Shown one piece after another: positions 1 through 64,000 of a stretch of DNA of 64,000 nucleotides. The translations under genes were made by a program, and so were the position numbers. The number at the start of each line of letters is the position of its first letter. Positions within the stretch are counted from its first letter, which is position 1. The notes under the pieces were generated by a model. It was not told where the DNA came from. It saw only the letters and a list, made by a program, of their open reading frames with translations, and made no database searches. The stretch is from Pseudothermotoga thermarum DSM 5069 (GTDB taxonomy: Bacteria > Thermotogota > Thermotogae > Thermotogales > DSM-5069), in NCBI RefSeq assembly GCF_000217815.1, contig NC_015707.1, forward strand, positions 248,001 to 312,000, written 5' to 3'.

Positions 1-408
1 TGCTATCTGAGCCTCTACTTTTTTCATATCGATTTCCCTTGGATTTTTCAATGCTTCACGGATAGCTTTTGGCGTAATTTCGCTGAAAATTATTCTATTT
101 TTACCGTTTTTCAACCCCAACAACAATGAAAGATGCCAAGCGATTGCTTCTCCTTCCCTGTCCATATCGGAAGCCAAAAAGACAGATTTTCCCTTGGTCT
201 TTTCCTTCAATTCTTGAATAGTTTTTTCCTTCCCCTTGATTATTTCAAATTTTGGCTCAAAATCTTTTTTCAAATTCACACCAAATTCATCTTCTGGAAG
301 ATCCCTCACATGACCCTTTGAAGCCAAAACCTCGTATTCATCGTTCAAAATCTCTTGAATTGTGTGAGCTTTTGCGGGAGATTCCACGATAATTACTTTT
401 TTGCTCAT
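1..408 (-). CDS. topA: DNA topoisomerase I, N-terminal part (runs off window)
   Basis: Type IA topoisomerase that relaxes negatively supercoiled DNA through a single-strand break. Only the first 136 codons are in the window; the rest lies beyond base 1. The Toprim domain is clear: VESPAKA near residue 8 supplies the catalytic Glu (E9), and SDMDREGEAIAWH at 80-92 supplies the Mg-binding D81, D83 and E85. Start: ATG at 408 with a TCCCTCC-complement Shine-Dalgarno site a few bases upstream. It heads leftward with no neighbour gene between it and base 476. Identification is from visible family motifs; the absence of the tyrosine domain is only because of the window edge. Confidence 0.95.
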   Translation of the reverse strand, partial: MSKKVIIVESPAKAHTIQEILNDEYEVLASKGHVRDLPEDEFGVNLKKDFEPKFEIIKGKEKTIQELKEKTKGKSVFLASDMDREGEAIAWHLSLLLGLKNGKNRIIFSEITPKAIREALKNPREIDMKKVEAQIA

Positions 409-476
409 CCTGTCCCTCCATTTCGATTTTTCACGAAGACAGTATACTACATCGACGGGAAAGTCAAGAGGATTAA

Positions 477-1892
477 TCAGGTTCGAATGAGCATTCTGAC
501 GACATTCATGAGAGTTTGGAAAGTTTTTTGATCCTTTGCCTCAACGTAAACTCTAACAACTGGTTCGGTTCCAGAAGCCCTTGCTAAAACCCAACTTCCA
601 GGTTGATCAAAGAAAAACCTTACCCCGTCGATTTCATCTTTGTCAGCTACCTTGAGATCTTTTAAGTATCTATCAAATTGTTTAAACTTTGAAAGAAAGT
701 CTTGTTTTTCTCCTTCGGTTGCAAAACTCAAATCCACCCTTGTGTTGAAAAACTCCCCATAGGTTTTTGCAAACTCTTTTCTAAGTTCTGAAAGTGGTTT
801 TCCTTCGTAGGCCATCATTTCAAGAACTAATAAATTCGCCAAGATCCCATCCTTTTCTGGCACATGGTTTGCTATGGACAATCCCCCGCTTTCTTCACCG
901 GCTATGACTACGTTTTCATTCAAAAGTAGAGCCGCAAGATATTTGAAACCAACAGGGGTTTCCAAAGATTTCTCCCCAAAAGCTTGAGCAACGGCATCAA
1001 CAGCATGAGATGTGGCAACGGTTCTTGCAACCGGGCCTTTTTTGCGTTTGTTTTTATACAGATGATGGGCAAGCAAGGCTATCACTTCGTTTGGTTTTAA
1101 ATAGTTTCCAGTTTCATCGACTACACCGAACCTGTCGGCATCACCATCAGTTGCTATACCACAATCAAAAGCTCTTCTTTTAACTATCTCTCCAACGGCT
1201 TTCATTCTTGATTCGTCTGGCTCGGGTCTATCCCCACCGAAATACGGGTCTCTGAAATCGTGTAAAATCTCCAGCTCAGCGCAACATCTTCTGCAAAGTT
1301 CGTCCAAATAACCCACCGCAGTTCCGTACAAAAGATCTGCAACAGCTTTTAAACCGGCAGCCTTTATCCTTTCAAAATCTATGTGCTTGGCCAACGCTTT
1401 AAAATATTCAGGCCTTGGATCGAATATCTCGAACAAATCCTTTGAAGCAGCTTCCTTTAAACTTATAGTTGGTATCTTTTTTGGATCAACCTTTGCAGCT
1501 AGTTCTTCAATTTGCTGAGTGATGCTCGTTGGTGCCGGTGCCCCATCAGATGGGTTAAACTTTATGCCACAATACTCAGGTGGATTGTGGGAAGCTGTTA
1601 TGTTTATTCCACCATCCAGTTTGTAATGTCTTATCGTGAAGGAGACAACGGGAGTTGGAGTTGGATCTTGGGGCATGTAAACTTTTATACCGTTTGCAGT
1701 TAAAACTTGACTTACAAGCTGTGCGTAATGTTCAGTCATGAATCTGGTATCCCTTGCGACAATTACAGCTTTGGCGTTGTTCTTTTTCAAATAATCCGCG
1801 ATAGCTTGAGTTACTATTTTTACATTTTCGAATGTAAATTCATCGCTTATTATTGCCCTCCATCCAGAGGTTCCAAACTTAATCTTCCTCAT
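477..1892 (-). CDS. Phosphoglucomutase/phosphomannomutase family protein
   Basis: Alpha-D-phosphohexomutase (471 aa) interconverting hexose 1- and 6-phosphates. The four family loops are visible: the phosphoserine loop TASHNPP with S101, the metal loop DGDADR at 249-254, the sugar loop GEESGG at 332-337, and the phosphate-binding RASGTEP near 435. The frame is open further upstream to 2021, but I chose ATG 1892 because GTSGW then falls at residues 7-11 as in the family and a GGGGG ribosome site precedes it. The upstream extension only shadows the next gene. Its 5' end overlaps the preceding nuclease gene by 14 bases, so the two are probably co-transcribed. Substrate (glucose, mannose or glucosamine) cannot be decided from sequence alone. 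Confidence 0.9.
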   Translation of the reverse strand: MRKIKFGTSGWRAIISDEFTFENVKIVTQAIADYLKKNNAKAVIVARDTRFMTEHYAQLVSQVLTANGIKVYMPQDPTPTPVVSFTIRHYKLDGGINITASHNPPEYCGIKFNPSDGAPAPTSITQQIEELAAKVDPKKIPTISLKEAASKDLFEIFDPRPEYFKALAKHIDFERIKAAGLKAVADLLYGTAVGYLDELCRRCCAELEILHDFRDPYFGGDRPEPDESRMKAVGEIVKRRAFDCGIATDGDADRFGVVDETGNYLKPNEVIALLAHHLYKNKRKKGPVARTVATSHAVDAVAQAFGEKSLETPVGFKYLAALLLNENVVIAGEESGGLSIANHVPEKDGILANLLVLEMMAYEGKPLSELRKEFAKTYGEFFNTRVDLSFATEGEKQDFLSKFKQFDRYLKDLKVADKDEIDGVRFFFDQPGSWVLARASGTEPVVRVYVEAKDQKTFQTLMNVVRMLIRT

Positions 1893-2931
1893 CGAATCCC
1901 CCCAACCAAATTCTTCTTTGAAGGTGTTTGTCAAATTCACTCCAAAGTTTTGTGTTACCGTTCTTTTTCTCTTTTTGACAAATGCTTCTAAAGCGCGCCA
2001 ATTTTGCATCCATGTTTTCAACCATGTGTATCACAAAAGCTTCCGCAGTTTTTGGAACCACCGGAGAACCCCATTCAAGTTCCCCATGATGGGAGAGAAT
2101 TATGTGTTCCAGCTGCATCAATTTTCCTTTGGAAATCTGAACGTTTTTGGCTTTGCTTTGAAGTATTTCTACCCCAAGTGCAATGTGACTTTTTAGCTCC
2201 CCTTCGGTGGTAACCTCAAAACCTTTTTTGGTTATCGTGTATTCTTGAACTTTTCCTATGTCGTGAAGGATGGCACCGGCTATCAGCAAATCTTTGTTCA
2301 AAGCGTTCTCATATACACTCCAGATTTTTTTACAAATACTTGCAACCGCTACGGTGTGCTCAAGAAGTCCACCAATGTACGTATGGTGAACGCTTACTCC
2401 TGCAGGAACTTTGATGAACTTACTGAAGAATTGCTCATCTTTTTCGAATAACTCTTTTAGCAAATTCCTTATTTCTTTGTCTTGAATATCGTCTATCAAC
2501 TCTTTCAGTTTTCTTTGAAGCTTTTCAATATCTTCAGGCGTTGTTTCAACGAATCGTTCTATATCATACTCTTCTTCTTGCATAACTCTAACTGAATCTT
2601 TGGATTTATCAAGGTTTAACTGCAAATGATCTTCAAAATAGACAATCCTACCTTTGGCCAGTATCACATCTCCTTCGCTGAGTTTTTCAAAATTCTCTTC
2701 AGCGTTGTGCCAATCAACGGCTCTTAAAGATCCCGATCTATCGACTAAAGTCAAAAGCAAAAGTTTTTTCTGATCTTTGGTTTCTTGAAGCCTTTTGCTT
2801 GAAATTTTTGCCACAACTTCCACATTTTCGTTCAGTTTTTTCATGATATCGGATAGCAAAGGAAACTTTTCAAGAGAGCTTGAAACAACTTTTTGAACTA
2901 ATTCTTTTGGCATTTTGTCACCGAGCTGCAC
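1879..2931 (-). CDS. YhaM-like 3'-5' exoribonuclease, OB-fold plus HD domain
   Basis: About 350 aa. An N-terminal OB-fold nucleic-acid-binding segment spans roughly residues 35-110 (VVAKISSKRLQETKDQK and following beta strands). A helical linker follows, then an HD phosphohydrolase domain: H near 190, LEHTVAVAS, AILHDIGK with the HD pair at about 223-224, and ILSHHGE. This order is that of YhaM/CBF1, a 3'-5' exonuclease acting on RNA and single-stranded DNA. Start is uncertain: GTG 2931 follows AAGGGA with 9-base spacing and is preferred; ATG 2973 and ATG 2913 are alternatives. It overlaps the mutase downstream. Function is inferred from domain order. Confidence 0.82.
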   Translation of the reverse strand: MQLGDKMPKELVQKVVSSSLEKFPLLSDIMKKLNENVEVVAKISSKRLQETKDQKKLLLLTLVDRSGSLRAVDWHNAEENFEKLSEGDVILAKGRIVYFEDHLQLNLDKSKDSVRVMQEEEYDIERFVETTPEDIEKLQRKLKELIDDIQDKEIRNLLKELFEKDEQFFSKFIKVPAGVSVHHTYIGGLLEHTVAVASICKKIWSVYENALNKDLLIAGAILHDIGKVQEYTITKKGFEVTTEGELKSHIALGVEILQSKAKNVQISKGKLMQLEHIILSHHGELEWGSPVVPKTAEAFVIHMVENMDAKLARFRSICQKEKKNGNTKLWSEFDKHLQRRIWLGGFDEED

Positions 2932-2979
2932 ATTTTCACTTCCCTTCAAGAAAATTTTACCAAAAAAATACAAAATGCC

Positions 2980-4170
2980 TCAATCACCAGCAAATAAGCT
3001 TTGTGCTTTTACACGTTTCATGAATTTAAACTGTACGATCGAAACCACAAAGAAAACGATCAAACCCATTATCCCAAGTCCAACTTCGCTTTTGAAAATC
3101 TGTATCATCAGCCCTCCTGCAAGAGGACCAAAACCCCACAGCATACCTATCGTTGCCTCGTGAAATCCTCCCTGCTTGCCTTGATCAAAATGTTCTGAAA
3201 TCATCCCGTAGTAAATCGCAAAAGTATAGGCGGTAGCATAAGTCATTCCACCAAAAATTGATATCAAGAAAAACATCCAGACACCACTTTTAGGAAGGAG
3301 CAAAAGAATGCTTGTAATAGGTAAAACGCTCAGCATCGCAAGTGATACCTTGATGTTACCAACCCATTTCCTATAGATGGACAAAATCAAAAACATGGAG
3401 AAAACAGAAAGATTTGCGCCGACGATTATAAAACCAGTTAAACCCAAAGGTAAACCATGGGAGCTTATGACTTTTGGAAACAAAGTGAGTATGGAAGTGT
3501 AAACAAGCCCGCAAAGAAATAGCATCAATCTGTAGATTTTTCTATATAGCTTGGCGTTGGAAATGCTTGGAGCTCTTTCAGCCTTTTTCAACGTTTTTGA
3601 CGGATTGAAGTAGAAAGTGTCACGATGCTTTTTGTAATCAAATCCCAGAAAAAGCCCGACAACCAAACAAAGTGCTATACCAAAAGAGAAAGTCAAAACA
3701 GGAAGATTCACAGCCAAAAACGGTCCAAAAGCCATTCCTATGATGTTTCCAAAGCTCCAAGACAAATTGTAACGTCCCACCGTTTTTGCATGATCAACCC
3801 CATAGGATTTTTCGTTTTTAGTTACTATCGCCACAAGTTGCGGATAAAGACTACCGAAGAAAAATTGAAAACCGATGGCGAGTACAAACAAGCCAGCTAT
3901 TCCTTTCAACAAAGGTGAAATTGAAAGAAAAGCAGAAAAAACAAAGCAAGAAAAGCTAAGAAACCTTTTGTGACCAAATCTATCGCCAAATCCGCCGAAC
4001 AGAAGGCTTGAAATCACATACGCCAAAGCTGCAAAAAAATTTATCAACCCAATCGTGAAATAACTTGCGCCAATCTTAGCAGCCATGGTGTTGACATAAG
4101 CGCTCAAAAGGTATGCTAAAACCGAAAAAATAGCGGTTAAGAAATTGAAAGAGTGAAAATAACCTTTCAA
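2980..4170 (-). CDS. Major facilitator superfamily transporter
   Basis: A 396-aa hydrophobic protein with about twelve membrane segments and the MFS loop 2-3 motif in the form GGFGDRFGHKR around residues 60-70. MFS proteins are secondary carriers for small solutes or drugs; the substrate is not visible. The start is TTG 4170, directly behind a textbook GGAGGTG site with 6-base spacing. The ATG at 4212 has no such site. It lies about 50 bases upstream of the YhaM-type gene on the same strand and could share a transcript with it. It sits alone beside the sugar ABC locus, but nothing links the two. Confidence 0.82.
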   Translation of the reverse strand: MKGYFHSFNFLTAIFSVLAYLLSAYVNTMAAKIGASYFTIGLINFFAALAYVISSLLFGGFGDRFGHKRFLSFSCFVFSAFLSISPLLKGIAGLFVLAIGFQFFFGSLYPQLVAIVTKNEKSYGVDHAKTVGRYNLSWSFGNIIGMAFGPFLAVNLPVLTFSFGIALCLVVGLFLGFDYKKHRDTFYFNPSKTLKKAERAPSISNAKLYRKIYRLMLFLCGLVYTSILTLFPKVISSHGLPLGLTGFIIVGANLSVFSMFLILSIYRKWVGNIKVSLAMLSVLPITSILLLLPKSGVWMFFLISIFGGMTYATAYTFAIYYGMISEHFDQGKQGGFHEATIGMLWGFGPLAGGLMIQIFKSEVGLGIMGLIVFFVVSIVQFKFMKRVKAQSLFAGD

Positions 4171-4212
4171 AAGGCACACCTCCAAAGCCAAAGAAGCTTT
4201 TTCAAAATACAT

Positions 4213-4588
4213 GTTATCACAAGTTGTGCAAGTAATTGCTTAAAAAACTTAAAAATTGGTCGATAATTTACTCGGTGGAAAACCATGAGGGTTGAAAGTT
4301 CGACCAACGTGGGCTTAAATGATCCGAAAGTTCTATTTGCTGAACCAGCGAAAGGCTTTTCAAGGGAAATTTTGAGCAAAGATCAAACCGTTAAAATCTT
4401 GAGCATGATGTTGTACCAGCAAAATGGCCTGATTTTGAAATTGGTAAGAATCGCTGTGAGAATTATTCGAAAGTTATGGATGTTTCGGCTTAAATTTTAC
4501 CCAACAACCTTTCTTGGTGAAAAGAATGGTTCCCTTGCTTTTCCACCTGAAAATGCCAATGAAAGAGAATATTCACAAGAGGTCTAAT
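4213..4588 (+). pseudogene. Probable decayed gene fragment between MFS and ABC genes
   Basis: This 376-base gap holds no intact gene on the minus strand, in which its neighbours lie. On the plus strand a frame from 4285 starts with a protein-like stretch (LNDPKVLFAEPAKGF). Its middle becomes implausible while another frame reads VVPAKWPDFEIGKN, and protein-like sequence (FYPTTFLGEKNGSLAFPPEN) then returns in the first frame. Frame alternation like this is what a frameshifted remnant looks like. I do not recognise the family with certainty. No ribosome site precedes the ATG at 4285. It could also be a coincidental open frame. Confidence 0.4.
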
Positions 4589-5431
4589 TTAGCCTTTCAA
4601 ACCACTACTCACTAAAGATTTTACAAATAAATCCTGTAGTGCGAAGAAAATCAAAAGTGTTGGTAAAAGCGCCACAACAGTGGCAGCCATTATAACTCCC
4701 CAATTTTGAGAAGATTCAGCGTTCATTATCATGTTCACGGCTACTTGAACCGTTTTCATCTTATCTTCCATAGCTACTATGAGTGGCCAAAGATACATGT
4801 TCCACGCATAAGTGAAGTTTATGATACTTGCCCCAGCGATTATCGGGCGGGACAAAGGTAGCATTATCTTGAAGAAATACTGCATACTGTTTGCGCCATC
4901 TATTTTCGCCGCATCCTCGAATTCCTTTGGAATAGTTTTAAAGTGTTGTTGCATCAAAAAGGTGTTTGTAGCGCTTGCCATGAAGGGTATCGTCATTGCC
5001 CAGTAGGTGTTAACCCAACCAAACTTGCTGACAATTCTGAACAGGGGCACAATTAAAACTATTTCTACTGGAATGAAAAGAGTGGCAAAAACAATGTAGA
5101 AAGAAATTTTGTCCCCCCTAAATTTGAAATTTGAATAAGCATAACCTGAAAACGTTCCAGTAACAAGCTTACCAAATGTTATCAACACAGCCACAATTGC
5201 ACTATTTAGTATCATCCTACCAAATGGAACCACTTTGAAAGCTTGAACATAGTTCTGCCAATGAAAACCTTTAGGCAAAAAACGCGGAGGGAATACAAAA
5301 ACGAATTCTGAAGGTTGTATGCTCATAACAATCGCCAAAAAAAATGGAGCAAAAACAACCACGCTGATTGATGCAAGAAGTATTTCTAGGATGATCACCC
5401 TTATCATTCTTTTAGTTCTTTTCTTCATCAT
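4589..5431 (-). CDS. Sugar ABC transporter permease, MalG/UgpE type
   Basis: Inner-membrane permease (280 aa) of a carbohydrate-uptake (CUT1) ABC importer, with six expected membrane helices. The cytoplasmic EAA loop that docks the ATPase is visible as EFEDAAKIDGANSMQYF near residues 180-200, and the FVFPPRFLPKG segment after the first helix is typical of MalG-class permeases. Start ATG 5431 (or 5428) follows AGGTGTT. It begins eight bases after the partner permease ends, so the pair is an operon. No ATPase gene is nearby, which is common because CUT1 importers often share an ATPase encoded elsewhere. Substrate is unknown; the cognate binding protein upstream is truncated. Confidence 0.9.
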   Translation of the reverse strand: MMKKRTKRMIRVIILEILLASISVVVFAPFFLAIVMSIQPSEFVFVFPPRFLPKGFHWQNYVQAFKVVPFGRMILNSAIVAVLITFGKLVTGTFSGYAYSNFKFRGDKISFYIVFATLFIPVEIVLIVPLFRIVSKFGWVNTYWAMTIPFMASATNTFLMQQHFKTIPKEFEDAAKIDGANSMQYFFKIMLPLSRPIIAGASIINFTYAWNMYLWPLIVAMEDKMKTVQVAVNMIMNAESSQNWGVIMAATVVALLPTLLIFFALQDLFVKSLVSSGLKG

Positions 5432-5439
5432 TTAACACC

Positions 5440-6309
5440 TCACTGATAGTGAACCTTCTTTTGACCATAGAAAAAGTAGATGACCGTAACGACGATCATA
5501 ACTAAAAACAAAATTACATTCTGAGCGCTTGCAGGACCAAGTTTTTGAAATCTAAATCCATCAAGATATAGCCTGTAGATCAAAGTCGTCGTATAATTCC
5601 CGGGACCACCTTTGGTCATAACATCAACTATTGCAAAAGATTGAAAAGTAGCCGAAATTATGTTCATTATCACAAGATAAAAAGTTATTGGCGAAACAAG
5701 TGGAAAGATTATTCTCCAAATTCTAATCCAACTGCTTGCACCATCGATTGTGCTCGCCTCCAAAACTTCACCAGGAAGGCTTTGCAAGGCTGCTAAATAG
5801 AAAATTACGTTGAATGGAAGTATCTTCCAAACGGAAGCAAATATCAACGAATAAGCAGCATACGGTCTTGTGATTAGCCAGTGAGTCTGTATACCAAAAA
5901 ATCTTAACATCAAATAGTTCACATGACCAACCACAGGGTTCAAAAGGAATCCCCACAAAGCCCCTGCTATGGCATATGAAATAGCATAAGGAGCGAATAT
6001 CATGGTTCTATAAATCCTTATTCCCGGTATTTTTTGATCCAAAAGTAAAGCAAGGAAAAAACCTAAGAACAGCGAAGCAGTAACAGTAACAAATGTATAA
6101 ATGAGAGAAAATGACACACTGTTCAAATAATCTGGATTTCTGAACAAATCCAAGTAATTTTTTAAACCAACAAATATCCTTCTATTACCAAAAACCGAAA
6201 TTCTATAGAAACTCGAATAAAACGCATCGTAAGCAGGATAATATATGAACAAAACTATTATCACAAAAGTTGGTAAAAGCAAAAGGTAAGGTGTAATATG
6301 CTTTCTCAT
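5440..6309 (-). CDS. Sugar ABC transporter permease, MalF/UgpA type
   Basis: Partner permease (289 aa) for the MalG-type gene downstream. It has a hydrophobic N-terminal helix (YLLLLPTFVIIVLFIYY) and the EAA loop VLEASTIDGASSWIRIW around residues 190-205. Start ATG 6309 (MRKHITPY) follows GGAGG with 8-base spacing; the ATG at 6324 overlaps that ribosome site and is less likely. The gene is intact, yet its upstream binding-protein gene has lost its 5' part, so the promoter that once drove all three genes has probably been removed. Expression may now depend on sequence in or beyond the IS fragment. Confidence 0.9.
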   Translation of the reverse strand: MRKHITPYLLLLPTFVIIVLFIYYPAYDAFYSSFYRISVFGNRRIFVGLKNYLDLFRNPDYLNSVSFSLIYTFVTVTASLFLGFFLALLLDQKIPGIRIYRTMIFAPYAISYAIAGALWGFLLNPVVGHVNYLMLRFFGIQTHWLITRPYAAYSLIFASVWKILPFNVIFYLAALQSLPGEVLEASTIDGASSWIRIWRIIFPLVSPITFYLVIMNIISATFQSFAIVDVMTKGGPGNYTTTLIYRLYLDGFRFQKLGPASAQNVILFLVMIVVTVIYFFYGQKKVHYQ

Positions 6310-6322
6310 CTTCCAAACCTCC

Positions 6323-6353
6323 AAAAAGCTGACCGGCGGAAAACCGGCCAGCT
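6323..6353 (-). terminator. Intercistronic hairpin with T-run, between binding protein and MalF-type gene
   Basis: Read on the minus strand, AGCTGGCCGG pairs with CCGGTCAGCT (one G-U pair) around a 7-base loop and is followed at once by TTTTT, which runs into the GGAGG site of the MalF-type permease. Leaky terminators in this position are typical of ABC operons, where they lower permease expression relative to the binding protein. The hairpin is seen directly; partial read-through is inference. Confidence 0.65.
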
Positions 6354-6363
6354 CTCGATTGTC

Positions 6364-6798
6364 TTAGAAGTATTCTTTTATAGCTTTGTTTGCGGCTTTT
6401 TCTGCTTCATCAAGTGCTTGTTTTGGTGTTAAGGTACCAGATATCATCTTTTCAATAGCGCTTTCTATAGCATCTCTAACTTCTGGGAAAGCCCCTATTA
6501 TGGCTCCCTGAGTGTTATAATTTTGCACGCTTGTTAGAAGTTGAAGCAAAGCAGTGAGATGATGCGGATTTTCAGCGTAATAACCACTTACTTGAAGCTT
6601 TTGAATGGCATCAACTCTGATTGGGTAATATCCAGTGGCTTGATGCCAAATTATCTGTGGCCCAGGTTCAGCAAGGTATTTTACCAACTTCCATGCAGCT
6701 TCTTCTTCAGCTTTATTTTTCTGTTTTAAAATCCATAAGCTCCCACCACCTACAACAACTCCTCCCCTTTGAACCCCATCTGGCAGAGGGAGAAAAGA
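6364..6798 (-). pseudogene. Sugar ABC solute-binding protein, C-terminal remnant
   Basis: About 145 codons in one frame resembling the C-terminal lobe of a family 1 extracellular solute-binding protein: PLPDGVQRGGVVVGGGSLW, then an AAWKLVKYLAEPG helix, PIRVDA, and a helical tail ending NKAIKEYF. Intact members have 400-450 residues, a signal peptide and a first lobe, all missing here. The coding frame stops making sense at 6797-6799, exactly where sequence shared with the IS at 17.6 kb begins. So the gene was cut by the IS or by a deletion ending at it. The two permeases downstream are intact. No start codon can be assigned. Confidence 0.85.
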
Positions 6799-6909
6799 GG
6801 CGTTTTAACATAAGCAGGTTATGGTACAAGAGGAGGGATGAGGACATAGTGAAGTGGCTATTTCCATTTCTTCTATTAGTGCAGTTTTCCTTCTTAAGTT
6901 GACAGGTCC
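6797..6909 (+). mobile_element. IS end fragment, inverted near-identical copy of 17594-17706
   Basis: These 113 bases match the reverse complement of 17594-17706 with one difference that I can find (C against T in the run ACTGYACTAA). The fragment carries the terminal sequence GGACCTGTCAACTTAAG (read on the minus strand at 6909-6893) and the last 35 or so codons of the transposase, in the plus direction, ending at 6902. At 6797 the similarity stops abruptly and binding-protein sequence begins. High identity of the two copies implies recent transposition or gene conversion. Confidence 0.8.
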
Positions 6910-7228
6910 TCCAATCTCTTGAACATAATTTTAACATACTCGTTTTAAATTGTCAATAAAGAATGCGTATGGCAGATGTGAAGGTACAAAGAGCATGCAG
7001 ATGGCGAAGAAGAGGATATGGGTGAAGATGATACTGTACAACTGGGTAAAGGTAATATTTTTGTTGTTGTTTATTAGGAGGGTATATTTTTGTCGAGGGT
7101 TATTTGAAACACTTTGATTGATGGGACAATAAGTGTATTCCTGATTTTTCGAACACACTCATAGATCGGACTTTAATGTAATAAGCATAACATACGCTAT
7201 GCAAGCAGTTGAACTGAAAAAACGGTAC
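6910..7228. other. Intergenic stretch, no gene recognised
   Basis: About 320 bases with no convincing coding frame on either strand; the longest minus-strand frame (about 75 codons) has no ribosome site or recognisable motif. The stretch is AT-rich with one GC-richer patch near 6970-7030. I see no hairpin, promoter or repeat that I would defend. It may be the remains of what lay upstream of the sugar ABC operon. Confidence 0.5.
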
Positions 7229-7420
7229 TCATTTTGAAGGTTTTTCTTTTTCGTCGGTTGATTCCTTCTGCTGGTAGTCCTCAATAGGTTCAACAGTTGC
7301 GCCACATTTTTCGCATATCAATTGGTCTCCAGAAAGCTTCGCTGCCGAGTAGTAAACCGCCCCACACTTTGGACATTTGTAGTAAATAAAAAACACCCCC
7401 ACAGTTTGACATTGTAACAC
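7229..7420 (-). CDS. Small zinc-ribbon protein
   Basis: A 55-63 aa protein with two Cys pairs, CPKCG near the start and CEKCG about 20 residues later, forming a zinc ribbon, followed by an acidic and lysine-rich tail (EDYQQKESTDEKEKPSK). The role is unknown; such proteins bind nucleic acid or act as partner subunits. The start is unclear. GTG 7420 has no good ribosome site; GTG 7396 begins the protein at VFFIYYKCPKC; and a GGGGGTG stretch precedes an ATT at 7387. It is transcribed away from the sulfur operon, with about 130 bases between the two gene starts. Confidence 0.65.
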   Translation of the reverse strand: MLQCQTVGVFFIYYKCPKCGAVYYSAAKLSGDQLICEKCGATVEPIEDYQQKESTDEKEKPSK

Positions 7421-7492
7421 CTTGATTTTCTAATATATTACCATACTCTTAAAAAATCATCAACAATCCCTATCAAGTCAAAATCTTTTTGG

Positions 7493-7526
7493 TATAATTT
7501 TAGCCAAGGAAATATTCCTATAGGAA
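7493..7526 (+). promoter_or_regulatory. Promoter -10 box and palindromic operator of the sulfur operon
   Basis: TATAAT lies at 7493-7498. Sixteen bases further, covering the expected early transcribed region, is the perfect 12-bp palindrome TTCCTATAGGAA (7515-7526) inside a wider AT-rich context (AATATT before, AAAAAGGATATT after). No good -35 hexamer is visible. A palindrome just downstream of -10, in front of an Rrf2-family gene, is the classical arrangement for autoregulation. Binding by the encoded regulator is inference. Confidence 0.65.
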
Positions 7527-7556
7527 AAAGGATATTTAGAAAGCGAGGGATTGGAT

Positions 7557-7988
7557 TTGAAAGTATCGACCACAAGTAGATATGGTTTGAGGGCTTTGAT
7601 AGATTTAGCTGCACATTCGCACAGCAGTTATGTCTCACTTGCAAGTATTGCAGAAAGACAGAAAATTTCACAGAAATATTTAGAGAGCATCTTCAAAATT
7701 CTTGCAAAAGCCGGAATAGTGAGGGCAGTTAAAGGAGCTTACGGTGGTTATAAGATCGTTGACGAGGCTTTGCAAATTTCTGTGAAGAAGATTCTTGAAA
7801 TACTTGAATCCAACTTGAAAGCACTATCCCCTCAATCAGATGATCATTTCGACAGATTTATCGAGGAATTTTTGTGGCAAAGATTGACTTTAAGAATTGA
7901 GAACCTGCTAGATTCCATAACTTTGAAAGATTTGGTAAGGGAATACACCGAAATTATGGAACCGAATTCTTTGATGTATTACATATGA
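7557..7988 (+). CDS. Rrf2-family transcriptional regulator lacking cluster cysteines
   Basis: A 143-aa winged-helix repressor. It starts KVSTTSRYGLRALIDLA, the standard Rrf2 N-terminus. The recognition region SQKYLESIFKILAKAGIV and the wing GAYGGYKI follow, then a C-terminal dimer helix. In the segment where IscR and NsrR carry three Fe-S cysteines (about residues 85-110) there is no Cys, so it resembles CymR-type regulators that sense sulfur status through a partner. TTG 7557 is taken as the start, spaced 5-6 bases from AGGGA; TTG 7551 is too close. It heads the metY-rrf2-cysK-metA operon, which supports a role in sulfur amino-acid control. CysK is the known CymR partner in Bacillus, and a cysK lies in this operon. 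Confidence 0.85.
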   Translation: MKVSTTSRYGLRALIDLAAHSHSSYVSLASIAERQKISQKYLESIFKILAKAGIVRAVKGAYGGYKIVDEALQISVKKILEILESNLKALSPQSDDHFDRFIEEFLWQRLTLRIENLLDSITLKDLVREYTEIMEPNSLMYYI

Positions 7989-9745
<1,757 letters not shown>

Positions 9746-9761
9746 CAAAGGAGGGAAGTAT

Positions 9762-10691
9762 ATGAAAATAGCCAAAAATCTCGCAGAATTGATAGGAAAT
9801 ACGCCTTTGGTTGAACTCGGCAACTACAGCAAGGTAAAGGGAATAAAAGCAAGGCTTGTTGCAAAGTTAGAGTATTTTAATCCTGGTGGTAGCGTCAAAG
9901 ATAGAATAGGCCTTTCCATGATAGAAGATGCCGAAAGAAGAGGTATTCTCAAACCAGGTGCAACAATAATTGAACCCACCAGCGGTAATACAGGAATCGC
10001 TCTTGCGATGGTTGCAGCGATCAAAGGGTACCGCTTGATTTTGACAATGCCAGAAACGATGAGTGTGGAAAGAAGGAAACTTTTAAAAGCCTTAGGTGCT
10101 GAAATAGTTCTTACACCGGGCTCCGAAGGAATGAGAGGGGCAGTGAAAAAAGCAGAAGAACTTGCAACACAGATTCCAAATTCCTTTATGCCACAGCAAT
10201 TCAAAAATCCCGCCAATCCGGAAATTCACAGAAGAACAACAGCTGAAGAGATATGGAGAGATACCGATGGACAGGTTGACATCTTCGTCGCAGGTGTTGG
10301 TACCGGCGGAACGATAACGGGGGTTGGAGAAGTTCTCAAACAGCGCAAGCCTGATGTCAAAATTGTCGCCGTAGAACCTTACGATTCGCCTGTTCTTTCC
10401 GGTGGTCAACCTGGTCCGCACAAAATTCAGGGCATCGGAGCAGGTTTCATACCAGATGTGTTGAATTTAAAAGTAATAGATGAAATCATCAAAGTGAAGG
10501 CCGAGGAAGCTTTTGAAACCTCTCGCTTGCTTGCAAAAACTGAAGGGCTGATAGTTGGAATATCCTCTGGTGCAGCTGCCTTTGCAGCAACCCAAGTGGC
10601 ACTTAGACCCGAAAACGAAGGAAAAATGATCGTGGTGATTTTGCCCGACACCGGTGAGAGATACCTTTCGACAGATTTGTACGAAGTTTAA
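9762..10691 (+). CDS. cysK: Cysteine synthase A (O-acetylserine sulfhydrylase)
   Basis: Fold type II PLP enzyme (309 aa) forming cysteine from O-acetylserine and sulfide. Visible: the PLP lysine K46 in NPGGSVKDR, the substrate loop [10 protein letters not shown], the phosphate-binding GTGGTITG, and the C-terminal [12 protein letters not shown] that is typical of CysK. ATG 9762 follows AAAGGAGGG with a normal spacing; the longer frame from 9699 only overlaps the regulator upstream. It lies 16 bases after the second rrf2 gene. No serine acetyltransferase gene is in the operon. In Bacillus CysK also serves as co-regulator of CymR, which fits the upstream Cys-free Rrf2 gene, but this is inference. 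Confidence 0.95.
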
Positions 10692-10704
10692 GGAGAGGTG
10701 AGTT

Positions 10705-11607
10705 ATGCCTGTTGTTGTCCCAGCCGATCTTTCCTCTGGAAAAGTTGTCAAGTCAGAGGGTATACCAGTTTTTTCCTATGGTGAAATAAGCGAAAAAGAT
10801 GGACCGTTTGTAAAAATCGGGATATTGAACTTAATGCCAAATAAAGAGGAAACAGAAGCCCAATTTTTGAGGGTTTTGGGCAATACACCTATAATCTGTC
10901 ATGTGACTTTCTTGTATACCAAAACACGCATCCCGCAACATACACCTTTTGAACACTTAAAAAAATTCTACAAAACTTTCGACGAAGTGAAAGGCGAATT
11001 TTTCGATGGTTTTATAATAACTGGTGCTCCCGTAGAGCATTTACCCTTTGAGGAAGTTGATTACTGGGAAGAATTAACACAAATAATGGATTGGTGTGAA
11101 ACGAATGTTGGAACCACCTATTACGTTTGTTGGGCACCCCAGGCTGCGCTTTACCACCGTTACGGGGTACAGAAATACATGCTCAAGAAAAAGATGTTCG
11201 GAGTGTTCAAACATACCATCAAAAATAAAAACGAATATCTCTTCAAGGGGTTTGACGACGTATTTTATGCCCCACACTCGAGACACACCGAGATCAGAAA
11301 AGAAGATCTGTTGAAAATACCTGAGATAGAGATTCTGTCAGAATCCGATGAAGCTGGCATTTACATAGCCGCAACAAAGGACAGAAGACACATCTTTGTG
11401 ACAGGTCATCCCGAATACGATCCTTTGACTTTAAAGCGAGAATACGAAAGGGACAAAGCCAGAGGAATGGATATAGACATACCGAAAAATTATTTTCCAA
11501 ACGACGATCCAAAACTTGAACCAATAGTAAACTGGAGATGCCATGGACATTTGTTGTTTGCAAACTGGTTGAATTATTATGTTTATCAAAAAAAGTTTGT
11601 AAAGTGA
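10705..11607 (+). CDS. metA: Homoserine O-acetyltransferase (MetA/MetAA)
   Basis: A 300-aa glutamine-amidotransferase-fold acyltransferase that activates homoserine for methionine synthesis. Catalytic residues sit at the family positions: C142 in YYVCWAPQAAL, and H235 and E237 in TGHPEYD. The acyl-specificity position 111, in TGAPVEHL, is Glu, which in characterised MetA enzymes means acetyl-CoA rather than succinyl-CoA use (Gly in E. coli). So the product is O-acetylhomoserine, the substrate of MetY upstream. ATG 10705 is preceded by GGAGAGG. It is the last gene of the operon, 13 bases after cysK. Confidence 0.95.
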   Translation: MPVVVPADLSSGKVVKSEGIPVFSYGEISEKDGPFVKIGILNLMPNKEETEAQFLRVLGNTPIICHVTFLYTKTRIPQHTPFEHLKKFYKTFDEVKGEFFDGFIITGAPVEHLPFEEVDYWEELTQIMDWCETNVGTTYYVCWAPQAALYHRYGVQKYMLKKKMFGVFKHTIKNKNEYLFKGFDDVFYAPHSRHTEIRKEDLLKIPEIEILSESDEAGIYIAATKDRRHIFVTGHPEYDPLTLKREYERDKARGMDIDIPKNYFPNDDPKLEPIVNWRCHGHLLFANWLNYYVYQKKFVK

Positions 11608-11620
11608 GATCTTGGATTTT

Positions 11621-11650
11621 TTCACAATAATTTGTCAAATGTTCTATAAT
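11621..11650 (+). promoter_or_regulatory. Promoter of the DAACS symporter gene
   Basis: TTCACA (11621-11626) and TATAAT (11645-11650) are separated by 18 bases, five of six and six of six matches to the sigma-70 consensus. The TTG start of the symporter is 35 bases downstream. Seen in sequence; activity not tested. Confidence 0.65.
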
Positions 11651-11684
11651 CTATTTGTGATTCCTTAACTGGGGGGTGGAGCAG

Positions 11685-12959
11685 TTGGCAAAAGGCAAAG
11701 GCAGAATCTTTGGCTGGTACTTTGGTACAAACGTCCTTGTGAGGATTCTCATCGGCTTGATCCTTGGAGCGATTGTTGGGCTGATAGTTGGACCGAAGAT
11801 TCAGGTTATCTCTCCCTTAGGTGATTTGTTCATCAGATTACTCAGGATGATAGTTGTACCAGTCATATTTTTCTCGTTGGTAGCGGGCGCAGCAAGTATA
11901 AGACCTTCCAAACTTGGTAAAGTTGGAGTCAAGATAATGGTTTACTACCTTATAACAACCGTTCTTGCTGTCTCAATAGGTTTGATCATGGCGAATATCT
12001 TCAAGCCAGGTCTTGGTATAACACTGCCGGGCGAAGCTCCTGGAAGACAATTGACACAACCTTCTTTAATTCAAACACTTTTGAATATTGTACCAACCAA
12101 CCCTGTTGATTCCCTTGCAAAAGGAGATGTTTTGCCTATAATCTTCTTTGCACTTGTGTTCGGGATATCACTCTCGTACTTGAGGGACAGCAAAGAGGAA
12201 CGACTCAGCGAAGGTGCAACGTTAATTTTCAAATTCTGCGATGCAGCAGCTGAAACGATGTACAAAATAGTCCGGGGTATTTTAGAGTATGCACCGATCG
12301 GTGTTTTTGCTTTGATAGCCGTTGTGTTTGGAAACCAAGGCGCCAAAGCTTTCGGACCGCTTGGCATGGTGACTTTGACGGTTTACATTACCCTCGCAGT
12401 GCATTTGTTTGTGGTTTATGGAATTGCTTTGAGAATTTTTGGCTTGTCTTTCACTAGGTTTCTCAAAGGTGCAAAAGAAGCTATGTTAACTGCTTTTGTG
12501 ACAAGAAGTTCAAGTGGTACCCTACCTATTACCTTGAAGAACGCCGATGAACTTGGTATACCAAGGGGAATTTCTTCTTTCACATTACCTCTTGGTGCAA
12601 CAATAAACATGGATGGAACAGTTATCTATCAAGGAGTTTGTACGTTGTTCATAGCCTTTGCAGTTGGTGCAAATTTGACTTTTACACAACAATTGACCGT
12701 TATAATCACGGCTACTCTTGCTTCAATAGGCACAGCTGGTGTACCTGGTGCTGGAGCGATAATGTTGCTTATGGTTCTAAACTCTGTTGGCTTCAAAGTT
12801 GATCCTGGAACAAGAGTTGCAGCAGCTTACGCGATGATCCTTGGAATTGATGCTTTACTTGACATGGGAAGAACTTGTTTAAATGTTACTGGAGATTTGG
12901 TTGGTACCTCAATTGTAGCAAAAACAGAAGGTGAACTTGATCTATCAAAGTGGAAATGA
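11685..12959 (+). CDS. Dicarboxylate/amino acid:cation symporter (DAACS family, GltP-like)
   Basis: A 424-aa membrane carrier of the GltPh/GltP family, taking up glutamate, aspartate or C4-dicarboxylates with Na+ or H+. Family signatures are present: the serine-rich hairpin [10 protein letters not shown] near residue 275, [11 protein letters not shown] in helix 7, GVPGAGAI in hairpin 2, and [11 protein letters not shown] in helix 8, whose Asp and Arg/Thr residues contact substrate. The MDGT form and thermophile context fit Na+ coupling, by inference. TTG 11685 follows GGGGGGTGG; GTG 11676 lies inside that site. The gene has its own promoter and a terminator. Confidence 0.92.
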
Positions 12960-12965
12960 CAAAAA

Positions 12966-12985
12966 GGGGCTGCAACCGCAGCCCC
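12966..12985. terminator. Bidirectional terminator between symporter gene and folP
   Basis: GGGGCTGC and GCAGCCCC form a perfect 8-bp stem around AACC, flanked by AAAAA on the left and TTTT on the right, so it can work for both converging genes (symporter ending at 12959 and folP ending at 12989). Confidence 0.85.
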
Positions 12986-12988
12986 TTT

Positions 12989-14164
12989 TCATATCAATTG
13001 ACTTATCATTTTTACAATCTGAAGGTTTTCTGCCACATCATGAACTCTCAGTATGTTTACTTTCTTCATGACGCAGTAAGCAGTTACAGCAAGGGTTCCA
13101 AACAACCTTTCTTCGGCTGGAATACCTCCTAAAGCATGTCCGATGAAAGATTTTCTCGAATGTCCTATCAAGAGTGGTACTTTCAACGACTTGAATTGAT
13201 CGAGCCTTTTGAGTATCTCTATGTTGTCCTCAAAACGTTTTCCAAAACCAATTCCTGGGTCTATTATTACCCTATCATCAAGTCCATACTTTTTTAGCAG
13301 ACTTATCCTTTCAACAAAGAATTCAAGAATTTCTTTAACAACATCTTCATAGTATGGATTTTGCTGCATGGTCTTCGGTTCACCTTTCATGTGCATCAAA
13401 ATAACTGCAGGTTTGTATTTCAAAACAACCTCCAGCATTTTTCCATCAAACCGCAAAGCGCTTATGTCGTTCACGATGTGAACACCGAGTTTTAAGGCTT
13501 CTTCTGCCACTTTGGATTTGTAAGTATCGACGGAGATGATTACGTCAAAATTTGCCTTGACAAGTTCGATGGCAGGCAAAACCCTGTTCAGCTCTTCATC
13601 AAGAGGTACTCGATCTGATCCAGGTCTTGTCGATTCGCCACCGATGTCAACTATGTCAACACCGTTTTGGACCATTTTGGCAACATAGTCAAGAAGTTGA
13701 TCTTTTTGAACTCTGCTTGCAGCGTAGAATGAATCTGGGGTGACGTTGACTATTCCCATGATAAGGGTTCTATCAAAAACTAGCTTCTTTCCATTTGGTA
13801 ATGGCATCTCCTTCGGCATCTCACTATATAGACATTCTTTCATAGCCTGCGAAATCAGGTCTAATCCCCAATAGGGCATCATGGCAAGTTTTCTTATGAC
13901 TTTATCGTGTTGCGCAAGCGTTCCCAAAGTCAAAACGTTTGTTTTTTCAATCTTGTGAGTTATCGCACTTCTGTGAACAGCTGCGTCCCCACCGGCAGCA
14001 AGCATTTCTTGCTTGATCACATTTGCCGCTATCACAGGAACGTCGTATATCAAAAGTCCTATGAATTGCCCTTTTTTTTGAAAAATCGGTATGGAAGCAG
14101 GATCAACCCCTATTTTGTCCAAACCCGCCAATGGTTCATCAAGCTTTGTAACGAGAAAACTCAT
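12989..14164 (-). CDS. folP: Dihydropteroate synthase with N-terminal extension
   Basis: TIM-barrel enzyme joining p-aminobenzoate to dihydropterin pyrophosphate in folate synthesis. The catalytic barrel starts near residue 132: MGIVNVTPDSFY, DIGGESTRPGS, ISVDTYKS, VILMHMKGEP with NPYYEDV, IIDPGIGFGKR, and a C-terminal GHSRKSF. At 391 aa it is about 120 residues longer than E. coli FolP. The extra N-terminal part (residues 1-130) is a separate alpha/beta-looking region of unknown job. ATG 14164 follows AAAGGAGG; the frame extends to 14239 only through the neighbouring gene. Its ATGA overlaps the stop of the Nudix gene. Confidence 0.92.
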   Translation of the reverse strand: MSFLVTKLDEPLAGLDKIGVDPASIPIFQKKGQFIGLLIYDVPVIAANVIKQEMLAAGGDAAVHRSAITHKIEKTNVLTLGTLAQHDKVIRKLAMMPYWGLDLISQAMKECLYSEMPKEMPLPNGKKLVFDRTLIMGIVNVTPDSFYAASRVQKDQLLDYVAKMVQNGVDIVDIGGESTRPGSDRVPLDEELNRVLPAIELVKANFDVIISVDTYKSKVAEEALKLGVHIVNDISALRFDGKMLEVVLKYKPAVILMHMKGEPKTMQQNPYYEDVVKEILEFFVERISLLKKYGLDDRVIIDPGIGFGKRFEDNIEILKRLDQFKSLKVPLLIGHSRKSFIGHALGGIPAEERLFGTLAVTAYCVMKKVNILRVHDVAENLQIVKMISQLI

Positions 14165-14667
14165 TTTTCTTTGACCTCCTTTAAAACTTTCTTTATATCC
14201 TCCAAAGAATTTTTGATTATCCTTGCAGTTGCACCCCAAATTACCAAACCAGGTAAACGATACCTAATTGTTGAACGGTTTTTTGACAAAGTAACTTGTT
14301 CTGGTTCGATTTGCTCAAAAAGCTGAAAGCTTACAAAATAGATTTCATCAACTTCTCTTTTGTTCAAATTGAAAATACGTGTTTTCACAAGAACCAAAAA
14401 TGGTTCTATTTTTATATTCGTAGTTGTCGTTGTGACGATTTTCAATTTTGCTAGAACTTCAACATAGTTTGGAGGAACACCTATCTCTTCTTTAAGTTCT
14501 CTCAAAGCAGCTTTTTCAGCCGATTCTTCTTTCTCAACAAATCCTCCTGGGAAACCAATTTGCCCAGGATGACGCTTTAGTTTTCTTGATCTTTTTACGA
14601 AAACAATGTGAGGTTCCTTTTGAATGTATATTAATGGAACACAAACGGCTGCCAAATTTTTTCTCAT
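14161..14667 (-). CDS. Nudix hydrolase, CoA-pyrophosphatase-like
   Basis: A 168-aa protein with a complete Nudix box (G-X5-E-X7-REL-X-EE-X-G, in the stretch GGFVEKEESAEKAAL plus RELKEEIGV, residues about 42-65), the Mg-binding site for cleaving nucleoside diphosphates linked to a moiety X. The preceding HPGQIGFPGG resembles the motif of CoA-pyrophosphatase members (NudL/Pcd1). In folate pathways a Nudix enzyme removes pyrophosphate from dihydroneopterin triphosphate, so the coupling to folP is suggestive but not proof. ATG 14667 is chosen behind AAGGTGA; GTG 14676 is the alternative. A minus-strand TATAAT lies at 14688-14693. Confidence 0.85.
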   Translation of the reverse strand: MRKNLAAVCVPLIYIQKEPHIVFVKRSRKLKRHPGQIGFPGGFVEKEESAEKAALRELKEEIGVPPNYVEVLAKLKIVTTTTTNIKIEPFLVLVKTRIFNLNKREVDEIYFVSFQLFEQIEPEQVTLSKNRSTIRYRLPGLVIWGATARIIKNSLEDIKKVLKEVKEK

Positions 14668-14696
14668 CTTATTCACCTTTCCAAGAAATTATACCC

Positions 14697-14726
14697 TTGC
14701 TTTTTTTCACATTTAACAGCTATAAT
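14697..14726 (+). promoter_or_regulatory. Promoter of proS
   Basis: TTGCTT (14697-14702) and TATAAT (14721-14726) with an 18-base spacer. The minus-strand -10 box of the Nudix-folP pair (TATAAT read from 14693 to 14688) lies just to the left, so the two divergent promoters nearly touch. Confidence 0.6.
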
Positions 14727-14755
14727 CCAAATAAGACGAGTGGAGGTGTATGCAG

Positions 14756-16480
14756 GTGAGGTTTAGTAAGCTTTATGCACCTACTTTGAAGGAAACACCT
14801 GGTGATGCGGAGGTTGTAAGTCATGCTTTGCTTTACAGAGCTGGCTTTATAAGAAAAGCTGCGGCTGGTGTTTACAACTTTTTGCCCCTTGGAAAAAGAA
14901 CTTTGGCGAAAATAGAAAAAATCATCAGGGAAGAGATGGACAGAATAGGAGCCCAGGAGATTTTGATGCCCATAATTCAACCAGCTGAACTGTGGCAGAT
15001 GACTGGAAGATGGGAAGACTATGGTCCTGAAATGATGAAATTGAAAGACAGGCACAACAGAGATTTCACGCTTGGTCCAACACACGAGGAAATGGTCACT
15101 TTCCTTGTGAAAGACGAACTTCGATCCTACAAGCAATTGCCCGTTTTTCTCTATCAGATTGGTTTGAAGTATAGAGACGAAATTAGGCCGAGGTTTGGCT
15201 TGCTTCGCGCAAGAGAGTTCATAATGAAGGATGGTTATAGTTTTCACGACAGCTATGAATCGTTGAACGAAACTTACGAAGCATGTAAACAAGCCTATAG
15301 TCGAATCATCGAAAGAATAGGTTTGAAATACACAGTTGTTGAAGCTGCATCCGGTGCGATTGGAGGAAGTGAATCACACGAATTTGTCAGTTTTGCACCA
15401 ATTGGTGAAACGAACCTTTTAAAGTGTGAAAGCTGTGGATATGCATCAAATGATGAACAAGCACCGTACAAGGGAGATTACGAAAAGTACGAAGAAGAGG
15501 AAAAACCTTTGACCCTTGTTCATACACCAAATGTTCGCACCGTTCAGCAGGTAGCAGATTTTCTTGGAGTAAAACCTTCCAGGATAGTTAAATCACTGCT
15601 TTTTGTTGGAAGAAACGGTTTTGTCATGGCTTTGATCCAAGGCGACAAAGAGCTGAATGTTGAAAAACTCAAGGTACAGATGCAAGATCAATCTTTGAGG
15701 TTAGCTGAGCCAGAAGAAGTTTTGGAAGCCTTCAAGGTGCCGATAGGCTTCATCGGGCCAGTTGGTTTGAACAACGTTACGATCGTCGCAGATTACGGAG
15801 TCAAATACATGAAGAACGTCGTTGTTGGCGGAATGAAAACCGATTATCACTACGTGAATACAAACCTTGGAAGAGATTTCAAAGTAGACATCTTTGCAGA
15901 TCTTAGAGTTGTTGAACCGAACGATCCATGCCCAATTTGTGGAAAGCCGCTATCAGGTTCCAAAGGTATCGAGCTTGGCCATGTTTTCAAACTTGGCACA
16001 AAGTACTCAAAAGCCATGAACGCTATGTACATGGATGAAAAGGGAGAGTTAAAACCGTTCATAATGGGGTGTTATGGTTGGGGTGTTTCAAGAACTATGG
16101 CAGCCGTTGTTGAACAGTTGAACGACGAAGACGGGATAATATGGCCACGTTCTGTTGCACCGTTTGAGGCGATAATCACGATCGTTTCGGTTAACGACGA
16201 AAAACAAAAAAGTTTTGCTGAGGCCTTGTACAACAGACTGAAAGAAAAGATCGATGTGATTATCGATGATAGGGAAATTTCACCTGGCATGAAGTTCAAA
16301 GATGCCGATTTGATAGGCTTTCCATTGAGAATCACCGTTGGAAAAAGTCTTGCCGATGGTTCTGTGGAACTAAAGCTGAGAAATTCCAAAAAGCACGAGA
16401 AAGTTTCAGCAGATTTGGAAAAAGTGGTTGAAATGGCTATCAAAATGCTCGATGATTACGATCCACACAAGAGGGAGTGA
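14756..16480 (+). CDS. proS: Prolyl-tRNA synthetase
   Basis: Class II aminoacyl-tRNA synthetase (574 aa) charging tRNA-Pro. The bacterial-type layout is visible: motif 1 around residues 45-75, motif 2 (FRD-type region, [17 protein letters not shown]) near 140-160, an inserted YbaK-like editing domain at about 225-385, motif 3 ([13 protein letters not shown]) near 440, and a C-terminal anticodon-binding domain. GTG 14756 is spaced 8-9 bases from GGAGGTG and preferred; ATG 14750 is too close to it. It sits 4 bases upstream of ftsY and the two are probably co-transcribed. Confidence 0.95.
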
Positions 16481-16484
16481 AAAA

Positions 16485-17369
16485 ATGGGATTTTTCGAAA
16501 AATTGAAAGCAAGCCTTGAAAAAACTCGAAAAAGTATTTTTGAGGGACTTGGGAAACTTTTAAAAGGCAAAAAAATAGATCAAGAATTGCTCGAGCAACT
16601 TGAAGAGAAACTGATAATGGCAGACGTGGGCTATGAAACAACCCAAGAGATTCTTCAAAAGCTTGAAAAAGAAAACACAGAAGATGCGCTTGAAACGTTG
16701 AAAAAAGTGCTTGTGGAAATTCTTTCAAATGGAAATCAACTTGTTGTTCCGAATGCAAAACCTTTTGTGATAATGGTTGTGGGTGTCAACGGGACAGGAA
16801 AAACAACCAGCGTGGCAAAACTTGGCGCCTATTTTCAAAATCTTGGCAAAACAGTGGTTCTTGCCGCCGCGGACACCTTCAGAGCAGCTGCCATCGAACA
16901 ACTTCAAGAATGGGGTAAAAGAATAAATTGTACAGTAATAGCACACAGTGAAGGCGCAGACCCGGCTGCCGTAGCCTTCGATGCGGTAAATCACGCAAAG
17001 GCTAAAGAAAAGGATGTGGTGATAATAGATACAGCCGGAAGACTTCATACAAAAAAGAACCTTATGGAAGAACTTCGAAAAATACACAGAGTTGTTGGAA
17101 AGGTTGTTGAAAATGCCCCCCACGAGGTATTGCTTGTGATAGACGCAACGACAGGGCAAAACGGTCTTGTTCAAGCAAAAGTTTTCAAGGAAATGGTGAA
17201 CATAACCGGTATAATTCTGACAAAACTCGATGGTACGGCAAAAGGAGGAATAGCCCTTGCGATAAAGAAAGAGCTCGGCGTTCCAATAAAGTTCATAGGT
17301 GTTGGAGAAAGTTTGGAGGATTTCAAACCTTTCGATCCAACACTGTTTGTGGAAGCTTTACTTGAATAA
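16485..17369 (+). CDS. ftsY: Signal recognition particle receptor FtsY
   Basis: GTPase (294 aa) that docks SRP-ribosome complexes at the membrane. The short N-terminal helix bundle (1-80) lacks the long acidic A domain of E. coli. The NG domain shows all G motifs: GVNGTGKTTS (100-109), DTFRAAAIEQL, DTAGRLHTK, TKLDGTAKGG, and the C-terminal FKPFDPTLFVEALLE. ATG 16485 (MGFFEKL) follows GAGGGA. The frame open from 16428 overlaps proS and is not used. Its stop at 17367-17369 is one base from an IS-like terminal repeat at 17371, but the protein looks complete. Confidence 0.95.
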   Translation: MGFFEKLKASLEKTRKSIFEGLGKLLKGKKIDQELLEQLEEKLIMADVGYETTQEILQKLEKENTEDALETLKKVLVEILSNGNQLVVPNAKPFVIMVVGVNGTGKTTSVAKLGAYFQNLGKTVVLAAADTFRAAAIEQLQEWGKRINCTVIAHSEGADPAAVAFDAVNHAKAKEKDVVIIDTAGRLHTKKNLMEELRKIHRVVGKVVENAPHEVLLVIDATTGQNGLVQAKVFKEMVNITGIILTKLDGTAKGGIALAIKKELGVPIKFIGVGESLEDFKPFDPTLFVEALLE

Positions 17370-17370
17370 C

Positions 17371-17593
17371 GGACCTATCAACTTAAGGCAGTCGATATCA
17401 TCAAACATACCAGTTCAGGGAAAAAGGCAAGAATTTCTGCAGAGGCACTTGTGAGCAGAACAAGGATACAATTCTCTAAACTTTTGTCAACCAAAGAGAA
17501 AAGCATTACGTACAGTATCCACACAGCAGTTTGGAACGAAAGAGTTCGAGAAAGCGCTACAAGTGGCAACGTTGAAGGAAAGCGTATGAAAAT
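17371..17593 (+). pseudogene. Open remnant bounded by IS-end repeats, unknown origin
   Basis: The stretch begins with GGACCTATCAACTTAAG (17371-17387), one base different from the IS end at 17594. Between the two ends one frame, the same as ftsY after its stop, stays open for about 70 codons and encodes a basic, helix-prone peptide (GKKARISAEALVSRTRIQF). There is no ribosome site and no recognisable family. It could be the internal part of another, internally deleted copy of the element, or host DNA captured between two insertions. Confidence 0.4.
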
Positions 17594-18210
17594 GGACCTG
17601 TCAACTTAAGAAGGAAAACTGTACTAATAGAAGAAATGGAAATAGCCACTTCACTATGTCCTCATCCCTCCTCTTGTACCATAACCTGCTTATGTTAAAA
17701 CGCCTCAGCCTGTACCTTTTTATCCCTATCACACTCTCAACAAGACTTCTTTCCCCAAACCTCTCATGCTCGTGTTCCCAATATCCCATATTCTTTTTTC
17801 TCGCTTCCCAGTACCATGGCCCTTGCTTTGCCTTTCTCTCGTGTCTTACTGACCAACGCATAGATCACTTTCTTCCTCTTAACCTCATTTATGTTCACCT
17901 TCATCTCGTCTATAGCTACTACTGCATTGCCTTCTATCTTCTCAGCAAATATCTCTTCTTTCATTCTTGCCCACCATTTCCTCAAGGCTTCATGACTGAC
18001 TCCAATTATGGCTGCTGCCTTCCTTAATGCAAGTTCATACTTTCGCCTCATGTGGAACTCTTTGTCTTTGAAAAAGGTTTGGTATAATTTGGTATAGGTA
18101 CTCGGTGATATTTGTTGTTGTAACTTTCATATTCACGGGAACCTCCTTTCGGTGAGAAGAGTTGGTTTTTGTTTATTTTATCGTATTTCCCGGCTTAAGT
18201 TGACACCTCC
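17594..18210 (-). mobile_element. Decayed insertion sequence with terminal inverted repeats
   Basis: A 617-base element. The left end GGACCTGTCAACTTAAG (17594-17610) and the reverse complement of the right end GGAGGTGTCAACTTAAG (18210-18194) match at 15 of 17 positions. Inside, on the minus strand, is a transposase gene broken in at least two places. The last 113 bases of the left end (17594-17706) recur inverted at 6797-6909. No target-site duplication is evident outside the ends. The element is too short and too broken to move by itself, but its ends look well preserved and could still be mobilised in trans. Confidence 0.8.
17601..18130 (-). pseudogene. Broken DDE-type transposase
   Basis: Starts at ATG 18130 behind AAAGGAGG and reads MKVTTTNITEYLYQIIPN before running out of frame. 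A second frame carries the helix-turn-helix region (AAAIIGVSHEALRKWW) and a DDE-like start AIDEMKVNINEVKRKKVIY. A third frame carries the C-terminal part: GPWYWEA, HERFGERSLVES, and a tail ending near 17601. The layout (HTH, first Asp in an IDE motif, WY pair, later Glu in ERSLVES) recalls compact IS6-type or archaeal-like transposases. Compared with full proteins of that kind, about half the catalytic core is missing. The family name is tentative. Confidence 0.75.
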
Positions 18211-18274
18211 ACTATATACGTTAAAAATTCAGATGAAATTAATCCAATTGCTAAATATCTTCCAACAAAACGGG

Positions 18275-18283
18275 TGCTATAAT
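18275..18283 (+). promoter_or_regulatory. Extended -10 promoter of the DUF2225 gene
   Basis: TGCTATAAT (18275-18283) is an extended -10 box (TG-N-TATAAT); no clear -35 is seen. It lies 33 bases before the TTG start at 18316 and 65 bases beyond the IS end, so the gene keeps its own promoter. Confidence 0.55.
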
Positions 18284-18315
18284 CTCTCCGGTAAAAATGA
18301 TTTGGAGGGTTTTGG

Positions 18316-18978
18316 TTGCCTACTTTTTGGAAAAAATCTCTAGTGTGTCTTGTTTGTGGAACGACATTTGAAGCTGTTAGAGTTTTTACGGATGCGATAA
18401 GAATAAAGGATCGTGACAGCGATCTTAAGCCCACCTACGAAGGAGTTAACTACCTCCTTTTTCAACCAATAACTTGTCCAAATTGCTTTTACACTACTTT
18501 TGAAGAAGATTTTGGAAAACCCGTAAAGCCAGAGGTACTCGAAAAGCTCAAAAAGCTCACAGCTAAGTTGAAAAACGCTGTGAAAATTGACTTGAGCGAA
18601 AACAGAACGCTCAAAGATGGCATATCGATTTACACCATAATGACGGCAGTTTACATGCTGATGGAAAAACCTTTAAAAACAGCTGAAGCTTACCTAAAGC
18701 TTGCTTGGCTTTACAGAGAATTTGGCAGCGAGGAAGAAGAGAAGAAAGCCTTGAAAAGCGCATTGAATTTTTTCCTTGAAAGTTACACAAAAGAAGCTTT
18801 GAGCGACGAACAGCAAGCTATGGTTTTATTCTATCTTGGAGAAATAAACAGGAGACTTGGAAACAAAAAGGATGCGATCAAATGGTTCTCACAACTTATT
18901 AAAACCTATGGTGGTTCAAATTCTTTGTACGTAAAACTTGCAAGAACTCAATGGCAGGAGGTTGCCAGCGAAAAGTGA
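18316..18978 (+). CDS. DUF2225 family protein (Cys-rich N-terminus, TPR-like C-terminus)
   Basis: A 220-aa protein. The first 60 residues hold CLVCGTTF and CPNCFYTTFE, two CxxC pairs that should bind zinc, as in the DUF2225 family. The rest is helical and repeat-like (AEAYLKLAWLYREFGS, AMVLFYLGEINRRLGNKKDAI), reading as two to three tetratricopeptide-type hairpins. No biochemical role is known to me. TTG 18316 follows GGAGGG with 6-base spacing. The stop overlaps the likely GTG start of the next gene as GTGA, so the pair is co-translated. The partner is a cell-wall lipoprotein, which hints at an envelope-related job. Confidence 0.78.
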   Translation: MPTFWKKSLVCLVCGTTFEAVRVFTDAIRIKDRDSDLKPTYEGVNYLLFQPITCPNCFYTTFEEDFGKPVKPEVLEKLKKLTAKLKNAVKIDLSENRTLKDGISIYTIMTAVYMLMEKPLKTAEAYLKLAWLYREFGSEEEEKKALKSALNFFLESYTKEALSDEQQAMVLFYLGEINRRLGNKKDAIKWFSQLIKTYGGSNSLYVKLARTQWQEVASEK

Positions 18979-20687
18979 AAGTAAAATCATTGATCTTCAT
19001 CCTTCCTTTTTTGATATTGATACTGACATCATGTATGCAATACGACAGAGACGTGATGGAAAAGCTAAACCGAAGATTGGACGATCTTGAATACAAACTC
19101 ATGCAGATTGAGAGAAATCAAAACGCAACCCGACAAGAAGTTCAAAAGTTGCAAGAAGAAATCAACAGGCTGAGCGAGGAAATAGCTTACGCCAAAAGAA
19201 TGCTGGATCTTCAAAGAACAACCCCAACAGTTTCCCAAGAAGATGTGGATAAAATTTTGTCGCGACTTAGCTCACTTGAAATGAGGTTCAGTCAACTTTC
19301 GGTGGCTTTGAATATATCTGATATTAGAGAATTGATATACAAACTTGGGGACCTTGAGGCTGCTCAAAAGCAACAACAATTGGCCTACGAAAAATTCGTG
19401 CGTGAAACACAAATTCTTCTTGAGCAGGTTAATGCACGTGAAATAGCAGAAAGACTTGATAGTTTAACAAACTCTTTGATTTCGATAAGGAATCAAATAA
19501 ACCAGGCGCTTGAACTTGAAGCAAGAATTAAAGCTCTAGAAAGTTCTGTAGAAAACTTAGTTGCTATGTCCGACGGCTCTCCTACAAACATTTCAAAATT
19601 GGAAAGCGACATCAACCAATTAAGAGTTAGTTTAAGGGAGTTGGAAAGTAATCTTCGCAGGGAAATGGACAAAAGGTTTTTTGAGTTTCAACAAAGAACT
19701 GTTTACAGCGGCACAAGTTCTGATCTTCAAAATTACATCGCCAACACCACAGCTCTTGTAAGACAGTTGACCAACGAATTGGAATATCTAAGAGGTTTGG
19801 TCAGAGAGTACGATAGAGATAGATTTTTAAAACTTGATCAAGGTTACATCACTTACGTTGTAAAACCCGGCGATACTTTGTCTGCAATTGCTCGCGCCTA
19901 TGGATTTGGAGCGGACAAAATCAAGCAAATAGTCGAACTAAATCAACTTCAAGATCCAAACCGCTTACTGGTTGGTCAAAGACTCAAGATACCGATAGAT
20001 GATCCATCCTCGCTTTTCAGATATCCATTGGATGTTCCAGTAGATCCAAAAAATGTTTTGTCTTCCTTTGGACAACCCGTAGGTGGAGGAGTTAGAACTG
20101 GCGTGGAAATCTACGTGGATCAACCGACAAAAGTTAGAGCGATTCTGCCAGGAAAGGTTGTCAATATCCTAAAAGATGATGGTTATTGGGTTCGAATTGA
20201 CCACGGCAACGGGATTCTTGCCGTTTATGGAAACTTGTCAACCGTGGAAGTTTCGCAGGGACAGTGGGTAGGAATAGGTCAATTTGTTGGAACCGTTGAC
20301 CGTATTTTTCACTTTGAAATATGGATAGATGGAGAACCAAAAGACCCGTTCAGAATTATTTTCAAGTACGCTGGTCAGTTTGAGGCAACCTATTACACCG
20401 AGTGGGAAGATGGAAAACTTCCAGAGCATCCCACTTTTAGGATCACCACAGCTGGAACGATTCCAAAAAATTGGTGGACGTTGGCAGCTGATCCTTCTGT
20501 TTTACCGCTTGGTACAGTGGTTTACATTCCTCAGTTTTCAGACAAACCCAACAATGGCTTTTTTGTTGTTGAAGACACCGGCTTGGCGATCAAAGGAAGA
20601 ATTATTGATATTTATTTGAACGATTTGGCACAAGCTCGTGCCAACATGCGTTCTTTCGTTGATGTATACATTGTGACAAGCAAGTGA
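18975..20687 (+). CDS. Lipoprotein with coiled coil, LysM, degenerate M23 and 3D domains
   Basis: About 570 aa. A hydrophobic signal ends in the lipobox LTSC (about residue 20), so it should be a lipid-anchored envelope protein. Residues 30-290 are a long coiled coil. Next comes a LysM peptidoglycan-binding domain (YVVKPGDTLSAIARAYG). After it is a LytM/M23-like beta domain in which metal ligands appear lost (YGNL in place of YAHL, one His before FEIW). Last is a 3D domain with its three Asp motifs (AADPSVLPLGT, VEDTG, IIDIYL), as in MltA/Rpf2-type lytic enzymes. GTG 18975 is chosen for the GTGA overlap; ATG 18951 is possible. Peptidoglycan remodelling is the likely role. Confidence 0.82.
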   Translation: MKVKSLIFILPFLILILTSCMQYDRDVMEKLNRRLDDLEYKLMQIERNQNATRQEVQKLQEEINRLSEEIAYAKRMLDLQRTTPTVSQEDVDKILSRLSSLEMRFSQLSVALNISDIRELIYKLGDLEAAQKQQQLAYEKFVRETQILLEQVNAREIAERLDSLTNSLISIRNQINQALELEARIKALESSVENLVAMSDGSPTNISKLESDINQLRVSLRELESNLRREMDKRFFEFQQRTVYSGTSSDLQNYIANTTALVRQLTNELEYLRGLVREYDRDRFLKLDQGYITYVVKPGDTLSAIARAYGFGADKIKQIVELNQLQDPNRLLVGQRLKIPIDDPSSLFRYPLDVPVDPKNVLSSFGQPVGGGVRTGVEIYVDQPTKVRAILPGKVVNILKDDGYWVRIDHGNGILAVYGNLSTVEVSQGQWVGIGQFVGTVDRIFHFEIWIDGEPKDPFRIIFKYAGQFEATYYTEWEDGKLPEHPTFRITTAGTIPKNWWTLAADPSVLPLGTVVYIPQFSDKPNNGFFVVEDTGLAIKGRIIDIYLNDLAQARANMRSFVDVYIVTSK

Positions 20688-20708
20688 GTAAAAAGGAGGT
20701 GTGAAGGG

Positions 20709-21125
20709 TTGGGCATAACGGTTAAAAGCGAGTACGCACTTAGAATAATGATGCACCTTGCAGGTTGCGGGCAGAATAATCCAGTTTCACTAACAAACAT
20801 TTTAAAGGAAGCAAAGGTGCCGAAGGAATTTGCTGAAAAAATAGTATCAGATCTTAGGCGCGCAAATTTGATTGTTTCGGCTCGTGGAAGAAAAGGTGGT
20901 TACCAGTTGACAAAACCAGCAAATGAAATGAGTGTTTTTGAAATAATGGCGGCTGTTGATGAACCACAGAAAATAATCAAGTGCAACTTTGATGAGGAAT
21001 GCTGCTCAGATCCAGAAAGTTGCGCAATAAGAAATCTAGTTTGGAGAAGACTTTGGAACAATATCATTTCGACGTTAAAATCGATCACACTTCAAGAACT
21101 CGTTGACAATTGTCATAAGGAGTGA
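20709..21125 (+). CDS. Rrf2-family regulator with cysteine cluster
   Basis: A 138-aa Rrf2 winged-helix protein: GITVKSEYALRIMMHLAG, then AEKIVSDLRRANLIVSARG, wing GRKGGYQL. The cluster region is CNFDEECCSDPESC, giving C-X5-CC-X5-C, so three cysteines in NsrR/IscR-like spacing are available for an iron-sulfur cluster. TTG 20709 lies 8 bases after GGAGGTG. It overlaps nothing, sits 21 bases after the lipoprotein gene, and precedes the GAF/sulfoxide-reductase-like gene by 4 bases. Control of that gene in response to oxidative or nitrosative stress is plausible but inferred from proximity. Confidence 0.85.
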   Translation: MGITVKSEYALRIMMHLAGCGQNNPVSLTNILKEAKVPKEFAEKIVSDLRRANLIVSARGRKGGYQLTKPANEMSVFEIMAAVDEPQKIIKCNFDEECCSDPESCAIRNLVWRRLWNNIISTLKSITLQELVDNCHKE

Positions 21126-21129
21126 AAAC

Positions 21130-22080
21130 ATGAGAAACATAGTTGAAAACATCTCTCAAGATTTTTTTGAGATACTCAGGTACGATAAAAATCAGTGGTT
21201 TGACTATTGGAAAATCTACAAGAAAAGGCATGAACCTTTGATTGAAAATTACGAAAAGTTGTTTGGATTGAATGAAGAAACCGTAAAACAAATCCTTTTG
21301 TCCTTTGAAAGAAGGTTTTTGGATAAGTTGTATCAAAAGTGGCAAATCATTCAACGTGAAAACAAGTACCTCTGCTCGCAACTTGTTTCGCATAAACCAG
21401 ACGTTTTCCAGCTTGAAAAAGAAGATTTCTCCATCTTCCTTGCAGGACTTTTGGGAAAAGCAGATTGGACTGTGGTTGAAGGAAAACAACAAGCGGTGAT
21501 ATTGATCGACTTGGTATCACTCGAAAACAAGAAAATTTTAGAACAGCTTCCACACGTTGCCTATCAAGCAACAATTGGTTTTAGAAAAGGCGAAAAATTT
21601 GGAAACTTTGTTGAAAAAGAAAAAATTTTCGAAGAATTGTTGCCAACTCTTCTGAAAATCATTGACAAAAACAACCTTCAAAAAGCCCTGGAGGATATAT
21701 GTTCTGTTCTCTATGAAAACATCTCTTACTACAACTGGGTTGGATTTTATCTGGTTGACAAGGAGAAACCAAACGAACTTGTTCTAGGTCCCTACAGAGG
21801 AGAACCGACGGAACATGTGAGAATTCCATTTGGAAAAGGTATTTGCGGGCAAGCTGCCGCAACTGGTATGACGTTTGTCGTTCAAGACGTTTCGAAAGAA
21901 ACAAATTATCTTTCGTGCAGCCCGAAGGTGAAATCAGAAATAGTTGTGCCAATCAAAGTTGATGGAAAGATCGTTGGAGAACTCGACATCGACAGCCATC
22001 TACTTAGTCCATTTGATGAGTTTGATAAGATTTTCTTGAACAAAATTTGTGAAAAGCTTTCTGAGAAGTTCAAGGAGTGA
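21130..22080 (+). CDS. GAF-domain protein related to free methionine-(R)-sulfoxide reductase
   Basis: A 316-aa protein in two halves. Residues about 165-316 form a GAF domain close to fRMsr, which reduces free methionine-R-sulfoxide: YYNWVGFYL, LVLGPYRGEP, RIPFGKGICGQAAATG, NYLSCSPKVKSEIVVP, GELDIDS. Two of the three fRMsr cysteines are present (GICG and LSCS); the first, normally just before RIPFG, is replaced (TEHVRIPFG). The N-terminal 165 residues are an acidic/aromatic, mostly helical region I cannot name. ATG 21130 follows AAGGAG. Enzyme activity is likely but not certain because of the missing cysteine; a sensory GAF role is the alternative. Confidence 0.8.
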   Translation: MRNIVENISQDFFEILRYDKNQWFDYWKIYKKRHEPLIENYEKLFGLNEETVKQILLSFERRFLDKLYQKWQIIQRENKYLCSQLVSHKPDVFQLEKEDFSIFLAGLLGKADWTVVEGKQQAVILIDLVSLENKKILEQLPHVAYQATIGFRKGEKFGNFVEKEKIFEELLPTLLKIIDKNNLQKALEDICSVLYENISYYNWVGFYLVDKEKPNELVLGPYRGEPTEHVRIPFGKGICGQAAATGMTFVVQDVSKETNYLSCSPKVKSEIVVPIKVDGKIVGELDIDSHLLSPFDEFDKIFLNKICEKLSEKFKE

Positions 22081-22085
22081 TTTTT

Positions 22086-23216
22086 GTGGAGATAACAGAT
22101 GCTGTTCGAAAGGCTGCTAAAACTTTTGAGACACCTTTTTTGATCATGGATCTAGACATCGTTGAGCAAAACTACAGAAAACTTCAAAATGCCATACCAG
22201 GCTGTAAGATCTTTTACGCAGTCAAAGCCAACAGCCATGTCAGAATTCTTGAAAGGCTCAGAAACCTTGGAAGTAACTTTGATGTTGCTTCCATAGGTGA
22301 AATAAAGAAACTGCTCGAGCTTGGAGTCACACCAGATAGGATGATCTTTGCCAACCCTATGAAGAGAGAAAAGGATATAGCCGAAGCTTACAGAATTGGT
22401 CTAAGGCTTTTTGTAGCCGATTGTCCAATGGAGCTTGAAAAGATCGCAGAAAACGCTCCCGGTTCACAGATAGTTGTCAGAGTAGCTGTGGAAAACAAGC
22501 ACAGCGATTGGCCCTTGTCGAGAAAGTTTGGAACGGATATGCTAACAGCTGTTGACTTGCTTGGTTATGCACAGAAACTGAGACTTAAACCCGTTGGTGT
22601 AAGCTTTCATGTTGGTTCACAAAACTACAATCCAAAAAGTTGGTCAAACGCAATTGAAAATGTCGCAAAAATTTTCTACTGGGTGGAAAGAAATTTTGGT
22701 ATTGAACTGTCGATTTTAGACATCGGTGGAGGAATACCGGTGAAACATTTAAAGCCAATTCCAACAGTTGAGGAAATTGGTCAAACCGTTCTGCAAGCAG
22801 TTAACGAGTACCTACCAAATGTGAGGAATCTTACCATTTTTGCCGAACCTGGAAGATCAATGGTTGGAGATGCAGGAATACTCGTAAGTAGGGTAATCTT
22901 AAGGTGCCAAAGGGGAAGCGAGGAATGGGTTTACTTGGACGCGGGGGTTTTCCATGGGTTGATGGAAACAATTGAAAATTTCAGGTACGAACTGGTTGTC
23001 GAGGGAAAGGAAGAAGAAAAGAAGATGCCATTCGTTCTTGCAGGACCAACTTGTGATAGCGTGGACAAAATCTATGACGATGCCATGCTTCCTTACAACA
23101 TAACTCTTGATGACATAGTTTACTTCATCAACGCAGGGGCTTACACCGTTGAGTATGGAACAAACTTTAACGGTATACCATCTCCAAAAGTGTATTTTGT
23201 CCAAGACCTCACATAA
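22086..23216 (+). CDS. Ornithine/lysine (diaminopimelate-like) decarboxylase, fold type III
   Basis: A 376-aa PLP enzyme of the alanine-racemase-like barrel group, decarboxylating ornithine and/or lysine for polyamine synthesis. Visible: the PLP lysine in IFYAVKAN (about residue 46), the barrel His/Ser region GVSFHVGSQN, the glycine phosphate loop DIGGGIP, EPGRSMV, and the catalytic GPTCDSVDKIYDD with the Cys-Asp pair from the second subunit. The GPTCDSxD form fits ornithine/lysine rather than diaminopimelate substrates. GTG 22086 is spaced 8 bases from AAGGAG; GTG 22077 overlaps the previous stop. It closes the operon, followed by a strong terminator. Confidence 0.88.
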   Translation: MEITDAVRKAAKTFETPFLIMDLDIVEQNYRKLQNAIPGCKIFYAVKANSHVRILERLRNLGSNFDVASIGEIKKLLELGVTPDRMIFANPMKREKDIAEAYRIGLRLFVADCPMELEKIAENAPGSQIVVRVAVENKHSDWPLSRKFGTDMLTAVDLLGYAQKLRLKPVGVSFHVGSQNYNPKSWSNAIENVAKIFYWVERNFGIELSILDIGGGIPVKHLKPIPTVEEIGQTVLQAVNEYLPNVRNLTIFAEPGRSMVGDAGILVSRVILRCQRGSEEWVYLDAGVFHGLMETIENFRYELVVEGKEEEKKMPFVLAGPTCDSVDKIYDDAMLPYNITLDDIVYFINAGAYTVEYGTNFNGIPSPKVYFVQDLT

Positions 23217-23221
23217 TTTTT

Positions 23222-23241
23222 CCCCACCCGCTCGGGTGGGG
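23222..23241. terminator. Bidirectional terminator, decarboxylase / yjbQ
   Basis: CCCCACCC pairs with GGGTGGGG around GCTC. The plus side continues with AATTTTTTT and the minus side with AAAAATTATG, so it serves the decarboxylase gene mainly and may also stop yjbQ transcription. Confidence 0.85.
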
Positions 23242-23254
23242 AATTTTTTTAAAT

Positions 23255-23665
23255 TTAAGCTTGAACAATTTGAACATAAACAGTTCTACTTCTAGGTCCA
23301 TCGAATTCGCATAAGAAAATCCTTTGCCAAGTTCCAAGGGTGAGTTTCCCGTCGAAGATGGGCACACAAACTGAACTTCCAATCAAAGAGGCTTTTATGT
23401 GTGAATCTGAGTTACCTTCTGAATGCCTATAGTTATCGTTCAAAGGAACAAGTTGGGACAATTTTTTCAATATATCAAATTTCACAGATTGATCATAACC
23501 TTCGTTGATAGTTACACCGGCAGTAGTATGGGGAACAAAAACAACACAAATACCACTTTTAACTCCTGATTCATCAACTATTCGCTGCACCATGCTCGTT
23601 ATATCCACAAATTCGTCTCTTTGAGAAGTTCTTACGTTCAGAACTTTCACGTTTTTCACCCTCAT
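23255..23665 (-). CDS. YjbQ/UPF0047 family protein
   Basis: A 136-aa protein of the small, widely conserved YjbQ family. Signatures: VPHTTAGVTINE near residue 45-56, HSEGNSDSHIKASLIG near 81-96, and LGTWQRIFLCEFDGPRSR near 110-127; the conserved His and Glu residues form a metal site. Members show weak thiamin phosphate synthase activity in E. coli, with the true role unsettled. The ATG at 23665 overlaps the minE stop as ATGA; a GTG two codons later is an alternative. It is the last gene of the minD-minE-yjbQ operon. Confidence 0.85.
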   Translation of the reverse strand: MRVKNVKVLNVRTSQRDEFVDITSMVQRIVDESGVKSGICVVFVPHTTAGVTINEGYDQSVKFDILKKLSQLVPLNDNYRHSEGNSDSHIKASLIGSSVCVPIFDGKLTLGTWQRIFLCEFDGPRSRTVYVQIVQA

Positions 23666-23934
23666 TCGAACATGACGTTTGTTATTATCACTATATACCC
23701 ATTGTGCTCTTCAAAATCGACTTTCACTTTTTGCGGGTCTACCTTGAAAGTATCGCTAACCCAAGAGATGATTTTCTCCTTGATTTTTTCAGAATTTTCT
23801 TCAAACTCACTTTTTGGAACGATTTCTGTCACTGCGACAGGTCTTCGACGCTGTAAAATTGCTTCCAACCTTTTGTACGCCGTTTCTCTGCTTTTTTCCT
23901 TCTTTCTTCTTTTGAACAATCCAAACAACCACAT
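23662..23934 (-). CDS. minE: Cell division topological specificity factor MinE
   Basis: A 90-aa protein that activates MinD ATPase and drives it off the membrane, setting the mid-cell division site. The basic amphipathic N-terminus MWLFGLFKRRKK is the membrane-targeting sequence. The anti-MinCD helix/strand region follows (AYKRLEAILQRRRP), then the topological domain (KIKEKIISWVSDTF, VDPQKVKVDF, YIVIITNV). Length matches E. coli MinE (88). It follows minD by 6 bases. Confidence 0.88.
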   Translation of the reverse strand: MWLFGLFKRRKKEKSRETAYKRLEAILQRRRPVAVTEIVPKSEFEENSEKIKEKIISWVSDTFKVDPQKVKVDFEEHNGYIVIITNVMFE

Positions 23935-23940
23935 TTTGTA

Positions 23941-24756
23941 TCATCCCCTTTTCCTTCCGAAGAGGTTTTTGAAAAAGGTCAGAAAACCTTTTTCAGACAT
24001 CTGAGCGATGTCTTCCTCCAGTGGAATGTCTTCTCCCTTGATCCTTTTTGCTATGTTTTCAAAAACCTTTGAAATCCCAAAATCACCGTTTAAAACCACA
24101 GGAAGACCTTTGTTCGTAGCTATGATAACCTCTTCGGAATCGGGCACAATACCTATGATGTCCAAGGCCAAGGTAGCTTTGACATCCTCTTGAGTTAGCA
24201 TTTCTCCCGCCTTAACCATTTTTATTTTGAATCGGTTCAAAATTACCTTCATCGTTTTTTCGGTGAATCCAAAATTTTCAAGCAAACCGACCACTCTGTC
24301 AGCATCAGATATGGCTGGTATTTCCGGTGTGGTTACGATCAAAGCTTGTTCGGCCGGAGCCACAGCGTTTCTAAAACCTCTTTCTATCCCGGCGGGAGAA
24401 TCGATTATTATGTAATCGAAGTTTGGATACAAACTTTTCACGATGGCTTTCATATCCTCCGGCGATACCATTTCTTTGGTTGCAACTTGTGATGCTGCGA
24501 GCAAGTACAAATTCCTAATTTGTTTATGTCTAACAAGAGCATCCTGGGGACTAACTTTTCCATTCACAACATCCAGTAAGGTGTAAACCACGCGGTTTTC
24601 TAATCCAAGAACAACGTCCAAGTTTTTCAAACCGATATCCGCATCTATCAAGCAAACCTTTTCTCCAAATTTTGCGAGGGTACAACCTAAATTTGCCGTG
24701 ATGGTTGTCTTACCTACGCCACCCTTCCCAGAGGTGACAACGAAAACCTTTGCCAC
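23941..24756 (-). CDS. minD: Septum site-determining ATPase MinD
   Basis: A 271-aa ParA/MinD-type ATPase that binds the membrane as an ATP dimer and recruits MinC. The deviant Walker A TSGKGGVGKTT has the signature lysine K11 and K16. DADIGLKNLDV (switch region), DSPAGIERGF and an amphipathic C-terminal tail (GFLTFFKNLFGRKRG) for membrane binding are present. The GTG start at 24756 follows AAGGTGG. No minC is in the window, so the inhibitor must be encoded elsewhere. It is transcribed away from the candidate origin, whose first repeat begins 82 bases upstream. Confidence 0.93.
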   Translation of the reverse strand: MAKVFVVTSGKGGVGKTTITANLGCTLAKFGEKVCLIDADIGLKNLDVVLGLENRVVYTLLDVVNGKVSPQDALVRHKQIRNLYLLAASQVATKEMVSPEDMKAIVKSLYPNFDYIIIDSPAGIERGFRNAVAPAEQALIVTTPEIPAISDADRVVGLLENFGFTEKTMKVILNRFKIKMVKAGEMLTQEDVKATLALDIIGIVPDSEEVIIATNKGLPVVLNGDFGISKVFENIAKRIKGEDIPLEEDIAQMSEKGFLTFFKNLFGRKRG

Positions 24757-24837
24757 GCTACCACCACCTTTGAAAATTCTTTTTCAATAAATTTTACCAC
24801 ATGATCTTTTTTAGTGCTTGACATACAAGATATTGTG

Positions 24838-25230
24838 GTGGTAGAAAACTTTGTCAATATTTTGGTGAAGTGGTAGAAAACTTCTAAACACCACATGAAT
24901 AAACGATTTTTTAGTGGTAGAAATCTTTAAATGCTCATGAATAGCCAATATTTTTGCAGTGATTAAATGTTAGACGATTTTCACCAATAAACGATTTTGC
25001 TTTCAAAATGTTTATTAGAAGTTTTCTACCACCTATTTTTTCGCTTTTGAAGAGTTTTTTGGAAGTTTTCTACCACTTATCTACCAGTTTTCTACCACTT
25101 TTTCTACCACTATCTAGTTGAACGATTTTGCTGATTAGAACTGCTTTTTCGTTGTTTGAAAAAAGTTTTCTACCACCCTTTATTATGTATTTCTACTAAC
25201 TATGGGATAAAATATTGTGGTAGAAAATTT
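24838..25230. other. Candidate chromosomal replication origin
   Basis: The region between minD and the CBS-ACT gene has no coding frame. It holds nine 14-bp copies of one motif (core CTACCAC) and four copies of a second (core ACGATTTT), arranged around an AT-rich centre (24928-25018). The minimal oriC of Thermotoga maritima is reported, as I recall it, to carry repeats of AAACCTACCACC bound by its DnaA; the shared core CTACCAC(C) is the reason for this call. Flanking genes point away from the region on both sides. dnaA itself is not in the window. What else it could be: a partition site or an operator array. Confidence 0.7.
24838..25230. repeat. Nine-copy DnaA-box-like repeat, consensus AAGTTTTCTACCAC
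   Basis: Plus orientation (GTGGTAGAAAACTT): 24838-24851, 24870-24883, 24914-24927 (one mismatch) and 25217-25230 (one mismatch). Minus orientation (AAGTTTTCTACCAC): 25019-25032, 25063-25076, 25085-25098 (one mismatch), 25097-25110 (two mismatches) and 25163-25176. Further degraded cores occur at 25078-25086 and 24756-24767. Three copies point inward from the left, five from the right. Confidence 0.9.
24901..25129 (+). repeat. Four-copy ACGATTTT repeat within the candidate origin
   Basis: AAACGATTTT at 24901-24910, GACGATTTT at 24973-24981, AAACGATTTT at 24989-24998 and GAACGATTTT at 25120-25129, all on the plus strand. Two copies share the longer AATAAACGATTTT, two share ACGATTTTGCT. They alternate with the CTACCAC motif and one pair sits in the AT-rich middle. 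Confidence 0.75.
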
Positions 25231-25249
25231 CATAGAAAGGGGCGGTAAT

Positions 25250-25852
25250 ATGTTGGCAAAGTATTGGATGAATCCTGATTTTCCACATGTAAAAACAGGT
25301 GCAACTGTTCAAGAAGCACTTTCAGTTATGAGGAAAAACAGAACTGATTATTGCGTGCTTTTGGATGAGAACAATGTTTTCCAAGGATTTGTTTACCGTG
25401 CAAACATTGCTGAAGTACAAATGGATTCACCTGTTGACAGCTTTGTGGCTTTTCCAGATTATTACGTCTACGAGGACAGTTACATCGAAGAGGTTGCTTT
25501 AACGTTTAGAGAGTCACATGAAACTTGTCTAGCTGTTGTCGATAAAAACCTCGTTATGAAAGGTGTTTTGACTTTATCAGAGATTTTGGATGCTTTTGTC
25601 GCCATGACCGCTATGGATGAACCTGGAACGAGAATCCTTTTGAAGCTTGAAGACAAACCTGGAGAATTGAAAAAGGTACTAGATGTTTTGGCGGAAAATA
25701 AGATGAATGTGTTGGCAGTTAACACTGTCAAGGACAACGGTTATAGAAGAGTTTCGATAAAAGTCGATATAAAAGATCCAAAAGTAGTGGAAAAGGTCCT
25801 ACAAACGTATGGAGTAAAGTACGAAAAACTGGCAAAGGAGGAAGGCTTCTGA
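25250..25852 (+). CDS. CBS-domain and ACT-domain protein (AcuB-like)
   Basis: A 200-aa protein with two CBS motifs (MNPDFPHVKTGATVQEAL to GFVYRANIAEV, then YVYEDSYIEEVALTF to GVLTLSEILDAF) followed by a C-terminal ACT domain (RILLKLEDKPGELKKVLDVL). CBS pairs bind adenine nucleotides and ACT domains bind amino acids, so it is probably a metabolite-sensing regulator; AcuB of Bacillus has this order. ATG 25250 follows GAAAGGGGCGG. An upstream in-frame GTG at 25217 lies inside an origin repeat and is rejected. It is the first rightward gene from the candidate origin. Confidence 0.85.
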   Translation: MLAKYWMNPDFPHVKTGATVQEALSVMRKNRTDYCVLLDENNVFQGFVYRANIAEVQMDSPVDSFVAFPDYYVYEDSYIEEVALTFRESHETCLAVVDKNLVMKGVLTLSEILDAFVAMTAMDEPGTRILLKLEDKPGELKKVLDVLAENKMNVLAVNTVKDNGYRRVSIKVDIKDPKVVEKVLQTYGVKYEKLAKEEGF

Positions 25853-26562
25853 AAGCAATAATAGCCTTAGTTCAAGGTGCTACCGAGTTTTTGCCTGTTT
25901 CAAGCTCTGGGCATATAGTCTTGCTTGGAAACCTTTTTAAGGTAGAAACCGATGTTTCCCTAACTGTTTTGCTTCATCTTGGAACACTGCTTGCAATTTT
26001 GATTTTTGCAGCAAAACATATCCTACGAGTTTTAAAGAAACCAAGGTTGATTTTCCTTGTGATTTTGTCAACTCTGCCGGCTGCTTTGATTGGAATTGCA
26101 TTTGATGAAATAATCGAAAAGACTTTTCAAAAGTTGGAATATTTACCGGTATTCTTTTGCATAACTGCTTTGCTCTTGGCTTTGGCAAGCGCAAAAAATG
26201 GTTCAAAAACGATGGAAGAAATGAAAGCTTTGGACTCTTTGATCATAGGAATCTTTCAAGCTGCTGCAATTTTTCCGGGAGTATCAAGAAGCGGTGCAAC
26301 CATAGCTGCTGCAATACTCCTTGGTTTTGACAAAAAAGATTCTTTGGGATATTCCTTTTTGCTCGCAATACCAGCTATAACTGGTGCCGGATTGTTGAAA
26401 GCCGAAACTTTCAAAATAGCAGATTTGTATCTTCTTTTACTTAGTTTTGTTTCAGGATTGGTTGCACTTTTTGTTCTAAGAAAAATCGTACTTGCGAACA
26501 AACTTAAGGTGTTTTCAGTTTATTGTCTCGTGGTGGCTTTGATGAGTTATCTTTTGAGGTGA
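25849..26562 (+). CDS. uppP: Undecaprenyl-diphosphatase UppP, apparent CTG start
   Basis: Integral membrane phosphatase (about 237 aa) recycling undecaprenyl pyrophosphate, the lipid carrier for peptidoglycan. Signatures: QGATEFLPVSSSGH (the E/QxxxE motif and SSSGH) near residue 9-22, and FPGVSRSGAT near 143-152. The N-terminus expected by homology, LLKAIIALVQGATEF, begins at CTG 25849, spaced 7 bases from AAAGGAGG. No ATG, GTG or TTG is in frame between there and upstream noncoding frame. An ATG at 25891 would cut into the SSSGH motif region and lose the first catalytic Glu. So a CTG start is the best reading. It overlaps the CBS-ACT stop. Confidence 0.85.
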   Translation: MKAIIALVQGATEFLPVSSSGHIVLLGNLFKVETDVSLTVLLHLGTLLAILIFAAKHILRVLKKPRLIFLVILSTLPAALIGIAFDEIIEKTFQKLEYLPVFFCITALLLALASAKNGSKTMEEMKALDSLIIGIFQAAAIFPGVSRSGATIAAAILLGFDKKDSLGYSFLLAIPAITGAGLLKAETFKIADLYLLLLSFVSGLVALFVLRKIVLANKLKVFSVYCLVVALMSYLLR

Positions 26563-27203
26563 TGCATGTGAAATTTGAAGTGTTAATACCAGGTGGAACG
26601 ATCAGGGTAAGCCCTTATGTTTTTGCTCCTTATTCAACAGTATGCCTTTTGTACGATGAAAAAAGGCTTATTTTGATTGATCCTGGTGGCTTTCCTGCCT
26701 ATGAAGCTTTGGAAAAGGTTTTGATGGAGAAGAACATCAAACCAGAAGATGTTTCAGACATTTTGATAACACATGTTCATATGGATCACATATTCAACAC
26801 GGTTTTCTTCAAAAATGCTACAGTTTACGTTCACGAAAAAGCTTTGGAAAGAAAGTACGCTGACTTTGGGCCATTATCTGGTAAATTGTATTCAAACGTT
26901 GTATATTCTTGGAAACAAGTTCAAACTCTAAAGGGTGGAGAAACGTTGTTTAATTGCGTCAATGTTTATTTTACGCCGTATCATTCTTCGGATCACCTTT
27001 CGTTTTTGATTGAAACTGAGAACATGGGGAAGGTTTTTGTGACAGGAGATATATGTCTGACCAGGATCGATTACTACGAAATGATCAAAGGTTACAGAAA
27101 CGACGATGCGGCGAAATTTATAAGAGAAATGTCAAAAAACTGCGATTGGATTGTTTTTCCACACGGTGAGCCTTTGAAAGTGGGGCAAAAAGAAAGAGGG
27201 TGA
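26562..27203 (+). CDS. Metallo-beta-lactamase fold hydrolase
   Basis: A 213-aa protein with the MBL metal site: THVHMDH (HxHxDH, about residues 76-82), a later His in PYHSSDHLS, TGDICL with the bridging Asp, and a final His in FPHGEP. Such proteins hydrolyse thioesters, phosphodiesters or lactones, or reduce oxygen with partners; nothing here decides. ATG 26562 overlaps the uppP stop; GTG 26568 is an alternative behind GAGGTG. It is followed after 4 bases by the CMD-family gene, so the two are in one operon with polA. Confidence 0.82.
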   Translation: MHVKFEVLIPGGTIRVSPYVFAPYSTVCLLYDEKRLILIDPGGFPAYEALEKVLMEKNIKPEDVSDILITHVHMDHIFNTVFFKNATVYVHEKALERKYADFGPLSGKLYSNVVYSWKQVQTLKGGETLFNCVNVYFTPYHSSDHLSFLIETENMGKVFVTGDICLTRIDYYEMIKGYRNDDAAKFIREMSKNCDWIVFPHGEPLKVGQKERG

Positions 27204-27207
27204 AAAT

Positions 27208-27570
27208 ATGATAGAAGAATTTGTCAATTACCGCGAAAGGCTGAACAAGTTGATAAACGAAAAAGGCAATTTGCACACCAAAAGATTTTTCAACTTGGAC
27301 TCGCAAGTTTATGCGGACGGAGCTTTGAGTGCAAAGACCAAGGAAATGCTAGGTTTAGTTGCATCGATGGTTTTAAGATGCAACGACTGCATACTTTATC
27401 ATCTTATAAGGCTTGTTCAGCTTGGTGCAACTGATGATGAACTTTTTGAAGCTTTCAACGTTGCTTTGGTTGTTGGCGGATCTATTGTGATACCGCATTT
27501 GAGAAAAGCAGTGGAAGCCCTCGAGGAATTGAGGGAGATGGAGAGAAATGGCAAAACTGTTTCTCTTTGA
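27208..27570 (+). CDS. Carboxymuconolactone decarboxylase (AhpD-like) family protein
   Basis: A 120-aa all-helical protein with the CMD/AhpD motif: MLGLVASMVLRCNDCILYH, in which CNDC supplies a CxxC redox pair and the following His completes the site, then LGATDDELFEA. AhpD-like proteins with CxxC act as disulfide reductases linked to peroxide removal; the single-domain small ones are mostly unassigned. The stop lies inside the polA start region (23-base overlap), so polA translation is probably coupled. Confidence 0.83.
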   Translation: MIEEFVNYRERLNKLINEKGNLHTKRFFNLDSQVYADGALSAKTKEMLGLVASMVLRCNDCILYHLIRLVQLGATDDELFEAFNVALVVGGSIVIPHLRKAVEALEELREMERNGKTVSL

Positions 27571-30229
27571 TGGTACAGGTTTAACTTATCGAGCATATTA
27601 CGCTTTGGATCAATCTTTGAGCACAAGTACGGGCATCCCAACCAATGCCACTTACGGCGTTATGAGAATGATGATAAAGTTTCTGAAGGAAAACGTCAAA
27701 ATAGGCGATTGCGTCGCCTTTGTGATGGATAAGAAAACGAAAACTTACAGGCATGAGATTCTTGCAACGTACAAGGCGCAGAGAAAACCTGCTCCAGACG
27801 CGATGATCCAGCAGATTCCGTACATTCAACGGGCCGTTGAAGCTCTTGGGGTTAAGGTTTTGGCTTACGAAGGATGTGAAGCAGACGATGTGATAGCAAC
27901 TTTGGCTAAGAAGGGAAGAGATATTTTTGATGAAGTGATTATCGTCTCGGGTGACAAGGATGTATTGCAGCTCGTCGATGATAAAATAAAAGTTTTCAGG
28001 CCTACTAAAGGCATCTCTGAGCTAGAACTTTTCGATGCAAAAAAGGTTAAGGAAAGATTTGGCGTTGAACCATCTCAAATAGTCGACTTATTGGCTTTGA
28101 TAGGAGACAGCGTCGACAACGTTCCAGGTGTTAAAGGAATAGGTGAGAAAACTGCGGTTGAATTGGTAACTAAATATGGAAGCATCGAAAATATAAAGCA
28201 AAAGATAGATCCAAACAGCAAGGTCGGAAAACTGATTCTTTCAAATTGGGAAGATGCCGAAAAAAGCAAAAAATTGGTTACATTGATGACCGATCTAGAT
28301 CTGAAGGTGAACTGGGAGGAATTAATTTATCAAGGTTTCAAGAAGGAAGAACTTGCAGAATTTCTGAAAGAAATGGAATTTGCAAGCATAATGAAAGAAC
28401 TTGGAATTTACAAAACGCAAGAAGAAGAAGAGGGTTCTTATCAAAGCGTGACAAGCGAAGAAAAGTTTTTGGAATTGGTTGAGAAAATAAAGAAGAGTCA
28501 ATACTTTGTCATCGATCTTGAAACCGATTCTTTATCGCCTTTGGATGCAAAAATAGTTGGATTTTCTGTTTCCCTTCCATCTAAAGTTAGCTACTACGTT
28601 CCGATAGCGCATAAGCAAGGACCGAACATCAGGAAAGAATTGGCTTTTGAAAAACTGAAGGAAATTTTGGAGGATAAATCCGCAAAAGTCGTTGGACAGA
28701 ATTTGAAGTACGACTACAGTGTTTTGAGAATGCACGGGATAAATCCTGTCACACCACACTTTGATGTTATGATCGCCGCTTACCTTTTAAATCCTGACGA
28801 AAAGAGGTTCAGCTTGGATGAACTTGCCCTAAAGTTTTTGAACTACAAGATGATAAGTTTTGAAGAAATAGTGAAAAGTTCATCTCCGCTTTTTGGTCCA
28901 ACTACTTTTGCCGATGTTTCTGTGGAGGACGCAACTAGATACTCAGCCGAGGACGCAGATGTTACAAGAAAGCTTTATGAGCTTTTCATAGTCAAACTTC
29001 ACGAACAAGATTTAACCGATGTTATGGAGAAAATTGAAGTACCCTTGATACCGGTTTTGGTTGAGATGGAGCTAAATGGTGTTTACATAGATGTTGACTA
29101 TTTGAGATCTTTGTCGAGTAAATATGCGACGAAGATGAATCAATTGGCGGATGAAATATTCCGCTTGGCTGGAGAAGTTTTCAACATAAACTCTCCAAAG
29201 CAAATAGGGTACATTCTTTTTGAAAAACTCAAGATAAAGCCAAAAAAGCGAACACCCACCGGGGAATTTTCCACAAGAGCCGATGTACTGGAAGATTTGA
29301 TCGATGAACATCCGATTGTGCCTTTGATTTTGGAATACAGAAAATATCAAAAACTCAAGTCGACTTATTTAGATGTGCTACCACAGCTTGTTCATCCTAA
29401 AACAAAAAGGGTGCACACAAGTTTTCATCAAACGGGAACTGCCACAGGAAGACTTAGCAGCAGTGACCCCAATCTTCAAAATCTTCCCACAAGGCATGAA
29501 GAGGGAAAGGAAATAAGAAAGGCAATCGTTCCACAGGAAAAAGGTTGGTGGATATTGAGCGCCGATTATTCACAAATAGAATTGAGAGTTTTAGCACATC
29601 TAAGCTCGGATGAACGTCTTGTTCAAGCGTTTTTGAACGACGAAGACATACATGCTCTGACTGCTTCAAAGATTTTCAAGGTGGATTTAAAAGAGGTAAC
29701 ACCTCAGATGAGATCGATTGGAAAACTTGTGAACTTTTCGGTCATCTACGGTGTGTCACCGTATGGTTTGGCGCAGAGAACAGGTTTAAGCTACGAAGAA
29801 GCGCAGAGGTTCATAAAAGAGTACTTCGAGCTCTATCCACAAGTTAGAAGTTACATTGAAAAAACGATAAACTTTGCCAGAGAAAAAGGATACGTTAGAA
29901 CACTTTTTGGTAGAAAGAGAGAAGTACCACAGCTTAGATCGAAAGATAATTACGTAAGGCAAGAAGGTGAAAGGATAGCGATTAACACACCTGTCCAAGG
30001 AACAGCTGCCGATATAATGAAACTTGCGATGATAGATGTTTATAAAAAAATTAAAGAGAATAATCTCAAGGCAAAGATGATTCTGCAGGTTCACGATGAA
30101 CTGGTCTTTGAAGTCCCAGAGGATGAACTTGAAAAGGTAAAAGAAATCGTCAAAACAAGTATGGAAAATGTGGTAAAATTACTAGTACCACTGAAAGTGG
30201 AAATCGAAGTTGGTCAAAGTTGGGAATAG
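27548..30229 (+). CDS. polA: DNA polymerase I
   Basis: Repair and Okazaki-fragment polymerase (893 aa) with all three activities apparently intact. The 5' nuclease domain covers residues 1-290 (LFLFDGTGLTYRAYYAL, YEGCEADDVIATLA, VSGDKDVLQLV). The 3'-5' exonuclease covers about 300-480 with D323 and E325 in VIDLETDSL and later NLKYDYSV and YSAEDADVT. The polymerase has motif A SADYSQIELRVLAHLS, motif B RSIGKLVNFSVIYG and motif C LQVHDELVFE. Retained exo residues mean proofreading, unlike Taq. ATG 27548 follows GGAGATGGAGAG and overlaps the CMD gene. Confidence 0.96.
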   Translation: MAKLFLFDGTGLTYRAYYALDQSLSTSTGIPTNATYGVMRMMIKFLKENVKIGDCVAFVMDKKTKTYRHEILATYKAQRKPAPDAMIQQIPYIQRAVEALGVKVLAYEGCEADDVIATLAKKGRDIFDEVIIVSGDKDVLQLVDDKIKVFRPTKGISELELFDAKKVKERFGVEPSQIVDLLALIGDSVDNVPGVKGIGEKTAVELVTKYGSIENIKQKIDPNSKVGKLILSNWEDAEKSKKLVTLMTDLDLKVNWEELIYQGFKKEELAEFLKEMEFASIMKELGIYKTQEEEEGSYQSVTSEEKFLELVEKIKKSQYFVIDLETDSLSPLDAKIVGFSVSLPSKVSYYVPIAHKQGPNIRKELAFEKLKEILEDKSAKVVGQNLKYDYSVLRMHGINPVTPHFDVMIAAYLLNPDEKRFSLDELALKFLNYKMISFEEIVKSSSPLFGPTTFADVSVEDATRYSAEDADVTRKLYELFIVKLHEQDLTDVMEKIEVPLIPVLVEMELNGVYIDVDYLRSLSSKYATKMNQLADEIFRLAGEVFNINSPKQIGYILFEKLKIKPKKRTPTGEFSTRADVLEDLIDEHPIVPLILEYRKYQKLKSTYLDVLPQLVHPKTKRVHTSFHQTGTATGRLSSSDPNLQNLPTRHEEGKEIRKAIVPQEKGWWILSADYSQIELRVLAHLSSDERLVQAFLNDEDIHALTASKIFKVDLKEVTPQMRSIGKLVNFSVIYGVSPYGLAQRTGLSYEEAQRFIKEYFELYPQVRSYIEKTINFAREKGYVRTLFGRKREVPQLRSKDNYVRQEGERIAINTPVQGTAADIMKLAMIDVYKKIKENNLKAKMILQVHDELVFEVPEDELEKVKEIVKTSMENVVKLLVPLKVEIEVGQSWE

Positions 30230-30241
30230 GAGGAATGGTTA

Positions 30242-30727
30242 ATGGACGTAAGAGTTATCAATGCGTTGTTAAATGCAATTGTTAGCACTTTTGAATTTTT
30301 GCTTGGAGTGAAGCCAAAAGTCGGTAGACCAAATGTGCTGAAAGAGATTCGACCAAAATACAACTTGGTTACGATAATAGGTTTTGTTGGAAGCGCTGAA
30401 GGAAGTTTGATTTATTCCTTTAAACCAGAGCTCGCTTTAAAGGTAGTCTCAAAGATGATGGGTAACACATACGAAACTGTCGATGAATTTGTCATGAGTG
30501 CGGTTGGAGAAATAGGTAACATGATAGCAGGTTCTATGGCTGTGAATTTGGAAAAAATAGGTGTGAAGATAACCATAAGTCCTCCCACGGTTGTTGCGGG
30601 TAAAGAGTTAAAAGTGACAGTTGAAGGCTTTGTGGTGGGATTACCAGTGGGTGTATTTGAAGAAGAGGATTCTGAAATTGTCATTTCTTCAAAGGGATCC
30701 ATTTTGATAATGCCAAAACATGAGTAG
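30242..30727 (+). CDS. cheX: CheX-family CheY-P phosphatase
   Basis: A 161-aa protein of the CheC/CheX/FliY phosphatase group, which dephosphorylates CheY in chemotaxis. The active motif is intact: SAVGEIGNMIAGS with E90 and N93. Length (T. maritima CheX is about 155) and a single motif fit CheX rather than CheC. ATG 30242 follows AGGAATGG, 12 bases after polA. Its end overlaps atpZ by 8 bases, so chemotaxis, replication and ATP synthase genes are strung together here, probably by chance of operon growth. Confidence 0.85.
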   Translation: MDVRVINALLNAIVSTFEFLLGVKPKVGRPNVLKEIRPKYNLVTIIGFVGSAEGSLIYSFKPELALKVVSKMMGNTYETVDEFVMSAVGEIGNMIAGSMAVNLEKIGVKITISPPTVVAGKELKVTVEGFVVGLPVGVFEEEDSEIVISSKGSILIMPKHE

Positions 30728-30968
30728 GTTTGCCATCTTCTTTCAATTTGGGGTAACGGTTGTTTCAAATATCCTGGTAGGGACCGTTCTTGGTTATTAC
30801 ATCGATAAGTGGACTTTCAACAACAAAGTTCTTTTTGTTGTTTTCATATTCCTGGGGATTGCGTCAGGCCTGTACAACGGCTTTAAATTTTTGCTGAAGG
30901 AAGCTGAAAAGTATGACAAGCGCGATAAAAAAGATGATAAAAGTGATAATCCTTTTAGGACTGATTGA
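30720..30968 (+). CDS. ATP synthase accessory protein AtpZ-like
   Basis: An 82-aa protein with two membrane helices (FAIFFQFGVTVVSNILVGTVLGYYIDKW and VLFVVFIFLGIASGLYNGF) and a charged tail. AtpZ/AtpQ-type proteins precede atpI in many ATP synthase operons and take part in Mg2+ uptake or Fo assembly. ATG 30720 overlaps cheX. The gene in turn overlaps atpI by 56 bases in another frame. Confidence 0.78.
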   Translation: MSRFAIFFQFGVTVVSNILVGTVLGYYIDKWTFNNKVLFVVFIFLGIASGLYNGFKFLLKEAEKYDKRDKKDDKSDNPFRTD

Positions 30969-31242
30969 AATAGGTTTATTCTTAGTTTTCTTTGGTGGAA
31001 AAGCCGCCATATGTGTTATCTTAGGCTTATTTGCTTCGTTAGTCAACCTGCTACTTCTTTGGCGTGATGTTAGAAAATGTGTTGTCAAAAGAAAGCCAAT
31101 GCTTGTATCAGGATATTTGATTCGCTATACTATAAGTGGCGTAACTTTAGCATTGGCTAGTTTGATATCAATTCCGGGTGTCTTTGGGGCATTCGTTGGA
31201 TTGATGAACGAAAAGTTTGCGGCCTTTTTATCCTGGAGGTGA
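30913..31242 (+). CDS. atpI: ATP synthase protein I (AtpI-like)
   Basis: A 109-aa protein with about four membrane helices (VIILLGLIEIGLFLVFF, AAICVILGLFASLVNLLLL, ISGVTLALASLISI and a last short one). AtpI helps assemble the c ring. ATG 30913 follows AAGGAAGC. It starts within atpZ and its end overlaps nothing; atpB starts 4 bases later. Low sequence conservation makes the name rest on position and topology. Confidence 0.75.
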   Translation: MTSAIKKMIKVIILLGLIEIGLFLVFFGGKAAICVILGLFASLVNLLLLWRDVRKCVVKRKPMLVSGYLIRYTISGVTLALASLISIPGVFGAFVGLMNEKFAAFLSWR

Positions 31243-31246
31243 ACGG

Positions 31247-32104
31247 GTGAAAATAAAGCTCTCGAGAAGAGCAAAGATTGGTTTGACAATCTTTCTTGTC
31301 GTTTACCTTGCGATAGGAATACCAAACGCAATAATACTTTCCAAACAAAGTATGTCTGAAGCCTTTAAAAATGTTGCCAATCGATGGATTGTTCAACTTC
31401 CTTTTGGACAAAGTGCTTTTTTACGAATTAATCCTTTAACTTTGATCATGACATGGATGATAATGATATTCCTTGCGTGGTTTGCCTTTTCTCTTAGAAA
31501 ACCAAAACTTATTCCTGATAGGAAACAAGCCGCTGTTGAAGCTTTGTTTGAATACATTTATGATATGGTTGAAACTGCCATACCAGATCAAAGATTTATC
31601 AGACCAACTTTTTACGTTGCCTGTACGATATTCATCTTTGTTGCGTTTTCAAACATTTTGGGTGGTGCAATTCCAGGTATAACTGTTGAAGCGAACTCCC
31701 AGGGTCAAGTTATAAAGGTTGTTTTGTTTTCAGATACCTGGTTTTCTCCGACGGCAGATATAAACACAAATGCTACATTAGCTGTCATGGTTTTCTTCAT
31801 AAGTCAGATTTTTGGAATAAAAGCGAAAGGAATCAAAGGTTGGTTGAAGTCATGGTTTGAACCTCTTCCTTTCATGTTTCCAATGAATGTGATTGGTGAG
31901 CTTTCAAAACCAATATCCCATTCTTTAAGGCTTTTTGGAAACATAGCAGGCGGAGCATTGTTGACTTATCTTTTAAGCTACATGGTCAAGTATCTTTTCA
32001 TGCCAATTGTTTTTTGGGGATTCTTTGGCTTGTTTGTCGGTTTGATTCAAGCTTTGGTTTTTACTGTGCTTGCAATAGCTTATATTGCGTCAGCCATATC
32101 TTAA
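31247..32104 (+). CDS. atpB: F1Fo ATP synthase subunit a
   Basis: Stator membrane subunit (285 aa) with the ion half-channels. The helix carrying the essential arginine is visible as PISHSLRLFGNIAGG near residue 225. An extracytoplasmic loop after the second helices is long (ITVEANSQGQVIKVV). GTG 31247 follows GGAGGTG; the frame extends further up to 31217 over atpI and is not used. First subunit gene in the usual a-c-b-delta-alpha-gamma-beta-epsilon order. Confidence 0.93.
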   Translation: MKIKLSRRAKIGLTIFLVVYLAIGIPNAIILSKQSMSEAFKNVANRWIVQLPFGQSAFLRINPLTLIMTWMIMIFLAWFAFSLRKPKLIPDRKQAAVEALFEYIYDMVETAIPDQRFIRPTFYVACTIFIFVAFSNILGGAIPGITVEANSQGQVIKVVLFSDTWFSPTADINTNATLAVMVFFISQIFGIKAKGIKGWLKSWFEPLPFMFPMNVIGELSKPISHSLRLFGNIAGGALLTYLLSYMVKYLFMPIVFWGFFGLFVGLIQALVFTVLAIAYIASAIS

Positions 32105-32377
<273 letters not shown>

Positions 32378-32393
32378 ACGAATTTTATCTTGA

Positions 32394-32774
<381 letters not shown>

Positions 32775-32785
32775 GGTGATTGAAA

Positions 32786-33274
32786 GTGGGCTTTGTCGAA
32801 ATTAATTTGACGAGTTTGATTCAATTGATCAACTTTTGCGTATTGTTGGTCCTACTTTACAAATTGCTCTACAAGCCACTTATGAACGTGGTTGATAAAA
32901 GACGCGAAAAAGTTCAATTTGAGCTTGCACAAGCAGAAAGAGAAAGACAAGAAGCTTTGGCTTTGAAAAAAGAAGCTGAAAATATCTTGGTGGAAGCAAG
33001 AAAGCAAGCCGAGCAAATCGTTGAGAATGCAAGGCAAAAAGCAGAGCAAATGATAAATCAAGCAAAGAGCCAAGCTAAAGAGGAGGCTGAAAGGATCATA
33101 GGCGCTGCAAAGGTTCAAATTGAAAAAGAAAAACAACAAGTTTTGGAGGAAATTGAAAGAAGAGCAACCGAGATTGCCGTTGTTTTGGCAATGAAAATAC
33201 TTCAAAATGTTTTAGATGAGAAAGCCAAAAGAGAATATTTGATCAACATCCTCCAGAGGGAGAACTTAAAATGA
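32786..33274 (+). CDS. atpF: F1Fo ATP synthase subunit b
   Basis: Peripheral stalk subunit (162 aa): one N-terminal membrane helix (LIQLINFCVLLVLLYKLLY) and a long, highly charged, Glu/Gln/Lys-rich coiled coil to about residue 140 (AEQIVENARQKAEQMI). GTG 32786 is spaced 7 bases from GAGGTG; TTG 32780 is too close. The stop overlaps atpH as ATGA. Confidence 0.9.
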   Translation: MGFVEINLTSLIQLINFCVLLVLLYKLLYKPLMNVVDKRREKVQFELAQAERERQEALALKKEAENILVEARKQAEQIVENARQKAEQMINQAKSQAKEEAERIIGAAKVQIEKEKQQVLEEIERRATEIAVVLAMKILQNVLDEKAKREYLINILQRENLK

Positions 33275-33813
33275 GGTACGTACAAATCGCACCAAGGTAT
33301 TCAAGGGCTTTACTGATGGTTGCACAAGAACTTGGAAAGGTTGAAGAGTATCGAAAACTTTTAGTCGTCGCAAGCGAAGTTTACAAAAAACTCAAAGATG
33401 CTTTGGACAATCCAACCATTTCTGCGGAAAAAAGGTGTGAAAAACTTGTCAAAGTTTTAGAATCAATGGGTTTTTCCGTTGACAAACCTTTTAAGAATTT
33501 CTTAACGATTTTGTTTGAGAAGAAAAGGCAGAAGGCCTTTCCGTTGATAGTCAGATACTTTGAATTGATGGAGATAGAGTTCCAAATGAAAGTACCTGTC
33601 GTGCTTGTGATGCCTTACGAACCAAGTGATGAAGAACTCAAGGTTTTAAAAGCGTTTGTTCAAAGATATACCAAACGCGAACCAGTGTTTGATTTGAAAA
33701 TAGATCAAAGTTTGATTGCAGGATCGATTTTGGAGTTCGAAGGAAAAAAATTGGATATTTCTGTTACTGGAAGGTTAAAGAGAATAATCCAAGGAGTTTT
33801 GGAAAAGAGGTGA
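33271..33813 (+). CDS. atpH: F1Fo ATP synthase subunit delta
   Basis: Stator cap protein (180 aa) linking b to alpha. N-terminal helix bundle (YVQIAPRYSRALLMVAQELG) and a C-terminal region ending in the usual IDQSLIAGSILEFEGKKLDISVTGRLKRI. ATG 33271 overlaps atpF; it ends 6 bases before atpA. Confidence 0.92.
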   Translation: MRYVQIAPRYSRALLMVAQELGKVEEYRKLLVVASEVYKKLKDALDNPTISAEKRCEKLVKVLESMGFSVDKPFKNFLTILFEKKRQKAFPLIVRYFELMEIEFQMKVPVVLVMPYEPSDEELKVLKAFVQRYTKREPVFDLKIDQSLIAGSILEFEGKKLDISVTGRLKRIIQGVLEKR

Positions 33814-33819
33814 TAAAAG

Positions 33820-35330
33820 TTGAGAATAAGCCCGGGAGAAATTTCGAAAATTTTGGAAGAAAAAATCAAGGAATTCAAAGAGGAGATAGACCTTCAGGAA
33901 ACAGGATGGGTAGTTCAAGTTGGAGATGGTATAGCACGCGTCTATGGATTGAACAACGTAATGATGAACGAATTAGTTGAGTTTGAGGAGACCGGAGTAA
34001 AGGGTTTGGCATTTAACCTGGAGGAAGACAACGTTGGTGTTATACTCCTTGGAGATTATTCCAAGATAAAAGAGGGACACAAGGTCAGAAGGCTTAAAAG
34101 AATCATCGAAGTTCCTGTCGGTGAAGAATTGCTTGGTAGAGTTGTCAACCCACTTGGAGAACCACTGGATGGACTTGGACCAATTCAAGCAAAGCATACA
34201 AGAAAGGTTGAAATAAAAGCACCCGGTGTGATTTACCGACAGCCTGTTAACACACCGCTTCAAACTGGTATAAAAGCCATAGATGCCATGATTCCTATTG
34301 GTAGAGGTCAGCGTGAGTTGATAATAGGAGATAGGCAAACCGGGAAAACTGCGATTGCAATAGACACGATAATAAACCAGAAAGGCAAAGGAGTTTACTG
34401 CATATACGTTGCAATTGGTCAAAAAGCAGCGGCAGTTGCCAGGATAGTCGAAAAACTGAAAGAATTCGGGGCCATGGAGTACACAACAGTTGTTTTTGCC
34501 TCCGCTTCAGATCCAGCAGCAATTCAGTACCTTGCACCATACGCAGGATGCGCCATGGGAGAGTATTTCATGTACACCGGCAGGGACGCGTTGGTGGTTT
34601 ACGATGATCTTTCAAAGCATGCCGCAGCTTACAGGCAATTATCTTTGCTTTTGAGAAGGCCACCTGGAAGAGAAGCTTACCCTGGAGATATCTTTTACCT
34701 TCATTCCAGGCTCTTGGAAAGAGCTGCAAGGTTCAGCGATGAATACGGTGGGGGTTCTTTGACTGCGCTACCGATAGTTGAAACTCAGGCAAACGATGTT
34801 TCTGCTTACATTCCAACCAACGTTATATCCATCACCGACGGTCAGATTTACTTAGAGCCTGGGTTGTTCTACGCTGGTATCAGACCGGCCATCAACGTGG
34901 GTTTGTCGGTGTCGCGTGTTGGTGGAGCAGCTCAGATAAAAGCGATGAAACAAGTAGCAGGAATGCTCAGAATAGAACTTGCACAGTTCAGAGAACTTGA
35001 AACTTTTGCACAGTTTGCATCTGAGCTTGATCCAGCCACGCGTGCGCAGATCATAAGAGGACAAAGACTCCAGGAACTTTTGAAGCAAGATCAGTACAGC
35101 CCGATGCCGGTTGAAGAGCAAGTTGTGGTTTTGTACGCTGGGGTAAATGGATACCTCGATGAGCTACCAGTTGAGGCAGTTAGAAAGTTTGAAAAGGACT
35201 TCCTTGATTACATGAGAAGTTCGTACGCCCACTTGTTGAGAAAAATAGCCGAAGAAAAGCAGCTGACCAAGGAAATAGAAGATGAGTTGAAAAAAGCCAT
35301 CGAGGAATTTTTGAAAGGATGGCATGAAAA

Positions 35331-35334
<4 letters not shown>
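33820..35334 (+). CDS. atpA: F1Fo ATP synthase subunit alpha
   Basis: Non-catalytic nucleotide-binding subunit (504 aa) of F1. P-loop GDRQTGKT at 170-177, [13 protein letters not shown] (Walker B region), [16 protein letters not shown] and the arginine-finger region [20 protein letters not shown] 33820 follows GAGGTGA. Length normal. Confidence 0.97.
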
Positions 35335-37935
<2,601 letters not shown>

Positions 37936-37938
37936 GAA

Positions 37939-38106
37939 ATGATTTATTTCCTTTTGGTGGGAGGTATATCGCTGTTGATCCTTTCGATATTTCTTTTCTC
38001 AAAATCATTTTCCGAGCTTTCATGTCGGACTATTTGGTATATTTCAATCGCGTTGATTTTGTTTTTCCTGTCAATTTTGTTATCATATTTTTTAAAGGGA
38101 GGGTGA
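37939..38106 (+). CDS. Small hydrophobic protein after atpC, two membrane helices
   Basis: A 55-codon frame, MIYFLLVGGISLLILSIFLF at the start, then a short polar turn (KSFSELSCRT) and a second helix (WYISIALILFFLSILLSYF), ending KGG. ATG 37939 lies 4 bases after the atpC stop with GGGAAAGTGAG upstream, and the stop is 4 bases before the next gene, so spacing supports a real gene. No family recognised. Could be an ATP synthase accessory peptide or a partner of the next membrane protein. Confidence 0.6.
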   Translation: MIYFLLVGGISLLILSIFLFSKSFSELSCRTIWYISIALILFFLSILLSYFLKGG

Positions 38107-38109
38107 AGG

Positions 38110-38760
38110 GTGGATAACAAAGTGCTTTCTTTCTTCAGTTCAAAGAAGTTTCCGGAGGAAACCGCTTACTATTATTTGTTAATCTTGTTTGTAATCTCCA
38201 ATTTTTTGGCATTAATTGCGTCGATAATTAAAGTAGCGGCATATTTTTCAACTGGAGCTTCCCATTTTCTTGGTTTTTCCCAAGGCTTGGGCTTGGCTTC
38301 AGCTGGAGGTTTGTTGATCATTTTAGCTAGAATAAGGGCAATTGTTAGAAATCTTTTCTCGAGCATTTCTAAGCGTTATCCTGAGTACGCGTCGGTTTTT
38401 TTGAAATTCGACGAGGTGATGGTTAACGTTGGTATATCAATAACCGCGGCTGGTTTGATTTTGAACCTGTTCTTGCCGTTTGGATTTTTGGCGGTACTTT
38501 TGGGAATAACCTTTTGTTTTCATTTCCTAGTTAAGGCTTTAAAGGATCACGAGCAAAACGAAATGAAAGTTGTTTTAAAAATTACTGGCTCAGACAAGTT
38601 ATCAAGCTTTTTCTCAAATGTAGTTGTTGATAAAAACACGTTTGTACTCATGTTTATAACGTTGTGTGGATATTTGCTGTTGCATCCTGAATATTTCCAA
38701 TCCATAAAGGATTATTATGAACACAGAGGAACTATTCTTACAAAGGAGGAGAAAGCATGA
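38110..38760 (+). CDS. Membrane protein of unknown function
   Basis: A 216-aa protein with about five hydrophobic helices: LLILFVISNFLALIASII, a glycine-rich LGFSQGLGLASAGGLLIILA, ISITAAGLILNLFLPFGFLAVLLGI (in part), and one near 185-200 (FVLMFITLCGYLLL). A charged loop lies at 80-105 and a Lys/Glu tail at the end. No motif I recognise. GTG 38110 follows GGGAGGGTGAAGG. It overlaps the hpf start by 4 bases (ATGA), so it is translated with hpf. Located between the ATP synthase operon and translation genes. Confidence 0.7.
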   Translation: MDNKVLSFFSSKKFPEETAYYYLLILFVISNFLALIASIIKVAAYFSTGASHFLGFSQGLGLASAGGLLIILARIRAIVRNLFSSISKRYPEYASVFLKFDEVMVNVGISITAAGLILNLFLPFGFLAVLLGITFCFHFLVKALKDHEQNEMKVVLKITGSDKLSSFFSNVVVDKNTFVLMFITLCGYLLLHPEYFQSIKDYYEHRGTILTKEEKA

Positions 38761-39302
38761 ATTATCGCTTTGTAACAAGAGGCTTTGACAGTTCTCCGGC
38801 TATAGAACATTACCTTGAAAAGCGGTTGGAAAAAGTTGATAGAGTGCTTACAGACGAGGAAGTGATCTCGGCGGAAATAAAAGCCGAAAAGGATGCCGTG
38901 AATTACGTTTTGAAAGCAAATCTCAACTTGAAAGGAAATACGATAATAGTTCAAGAGAAGGATCCAGATATTTACGCAGCGATAGATAGATTGTGTGATG
39001 CTCTTGAAAAAAGAGTAAAGAAGCTTAAATCATCGATGAGAGATCGAGGTCGAACAACATCACAACGAGAGGTTGTTTCACAGCATTCTGAGGATATCTT
39101 GGAGGTTGAAAGCGAGGAAAGTTTGGAAATTGCTGAAACTAAAAGGATTCCATTGAACATAATGTCTTTGGAGGAAGCTTTGCTACAGTTTAAAACCATG
39201 AATCGGCAATTTTTTGTTTTCAGAAATTCTGAAACAAATGAGCTTAACCTTCTCTATTTGAAAAAAGACGGAAAGGTCGGTTTGATAGAATTTGTAGACT
39301 GA
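38757..39302 (+). CDS. hpf: Ribosome hibernation promoting factor, long form
   Basis: A 181-aa protein of the YfiA/HPF family that pairs idle 70S ribosomes into 100S dimers. N-terminal S30AE domain (residues 1-100: FDSSPAIEHYLEKRLEKVDR, YAAIDRLCDALEKRVKKL), an acidic linker (SEDILEVESEESLEI), and the C-terminal dimerisation domain (MSLEEALLQFKTMNRQFFVFRNSETNE), which marks the long form. ATG 38757 overlaps the preceding stop; 12 bases separate it from the RNase G gene. Confidence 0.92.
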   Translation: MNYRFVTRGFDSSPAIEHYLEKRLEKVDRVLTDEEVISAEIKAEKDAVNYVLKANLNLKGNTIIVQEKDPDIYAAIDRLCDALEKRVKKLKSSMRDRGRTTSQREVVSQHSEDILEVESEESLEIAETKRIPLNIMSLEEALLQFKTMNRQFFVFRNSETNELNLLYLKKDGKVGLIEFVD

Positions 39303-39314
39303 GGTTGAAACACT

Positions 39315-40724
39315 GTGGCCGTTCAGCTGATAGTAAATGTATTTGAAGACAAGGTAAACGGAGCCATTCTTGAAGAAGGCGTTTTACAGGAGTTGTTCAT
39401 AGAAGAACTTCAATCGATCTCGGGAAACTTGTACGTTGGAAAAGTTGAAAAAATAGTTCCAGGGCTTAATGCTGCTTTTGTAAACATTGGTGAAAGCAAA
39501 AACGCTTTTTTGAAACTGCTCGATCCTTCGAAGTTTTACATATCCGAAGTTTTAAACGGTAACACCATCAAAGAGGGTAGCAAAATATTGGTTCAAATTA
39601 GAAACGAAAACGTTGGAACCAAAGGTCCTCTTGTAACCACCAAAATATCTCTGGTGGGACGTTTTGTTGTTTACTTCCCTTTGTCAAGGATTAGAGGAAT
39701 ATCCAAGAAAATTTCCGATAGTGTAGAAAGAGAAAGGTTGAAGAAAATCTTTGAAAATCTTGGAAAAACCGAAGGAGTGATAATTCGAACAGCTTCAGAG
39801 TACGTAAACGACGAATTGATATTGGAAGAGCTTTCTCAGCTAAGGCAAAAATGGCAGGAAGTTTTGGCTTCGTTTAAAAGAGCAAAAAAACCAAAGCTTT
39901 TGATGGCAGAACCAACAGCCGCTGATTTCATAATAAGGGAGAGATTGAACAAAACAATAGACGAGATAATAGTTAACTCCCAAGACATGTACGAAAAGTT
40001 CAAGCAAGCATGCAAGGATCTGGCTAAAAAGCCTTTGATTCGACTTGTTGAAGGAGACGTTTTTGAAAAGTTTGGTATCTACAACCACATAAACCAAGCG
40101 TTGGAAAGGAAAATCTTTCTTCCAAGCGGAGGTTATGTTGCAATAGACATAACAGAAGCATTGACTGTATTCGATGTAAATTCCGCAAGTTTTGTTGGTG
40201 AGAAAAATCATGCAGAACTTGCGCATCGAATAAACATCGAAGCAGCAAGAGAAATAGCACGTCAATTAAGGCTTAGAAATATCGGTGGGATGATCATAGT
40301 GGATTTCATCGATGTTCCATCTAAGGAATACAGAGATAAATTGGTTAAGGAGCTACAAGAAGCTGTGAAAAAAGATTCTGCAAGGGTTGAATTGATAGGC
40401 TTTACGAAGCTGGGACTTTTTGAAATGACTAGGAAAAGGAAACAAATACCTTTGGATCAAGTTTTTTTCTCAACGTGTCCAATCTGCAAAGGTAGCGGTA
40501 AAGTAACTTCCCCAAATATCGTGATCAAAAGACTTTTGGATGAGTTAATTTCTCTATCGAAGGAAGATTTTTCAAAGATAAAGGTATCACTCCATCAAAG
40601 GTTTTCAGGTTATCATGAAACCATCAAACAAAAGCTTCCGAATGAACTGAAAAACAAAGTCGTTTTTAGCTTTGATCATTCAAATCCAAATGAGTATTTG
40701 ATAACACTTGTTAAGAAAGGCTGA
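39315..40724 (+). CDS. rng: Ribonuclease G/E
   Basis: Single-strand endoribonuclease (469 aa) of the RNase G/E family, acting on rRNA precursors and mRNA. S1-type RNA-binding region near residues 35-110 (GNLYVGKVEKIVPGLNAAFVNIG), then the catalytic domain with IDITEALTVFDVNSASF containing the metal-binding Asp, IVDFIDVP with the second Asp, and the zinc-link CPICKGSGKV (CPxCxG) near 395. No long C-terminal scaffold, so RNase G-like. GTG 39315 follows GAGG at normal distance. Its stop abuts the fliD stop; no terminator lies between them. Confidence 0.92.
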   Translation: MAVQLIVNVFEDKVNGAILEEGVLQELFIEELQSISGNLYVGKVEKIVPGLNAAFVNIGESKNAFLKLLDPSKFYISEVLNGNTIKEGSKILVQIRNENVGTKGPLVTTKISLVGRFVVYFPLSRIRGISKKISDSVERERLKKIFENLGKTEGVIIRTASEYVNDELILEELSQLRQKWQEVLASFKRAKKPKLLMAEPTAADFIIRERLNKTIDEIIVNSQDMYEKFKQACKDLAKKPLIRLVEGDVFEKFGIYNHINQALERKIFLPSGGYVAIDITEALTVFDVNSASFVGEKNHAELAHRINIEAAREIARQLRLRNIGGMIIVDFIDVPSKEYRDKLVKELQEAVKKDSARVELIGFTKLGLFEMTRKRKQIPLDQVFFSTCPICKGSGKVTSPNIVIKRLLDELISLSKEDFSKIKVSLHQRFSGYHETIKQKLPNELKNKVVFSFDHSNPNEYLITLVKKG

Positions 40725-42533
40725 TCAGCTGTTTTTTGATCTAGCTGAGATAACCTGCGCCAGCCATACACCCTGTGCCTGTAGCTTTGAAAGCACAGAT
40801 TCCATGGCTGAGAATCTATTCCAAAGCATTTGCTCCTTTTTTTGAAGTCTTTCTATCCAGTTTTCAATTTGCTTAGCCAACGCACGCTTTTCTCTGTTTA
40901 TGCTACCACTTGTTCCTGCAACGCGATCTATCATTCCAGCCGTCCTTGTAACTTCTCTGATGTAAGAAAGCAATTTTTGTGCAAAACCGTTGTTTGGTTC
41001 CCCGAAAAATTGCCAAACTTTGTATGGATCTTCGGCTACTTTAGCCATGAGTTTGTCTTCATCCAAAACTATTTTGCCAATTTTTATATTCTGATAATCG
41101 AATCTTCCTGTAGATATGCCTAGCTCGGCCAAAAGCTTGATGTCGCCTTCCACTTTTGTATATATGAAAGCCCTGATGTTTTCAAAGATGCGTCTTACCA
41201 GGGGATCGTTTTTCAAAAGTCCTTGTAACTTTTCTTCCTCGGTCATCTCTTCTTCGCTTTTTCCTTTGACCTCATTTTCCGTCAACTTTGTGTAAAGATA
41301 ATTCATCACTTCGTTCCACTTTTCAACGAATTCCTTTATTTTTTCTCTCATTCCGTTGATGTCAGTGCTGACTGTGAATTTTTGAACCTCGTTGGATGTT
41401 TCCGCGACACTTATGGTAATTCCTTCATACGAAAAATCGTTTGAATCTGAGTACAAATCTTGCCAATTTATACCATCGCGACTGATTTGAATTTGTGCGA
41501 CATTTCCTACGCTGAAAACAGCGTTGTCAAGTCCAAGAAGCTGGGAAAGATTCGTTCCATTGTCGTCAATTGAAATCGTTGTTGCACCTGTTTTTGTCGA
41601 AACGAACACCAATTTATCTTTACTTGCATCGTAAGTCACTGAAACACCGGCATTGCTGTTGTTTATGGTGCTTATCAGCTGACTTAAAGTCATGTTGGTT
41701 GTAAAGGAAATTTTCACACCGTTTATAACAAGCTCTCCACTTTCAACCGATATGCTCCTGTAAGACGCTATTTGAGAAATTGTTCGATGCAGTGAGATTG
41801 CTCCAACGTGGACGGTACTTTCCATGATGTAGTTGTTTTCAACTTGAACGACTGGGGCGTTTTCGAGGTTGAAAACTTTCAAGAAATTTCCGCTGTTCTG
41901 TCTTATGGCAAAGGCTTCATCACTTATGATTTTCAGCTTTCCTTCCTGAAAAACAACATTTCCCTTCCCAAAGATTTCCTCAAATTTGCTTAAGATGTCC
42001 GTTATGGTATCAGAGGTTTTTACCTCGACAGTATAGTTTCTCGAGCCTTTTTGAACAGTTAATGAAGAATCCAATGGTGTATATCTGTAATTCAATGTTC
42101 CAAAAGTTGTAGAAAGATCTATTTCATCAGGCCCAATAGTTCTGCCACTTATAAGGCTGCTTCTTGTGGCAGTTGATAAAACCTTTACATAATAAGTTCC
42201 ATTCAAAGCCACGGAACTGGCTCGAATCGTCAAAATTTTTGAGTTAGTTTCAACATTCTTTGCCAAAAGAGTTGATTGGAGTCTAAAGGTGGAAAGAAAG
42301 TCAATGAAACCTTGCAGCTTTTCTCGAACTTGTTGGTAAGCCTTTTGCTTCAACTCCAACTTTTTATATTTATCTGTCAACCTTATTACAGGTTGGGATT
42401 CTATTTCCATAAGCTTTTCAACGATGCTTGCCGTATCCAATCCAGAAACAACTCCGGAGAATTGAATTTTGCTTTGGTTTTGGTATCTGTAATTTATGAT
42501 GTTCGCAATGTTCGAAATATCCAAGTTTTTCAC
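40725..42533 (-). CDS. fliD: Flagellar hook-associated protein 2 (filament cap)
   Basis: Filament-capping protein (602 aa) that guides flagellin assembly. N-terminal FliD domain with IQFSGVVSGLDTASIVEKLMEIE near residue 22-45 and the following coiled helix (LELKQKAYQQVREKL), a beta-rich middle, and the C-terminal coiled region (LAKQIENWIERLQKKEQMLWNRFSAMES is in this part). GTG 42533 overlaps the flaG stop as GTGA; TTG 42524 is a possible alternative. Longer than E. coli FliD (468) in the middle domain, which is normal variation. Confidence 0.92.
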   Translation of the reverse strand: MKNLDISNIANIINYRYQNQSKIQFSGVVSGLDTASIVEKLMEIESQPVIRLTDKYKKLELKQKAYQQVREKLQGFIDFLSTFRLQSTLLAKNVETNSKILTIRASSVALNGTYYVKVLSTATRSSLISGRTIGPDEIDLSTTFGTLNYRYTPLDSSLTVQKGSRNYTVEVKTSDTITDILSKFEEIFGKGNVVFQEGKLKIISDEAFAIRQNSGNFLKVFNLENAPVVQVENNYIMESTVHVGAISLHRTISQIASYRSISVESGELVINGVKISFTTNMTLSQLISTINNSNAGVSVTYDASKDKLVFVSTKTGATTISIDDNGTNLSQLLGLDNAVFSVGNVAQIQISRDGINWQDLYSDSNDFSYEGITISVAETSNEVQKFTVSTDINGMREKIKEFVEKWNEVMNYLYTKLTENEVKGKSEEEMTEEEKLQGLLKNDPLVRRIFENIRAFIYTKVEGDIKLLAELGISTGRFDYQNIKIGKIVLDEDKLMAKVAEDPYKVWQFFGEPNNGFAQKLLSYIREVTRTAGMIDRVAGTSGSINREKRALAKQIENWIERLQKKEQMLWNRFSAMESVLSKLQAQGVWLAQVISARSKNS

Positions 42534-42907
42534 ACCCTTTCATCAAACAGCATGCCGATCAACTCTTGAAGGTTTTTGGCTATTCTGATGGCAACTTCTG
42601 TTGGTATTTGCCTTATGATTTCGCCAGTTTCCTTGTCCTTAATTTTCACAATTATAATGTTTAACTCCTGGTCGTATATGAATTGCGCTTCTCCTCTGAA
42701 AATTATCTTGATTTTCTCCAACTTTTTTTCTATTTCCTTTATCAAATTTTCAGCATCAAGATTTCCTGGTTGTTTTTCCTGTTCTAAACGTTGTTCGTTC
42801 AGATGTTGTTGAACTTTGACAACATTTGCTTTTGTAATGTTATTTTGTTGGATTTGCTCTGAAACATTAGCAATCTTGTTTATACCCCCGGTTGGTTCTA
42901 TCCTCAT
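42530..42907 (-). CDS. flaG: FlaG family flagellar protein
   Basis: A 125-aa protein. The C-terminal half has the FlaG signature: QFIYDQELNIIIVKIKD followed by ETGEIIRQIPTEVAIRIAKNL. The first 60 residues are Asn/Gln-rich and probably disordered. FlaG proteins affect filament length and lie next to fliD, as here. ATG 42907 starts in an AT-rich stretch with GGTGGAG upstream. Confidence 0.87.
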   Translation of the reverse strand: MRIEPTGGINKIANVSEQIQQNNITKANVVKVQQHLNEQRLEQEKQPGNLDAENLIKEIEKKLEKIKIIFRGEAQFIYDQELNIIIVKIKDKETGEIIRQIPTEVAIRIAKNLQELIGMLFDERV

Positions 42908-43002
42908 ACCATTTCACTCCACCTTCAATAATCTTCCTCATTATTATTAATCGTCAACGCTGAACTTTCCTTTAGCACGATTTTGTGGTAGTATATTTGT
43001 GT

Positions 43003-44238
43003 ATGATGATTAGAGTACTTGTTGGCATGTTGATTGTTTGCTGCATAGTTGTTTTTGGTTCAGTTGGGTTGAAGATAAACCTTTCTGGCTCTGTTGAAAC
43101 AAAAAAGCTGGTTGAAGATATCAGCCGTTCCATCGTTTCTTTGTTACCTAAAGAAGTTTATGCCGAAATAAAAGTCAACGATGAGGTTGTTTTTTCAAAT
43201 TGGCTGGATGAACAGCCAGAAGTAATTTACCAGCAAAGTCTAATGGCAACTTACGATGGCTCCAAAGATGTTTATGAAGTCAGCTGGTTTGACGAAAATG
43301 GCCAAAGGCTTTACAGTTGCGTCTACACTCCGAGGGGGGAAAGGCCTTACTTTGAATTTGTTCGAGAGTGCGTTCATTTACCTTTGGAAAGAGCTTCCTT
43401 TTGGTTGTTAAAAAACGATAGATTTGACGAATACTTAACGCTTACTTATCACCCAGCGATTGATGAGTATGGAACTTTTAGCCCTGATGGTAAGTACTTT
43501 GCATTCATAACCGACAGACGTGCGGGAAACCGGGATATTGCCCTTTTCGACCTGCAAGAAGGAACTTTGACTATTTTACCAATATCTGGAAGTAGTGAGT
43601 ATTTCCCAAGATTTTCACCGGATGGCAAAAGGATAGCCTTTCAAGGATCACTCCATGGGTTTTGGAACATCTATGTTATGCCTTTACAAGATTATTCAAG
43701 GAATATCGTTCTTCTTTCTGCCGGAAATTCTCCTGCTTATTGCCCAAATTGGTTTTCAAACGATGTGGTGATCTACGTACAAGACACCGAGCAAGGAAAC
43801 GCTTTGTTCACTGCAACTCTGGGTCGAAGAAGAACTCGCATAAATTTGCCGGAACCTTTTGACATGGTCTTTTCCCCCGTAGTTCACGATGGGATCATTT
43901 ACTTTGTTGGACTTAGGAACTCAAATTTTGGGATATACGCTTTAACGAAGGATGGAAAAATTGTTGAAGTGGAAAACACGCAGTTTAACGAGCATGATCC
44001 AGCCATTTCCCCAGATGGAAGGTATCTTGCGTATGCTTCGAATGTAACTGGTTACTACACGATTTGGGTTAAAGATCTTGTGACGGAAGAAAAATGGTGC
44101 GTCACGGAGAACATACCCCATGACGCTTTTTATCCCGTCTTTTCGCCAGACGGAAAATACATAGCTTTCAGTGTTTACGAAGGGAGATACGAACCTGATA
44201 TATGGTTTGTGAGGTTTAAGCCTTCGAGGTCAGATTAA
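43003..44238 (+). CDS. Secreted beta-propeller protein, TolB-like repeats
   Basis: A roughly 411-aa protein with an N-terminal hydrophobic signal (MIRVLVGMLIVCCIVVFGSV). An alpha/beta part to about residue 130 precedes repeated propeller blades with the PD40/TolB signature: TFSPDGKYFAFITDRR, RFSPDGKRIAFQGS, AISPDGRYLAYAS, VFSPDGKYIAFSVYEG. TolB-like proteins act in envelope complexes or bind ligands; here there is no Tol-Pal neighbour. ATG 43003 (or 43006) is chosen over GTG 42985, which lacks a ribosome site; none is strong, so translation may be near leaderless. The 3' end overlaps cheW convergently by 23 bases. Confidence 0.82.
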   Translation: MMIRVLVGMLIVCCIVVFGSVGLKINLSGSVETKKLVEDISRSIVSLLPKEVYAEIKVNDEVVFSNWLDEQPEVIYQQSLMATYDGSKDVYEVSWFDENGQRLYSCVYTPRGERPYFEFVRECVHLPLERASFWLLKNDRFDEYLTLTYHPAIDEYGTFSPDGKYFAFITDRRAGNRDIALFDLQEGTLTILPISGSSEYFPRFSPDGKRIAFQGSLHGFWNIYVMPLQDYSRNIVLLSAGNSPAYCPNWFSNDVVIYVQDTEQGNALFTATLGRRRTRINLPEPFDMVFSPVVHDGIIYFVGLRNSNFGIYALTKDGKIVEVENTQFNEHDPAISPDGRYLAYASNVTGYYTIWVKDLVTEEKWCVTENIPHDAFYPVFSPDGKYIAFSVYEGRYEPDIWFVRFKPSRSD

Positions 44239-44674
44239 CAAGTTCAATTTGTTCTTGTGTGCTTAGAATTTCCTTTGCATTCAGAATGATCAAAAGTTCT
44301 TCCCCTAGCTTCGCAATGCCGAGTACAAGGTTGCTTTTGGTACCGCTTATGTCGGCAGGTGGTTGTTCTATCTGTTGGTCTGTCAAAGTCAAAACTTCAT
44401 GAACCTGATCGACCAAAAGCCCTACGCGTCTGTCATCGAGGTTTACGACGATTATTTTTGCAGAGGGTTTTCTTTCCACGTCCTTCATCTTGAATTTCTT
44501 TTTCAAATTTATCACCGGTATCACGTTTCCCCTAAGGTTCATGACTCCTTCCACGTATTCACGTGATTCCGGTATCTTGACTATCTTACCAACTTCCACT
44601 ATGCTGTCTATAACCATGATGTCAAGTGCAAACTTTTCTTCCCCCAACAGAAAGCTAACTACTTTCAACTCCAT
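44216..44674 (-). CDS. cheW: Chemotaxis adaptor CheW
   Basis: A 152-aa adaptor linking chemoreceptors to CheA. Fold markers: KVVSFLLGEEKFALDI at the start, VEGVMNLRGNVIPVINL near residue 48-64, VGLLVDQVHEVL near 90, and LGIAKLGEELLIILNAKEIL near the end. ATG 44674 (MELKVVS) lies 6-7 bases from AGAGGTG; the earlier ATG 44680 and GTG 44683 sit on top of that site. No cheA is in the window, so it works with components encoded elsewhere (cheX is at 30.2 kb). Confidence 0.92.
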   Translation of the reverse strand: MELKVVSFLLGEEKFALDIMVIDSIVEVGKIVKIPESREYVEGVMNLRGNVIPVINLKKKFKMKDVERKPSAKIIVVNLDDRRVGLLVDQVHEVLTLTDQQIEQPPADISGTKSNLVLGIAKLGEELLIILNAKEILSTQEQIELVNLTSKA

Positions 44675-44698
44675 CGGCATCACCTCTCTGGTCGATTT

Positions 44699-45142
44699 TT
44701 ATTCGATTATCATCAAAGTTTGCTGAGTTTCAACGGTGTCGCCCTCTTTGACCAATATTTTTGCAACAACACCTTCGTACTCTGAAACTATGTCATTTTC
44801 CATTTTCATAGCTTCAAGTACTGCTAACTTTTGTCCACGGCTTACCTTTTGCCCCTCACTTACGGTAACTTTTAGGATGATACCAGCCATGGGAGATTTA
44901 ACTTCGTGTGCTGTTTTTGAAACAGCCGAGGAAGTTTGCGGCTTGCTGGATTGAACTTGCTGAGAAACAACCGGTTTTTCCAGCTGTTTTTCAACAACTT
45001 GATTTTGAGAAGTTGTTGTTTGTGAAACAACTTTGGGTTGAACAACCTCTTGTACAACTTGGGCAACTGTACTTTGCCCAAGTTCTTCCACCTCGACGAT
45101 GTATTCTTTACCGTTAACTACCACCCTGAACTTGCGCGCCAT
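44699..45142 (-). CDS. Biotin carboxyl carrier subunit of methylmalonyl-CoA decarboxylase type
   Basis: A 147-aa protein with a biotinyl domain at the C-terminus: VKSPMAGIILKVTV and the biotin lysine K113 in EAMKMEND. A Val/Gln/Ser-rich flexible linker (residues 25-80) joins it to a short N-terminal segment (KFRVVVNGKEYIVEVEE). It carries CO2 between the carboxyltransferase and the membrane decarboxylase in Na+-pumping enzymes. ATG 45142 follows GGAAAGGGG and overlaps the OadG-like gene by 25 bases. No biotin ligase in the window. Confidence 0.9.
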   Translation of the reverse strand: MARKFRVVVNGKEYIVEVEELGQSTVAQVVQEVVQPKVVSQTTTSQNQVVEKQLEKPVVSQQVQSSKPQTSSAVSKTAHEVKSPMAGIILKVTVSEGQKVSRGQKLAVLEAMKMENDIVSEYEGVVAKILVKEGDTVETQQTLMIIE

Positions 45143-45471
45143 TTTCTTACCCCTTTCCAACCGCTTTTTCTCCAACTAATAAATCTTTCTTCAAATGAAT
45201 AAATTCTTGTCTTTCCTTCTAATTGTGAAGTTAAAGTGATTGGTTTTGAAAGTACTTCGCTCAAAGCTGCAGCTATTGCAACCACTTCGGCTTCATCGTC
45301 AGATTGTTGTTTTTTTTCCTCAACTTTTTCTTCAACCTTTTGCGCAGCTTGGATTTTTTTCTTTGGCTTTCCTTTTGCCAAAAGTTCCATGATTTTGAAC
45401 ACGACAAACAAAATTGCAAAACCAAAGAAGACAACTATCACACCAATTACCATATATGAAATTGGTGACAT
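45118..45471 (-). CDS. OadG-like gamma/delta subunit of sodium-pumping decarboxylase
   Basis: A 117-aa protein with one N-terminal membrane helix (YMVIGVIVVFFGFAILFVVFKIMELL is the span), a Lys/Glu linker (KVEEKVEEKKQQSDDE), then a conserved AEVVAIAAALSEVL segment and a basic tail (WKGVRKWRASSGW) typical of OadG/MmdD. It anchors the carboxyltransferase to the membrane beta subunit. It follows the carboxyltransferase gene by 9 bases. Confidence 0.85.
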   Translation of the reverse strand: MSPISYMVIGVIVVFFGFAILFVVFKIMELLAKGKPKKKIQAAQKVEEKVEEKKQQSDDEAEVVAIAAALSEVLSKPITLTSQLEGKTRIYSFEERFISWRKSGWKGVRKWRASSGW

Positions 45472-45480
45472 AGATTCACC

Positions 45481-47022
45481 TCACAGCGGTATGTTACCAT
45501 GCTTTTTCTTTGGAAGCGAGCTAACTTTTGTCGAGCAAATGTCCAAGGTCTTTATCAACCATTCTCTAGTTTTTGCAGGTTCAATCACCGCATCGATGTA
45601 TCCTCTCGAAGCGGCAACGTATGGATTTGCAAACGCTTCGCGATATTTTGCGACCAGCTCTTTTCTTTTTTCTTCTGGATTTGGCGCAGATTCGATTTCT
45701 CTTCTGAAAATTATGTTTGCAGCTCCTTCTGGTCCCATGACGGCTATTTCTGCTGTTGGCCACGCGGCAACAAAATCTGCTCCGAGGTGCTTGCTACCCA
45801 TCGCTATGTAAGCTCCACCGTATGCTTTTCTGAGTATAACAGTTATCTTAGGCACCGTTGCCTCGCTGTATGCGTAAAGCAGTTTTGCACCGTGTCTGAT
45901 TATTCCACCGTGCTCTTGTTGTACTCCCGGCAAATAACCTGGTGTATCTACGAAGGTGATTATTGGAATGTTGAAACAGTCAAGAAATCTTATGAACCTA
46001 GCCGCTTTGTCTGAAGAATCTATGTCCAACGAACCGGCTAAAACGCAAGGTTGGTTTGCAATTATACCAACGCTTCTTCCAGCGATCCTTGCAAATCCAA
46101 CAACTATGTTTCTTGCAAAATGTTCATGAACTTCGAAGAAGGTTCCTTCGTCAACGATCAAATTTATAACATCTTTGACGTTGTAAGCCTTTGTGGGTTC
46201 GACTGGGACAATGTTGTTTATCGTCTCTGGAACCTCGTACGAATAATTCCCCGGAATGTATTCGGGTTCTTCTAAATTGTTTTGAGGTATGTAAGACAAA
46301 AGCTTTTTGATTATGAAGGCGGCTTCATACTCATCCTTGGCTAAAAAATGAGCATTGCCACTTTTTGCGTTGTGTACATAAGCTCCTCCAAGTTCTTCTT
46401 GAGATATTTCCTCTCCTGTGACTGCCTTTATGACCTCCGGACCTGTTATGAACATTTTTGCAGTTTTGTCTACCATGACAACGAAATCAGTGATTGCGGG
46501 AGAATAAACCGCTCCTCCAGCGCAAGGACCTGCGATGAGAGTTATTTGCGGTATCAAACCGGAAGCCAAAGTGTTTCTGTAGAAAATACCGCCGTAACCG
46601 AACAGGGAATCAACGCCTTCTTGAATCCTTGCTCCACCTGAGTCGTTTATACCTATCAAAGGTATTCCAAGTTCCATGGCTAAGTCCATGATTTTCATTA
46701 TCTTTTTTGCATGCATTTCACCGAGTGATCCGCCTTTGACTGTAAAATCTTGTGAGAATATAGCAACAGGTCGTGAATTTATTTTTCCAATTCCAGTGAC
46801 AACACCATCGGCGGGAAGGTCTTCTTTGTCCAATCCAAACATAGTACCACGGTGTTTTACAAATTTGTCTATCTCAACGAAAGAACCAGGATCAACAAGA
46901 AGGTTGATTCTCTCTCGAGCAGTTAGTTTGCCTTGTTCATGTTGTTTTTGTATCTTGTCCAAGCCCCCACCAGCTTCGATTTTGGCTTCTAATTCTCTCA
47001 GCTTTTTTATCAGTTCTTCCAT
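45481..47022 (-). CDS. mmdA: Methylmalonyl-CoA decarboxylase/propionyl-CoA carboxylase carboxyltransferase subunit
   Basis: A 513-aa acyl-CoA carboxyltransferase. N-terminal and C-terminal crotonase-like halves show GKLTARERINLLVD near residue 30, the oxyanion GGARIQEGVDSL, FITGPEVIK, and the second-half FVDTPGYLPGVQQEHGGIIRHGAK(part), AYGGAYIAMGSK. The setting with OadG-like and biotin carrier genes argues for methylmalonyl-CoA decarboxylase (alpha), not for an ATP-using carboxylase, as no biotin carboxylase gene is present. ATG 47022 follows AAAGGGG; epimerase gene lies 17 bases upstream. Confidence 0.92.
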   Translation of the reverse strand: MEELIKKLRELEAKIEAGGGLDKIQKQHEQGKLTARERINLLVDPGSFVEIDKFVKHRGTMFGLDKEDLPADGVVTGIGKINSRPVAIFSQDFTVKGGSLGEMHAKKIMKIMDLAMELGIPLIGINDSGGARIQEGVDSLFGYGGIFYRNTLASGLIPQITLIAGPCAGGAVYSPAITDFVVMVDKTAKMFITGPEVIKAVTGEEISQEELGGAYVHNAKSGNAHFLAKDEYEAAFIIKKLLSYIPQNNLEEPEYIPGNYSYEVPETINNIVPVEPTKAYNVKDVINLIVDEGTFFEVHEHFARNIVVGFARIAGRSVGIIANQPCVLAGSLDIDSSDKAARFIRFLDCFNIPIITFVDTPGYLPGVQQEHGGIIRHGAKLLYAYSEATVPKITVILRKAYGGAYIAMGSKHLGADFVAAWPTAEIAVMGPEGAANIIFRREIESAPNPEEKRKELVAKYREAFANPYVAASRGYIDAVIEPAKTREWLIKTLDICSTKVSSLPKKKHGNIPL

Positions 47023-47039
47023 GGTTAAAACCCCTTTCC

Positions 47040-47447
47040 TCAGTGATGACCTTCAACAAGTTCAACCAAAACTCCGCCGGTGGTTTTAGGATGAAGGAAC
47101 AAAACTTTTGTTCCACCGGCACCGGGCTTTGGAGAATCTGAAAGCGGTTGAAAACCAAATTGCTTTGCAAGTTCAACTGCTTCATCGATTCCAACAACGT
47201 TGAAAGCTATGTGGTGAATTCCTTCGCCTTTGTTCTGCAAAAATTTGGCTATTTCAGATTGATCATTCATCGGTTCAAGAAGCTCTACTTTGCTTTCACC
47301 AACATGTATCATGTAAACCCTTATACCTCTTTCCGGCAATTCTTCCACCTTGATGTCCTTTAACCCAAGAAAATCTCTATACAACGAAAGTTTTGAACTG
47401 GCATCCTTGACGGCTATTCCAACGTGATCAATCTTTTTTGTAAACAT
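47040..47447 (-). CDS. mce: Methylmalonyl-CoA epimerase
   Basis: A 135-aa glyoxalase-fold enzyme interconverting (R)- and (S)-methylmalonyl-CoA. Metal ligands are visible in IDHVGIAVKD (His 8), in the ELLEP segment (Glu), in GIHHIAFNV (His), and in VLVELVE (last Glu). Its place ahead of the carboxyltransferase gene fits conversion of succinyl-CoA-derived methylmalonyl-CoA to propionyl-CoA. ATG 47447 follows GAGGGGGAAAG. Confidence 0.92.
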   Translation of the reverse strand: MFTKKIDHVGIAVKDASSKLSLYRDFLGLKDIKVEELPERGIRVYMIHVGESKVELLEPMNDQSEIAKFLQNKGEGIHHIAFNVVGIDEAVELAKQFGFQPLSDSPKPGAGGTKVLFLHPKTTGGVLVELVEGHH

Positions 47448-47473
47448 CGCTTTCCCCCTCTCAAAATTGTAAC

Positions 47474-47490
47474 GGGGCTTAAAAAGCCCC
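47474..47490 (-). terminator. Hairpin after the fmdB-like gene
   Basis: GGGGCTT and AAGCCCC pair around AAA directly after the stop of the fmdB-like gene. The minus-strand tail (GTTACAATTTT) has only a late, broken T-run, so termination is weak or partial. Confidence 0.45.
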
Positions 47491-47709
47491 TTACGCAGCC
47501 TCTTCTTTCTTTGATTCGTTCTTTTTGGACTCGTTTCTGCTGTCTGTTATGTAAAATCCGCTTCCTTTGAATATCACGCCAACTCTTGAAATAGTCCTTC
47601 TCATAGTTTTACCGCAAGAATCGCAGGTAACAGTTGGAGCCTCAGAGATGCCATGAAAAACGCTTTTTTGATATCCACAGCTGTCACAAGTATACCTGTA
47701 GAATGGCAT
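47491..47709 (-). CDS. FmdB-family zinc-ribbon protein
   Basis: A 72-aa protein opening with PFYRYTCDSCGYQKSVFHG and a second pair CDSCGKTMRR, i.e. two CxxCG knuckles of the FmdB regulatory family, and ending in a polar Lys/Glu/Ser tail (ESKKNESKKEEAA). The target is unknown; despite the name, most members are not tied to formamidase. ATG 47709 lies 7 bases from GGAGGTG; ATG 47712 is adjacent. It is upstream of mce and may be in the same operon. Confidence 0.85.
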   Translation of the reverse strand: MPFYRYTCDSCGYQKSVFHGISEAPTVTCDSCGKTMRRTISRVGVIFKGSGFYITDSRNESKKNESKKEEAA

Positions 47710-47786
47710 CATCTCACCTCCTGCGTTCCTTAGTGTGTTTCTACAAATATATTAACAACTTTAGGTTGCTGGAATGTTAATGATAA

Positions 47787-48944
47787 TCAAAAAGCTCGTT
47801 TGATAATTTCCAACAAATCCTCTTCAGAAAGCCTTTTAGGACTTTTTACAACAACACCCTTCATCGTCCTGTAAGAAGTCTTGGCTATCTGCGGAAGTTC
47901 TTCTTCCTTAAATCCAAGCGTTGAGAGCTTTGGATTCAAGTTGAACATATCTTGGAACATGTAAAGTTTTTCTATGAAAGTTTTTGCTGCCTTTTTCGTG
48001 TCCACAACATCGACGTTGAAAACGGCTTTTGCAAGATAAGCAAGTCTTTCACAGGTTTCTTCGAACATGTATTCCAAAAGGTATGGACCAGTTATGCAAA
48101 GTCCAAGGCCGTGCGCAAGCTCTGGGTGAAAGCCGCTTAAACCGTGTTCTATGGCATGGTTGGCGATGACTCCCGTTAAGGTTTCAGTTATCCCGGCCTC
48201 CGTGCTAGCCCAAGCAAGGTTTGTTCTAGCCTCAAGGTTTTTCCCGTCTTTGTAAGCAACGGGAAGATAAGTGACTATTCTTCTCATGGAATCAACGGCC
48301 AAAAGATCAGAATACGGATTTGCATCGATGTTCAAAAAAGCTTCAAGCGAATGGTAAAATGCGTCCATGGAAGTATAGGCAGTTTGATCGGAGGGCAAAG
48401 TTACCATAACCTCCGGATCAACTATTGAAATTTTTGGAAAGATCACATCATATCCTATACCAACTTTTTCATTCGTTTCAGGGTTTGTTATAACGGCAAA
48501 TGGATCAGCCTCGGTGCCTGTACCGTGTGTTGTTGGAATTGCAACTACAGGCAAGGCTTTGTCGGGTTTCTTTCCGCCTCCAACTGGTACGTAGTCCCAA
48601 AACTTTCCGCCCATGGCTGCGGTTATGGCTATGGCTTTTGCCGAATCGATGGGGCTGCCTCCGCCCAGTCCGATCACAAAGTCAACATTTTCACTCCTTG
48701 CTATCTTTGCTGCTTCATCCACGTGATCACTTATGGGATTGGGTTGGATTTTATCGTAAACTACAGCCTCGATTTCTGCCTTTTTCAAAAGGCTTATCAC
48801 TCTATCAAGCAGTCCTGTTTGCTTTGTGCTTTTTCTGCCCGTGACTATCATTGCTTTCTTTCCAAGGTTTGAAACAAGTTCTGGAAGCTTTTCCAGTGAA
48901 CCTACACCAAAGATAATCCTTGTTGGAAGATAAACGCTGAACAT
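47787..48944 (-). CDS. Iron-containing alcohol dehydrogenase
   Basis: A 385-aa group III alcohol dehydrogenase oxidising or making short alcohols or aldehydes with NAD(P)H. The cofactor loop GLGGGSPIDSAKA lies near residue 95-107 and PTTHGTGTEADPF follows. Metal ligands are in MDAFYHSLEAF and in ANHAIEHGLSGF with HPELAHGLGL. ATG 48944 (MFSVYLPTRIIFGVG) follows TAAGGAGGTGG; the longer frame to 49052 has no such site. Likely a redox-balancing enzyme of fermentation. It is the second gene of a pair with the SRPBCC gene, 13 bases apart. Confidence 0.93.
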   Translation of the reverse strand: MFSVYLPTRIIFGVGSLEKLPELVSNLGKKAMIVTGRKSTKQTGLLDRVISLLKKAEIEAVVYDKIQPNPISDHVDEAAKIARSENVDFVIGLGGGSPIDSAKAIAITAAMGGKFWDYVPVGGGKKPDKALPVVAIPTTHGTGTEADPFAVITNPETNEKVGIGYDVIFPKISIVDPEVMVTLPSDQTAYTSMDAFYHSLEAFLNIDANPYSDLLAVDSMRRIVTYLPVAYKDGKNLEARTNLAWASTEAGITETLTGVIANHAIEHGLSGFHPELAHGLGLCITGPYLLEYMFEETCERLAYLAKAVFNVDVVDTKKAAKTFIEKLYMFQDMFNLNPKLSTLGFKEEELPQIAKTSYRTMKGVVVKSPKRLSEEDLLEIIKRAF

Positions 48945-48957
48945 TTCGTCCACCTCC

Positions 48958-49401
48958 TTACAGCAGTATTTCACCCTTTTCGATGTAGATTTTAGCCAAG
49001 AGTAACATCTGTCCCCAACCGTATGCACATCCATAAGCGATTTGAAGTTCATCTTGGTTTTTGATTATAAGTCTATCTTCCACCCTTAGCCAAGTCCCAT
49101 TCTCGCCATCTGGTTGAAAAACCATTTTCACCTGCGATCTAAAACCATCTTCGTATTCGTACCACCAAAACTCCCAAAGCTTTTTATCGATTATCAAAAT
49201 TGTTATACCTTTATCTTCGACGATTTCTCCGTTGGTCAACCTCTTCCACCTAAAGTAAATCTGTCCCCCGTTTTTCAATTCCACTTTCATTCCGTCGGTG
49301 AACCACGGATCCCAACCATTTGGGTTAACAAAAGTTTTCCAAACTTTTTCCAAAGGAGCTTTGAAATATTCCACAAAAGTCATCTTGGGTATTTCTAGCA
49401 A
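48958..49401 (-). CDS. SRPBCC (AHSA1-like) family protein
   Basis: A 147-aa helix-grip fold protein. The AHSA1/START pattern is visible: FVEYFKAPLEKVWKTFVNPNGWDPWFTDG at the start, a beta run with FRWKRLTNGEIVEDKG, ILIIDKKLWEFWWYE, and a closing long helix (YGWGQMLLLAKIYIEKG). These bind hydrophobic ligands or act as co-chaperone-like modules. TTG 49401 follows AAAGGAAG and has no better rival upstream. No enzyme function can be given. Confidence 0.78.
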   Translation of the reverse strand: MLEIPKMTFVEYFKAPLEKVWKTFVNPNGWDPWFTDGMKVELKNGGQIYFRWKRLTNGEIVEDKGITILIIDKKLWEFWWYEYEDGFRSQVKMVFQPDGENGTWLRVEDRLIIKNQDELQIAYGCAYGWGQMLLLAKIYIEKGEILL

Positions 49402-49416
49402 GCTTTCGTCTTCCTT

Positions 49417-51972
49417 TCAATTTCTGTACATTACAAATGCACTGAGAGGTGTCAATAAGATTGTTCCTTGAACTTTATAAAGTACTTCTGCTCCGGCTTT
49501 GTAACCGTCGACGACTACATTCCATTCCCCTTCGGGGAGTTCAAAGGTTGTTTCTGTGACGTTTCCGTTGTAGATGACCAAAATATCCTTCCATTCATCA
49601 CCGTTTGCATGGTCTTTTATCAAGAAAGCAACGACTTTTCTTGGTGCTTCAAGAAATTCTAGGTGTTTTTTAATCTGCTCAGCCGTTCTCATTCTGAAAG
49701 CAGGGTGAGTTTTTCGAAGTTCTATAAGCCCTTTGTGGTACTCAAAGACATCGATGAACTGAGATTTTCTGGCGTAATCCAAAGCGTTCAGCGACAAAGG
49801 TGCGTTGTAAGAATTTCCGTTGAAGTTCTTAGTTCTGCAGAAATCTTGTCCGGCGTGTAAGAAAGGAACACCTTGAGAGGTCAAAATTATGGCAGCTGCG
49901 AGTTTTTGAGCGTTTTTCAGTTCTTCTTCAGTCCAACTTCTAGTTTTGTCCAGTTGAGCTGCCAGAACATTTTTGTCCCAGAAAGTATGATTGTCGTGGC
50001 ATTCAACGTAGTTTATAGTTTGTTCTGGGCTAAACGCAAAGTCTACTATCAACTTTCCATCGTAGTTTATGCTTCCAACAACACCTCGTTTTATTCTGTT
50101 TTCTCTGCCAACAGCACTCATTGCAAAGCCTTTTACGGAAACATCGAACACAGAACCTCTTATGGCATCCCTTATTCCGTCGTTGAAAACAGCTATCCTA
50201 GCGTCCATAAGGTTGTGTTTTCCAAACCTTGGACTTACGCCAAGACCTCCCCAAGGTTCTCCGTATATTATCACACTTGGGTTGATTTCTCTAAGTTTTT
50301 GCTCAACTAGCAGCATCGTTTCCCTGTCGATCAAACCCATCTGATCAAATCTGAATCCGTCCACGTGGTATTCTTTGACCCACCAAGTTACTGCATCCAA
50401 TATGAGTCTTCTCATCATCAACCTTTCGCTTGCCGTCGTATTCCCGCATCCACTTTCGTTCATATGCTGTCCCATTCTGTCTATTCGATAGTAATAATAA
50501 GGCACAGCTTGATCAAGCGGTGAAAGTTCCCCAACGCCGTATGTGTGTGGGAAAACAACATCGAGAATAACTCCTATGTTGTTATCGTGTAGAACTTTTA
50601 TCATTTGCTTTACCTCACGTATCCTTGCGTATGGATCAGCTGGGTTAAGGCTGTACATTCCCTCAGGTGTCATGTAAAGGTAAGGATCGTATCCCCAGTT
50701 GTAATGTTTTTCGAAATCTCTGTTAAACTCATCGCCAGTGTAAAAATCGTTTATCGGAAGTATGTGAACATGTGTCACACCAAGTTCCTTCAAATGTGCA
50801 AGTCCTGTTGTTACACCGTTTGGACCGCGAGTTTCTTCTTCCGTCAAACCGAGGTATGAAGCTTTGTTTACCACATTGCTAGTTGGCGAGCCAGTCATAT
50901 CGGCTATGTGAATTTCGTATATTATGGCATCAACGTAAGATTCGAGTTTTACAAAACTGTCTTTTTCCCAACCATCTGGATTGGTTTTTGAAAAATCGAT
51001 TATCACACTGTACCTTCCAGCAATCGAAACAGCTTTTGAGTAAGGATCGACGCCTTCGCGAACCTTTCCATAGCTGTGATATCTGTAACGGTAAAAGTAT
51101 CCATCCAAATTTCCATCAACTTTTGCATACCAAGCACCGTTTTCTATTCTTTTCATTGAAACAACTTTTTCAGGTTGGTTCTCATTCGGTAATCTGTATG
51201 GATTGTTTTCATCAGGTTTGTACAAAAGTAGTTCCACACTTTTACTGACCGGTGACCAAACATAGAACTCTGTGTAGTTTGGAGTGTATATGCAACCAAG
51301 CGGACCATCGTAGTAAAGTTTATCCAAAACTTCAACAGCGTAAACTCTTGCTTCTTTGAAACCCTCGATTTTCAAAAAGATATCGCGGCAAAGGTCTTCT
51401 TCTTTCAAAGGTTCAGCTAATTTTATCTGGAAATACCTTGTTTGATGGATATCTGTTGGATCTGCTTTTTGAACAAGCTTTATTGGGACAGGTTGATCGT
51501 CAACCAAAACGACGAATTTTTCTGCTTTTGTGGTGTCAACACTGTGAGTTGAATAGGCTTCAATAAGGTCAAAGTCCTTTAGCTTTGCAAAGAATACCCT
51601 TGGAGAAGTATCCGGTCTTTGCCTGTAGATTTCTTCCACCCCCTGCAAAATCCAAACTTCTGCAAATCCGTTTTCTATTTCTATAAAGCGATCTTTTGCG
51701 ACATCTTTCATGAGCCATTCTCCTAGTCTAACGATTATTCCAACCTTTGTCAAATCCATATCCAGAACAACCGTTGCTTTGACACCAAAATCATCACGTT
51801 CGGTGAACTGATAGCTTTTTCCTTCTTGCCCAATTGGTTCGACTGGCCATATCCAGAGGTTCCATCCTTCGTAATCCCCGTCAAACCTGTGGTAGTGAAC
51901 AACCAAGGTAGTCGAGGCGAACAGCGTTAAAACTGTACAAGTTATGACGATGAGTAAAAGTAGCCTTTTCAT
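49417..51972 (-). CDS. pulA: Type I pullulanase, secreted (GH13)
   Basis: An 851-aa alpha-1,6-glucan debranching enzyme. A signal peptide ([19 protein letters not shown]) is followed by a CBM41-like starch-binding domain ([19 protein letters not shown]), a CBM48 region and the GH13 barrel. The barrel has YNWGYDPY near residue 425 (the type I pullulanase signature), the nucleophile D543 in VDGFRFDQM, the acid/base E572 in YGEPWG, and [11 protein letters not shown] near 655. ATG 51972 follows GGGAGGCGAT; the first ATG at 51987 sits before that site. Size matches T. maritima PulA. Alone on its strand, not next to sugar transporters. Confidence 0.95.
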
Positions 51973-52092
51973 CCTATCGCCTCCCAAAAAATTATTGTAT
52001 CATTTTTTAGCTTTTATCTTCACAATTTTGTCACCGTTTTGATCTGCTTGTGTTGTGATAATAATTAAAAACCATTGAAGGAGGTGAAGTTT

Positions 52093-53655
52093 GTGGAAGG
52101 TACTCTTTGGGCGATTGTTCCGCCTTTGGTGGCGATTGTACTGTGCTTTGTAACTAAAAACGTTTTGCTGTCGCTTTTTGTCGGTATATTCACTGGAGGA
52201 CTTTTACTCAACTCTTTCAATCCAATAACCGCCGTGGGTTATTCTTTGGAAAAGATTGTCCAGTCCATCGCTGATGAATGGAGCGTAAAACTTTTGCTTT
52301 TCAACCTCATGATGGGAGCCGGAATAGCTTTCATATGGAAACTTGGTGGAAGCAAAGCTTTGGCGGATTGGGCGAGAAATAAGATAAAAACACGTCGAGC
52401 AGCAGAGGTTTGGGCTTGGTTGCTTGGAATAGTTGTTTTCTTCAACGATTACATAAACGCCGCAATCGTTGGGAATGTCACAAGAGATATATTCGAGGAA
52501 CACAAGATATCCAAGGAAAAGCTTGCTTATATTTTGGATTCAACGGCAGCGCCAGTTGCAACGTTTTTCATCTCCGATTGGATAGCTTACCAGCTTGCGA
52601 TGATTCAAAGTGGACTTGAACAAGCAGGTATCAGCGATGTTTCCCCGCTTGTCGCTTTTTTGAAAAGTATTCCATTCAATTTCTACTGTATCTTCACAAT
52701 TGCTTTTGTAGGTATAATAGCGATCGGTCGATGGGATTTTGGAGCAATGTTGAAAGCAGAATATAGATCACAGAGGTTTGGAAAAACCTCAAGAGATGGG
52801 GCTTCACCCATGTTGAATGTGGATTTCGAGCTTGGAAAGCCTAAGGAAACAAAGCCAATGATAAAAACTTTTGTTCTTCCAATACTTGCTCTGATTGTTG
52901 TCACCGTTGTTGGTTTTTATTACACCGGTGCCAAAGTTGGAGGAGAAAGTCTTATAGAAATACTAGGGAATTCCGACGCAGCAACGGCGCTACTTTGGGG
53001 TGCCTTTGCCATGACGATAACCGGCGTGGCAATAGCTTTGGTTTACAAATTGATGGATTTGGCAGAGACAATGAAAACAATTTTAGAAGGTTTCAAGTTG
53101 ATGCTTCTTGCCTGCGCGATCTTGGTGCTTGCATGGTCAATCGGGGCAGTTACAAAGGATATGAAACTTGCCGATGCGGTGGTTTCAACGGTTGGTGAGC
53201 AAGCTTCCTTTGCGGTTGTGCCAGCGATTATTTTCTTGGTTGGCATGTTTATTTCCTTTGCAACCGGAACAAGCTGGGGAACAATGGCGATATTAACGCC
53301 AATAGCAATTCCAATAGCTTACAAAATTACGGGCGATGCTATGCTTTCGGCTTCGGTTATGGCTGGTGTGGTTTTTGCCGGTGCGATTTTTGGTGATCAC
53401 TGTTCCCCAATTTCTGATACAACCGTTCTTGCTTCGATTTTTGCTGGAAGCGATCACATGGACCATGTGAACACACAATTTCCGTATGCTTTGACCACGG
53501 CGTTTGTTGCATTGGTTTTATACTTGGTGTATGGATTTTTCAAAATTTCTCCGTTTGTTCTGCTTCCGGTGGGAATAGTACTGCTTATTCTCATAGCCAG
53601 ATATTTGCACAAACGAGATCTGAGCAAGTTAAAAAGCATTTTGGAGCGGGCATGA
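52093..53655 (+). CDS. Na+/H+ antiporter, NhaC family
   Basis: A 520-aa membrane protein with about 12-13 helices. NhaC-family signatures: the intramembrane FGDHCSPISDTTVL near residue 440, AGSDHMDHVNTQFPYAL after it, and ATGTSWGTMAILTPIAIP. It exchanges Na+ for H+ (some members take malate/lactate instead). GTG 52093 is chosen, 6-7 bases from GGAGGTG; the open frame goes to TTG 52075. A lone gene. It would link Na+ homeostasis to the Na+-type ATP synthase, by inference. Confidence 0.88.
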   Translation: MEGTLWAIVPPLVAIVLCFVTKNVLLSLFVGIFTGGLLLNSFNPITAVGYSLEKIVQSIADEWSVKLLLFNLMMGAGIAFIWKLGGSKALADWARNKIKTRRAAEVWAWLLGIVVFFNDYINAAIVGNVTRDIFEEHKISKEKLAYILDSTAAPVATFFISDWIAYQLAMIQSGLEQAGISDVSPLVAFLKSIPFNFYCIFTIAFVGIIAIGRWDFGAMLKAEYRSQRFGKTSRDGASPMLNVDFELGKPKETKPMIKTFVLPILALIVVTVVGFYYTGAKVGGESLIEILGNSDAATALLWGAFAMTITGVAIALVYKLMDLAETMKTILEGFKLMLLACAILVLAWSIGAVTKDMKLADAVVSTVGEQASFAVVPAIIFLVGMFISFATGTSWGTMAILTPIAIPIAYKITGDAMLSASVMAGVVFAGAIFGDHCSPISDTTVLASIFAGSDHMDHVNTQFPYALTTAFVALVLYLVYGFFKISPFVLLPVGIVLLILIARYLHKRDLSKLKSILERA

Positions 53656-53667
53656 GCCCGCTTCGTT

Positions 53668-54650
53668 TTATTTGAAAAACTCGATGTTTTTCAAGAAAAT
53701 TGAAAAGATCTTTGGATCGAAATGTCCCTGATCTTCCTTCATTATTTTCACGGCTTTCTCAAAGCTATAAGCTGGTCGATAGTATCTATCGCAAGTTAAC
53801 GCATCGAAAACATCTGCAATTGCAACTATTCTTGCCGCTATTGGTATTTGATCTTTCACCATGTTTGATGGATAACCCTTTCCATCCCATCTTTCATGGT
53901 GGTACTTGATCACTTCATATGTCGTGAAAATTAACTCTCCTGCAAAGTTTGATCTAACTAAATCTTGAAAAATTTCCGCGCCTAGTGTGGTGTGCTTTTT
54001 TATTTCTTCAAATTCTTCTTCAGTTAACTTACCAGATTTTCGAAGAATAGCATCTGGTATCAAAAGCTTGCCTATGTCGTGCAAAAAAGCTGCCAAACCA
54101 ATTTTTCCAAGCATTTCCCTTGGTAGTAAGCCTTCCTCAACACACAGCTGAGCTAAGATCAGAGAATATTTTCTAACGTTTCTCATGTGGTTAAAAAGCT
54201 GTATATCACGGTGTTTGATTATCTTTACCAAAAGATCCAAGTAAAAATTCTGTGGAATTTGGCAAATTTCTTGATGTTCTTTGAGAATTTCTTTCACGTG
54301 ATCAAAACCGCTTACGACTTCATCCACACTTAAGTTAAGAAAGAATTTTCTATTTTGATCGTTTGTAACAACAACGATGAGTGGATAAATGGAAGAAGGA
54401 AAGATATTTTTTAATTTCCCAACAACTTCTTTAAGGTCTTCAACCAACAATCCGTTTTTTGCATCTAAAACAATTGCGCTGTAATTAAGAGCCTCGCGCC
54501 GCAGAATACCATATGCTGTTTCTACGTTCGAGACTATCTCGACAGGGCGTCTTTGAGCATTTCAAAATCTAAATCCGTTGAAGCTGTTTTTTCTTTTGTG
54601 ATAAGCAAAATTTTGCATTGGTTAGGGTAATTGAAATAAAGCTTATCCAT
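53668..54650 (-). pseudogene. HD-GYP protein with frameshifted N-terminal receiver-like domain
   Basis: The intact part (TTG 54450 down to 53668, 260 aa) ends in a full HD-GYP domain: AFLHDIGKLL, KKHTTLGAEIF, YHHERWDGKGYPSN and IVAIADVFDALTCDR, the layout of cyclic-di-GMP phosphodiesterases. Upstream in the same frame to 54561 lies receiver-like sequence (NYSAIVLDAKNG). Its beginning is in another frame: ATG 54650 with AGAGG upstream reads KILLITKEKTASTDLDFEML, then meets a stop at 54534. One base lost or gained near 54540-54565 accounts for this. Both frames stay otherwise open, so it is a recent pseudogene, a sequencing error, or a frameshift used in expression. Confidence 0.75.
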
Positions 54651-54899
54651 CTATGAACCTCTTAATTTTCTAACTAATAAGCTTGCATATAAAAATTGAA
54701 TTAGCATTAATTTCCCTTTACAAGAATAAGCTTTGATTTAGATCTTTCGGTAGAAAATTTTTATTAAATTTGAAAAATAAAACATTTTGCCAACCCAAAA
54801 AAGAGTGCGGATAGGGAAAAGTTAGAAATCAAACATTGATGAGCTTTCTTCTTTTTTTATTTTTTTCTCTTAACATTCTTTTAACAACAAAAACTAAAA
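54651..54899. other. AT-rich intergenic stretch
   Basis: No coding frame with a start and ribosome site on either strand. The stretch is strongly AT-rich with T-runs near 54850-54870 (CTTCTTTTTTTATTTTTTTC on the plus strand). The hairpin at its left edge belongs to the symporter terminator. Promoter elements for the HD-GYP gene may be here (TATTAG/TAATTC-like patches), but none is convincing. Confidence 0.45.
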
Positions 54900-54921
54900 G
54901 CCACCCTGCGTTTTGGGTGGC
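54900..54921 (-). terminator. Terminator of the sodium:solute symporter gene
   Basis: GCCACCC and GGGTGGC form a 7-bp stem around an 8-base loop. On the minus strand it is followed by TTTTAGTTTTTG. It lies 23 bases after the symporter stop at 54945. Confidence 0.8.
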
Positions 54922-54944
54922 AAAGCGTCTTAATAACGGGAAAA

Positions 54945-56243
54945 TCACTTAACCATTTTCAAAGTTATCCAGCTTATCAAAAAGTTGATGACAAAGCCGA
55001 TGATGGAATACATCTTGTTGTTGAAAAGCAGAGAAAGAATCCCAAAACTAACACCAACAAGGAATGGTACCAAAAGAATGGGTTTTTCGACCTTCTTGTT
55101 TTCCATAAGAAGAACAGTTGTGATGGGAACAATCGCTGGTACATAAAGAGAGTAAACGTTCAAAAGAAGCGGAATTATGTTTAACCTTCCAAGTGCTATG
55201 AGCAAAGAAAATGTTCCGACAACAGCTATCCAAATCTGTATTGCCTTTGAGTCCTTCTTTTTCAAAATGTCGTTTTGAATTATCGTTGAAGCAGTTAGCA
55301 AAGTGGTGTCAGCTGAAGAGATAACTGCCGATAGAAGCCCGAAAGATCCAATCAAAAGTCCTATTTTTCCAAGCTTTTTTTCGATCATTCTCAAAAGTAC
55401 TGCACCGCTTCCTGGAGCAACCTCCGGTGTCTTTACACCAAGCCAGGTTATGGCGATCGCAATTGGAACAAGACTTATTGCCGACAAAAAGATTGCGTTT
55501 TTTGCTTTTTTGGCATCCTTGGCGCACAGAACTCTTGAGAACATATCAGGTCCAACAAAGTAAGCTGCTCCTGTGAGAAAAACGTATTCCAAAAGGTTTC
55601 TAACGGTGAACTTGTCGTTCAAAAATTCAAAAGTTGTTTGATGGAAAGATTTGTCGCCAAACCAAGCGAAAAATGGCACAAAAATGCTTCCAAGGAGAAT
55701 TAAAAACTGCCATTTGTCGGTTGCAAAGACGGAAAGCTGTCCACCTATCATCGTGTAAAAAATCGTGGCGATTGCTCCAACCATTGTAAACAGCCTTGGA
55801 TCGGTGATCCCAACAAGTGATTGGAAAATAACCCCCATCGCTTTGAACTGCGCAGCCACTATTCCAACCCAGGAAATAACTATGACAAAGGCGGCGGCAA
55901 GTGCAATCGATGGATGAGTCAAATTTTGAATAAGCTCGATTATCGTTGTGGCGTTGCTTTGTCTAACTTTTTCTGTTAACAACAAACCTTGGAGCATCAA
56001 ACCTATTGAACCGACTGCGAGCCACCAAAAGGCAGGCCAACCTGTACTCGCTGCCGAAGAAGGCAAGCCTATAACAACCGATGAACCAATACAAGTGGCA
56101 AGAATCGAAAACCAAACCGCTGTTGTGGTTTGCCTTCTTCCAGCCACGGTGAAATCTTCGTAGGTTTTAAGCTGACTTCGTTTTGCAACGGCGATTGAAA
56201 CGAAAAATATCCAGTAGATGGAAAGAAGAAGTACCGCTGTCAA
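54945..56243 (-). CDS. Sodium:solute symporter (SSS family)
   Basis: A 432-aa membrane carrier. Twelve or so helices; the Na+/substrate region in helices 1 and 5-8 is seen as YEDFTVAGRRQTTTAVWFSILATCIGSS (in two pieces), GSFGLLSAVISSADTTLLTAS with the sodium-binding SSADT, and FSRVLCAKDAKKAK. Substrate not predictable; the family takes sugars, amino acids, pantothenate and others. TTG 56243 lies 6 bases from AGAGGTG; GTG 56252 is inside it. Shorter than PutP (about 500). Confidence 0.87.
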   Translation of the reverse strand: MTAVLLLSIYWIFFVSIAVAKRSQLKTYEDFTVAGRRQTTTAVWFSILATCIGSSVVIGLPSSAASTGWPAFWWLAVGSIGLMLQGLLLTEKVRQSNATTIIELIQNLTHPSIALAAAFVIVISWVGIVAAQFKAMGVIFQSLVGITDPRLFTMVGAIATIFYTMIGGQLSVFATDKWQFLILLGSIFVPFFAWFGDKSFHQTTFEFLNDKFTVRNLLEYVFLTGAAYFVGPDMFSRVLCAKDAKKAKNAIFLSAISLVPIAIAITWLGVKTPEVAPGSGAVLLRMIEKKLGKIGLLIGSFGLLSAVISSADTTLLTASTIIQNDILKKKDSKAIQIWIAVVGTFSLLIALGRLNIIPLLLNVYSLYVPAIVPITTVLLMENKKVEKPILLVPFLVGVSFGILSLLFNNKMYSIIGFVINFLISWITLKMVK

Positions 56244-56309
56244 AGCAATCACCTCTTTGTTGATCCTACAAACTTAGCTTTGAGAAGTTTATACGGGGAA
56301 GTTACAGAG

Positions 56310-58025
56310 TCATGAAGCAAACTGGATTTGATAGAGTTTGTAATAAACCCCTCGTTTGGCAAGAAGTTGGTTGTGACTACCGATCTCTGCGATTTTTCCA
56401 TCGTGTATTACAACTATCCTGTCGGCATTTCGGACTGTTGACAACCTGTGAGCGATCATTATAACTGTTTTCTCCTTTGCCAACTCTTTAACTGCTTGTT
56501 CAATCAAAGACTCTGTTTGAACGTCAATGTTGCTGGTTGCTTCATCCAAAATGAGTATTTTTGCGTCGAATAAAACCGCCCGTGCGAGGGCTATCAACTG
56601 CCGTTCACCTGAAGAAAGCGTCGAACCTCTTTCGATTATCTTCGTGTAAAGACCGTCTGGAAGCTTGTTTATTATTTCAAGTGCATGAACTTTTTTCAAA
56701 GCTTCGATAACCTGCTTTTCAGAATAAGTTTCATCGAAAAGCCTGATATTGTCAAGAATTGTTCCTGAAAACAGTATGACATCCTGTGGAACCGCTGAAA
56801 TTTGCTTTCTGATCTTTCTCAGATCGTAATCAAAGAGATTTTTTCCGTCTATCAATATCCTTCCCTTCTGAGGAACGTAGAGACCGTTTATCAAATTCAT
56901 CAAAGAAGTCTTTCCAGCACCTGTTTCTCCGACGATCGCAGTCAATTCACCTGGTTTGAATGATATGCTTATATCCTTCAAAACCCATCTTTCGTTGTCG
57001 TAGCTGAACCAAACGTTTTCAAATTCTACAAATCCTGCTTTTATCGTATCAGTGTCGTTTGGATTACCAAGGTTTTCAACAGGTTCATCCATCATAGTAA
57101 AGATCTTCTCGCATGATGCAGCGGTGTTTTGAATTATATCGTACTTTTCCGACAAATCTCCTATAGGTCTCATGAAGGTATCAACATAGGCTATGAAGGC
57201 GTAAAGTTCTCCAAACTGTATGGTTCCCCGTATTATGTACCTAGCCCCAAACCATATGATGGTGCTTATAGCAAGGTAGTGAATAAAATCGATCAGTGGT
57301 CTGAAAATACCAAAGACGTAAAGTTGCTTCATCATCGATTTGTACAAATCTTTATTTACACCATCGAATTCTTTGGATTTGTAACTTTCGGCTTGAAAGA
57401 GTTTTATAACACTCATCCCTGCGATATGCTCGGCAAGGTAAGCGTTGACCCTTGCAAGGTTTGTTCTCACTTCTTTGTAGGCTTTTAAATCAAAATATCT
57501 GAACAGAACCATCGATACAACTATCATTGGAAAAATAAAACTGACGTTTGTAAACAACCTTTGACTGAGCCTGTACATGAAGAAAACGGCGCCAGCCAAC
57601 AAGAACACATCCTTAACCATTGCGGTTATAACCGTCGAAAAGAATTCTTGAACATTCTGGGTGTCGTTCACTATCCTTGTAGTTATCCTTCCGGATGGAT
57701 TTTTATCGAAAAAGGACATAGGAAGGTTTAAAACAACTTTGTAAAAGTCACTTCTTAGATCGTAGACGATTTTGTTTCCAAGATAAGCCGTGATGTAAGT
57801 TGTTGTGTATCCAAGGAGAAATTGCAAACCAAAAATAGCCAAAAGCATCATCGAAATAGTTGTTAATCCGCTCAGTCTTTCAAGTTGGGTTAAATTTGGA
57901 TTGTTTATGAAAGAGTCTATCGCCTTTCGAATGAGTTGAGGCGGAAGCAAATCAACAATAGCAGAAACAAGAACCAAGATTATGGCTATGACAAAGATCC
58001 AAAAATATGGTTTGGCGTATTTCAA
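56310..58025 (-). CDS. ABC exporter half-transporter (membrane plus ATPase domain)
   Basis: A 571-575 aa protein with six membrane helices in residues 1-310 (type I exporter fold) and a nucleotide-binding domain: Walker A GETGAGKTSL, Q-loop AVPQDVILFSG, signature LSSGERQLIALARA, Walker B ILILDEATS, H-loop IAHRLSTVR. All catalytic residues are intact. It acts as a homodimer or with a partner; no second half-transporter is adjacent. Start: TTG 58025 is the first ordinary codon, but homology-like sequence KRLLKYAKPY begins four codons earlier at ATA 58037, 3 bases after GGGGTGAAGG. So a rare ATA start is possible. Drug, lipid or peptide efflux are candidate roles. Confidence 0.88.
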   Translation of the reverse strand: MKYAKPYFWIFVIAIILVLVSAIVDLLPPQLIRKAIDSFINNPNLTQLERLSGLTTISMMLLAIFGLQFLLGYTTTYITAYLGNKIVYDLRSDFYKVVLNLPMSFFDKNPSGRITTRIVNDTQNVQEFFSTVITAMVKDVFLLAGAVFFMYRLSQRLFTNVSFIFPMIVVSMVLFRYFDLKAYKEVRTNLARVNAYLAEHIAGMSVIKLFQAESYKSKEFDGVNKDLYKSMMKQLYVFGIFRPLIDFIHYLAISTIIWFGARYIIRGTIQFGELYAFIAYVDTFMRPIGDLSEKYDIIQNTAASCEKIFTMMDEPVENLGNPNDTDTIKAGFVEFENVWFSYDNERWVLKDISISFKPGELTAIVGETGAGKTSLMNLINGLYVPQKGRILIDGKNLFDYDLRKIRKQISAVPQDVILFSGTILDNIRLFDETYSEKQVIEALKKVHALEIINKLPDGLYTKIIERGSTLSSGERQLIALARAVLFDAKILILDEATSNIDVQTESLIEQAVKELAKEKTVIMIAHRLSTVRNADRIVVIHDGKIAEIGSHNQLLAKRGVYYKLYQIQFAS

Positions 58026-58081
58026 AAGGCGTTTTATGTTCCTTCACCCCTTAAAAGTAGTTAGGCTCACGAATTATTGTA

Positions 58082-58900
58082 CTACAACATTTCGAGCATG
58101 AAAAATCTATCTTTCATGAACTGATCTTGAAAAAATGTAAGACGTCCAAGGTGAGATAAAAGTTTTTCAAGTTTTAGTTTTTGCTCGGGGCTGAACTCCA
58201 TGATGATCGTTTTTCCTTTAAGCAACTTTGGTTGGGAAAAAAACGCTTTGTAAAAATCCATACCATCTTCTCCAGCGAACAAAGCTTCGGGAGGTTCCTG
58301 AAGAACTTCTCTTTGAAGCTTTGCCTTTGTTTCAACGTAAGGAGGATTTGAGACGATCAATTGGATTTTATCAAGAAGATTTTTCAAAGGTTCTAGAAAT
58401 GGACCAAATAAAAAGTTGATTTTACAAGAATGCTTTAAAGCGTTTTGACTTGCGATCTGAAGTGCTAAAGAGCTCACATCGGTGGCAAAACATTCGCAGT
58501 TGCTGTTTTTGCTTATTGCGATTATTATTGCACCAGAACCTGTTCCTATATCTACAACTGACTTTATTTGCTTTTTCTTTATCACCTCAAGTGCCACTTC
58601 TACCAAAACTTCCGTTTCCATCCGTGGTATAAAGACGCCTGGAATTATATCTAACTCCAAACCGTAGAAATAACATCTGCGTGTTATGTATTGAAGAGGA
58701 ATACCCATGAGTCGAATCGTGGTTAAGTTTAAAGCTTTTTCAACGATCTCTTCGTCTACTTTTTCTTCAAATTTCGCAAGCAGCTTTTCTTTCGATTGAT
58801 TTATAACGTGGGATAAAAGCAAAAGGGCTTCTGAACCTGGCGATTCAGAAGCCTTTTTCAAAATATCTCGAATTTTAAGGTAAAGATCCCTATAAGTCAT
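58082..58900 (-). CDS. prmC: Release factor glutamine methyltransferase
   Basis: A 272-aa SAM-dependent enzyme that methylates the GGQ glutamine of release factors 1 and 2. N-terminal helical domain to about 90, then the methyltransferase with IGTGSGAIIIAI (SAM loop), the NPPY catalytic motif (IVSNPPYVETKAK), and EALFAGEDGMDFY after it, which is PrmC-specific. ATG 58900 overlaps the upstream gene's stop (ATGA). Some extra spacing separates it from the ABC exporter. Confidence 0.92.
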   Translation of the reverse strand: MTYRDLYLKIRDILKKASESPGSEALLLLSHVINQSKEKLLAKFEEKVDEEIVEKALNLTTIRLMGIPLQYITRRCYFYGLELDIIPGVFIPRMETEVLVEVALEVIKKKQIKSVVDIGTGSGAIIIAISKNSNCECFATDVSSLALQIASQNALKHSCKINFLFGPFLEPLKNLLDKIQLIVSNPPYVETKAKLQREVLQEPPEALFAGEDGMDFYKAFFSQPKLLKGKTIIMEFSPEQKLKLEKLLSHLGRLTFFQDQFMKDRFFMLEML

Positions 58901-59205
58901 AAATCAAAGCGTTTTCTAAGCTCTTCGCTCATTCTATCAGGTGTCCAAGGTGGATCGAAGGTTAGGTTTATTTTCACATCTTTAACGCCTTCTATTTGTC
59001 GAACGCGGTCTTCTGCTTGCTCAAGTATCATTCCTGCCAGTGGACAAGCCGGTGAAGTCATCGTCATCGTTATCGAAACATTTCCTTCTTGATCAACTTG
59101 CACATCGTAAACGAGGCCAAGACTTACAATGTCAAGACCAAGCTCAAAATCTATAACGTCTTTCAAAGCCTCATAAACTTGTTCTTTGGTTACCAACTTG
59201 AACAC
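58897..59205 (-). CDS. MIP18/DUF59 family protein (SufT/PaaD-like)
   Basis: A 102-aa protein of the MIP18 family, linked to iron-sulfur cluster maturation. Signature: DFELGLDIVSLGLVYDV near residue 20, then MTMTSPACPLAGMI with the conserved Cys, and VKINLTFDPPWTPDRMSEELR at the end. It is the gene just upstream of prmC, 6 bases downstream of the ferritin-like gene, in a cluster for iron and oxidant handling. Confidence 0.87.
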   Translation of the reverse strand: MFKLVTKEQVYEALKDVIDFELGLDIVSLGLVYDVQVDQEGNVSITMTMTSPACPLAGMILEQAEDRVRQIEGVKDVKINLTFDPPWTPDRMSEELRKRFDL

Positions 59206-59211
59206 CTCTTT

Positions 59212-59694
59212 TCAAAGATTTTCCATAAGGTCGGTCAAAATCTTCACATGTCCCATTTCTTCTTTGACGATGAGATCGATTTTATCTTTTCCAAGCTCAC
59301 TTGGAACGAATTCCTTTATGCCAAGGTAGAATATTATGGAATCCTTTTCAAGATCTATGGCAATCCTCAAAAGATCTTGAACAGTTTGAACCTTCCTAAG
59401 TTTTTCAAGAGGATCGGCTCTTAAATCAAAAACTTTACTGTTTGCTATGGAATGCAAGTAAAGTCTGGCTTCGTTTTGCGGATCGAGAAACTGCGAAATT
59501 TGGCTCTCCCTTTTTGCAAGTTCAAGCCGCATTTCGTGAAATCTCTTTTCGTGTTCTTTTTCCATGTCGGCAAGTTTTAAAAGGATTGATTTTTTCGAAT
59601 AATCATGGAATTTTTCAGCAGCTTTGGAGTAAAATTGAACACCATTCCTTTCAATTTGTTCTGCAATTTCGAAGATTTCGTCTATGTTGAACAC
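59212..59694 (-). CDS. Ferritin-like (rubrerythrin-type) diiron protein, no rubredoxin domain
   Basis: A 160-aa four-helix protein. The ligand pattern of rubrerythrins is seen: FEIAEQIERNGVQFY (first Glu), DMEKEHEKRFHEM (ExxH), LEKDSIIFY (Glu) and VKEEMGHVKIL (ExxH). No Cys for a rubredoxin domain exists. It probably reduces peroxide or stores iron. ATG 59694 is 6 bases after the ferritin gene's stop on the same strand; the start context GTTTT shows only a modest ribosome site (GGGAGTGAAAA). Confidence 0.85.
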   Translation of the reverse strand: MFNIDEIFEIAEQIERNGVQFYSKAAEKFHDYSKKSILLKLADMEKEHEKRFHEMRLELAKRESQISQFLDPQNEARLYLHSIANSKVFDLRADPLEKLRKVQTVQDLLRIAIDLEKDSIIFYLGIKEFVPSELGKDKIDLIVKEEMGHVKILTDLMENL

Positions 59695-59700
59695 CGTTTT

Positions 59701-60189
59701 TCACTCCCTTCTTGCAAGTTCACGATCCAACATTATGATACCAATTGGTGAATCCTTAACTTTTTTAAGTGTTTCCACAATTTTAAGCGCGTTCGCTTCT
59801 TCTTCAACTTGTTCATTCACAAACCATTGCAACAAAACTTGTGCTGGATAATCGTTTTCAGCTTTCGCAAGTTCAACCAGGTTGTTTATACTTTCAGTTA
59901 CTTTTTGTTCATGTTCGTACACATGTTCAAAAACGTCAAGCGGAGAGTTCCAATTTCTTGAAAGAAGTTGAAGCGGATAGAATTCAACTTTCCCTCCGCG
60001 CTCAATTATGTGATTGTAAAACTTCATGGCATGCTCAAATTCTTCTTTTGCCTGGACCTTCATCCAATGAGCCATTCCATCAAGATTCATACTATCAAAA
60101 TATCCAGCCATCGCTAAATACAAATAAGCAGATTCAAGTTCTTTCTTAATTTGCTCATTGAAAGCTTTTTCAACTTTTAGATTGATCAT
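59701..60189 (-). CDS. ftnA: Bacterial non-heme ferritin
   Basis: A 162-164 aa ferritin. Ferroxidase ligands: LESAYLYLAM (Glu17-region), EEFEHAMKFYNH (ExxH) and the later Glu residues in NEQVEEEANAL. Stores iron as a 24-mer cage. The start ATG 60189 (MINLKVEKAF) is spaced 9 bases from GGGGGG; ATG 60195 is only 3 bases from it. First of the ferritin-rubrerythrin-MIP18-prmC series. Confidence 0.92.
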   Translation of the reverse strand: MINLKVEKAFNEQIKKELESAYLYLAMAGYFDSMNLDGMAHWMKVQAKEEFEHAMKFYNHIIERGGKVEFYPLQLLSRNWNSPLDVFEHVYEHEQKVTESINNLVELAKAENDYPAQVLLQWFVNEQVEEEANALKIVETLKKVKDSPIGIIMLDRELARRE

Positions 60190-60215
60190 GTTCATTAACC
60201 CCCCTTTTAAACTAT

Positions 60216-60239
60216 GAACCTGGGGAGAACCCCAGGTTC
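60216..60239 (-). terminator. Hairpin between peroxiredoxin and ferritin genes
   Basis: GAACCTGGGG and CCCCAGGTTC form a perfect 10-bp stem around AGAA. On the minus strand the tail is ATAGTTTAAAAG, a weak T-run. Probably stops most peroxiredoxin transcription, or protects the RNA end. Confidence 0.6.
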
Positions 60240-60258
60240 GAATTCTAAAGATATTCTA

Positions 60259-60894
60259 TCAAACTTTTTTGTAAACGAACCACCAATCGAATCCTTCGTA
60301 CTCTTTTAACCTTTTTTGTGCTTCTTCTTCAGTTGCGGCTGGCGGAATGATTACTTTGTCACCGATCAATTCGTTGTTTGGCCAGTTCGCTGGAATTGCC
60401 ACCTTGTTGGCATCTGCAACTTGGAAGGCTTTTACGATGCGCAGAATCTCGTCGATGTTTCTTCCAACTTCTTGTGGATAATACAACAAGGCTCTGATGA
60501 TACCGTTTGGATCAACTATAAAGACGGCTCTTACGGTGTTTGCACCTTTGGCAGGATGGATCAAACCAAGAGTTTCAGAGAGCTTTCCAAGGCTATCTGC
60601 TATGACAGGATATTCAATCTGAACCCCTAGTTTCTCCTTGATCCACTCAGTCCATTTGATATGAGAAAAGACTTGATCGATACTTAAGCCGATCAATTCA
60701 CAGTTGAGTTTCCTAAACTCGTCGTAGCGTTTTTGGAAAGCCACAAATTCAGTTGTACAAACCGGTGTAAAATCGGCTGGATGGCTGAAGAGAACAAACC
60801 ATTTTCCTTTGTAATGATCTGGAAGTTTAATTTTTCCTTTCGTCGTAACAACTTCTACCTCTGGAAATCTTTCCCCCAAAAGCGGTATACCCAT
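60259..60894 (-). CDS. Peroxiredoxin (Prx6/AhpC-type, thermophilic form)
   Basis: A 211-aa thiol peroxidase that reduces hydrogen peroxide and alkyl hydroperoxides. The peroxidatic Cys is in [14 protein letters not shown] (about residue 46). The Arg of the active site is in the later [13 protein letters not shown] stretch, and the long C-terminal tail ([16 protein letters not shown]) is typical of archaeal and Thermotoga Prx6-like enzymes. No extra resolving Cys near the C-terminus is seen. ATG 60894 follows GGAGGTGATC; an upstream frame to 60939 is not used. Confidence 0.92.
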
Positions 60895-61024
60895 TCTGAT
60901 CACCTCCAATGTTAAGTATACCACATCAAAATATAGCAATTTGGTATAAAAACCTTTTGTTATTAAATTGAAACATCTAAGTAATCATACTCACCAAATC
61001 ATCGAAGTAGGTGAAGAAAATAAA

Positions 61025-61051
61025 AAAACCCGGGCTTGCCGCCCGGGTTTT
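61025..61051. terminator. Strong bidirectional-type terminator after the oligopeptide locus
   Basis: AAAACCCGGGC and GCCCGGGTTTT form an 11-bp stem around TTGCC. It lies 15 bases after the end of the truncated binding-protein gene (61066) and has A/T runs on both sides. Confidence 0.85.
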
Positions 61052-61065
61052 TCGTTTATGACTTT

Positions 61066-61611
61066 TTACTCCTCTTTCCACAGATAGTAGTAATCTTCTC
61101 CAGACCTCATCGGGTTGTGGAACCAACCTTTAACCCAGGATCTTCTTACACTAAAGCCCATTCCTTCATATAGCGCGATTCCAAGAACATGGTCGATAGC
61201 AAATCTTTGGACATCTTCGTAAATCTTTTGCCTGATTTCTGGATCAACTTCGTTTGCAGCTATTTCTATAAGCTCGTCACAGCTTTTTCCACCAAGCTCA
61301 GGTGTAGGTGTGGAGACGAATTTCTTAAAGTTTTCACCCTGTGCGTAACCGTATGTTCCAGCCGAGTGATAATAGGTTTGTATGAAGTTGTGTGGGTCAG
61401 GATAGTCTGCGTGCCAACCTATTATGAAAGCTGGTAAATAACCGTTTTTGTAGGAAGTCAGGTATGTTGGCCACTGTTCTCCGCGGACTTCGATTTTGAA
61501 CTTCGGGTTGATCATTTCAACATATGTTTTGATCATTTCAGCGACAGTTCTTCTGACTTCGTTTCCAGTGTTGTACAGTAGCACAAGTTTGAATCCTTTC
61601 TTCCAGACCTC
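61066..61611 (-). pseudogene. Oligopeptide-binding protein, C-terminal remnant
   Basis: About 180 codons resembling the last third of a family 5 (DppA/OppA) solute-binding protein: WKKGFKLVLLYNTGNEVRR, INPKFKIEVRGEQWPTY, AFIIGWHADYPDPHNF, DELIEIAANEVDPEIRQKIYED (in two parts), and a C-terminal tryptophan-rich end. Complete members have 550-650 residues with a signal peptide. The first two thirds are missing, and the sequence runs straight into dppC sequence at about 61610, one frame away. So it is untranslatable as a functional protein. Confidence 0.87.
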
Positions 61612-62096
61612 GCGGTGCCCATCCAACCGAACATGATCAAAGAAATCATAACCTTATCAAGCCCCATTCCTAAAAAGGCAGTCACAACGATGGCTGCAAG
61701 AATGTATGGAATCGATAAAAAGATATCGGTGATTCTCATCAATATCTCATCCAACCATTCACCAAAATAACCTGCGATTGAACCTATTACCAAACCTATA
61801 AGAGTTGAGATCAACGTAACAGTTAATCCTACTTTAAAAGCTGTTCGAGTTCCCCAGACAACACCGTAAAATATGTCTCTACCGTCGATAACTCCAAAAG
61901 GATGTTCAGGTGAAGGAGGGATAGGGGTTTTATCCCATGTAACGATTGGGATCATATATGGATCGTACGATTGAGGGGGACATATAACTGGTGCAAGAAT
62001 TGCTATGATGGTAAAGAAAATTAAAAGTGAGAATCCGAGGACCGCGGATGGATTTTTAAGCAAGCGCTTCAAGATTCTTTTTGTCTCAGTTTTCAT
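61608..62096 (-). pseudogene. Oligopeptide ABC permease DppC, truncated
   Basis: The first about 163 residues of a DppC-type permease (KRLLKNPSAVLGFSLLIFF, then PFGVIDGRDIFYGVVWGTRT, a GxxAGYFGEWLDEILMR pattern and FLSIPYILAAIVV). At GWMGTAR it stops being permease sequence; the remaining EAA loop and last helices of a roughly 290-residue protein are lost. The reading frame continues through out-of-frame binding-protein sequence to 61533. ATG 62096 has GGGGGATG upstream. The break coincides with the start of the binding-protein remnant. Confidence 0.87.
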
Positions 62097-62108
62097 AATT
62101 CATCCCCC

Positions 62109-63149
62109 TTAACCAAGGCGTATTCTTGGATCGACCATTGCATAGAGAATATCTATGACAAGATTCCCCAGAACAAGAATCAAAGAATAAAAGAGTGTAC
62201 ATGCCATGATAGAGGCATAGTCAAGTTGTGTAGCCGCTATAGCTGTGAAGCTGCCCATACCGGTGCGGTTGAACACCATCTCAACTATTACCGTACCAGC
62301 GAAAAGTTGTATAACCATCGCTCCCCCAACTGTTAAGACGGGAATCATCGCGTTTCTTTGTGCGTGTTTGTGAATCACCACGTGCTCTGGCAAACCTTTC
62401 GCACGGGCGGTTCTGATATATTCTTTCGTAAGAACCTCTAGCATGCTGGAACGAGTGATTCTCAAAAGGTATGCCCACCACAACCACGATAAAGTCAAAA
62501 TCGGCCCTATCATGTGCCTAAGAGCATCCAAAAATACATCAAATCGGCCATTCAGCAAAGCATCTATAGTTACCAACGATGTTATGCGCTTAAATTCAGG
62601 AGACTTTACTACTTGATCAGCCCACAAGCTCAGATTTCCTGGTGGAAGCCATCCAAGAAAACTATAAAAGATCATCAGTATGAGAAGTCCAAAGACGAAA
62701 TCCGGAAAACTCCAACCAATAACGGCAAAGATTCTAACAAAGTGATCAATGAATTTGTCGCGATTAACTGCTGCAATTATTCCAAGCCAAACGCCAACAA
62801 AAACAACTGGAACGATTGAGTACAGAGCCAATTCTACAGTCCAGGGAAGTCTTTTTAGTATAGCGTCCTTAACAGGTTCTTTTCCAACCACCGACCAACC
62901 AAGATCACCTGTTAAAGTGTTTTTGAGCCACTTCAAATACCGAGTTATCATAGGATCATTCAAGCCATACTTCTCCTTAATTTTCTCAAGTTGTTGTGGG
63001 GTAAGCTTATCTAGCACGCCAGGGTTTACATAAGCTGCCAGCAGTCTATCTGGTCCCAAGCTTTGTATCATTCCAAAGACTATCAGAGAAATTCCAAACA
63101 ATATCAAAGGCAGAAGAAGAAGTCGCCTAACTATGTACGTAAACAACAA
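62109..63149 (-). CDS. Oligopeptide ABC permease DppB
   Basis: A roughly 346-aa permease of a peptide/nickel-class importer, with six helices: YIVRRLLLLPLILFGISLIVF at the start, then TGDLGWSVV, and the EAA loop LTKEYIRTARAKGLPEHVVIHKHAQRNAMIP (in two parts), followed by a last helix ending DPRIRLG. Start TTG 63149 or 63146, both behind GGAGGG. Its partner dppC is truncated, so the protein has no matching permease half. It is 12 bases upstream of dppC; the operon's ATPase genes are not here. Confidence 0.9.
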   Translation of the reverse strand: MLFTYIVRRLLLLPLILFGISLIVFGMIQSLGPDRLLAAYVNPGVLDKLTPQQLEKIKEKYGLNDPMITRYLKWLKNTLTGDLGWSVVGKEPVKDAILKRLPWTVELALYSIVPVVFVGVWLGIIAAVNRDKFIDHFVRIFAVIGWSFPDFVFGLLILMIFYSFLGWLPPGNLSLWADQVVKSPEFKRITSLVTIDALLNGRFDVFLDALRHMIGPILTLSWLWWAYLLRITRSSMLEVLTKEYIRTARAKGLPEHVVIHKHAQRNAMIPVLTVGGAMVIQLFAGTVIVEMVFNRTGMGSFTAIAATQLDYASIMACTLFYSLILVLGNLVIDILYAMVDPRIRLG

Positions 63150-63331
63150 GTATCCCTCCTTACAAGTAATCAAGTAATAGTGAAAATAATGAAAAAATGA
63201 AACCCGCTTTTGCGTTTTTGCCAGAAAAAGTATATCATACTTCTCAGCTTAATTTGTTCCATACTAGCAGTCGAACTTTTCTTTATAGTAGTATATAGGA
63301 GAAATCGAATTCGTTTTGGAGGGGGATCAAA

Positions 63332-64000
63332 GTGATAGCCTTTCTAACCGATTGGTCTTACAAAAGTTATTATGTAGGTGTTGCCAAAGCCGTTATGAAG
63401 AGAATAAACCCTTCTGTTGAAATAATAGACATCACTCATGAAATAAACCCTTACGATGTCAGGATGGCTGCACATGTTCTTTTGAGAGCTTCTTTTGATT
63501 TTCCCGAAGGGACGATTTTTGTTGCCGTCGTTGACTATGGTGTTGGTACATCTAGAAAAGCCATCTGCATGAGAACCAAAAATGATCATTTTTACATAGG
63601 ACCAGACAACGGTATATTCACCTTCGTAGCAGATTACTACAAAGTGAAACAAGTTCGAGAACTGGATAACAAAAAGCTTCACTACGGCTCTTCTTACACA
63701 TTCCACGGAAGGGATATCTTTGCCGCTGTCGCCGCTCACTTGTCGAAAGGCTGTCCCTTTGAGGAGGTTGGAAGTGTCCTTCCAAATTTCGTGGTTTTAC
63801 CTTATAAACCAGCGGAAATATCTGAAGATTCCATCGTTGGTGAGGTTGTCTTTTTCGATGGTTTTGGAAACGTTGAAACCAACATACCGGGTGAATTTGT
63901 GGAAAGGCTTGGCTGGGAAATAGACGATGAACTTACGATAAATGGAAAGTACAAAGCCACCTATGCGAAAGCTTACGGCGATGTTCCAAAAGGATCAATC
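63332..64000 (+). CDS. SAM hydrolase / SAM-dependent chlorinase-fluorinase family (DUF62), partial
   Basis: The first 223 codons of a DUF62 protein, whose members hydrolyse S-adenosylmethionine to adenosine and methionine (or, in a few, halogenate it). Visible: IAFLTDW at the N-terminus, IDITHEINPYDVRMAAHVL, VAVVDYGVGTSRKAI, YIGPDNGIFTFVAD, FHGRDIFAAVAAHLSKG, and FFDGFGNVETNIP in the second domain. The loop after LTDW is SYKSYYVG where family members have GxxDxYVG. GTG 63332 follows GGAGGGGG. The 3' end is beyond the window. Confidence 0.88.
   Translation, partial: MIAFLTDWSYKSYYVGVAKAVMKRINPSVEIIDITHEINPYDVRMAAHVLLRASFDFPEGTIFVAVVDYGVGTSRKAICMRTKNDHFYIGPDNGIFTFVADYYKVKQVRELDNKKLHYGSSYTFHGRDIFAAVAAHLSKGCPFEEVGSVLPNFVVLPYKPAEISEDSIVGEVVFFDGFGNVETNIPGEFVERLGWEIDDELTINGKYKATYAKAYGDVPKGSI

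Follow-up and report, generated by a model that had tools for sequence, protein, structure and literature searches.

Rrf2A, the product of the first gene of a sulfur operon in the window (the whole stretch of 64,000 nucleotides that was analyzed), is proposed here to be a cluster-less, CysK-assisted, autoregulating repressor that resembles CymR and uses a divergent putative operator at positions 7501–7527; the probability of this reading is put at about 0.5. Rrf2A would repress its own operon, rrf2A-metY-rrf2B-cysK-metA, working like CymR, and probably gauges the cysteine of the cell through CysK. The DNA covered by the repressor is most likely the 27-bp stretch 7501–7527, to which the perfect palindrome TTCCTATAGGAA would supply the right half-site only, without itself being a symmetric operator. 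When O-acetylserine builds up, it would displace the C-terminal tail of Rrf2A, the repressor would leave the DNA, and the synthesis of homocysteine and cysteine would be switched on. Binding at this promoter, CysK as the partner, and O-acetylserine as the signal are what we infer from the evidence below.

The operon and the family placement of Rrf2A

The five genes lie close-packed on the forward strand in the order rrf2A, metY, rrf2B, cysK, and metA. The sequence-only reading had placed an Rrf2 regulator without Fe–S cysteines ahead of metY, cysK, and metA, and the open reading frames (ORFs) and the Pfam/NCBIfam models confirm this arrangement. rrf2A (7557–7988) has a TTG start and encodes a cluster-less Rrf2 repressor of 143 amino acids, assigned by PF02082, the tree, and AlphaFold2/Foldseek. 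metY (8004–9296) encodes O-acetylhomoserine sulfhydrylase (homocysteine synthase; NF006096, 743 bits, cut-off 726), and its stop codon is overlapped by the start codon of rrf2B (9293–9745), which encodes a three-Cys Rrf2 protein (C-x8-C-x5-C, Fe–S type by sequence). The last two genes are cysK (9762–10691), for O-acetylserine sulfhydrylase (TIGR01139, 484.5 bits, cut-off 351), and metA (10705–11607), for a homoserine O-acyltransferase (PF04204, 410 bits) that scores 421 bits with the MetA_acetyl model, under its cut-off of 460.5. Because a promoter-like pair at 11621–11650 precedes the next gene, which encodes a sodium:dicarboxylate family symporter, metA probably closes the operon.

Rrf2A passes the cut-offs of the Rrf2 superfamily models TIGR00738 (113.6 bits, cut-off 73.3) and PF02082 (101.4 bits, cut-off 30). 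It contains no cysteine at all, and hence lacks the Fe–S triad expected of IscR, as CymR does. Both Rrf2A (101.1 bits) and Rrf2B (98.9 bits) score below the cut-off of the IscR model (207.6 bits), and Rrf2A reaches 110.9 bits with the CymR equivalog model NF047409, whose cut-off is 195. The AlphaFold2 model of Rrf2A (mean pLDDT 81.7) was matched by Foldseek to Thermincola potens IscR and to CymR of Bacillus subtilis and Staphylococcus aureus, which share the Rrf2 fold (TM 0.71–0.85 to Protein Data Bank [PDB] IDs 2Y75 and 3T8R/3T8T). T. potens IscR (PDB ID: 4CIC) is the best match in both sequence and fold (101.7 bits, 40% identity) and has the same MYYI end. It is of the IscR type, however, and its nearest iscS-linked neighbors within the sample described below (e.g., L247) retain three cysteines and are placed, unlike Rrf2A, on the other main branch.

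The phylogenetic sample of 166 Rrf2 proteins drew on the phylum of the window, on Bacillota, and on a single Treponema locus; 165 of the proteins were placed in a fast tree and 52 chosen ones in a careful tree with a midpoint root. The sample was gathered by likeness to Rrf2A and is therefore enriched in the clade of Rrf2A. Rrf2A falls in a 15-member group with a support of 94 in the fast tree and 99/93 in the careful tree. None of the 15 members has the three-Cys motif, 14 end in Ile, and 14 are encoded within 1.6 kb of cysK, metY, or metA. The Bacillales CymR rows (L248–L250, the last with 206 bits to 2Y75) group by themselves (100/100) within the IscR-like branch, apart from this clade. Judged by this separation and by the score under the NF047409 cut-off, Rrf2A is not a CymR ortholog, and the midpoint-rooted tree has cluster-less sulfur regulators at two separate positions. 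The genomic settings differ as well; metY, cysK, and metA are operon partners of rrf2A, but of the three CymR-like loci fetched, two (L248 and L249) adjoin iscS. Thus, the description as CymR-like in the sequence-only reading holds for a member of a cluster-less clade encoded near cysteine-metabolism genes (cysK, metY, metA) and bearing an aromatic-x-Ile tail, but not in the sense of orthology.

The same association is seen more widely. Outside the window's phylum, the triad is missing from 14 of 31 Rrf2 proteins linked to cys/met genes and from 2 of 72 linked to iscS (Fisher test, 3e-7), in a comparison that ignores relatedness and counts rows with both kinds of neighbor as cys/met. Within the clade, the gene order is metA-rrf2-metY in two genomes (G139 and G298), rrf2-metY with cysK further on in G473 and G431, rrf2-metY-cysK in G386, and cysK-rrf2-metY in G392. 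G139 also has a short second rrf2A-like ORF (L305:6021-6290, 89 aa, 54% to Rrf2A) on a contig that carries cysK (L305:1908). By description only, these loci can be likened to CAC2236-CAC2235 of Clostridium acetobutylicum, a proposed CymR beside cysK with a predicted CymR-like site, in the available part of PMC3828012. A literature search, with subscription journals mostly outside it, found no description of the Rrf2A clade or of CysK docking of IscR.

The origin of the operon was approached through metY. The window's metY is 73–75% identical to the metY of the Bacillota rrf2-metY loci and 66–69% identical to that of family f3 in the same phylum, and it groups with f3 (support 94) in a quick metY tree. 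As to a possible lateral origin of the operon, the identities thus favor the Bacillota loci and the tree favors f3. The ten other genomes of the window's family contain no close metY (best, 40% identity), and the plasmid collection gave no match. The f3 loci were considered as a source of orthologous promoters from the same phylum and were set aside; the eight metY loci have no Rrf2 gene in the 10–11 kb fetched. In all eight, metA adjoins metY, and the six promoters printed (L099–L101 and L104–L106) have a different promoter element in common, the block AGTAAGG(T/C)A(A/G)TACTAAAT around the −10 region. No Rrf2 gene adjoins this block, which may serve some other regulator as its operator.

The C-terminal tail as a candidate CysK-docking peptide

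The last six sense codons of rrf2A (7968–7985, forward strand) encode SLMYYI, which is identified by alignment as a candidate CysK-docking peptide. Residues 137–143 are the sole segment of the AlphaFold2 model with a pLDDT below 50 and are disordered in that model. The end of Rrf2A is an aromatic-x-Ile C terminus of the S. aureus CymR type (..LMYYI versus ..YMFYI), and similar ends are found in Rrf2B (SYIYHI) and T. potens IscR (YMYYI). In the available parts of PMC12895370 and PMC4961446, CymR is counted with the proteins that partner CysK and have Ile at the C terminus, where in CysE this residue contributes some 80% of the energy of binding; the contact of the CymR Ile with CysK is a docking proposed there in parallel with the other partners. 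The CysK encoded in the operon has the TSGNT and QQF motifs, which match the peptide-binding residues named in the available part of PMC12895370. The CysE of the genome ends in ..PPIPRF and, without a terminal Ile, lacks the residue for the usual CysE–CysK complex. B. subtilis is also referred to, in the same part of PMC12895370, as being without a working CysE–CysK complex.

In the window's own phylum, with its own proteins included, the aromatic-x-Ile tail is present on three of the four cys/met-linked Rrf2 proteins and on none of the 46 others (p = 2e-4), with neighbors counted over flanks of some 1.5 kb in most cases. The remaining cys/met-linked protein, encoded beside cysK in G048, ends in ..RARI. 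A locus of family f3 (L107:4859-6443, G039) encodes an Rrf2 protein with the tail ..IIYNI, followed by a small ORF that reads as ThiS-like from its sequence and by cysK. In Bacillota (L141–L230 and L242–L304), the tail is found on 51 of 70 three-Cys, iscS-linked Rrf2 proteins. By this sequence comparison, it is therefore a marker of the wider CymR/IscR group and is not special to cysK-linked Rrf2 proteins in Bacillota. The tail on IscR-type, iscS-linked proteins might explain the response of such operons to the cysteine supply.

The promoter of rrf2A and its candidate operator

Upstream of rrf2A, an extended −10 element (7490–7498, forward strand) consists of TGG at 7490–7492 and TATAAT at 7493–7498; a simple two-hexamer promoter scan found no TTGACA-like −35 element with it. 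The perfect 12-bp palindrome TTCCTATAGGAA (7515–7526, assigned to no strand) is present 16 bases downstream of TATAAT, just as the sequence-only reading had reported. The exact 12-mer occurs once in the whole 2.04-Mb genome, and allowing 0–1 mismatch gave 7 sites versus 15 for the reversed control pattern. Five of the six one-mismatch sites lie within ORFs, which encode by Pfam DNA polymerase III alpha, sigma-54, a YitT membrane protein, MotB, and an HD-domain protein. The sixth (L003) lies at the start of the ORF of an Rce1-like protein, where its GGAG could act as a ribosome-binding site. No sulfur gene is among the six, and so the genome count, by which the sequence-only reading had hoped to trace the regulator to other sulfur genes, gives no regulon. 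The window contains 15 perfect palindromes of at least 12 bp, compared with a mean of 20.6 (range 12–28) in 30 dinucleotide shuffles. Such palindromes are thus not enriched, and TTCCTATAGGAA alone is not above chance; the probability of at least one in dinucleotide shuffles is 0.05 for 7493–7556 and 0.09 for 7431–7556. A riboswitch or other RNA element was also considered and rejected, with no Rfam match at E ≤ 1 in 6300–12000 and none at gathering score in L243, L242, L102, and L107. The fold of the 5′ UTR of the operon is ordinary (z = −1.06).

An operator model was derived from the regions upstream of 52 Rrf2 genes of Bacillota, a dereplicated set coding for proteins with the C-terminal pattern of an aromatic residue or His, any residue, and Ile or Leu. 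The resulting 23-bp palindrome, AT-n-CC-n-AGTAA-n-TTACT-n-GG-n-AT (CC-N13-GG), exceeds 10 bits in 37 of these 52 promoters (in-sample). Ahead of the Bacillales CymR genes, it exceeds 10 bits in one of three cases (L218, 11.4; L189, 3.5; L201, −7.2 bits), and the model mainly represents promoters of the IscR type; its link to CymR's own motif comes from the available part of PMC3828012. The model was re-trained on the 48 of these promoters outside the clade, starting from an earlier matrix that had included four clade members, and sites were counted at p ≤ 0.05 in 21 upstream regions picked by hand from 12 members of the clade, of which G473 and G431 are near relatives. Sites were found in 14 of the 21 promoters and in three of the four promoters of L038 and L040, members first left out, making 17 of 25 overall. 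Examples are AAACCTATAAAAACTATAGGAAT before cysK of G465 and AAGCCAAGCAAAACAATGCGATT before metA of G139. A clade-specific, non-palindromic model was overfitted and was dropped for the re-trained one. Directly before rrf2 itself, several relatives have no significant site (G473, p = 0.31; G386, 0.11; G139, 0.81; the L289 copy in G392, 0.35), and in these four genomes the operator sites stand before cysK, metY, or metA.

The 23-bp operator of the Bacillota CymR/IscR-type proteins is not found in the window promoter, where the model scores −0.4 at best (p = 0.45). The palindrome, which the sequence-only reading took as the expected geometry for a CymR-like repressor, is CC-N4-GG, whereas the operators of IscR-type proteins from Bacillota and of Rrf2A's own clade are CC-N13-GG. 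The presumed recognition helix of Rrf2A itself differs from most of the clade, with YLES in place of the YLEQ of 11 of the 14 other members and with LAKA, in which all 14 have Arg or Lys for the second Ala, and an altered operator is therefore possible. A left half-site of the AT-n-CC-n-A-G type, TAGCCAAGGA (7501–7510, forward strand, half-site score 5.0), is common to the metA promoter of the distant metA-rrf2-metY locus in G139. The window sequence after TATAAT, TTTAGCCAAGGAAAT, is identical at 12 of 15 positions to that of the G139 promoter, TTAAGCCAAGCAAAA, a match reached by 13 of 200,000 random window 15-mers, for a promoter picked from about 20 looked at. This common stretch forms the left half of the operator match found in the G139 promoter itself. 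On the right, the palindrome letters CTATAGGAA (7518–7526) are identical to the right half of the operator before cysK in G465 (..CTATAGGAAT), and the palindrome arms TTCC/GGAA are the half-site letters of the clade operators. The CCAAG half-site and the right arm of the palindrome make up the candidate Rrf2A operator TAGCCAAGGAAATATTCCTATAGGAAA (7501–7527, forward strand), which overlaps the transcript start and has a spacer 4 bp longer than the canonical one. It is the best half-site pair of 7493–7556; among 3000 window 64-mers matched for composition, 6.8% attain its score of 7.6 when all spacings are allowed (p = 0.07), and its standing as the best candidate is suggestive only. This rrf2A promoter was found in one genome only, so no close footprint is possible.

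Genome-wide, the 23-bp pattern at 0–1 mismatch has 63 matches versus 56 for the control, and its two exact matches are inside ORFs. The pattern CCAAG-N5..14-TAGGAA has 6 matches, the own promoter included, versus 8 and 10 for the control pattern on its two strands; the other five are all inside ORFs. No regulon is visible from the palindrome, the 23-bp pattern, or CCAAG-N5..14-TAGGAA, and none would be required if the autoregulator acted only locally.

A reading in which the palindrome is a product of chance and Rrf2A does not control this promoter, either because it acts at other genes or because its operator here has decayed, is rather unlikely. The shuffle probabilities of 0.05–0.09 and a promoter without the canonical site would fit such a history, as would the relatives with no significant site directly before rrf2 and with sites before cysK, metY, or metA. 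However, the left half-site common to G139 and the position of rrf2A as the first gene of the operon argue for control of this promoter, and no better site elsewhere is visible from the genome counts and the two exact matches above. The palindrome itself as the symmetric operator of Rrf2A is improbable. It stands 16 bp after the −10 element, where a repressor would block transcription, its arms carry the half-site letters of the clade, it is unique in the genome, and the divergent recognition helix would permit an altered site; nevertheless, its spacing is not that of the clade, palindromes of 12 bp occur no more often than expected by chance, and the NsrR–operator complex (PDB ID: 7b0c), a fold match, also uses a 23-bp fragment. 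Least likely is that Rrf2B binds the promoter, instead of or together with Rrf2A, and that the operon answers to the iron–sulfur/redox state, as its three cysteines, Ile tail, co-encoding, and the recurrence of cluster-less and three-Cys Rrf2 pairs in L301, L038, and L040 might suggest, because the protein has a long branch in the tree and its presumed recognition helix YLQR departs from those of proteins with known sites here, so that a site for Rrf2B cannot be predicted. The preferred reading is autoregulation by Rrf2A through 7501–7527, and the sequence-only reading was largely right in its regulatory idea but not in the geometry it stated: it had the right system and the wrong mark.

Paired Rrf2 proteins and the reach of CysK-assisted repression

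A cluster-less Rrf2 protein is paired with a three-Cys one at four loci (the window, 7557–9745; L301:5776-6647; L038:5432-6441; L040:3910-4927), three of them near cysK. In L301 and L038, the two genes are side by side near cysK, and L040 has the same divergent pair, without cysK in the listed neighborhood. In L288, one gene of each kind is found about 2.6 kb apart. The docking-type tail is present on both proteins in the window, on neither in L301, and on the cluster-less one only in L038, L040, and L288. A third Rrf2 protein of the window (20709–21125) has the three-Cys motif, no Ile tail, and no sulfur genes among the surrounding listed ORFs; a close relative occurs in a similar setting in L118, from the same family.

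A bolder but unlikely extension is a twin sensor, in which the cluster-less and the three-Cys Rrf2 would share the CysK of the operon via their docking tails, and a single cysteine signal would reach both a plain repressor and an iron–sulfur/redox sensor. Since most of the iscS-linked IscR-type proteins seen in Bacillota carry this tail too, docking to CysK may generally connect the genes for Fe–S clusters with the cysteine pool. The Rrf2/iscS operon cpe1786 of Clostridium perfringens is reported to respond to cysteine limitation, the cause being left for further work in the available part of PMC2940859, and the tail on IscR-type proteins bears on this response. If the mechanism proposed for Rrf2A is true, CysK-assisted repression is not confined to the CymR of Bacillales: another lineage of cluster-less Rrf2 proteins, with a separate place in the tree and ties to metY and metA, would use it as well, and it would operate in another phylum.
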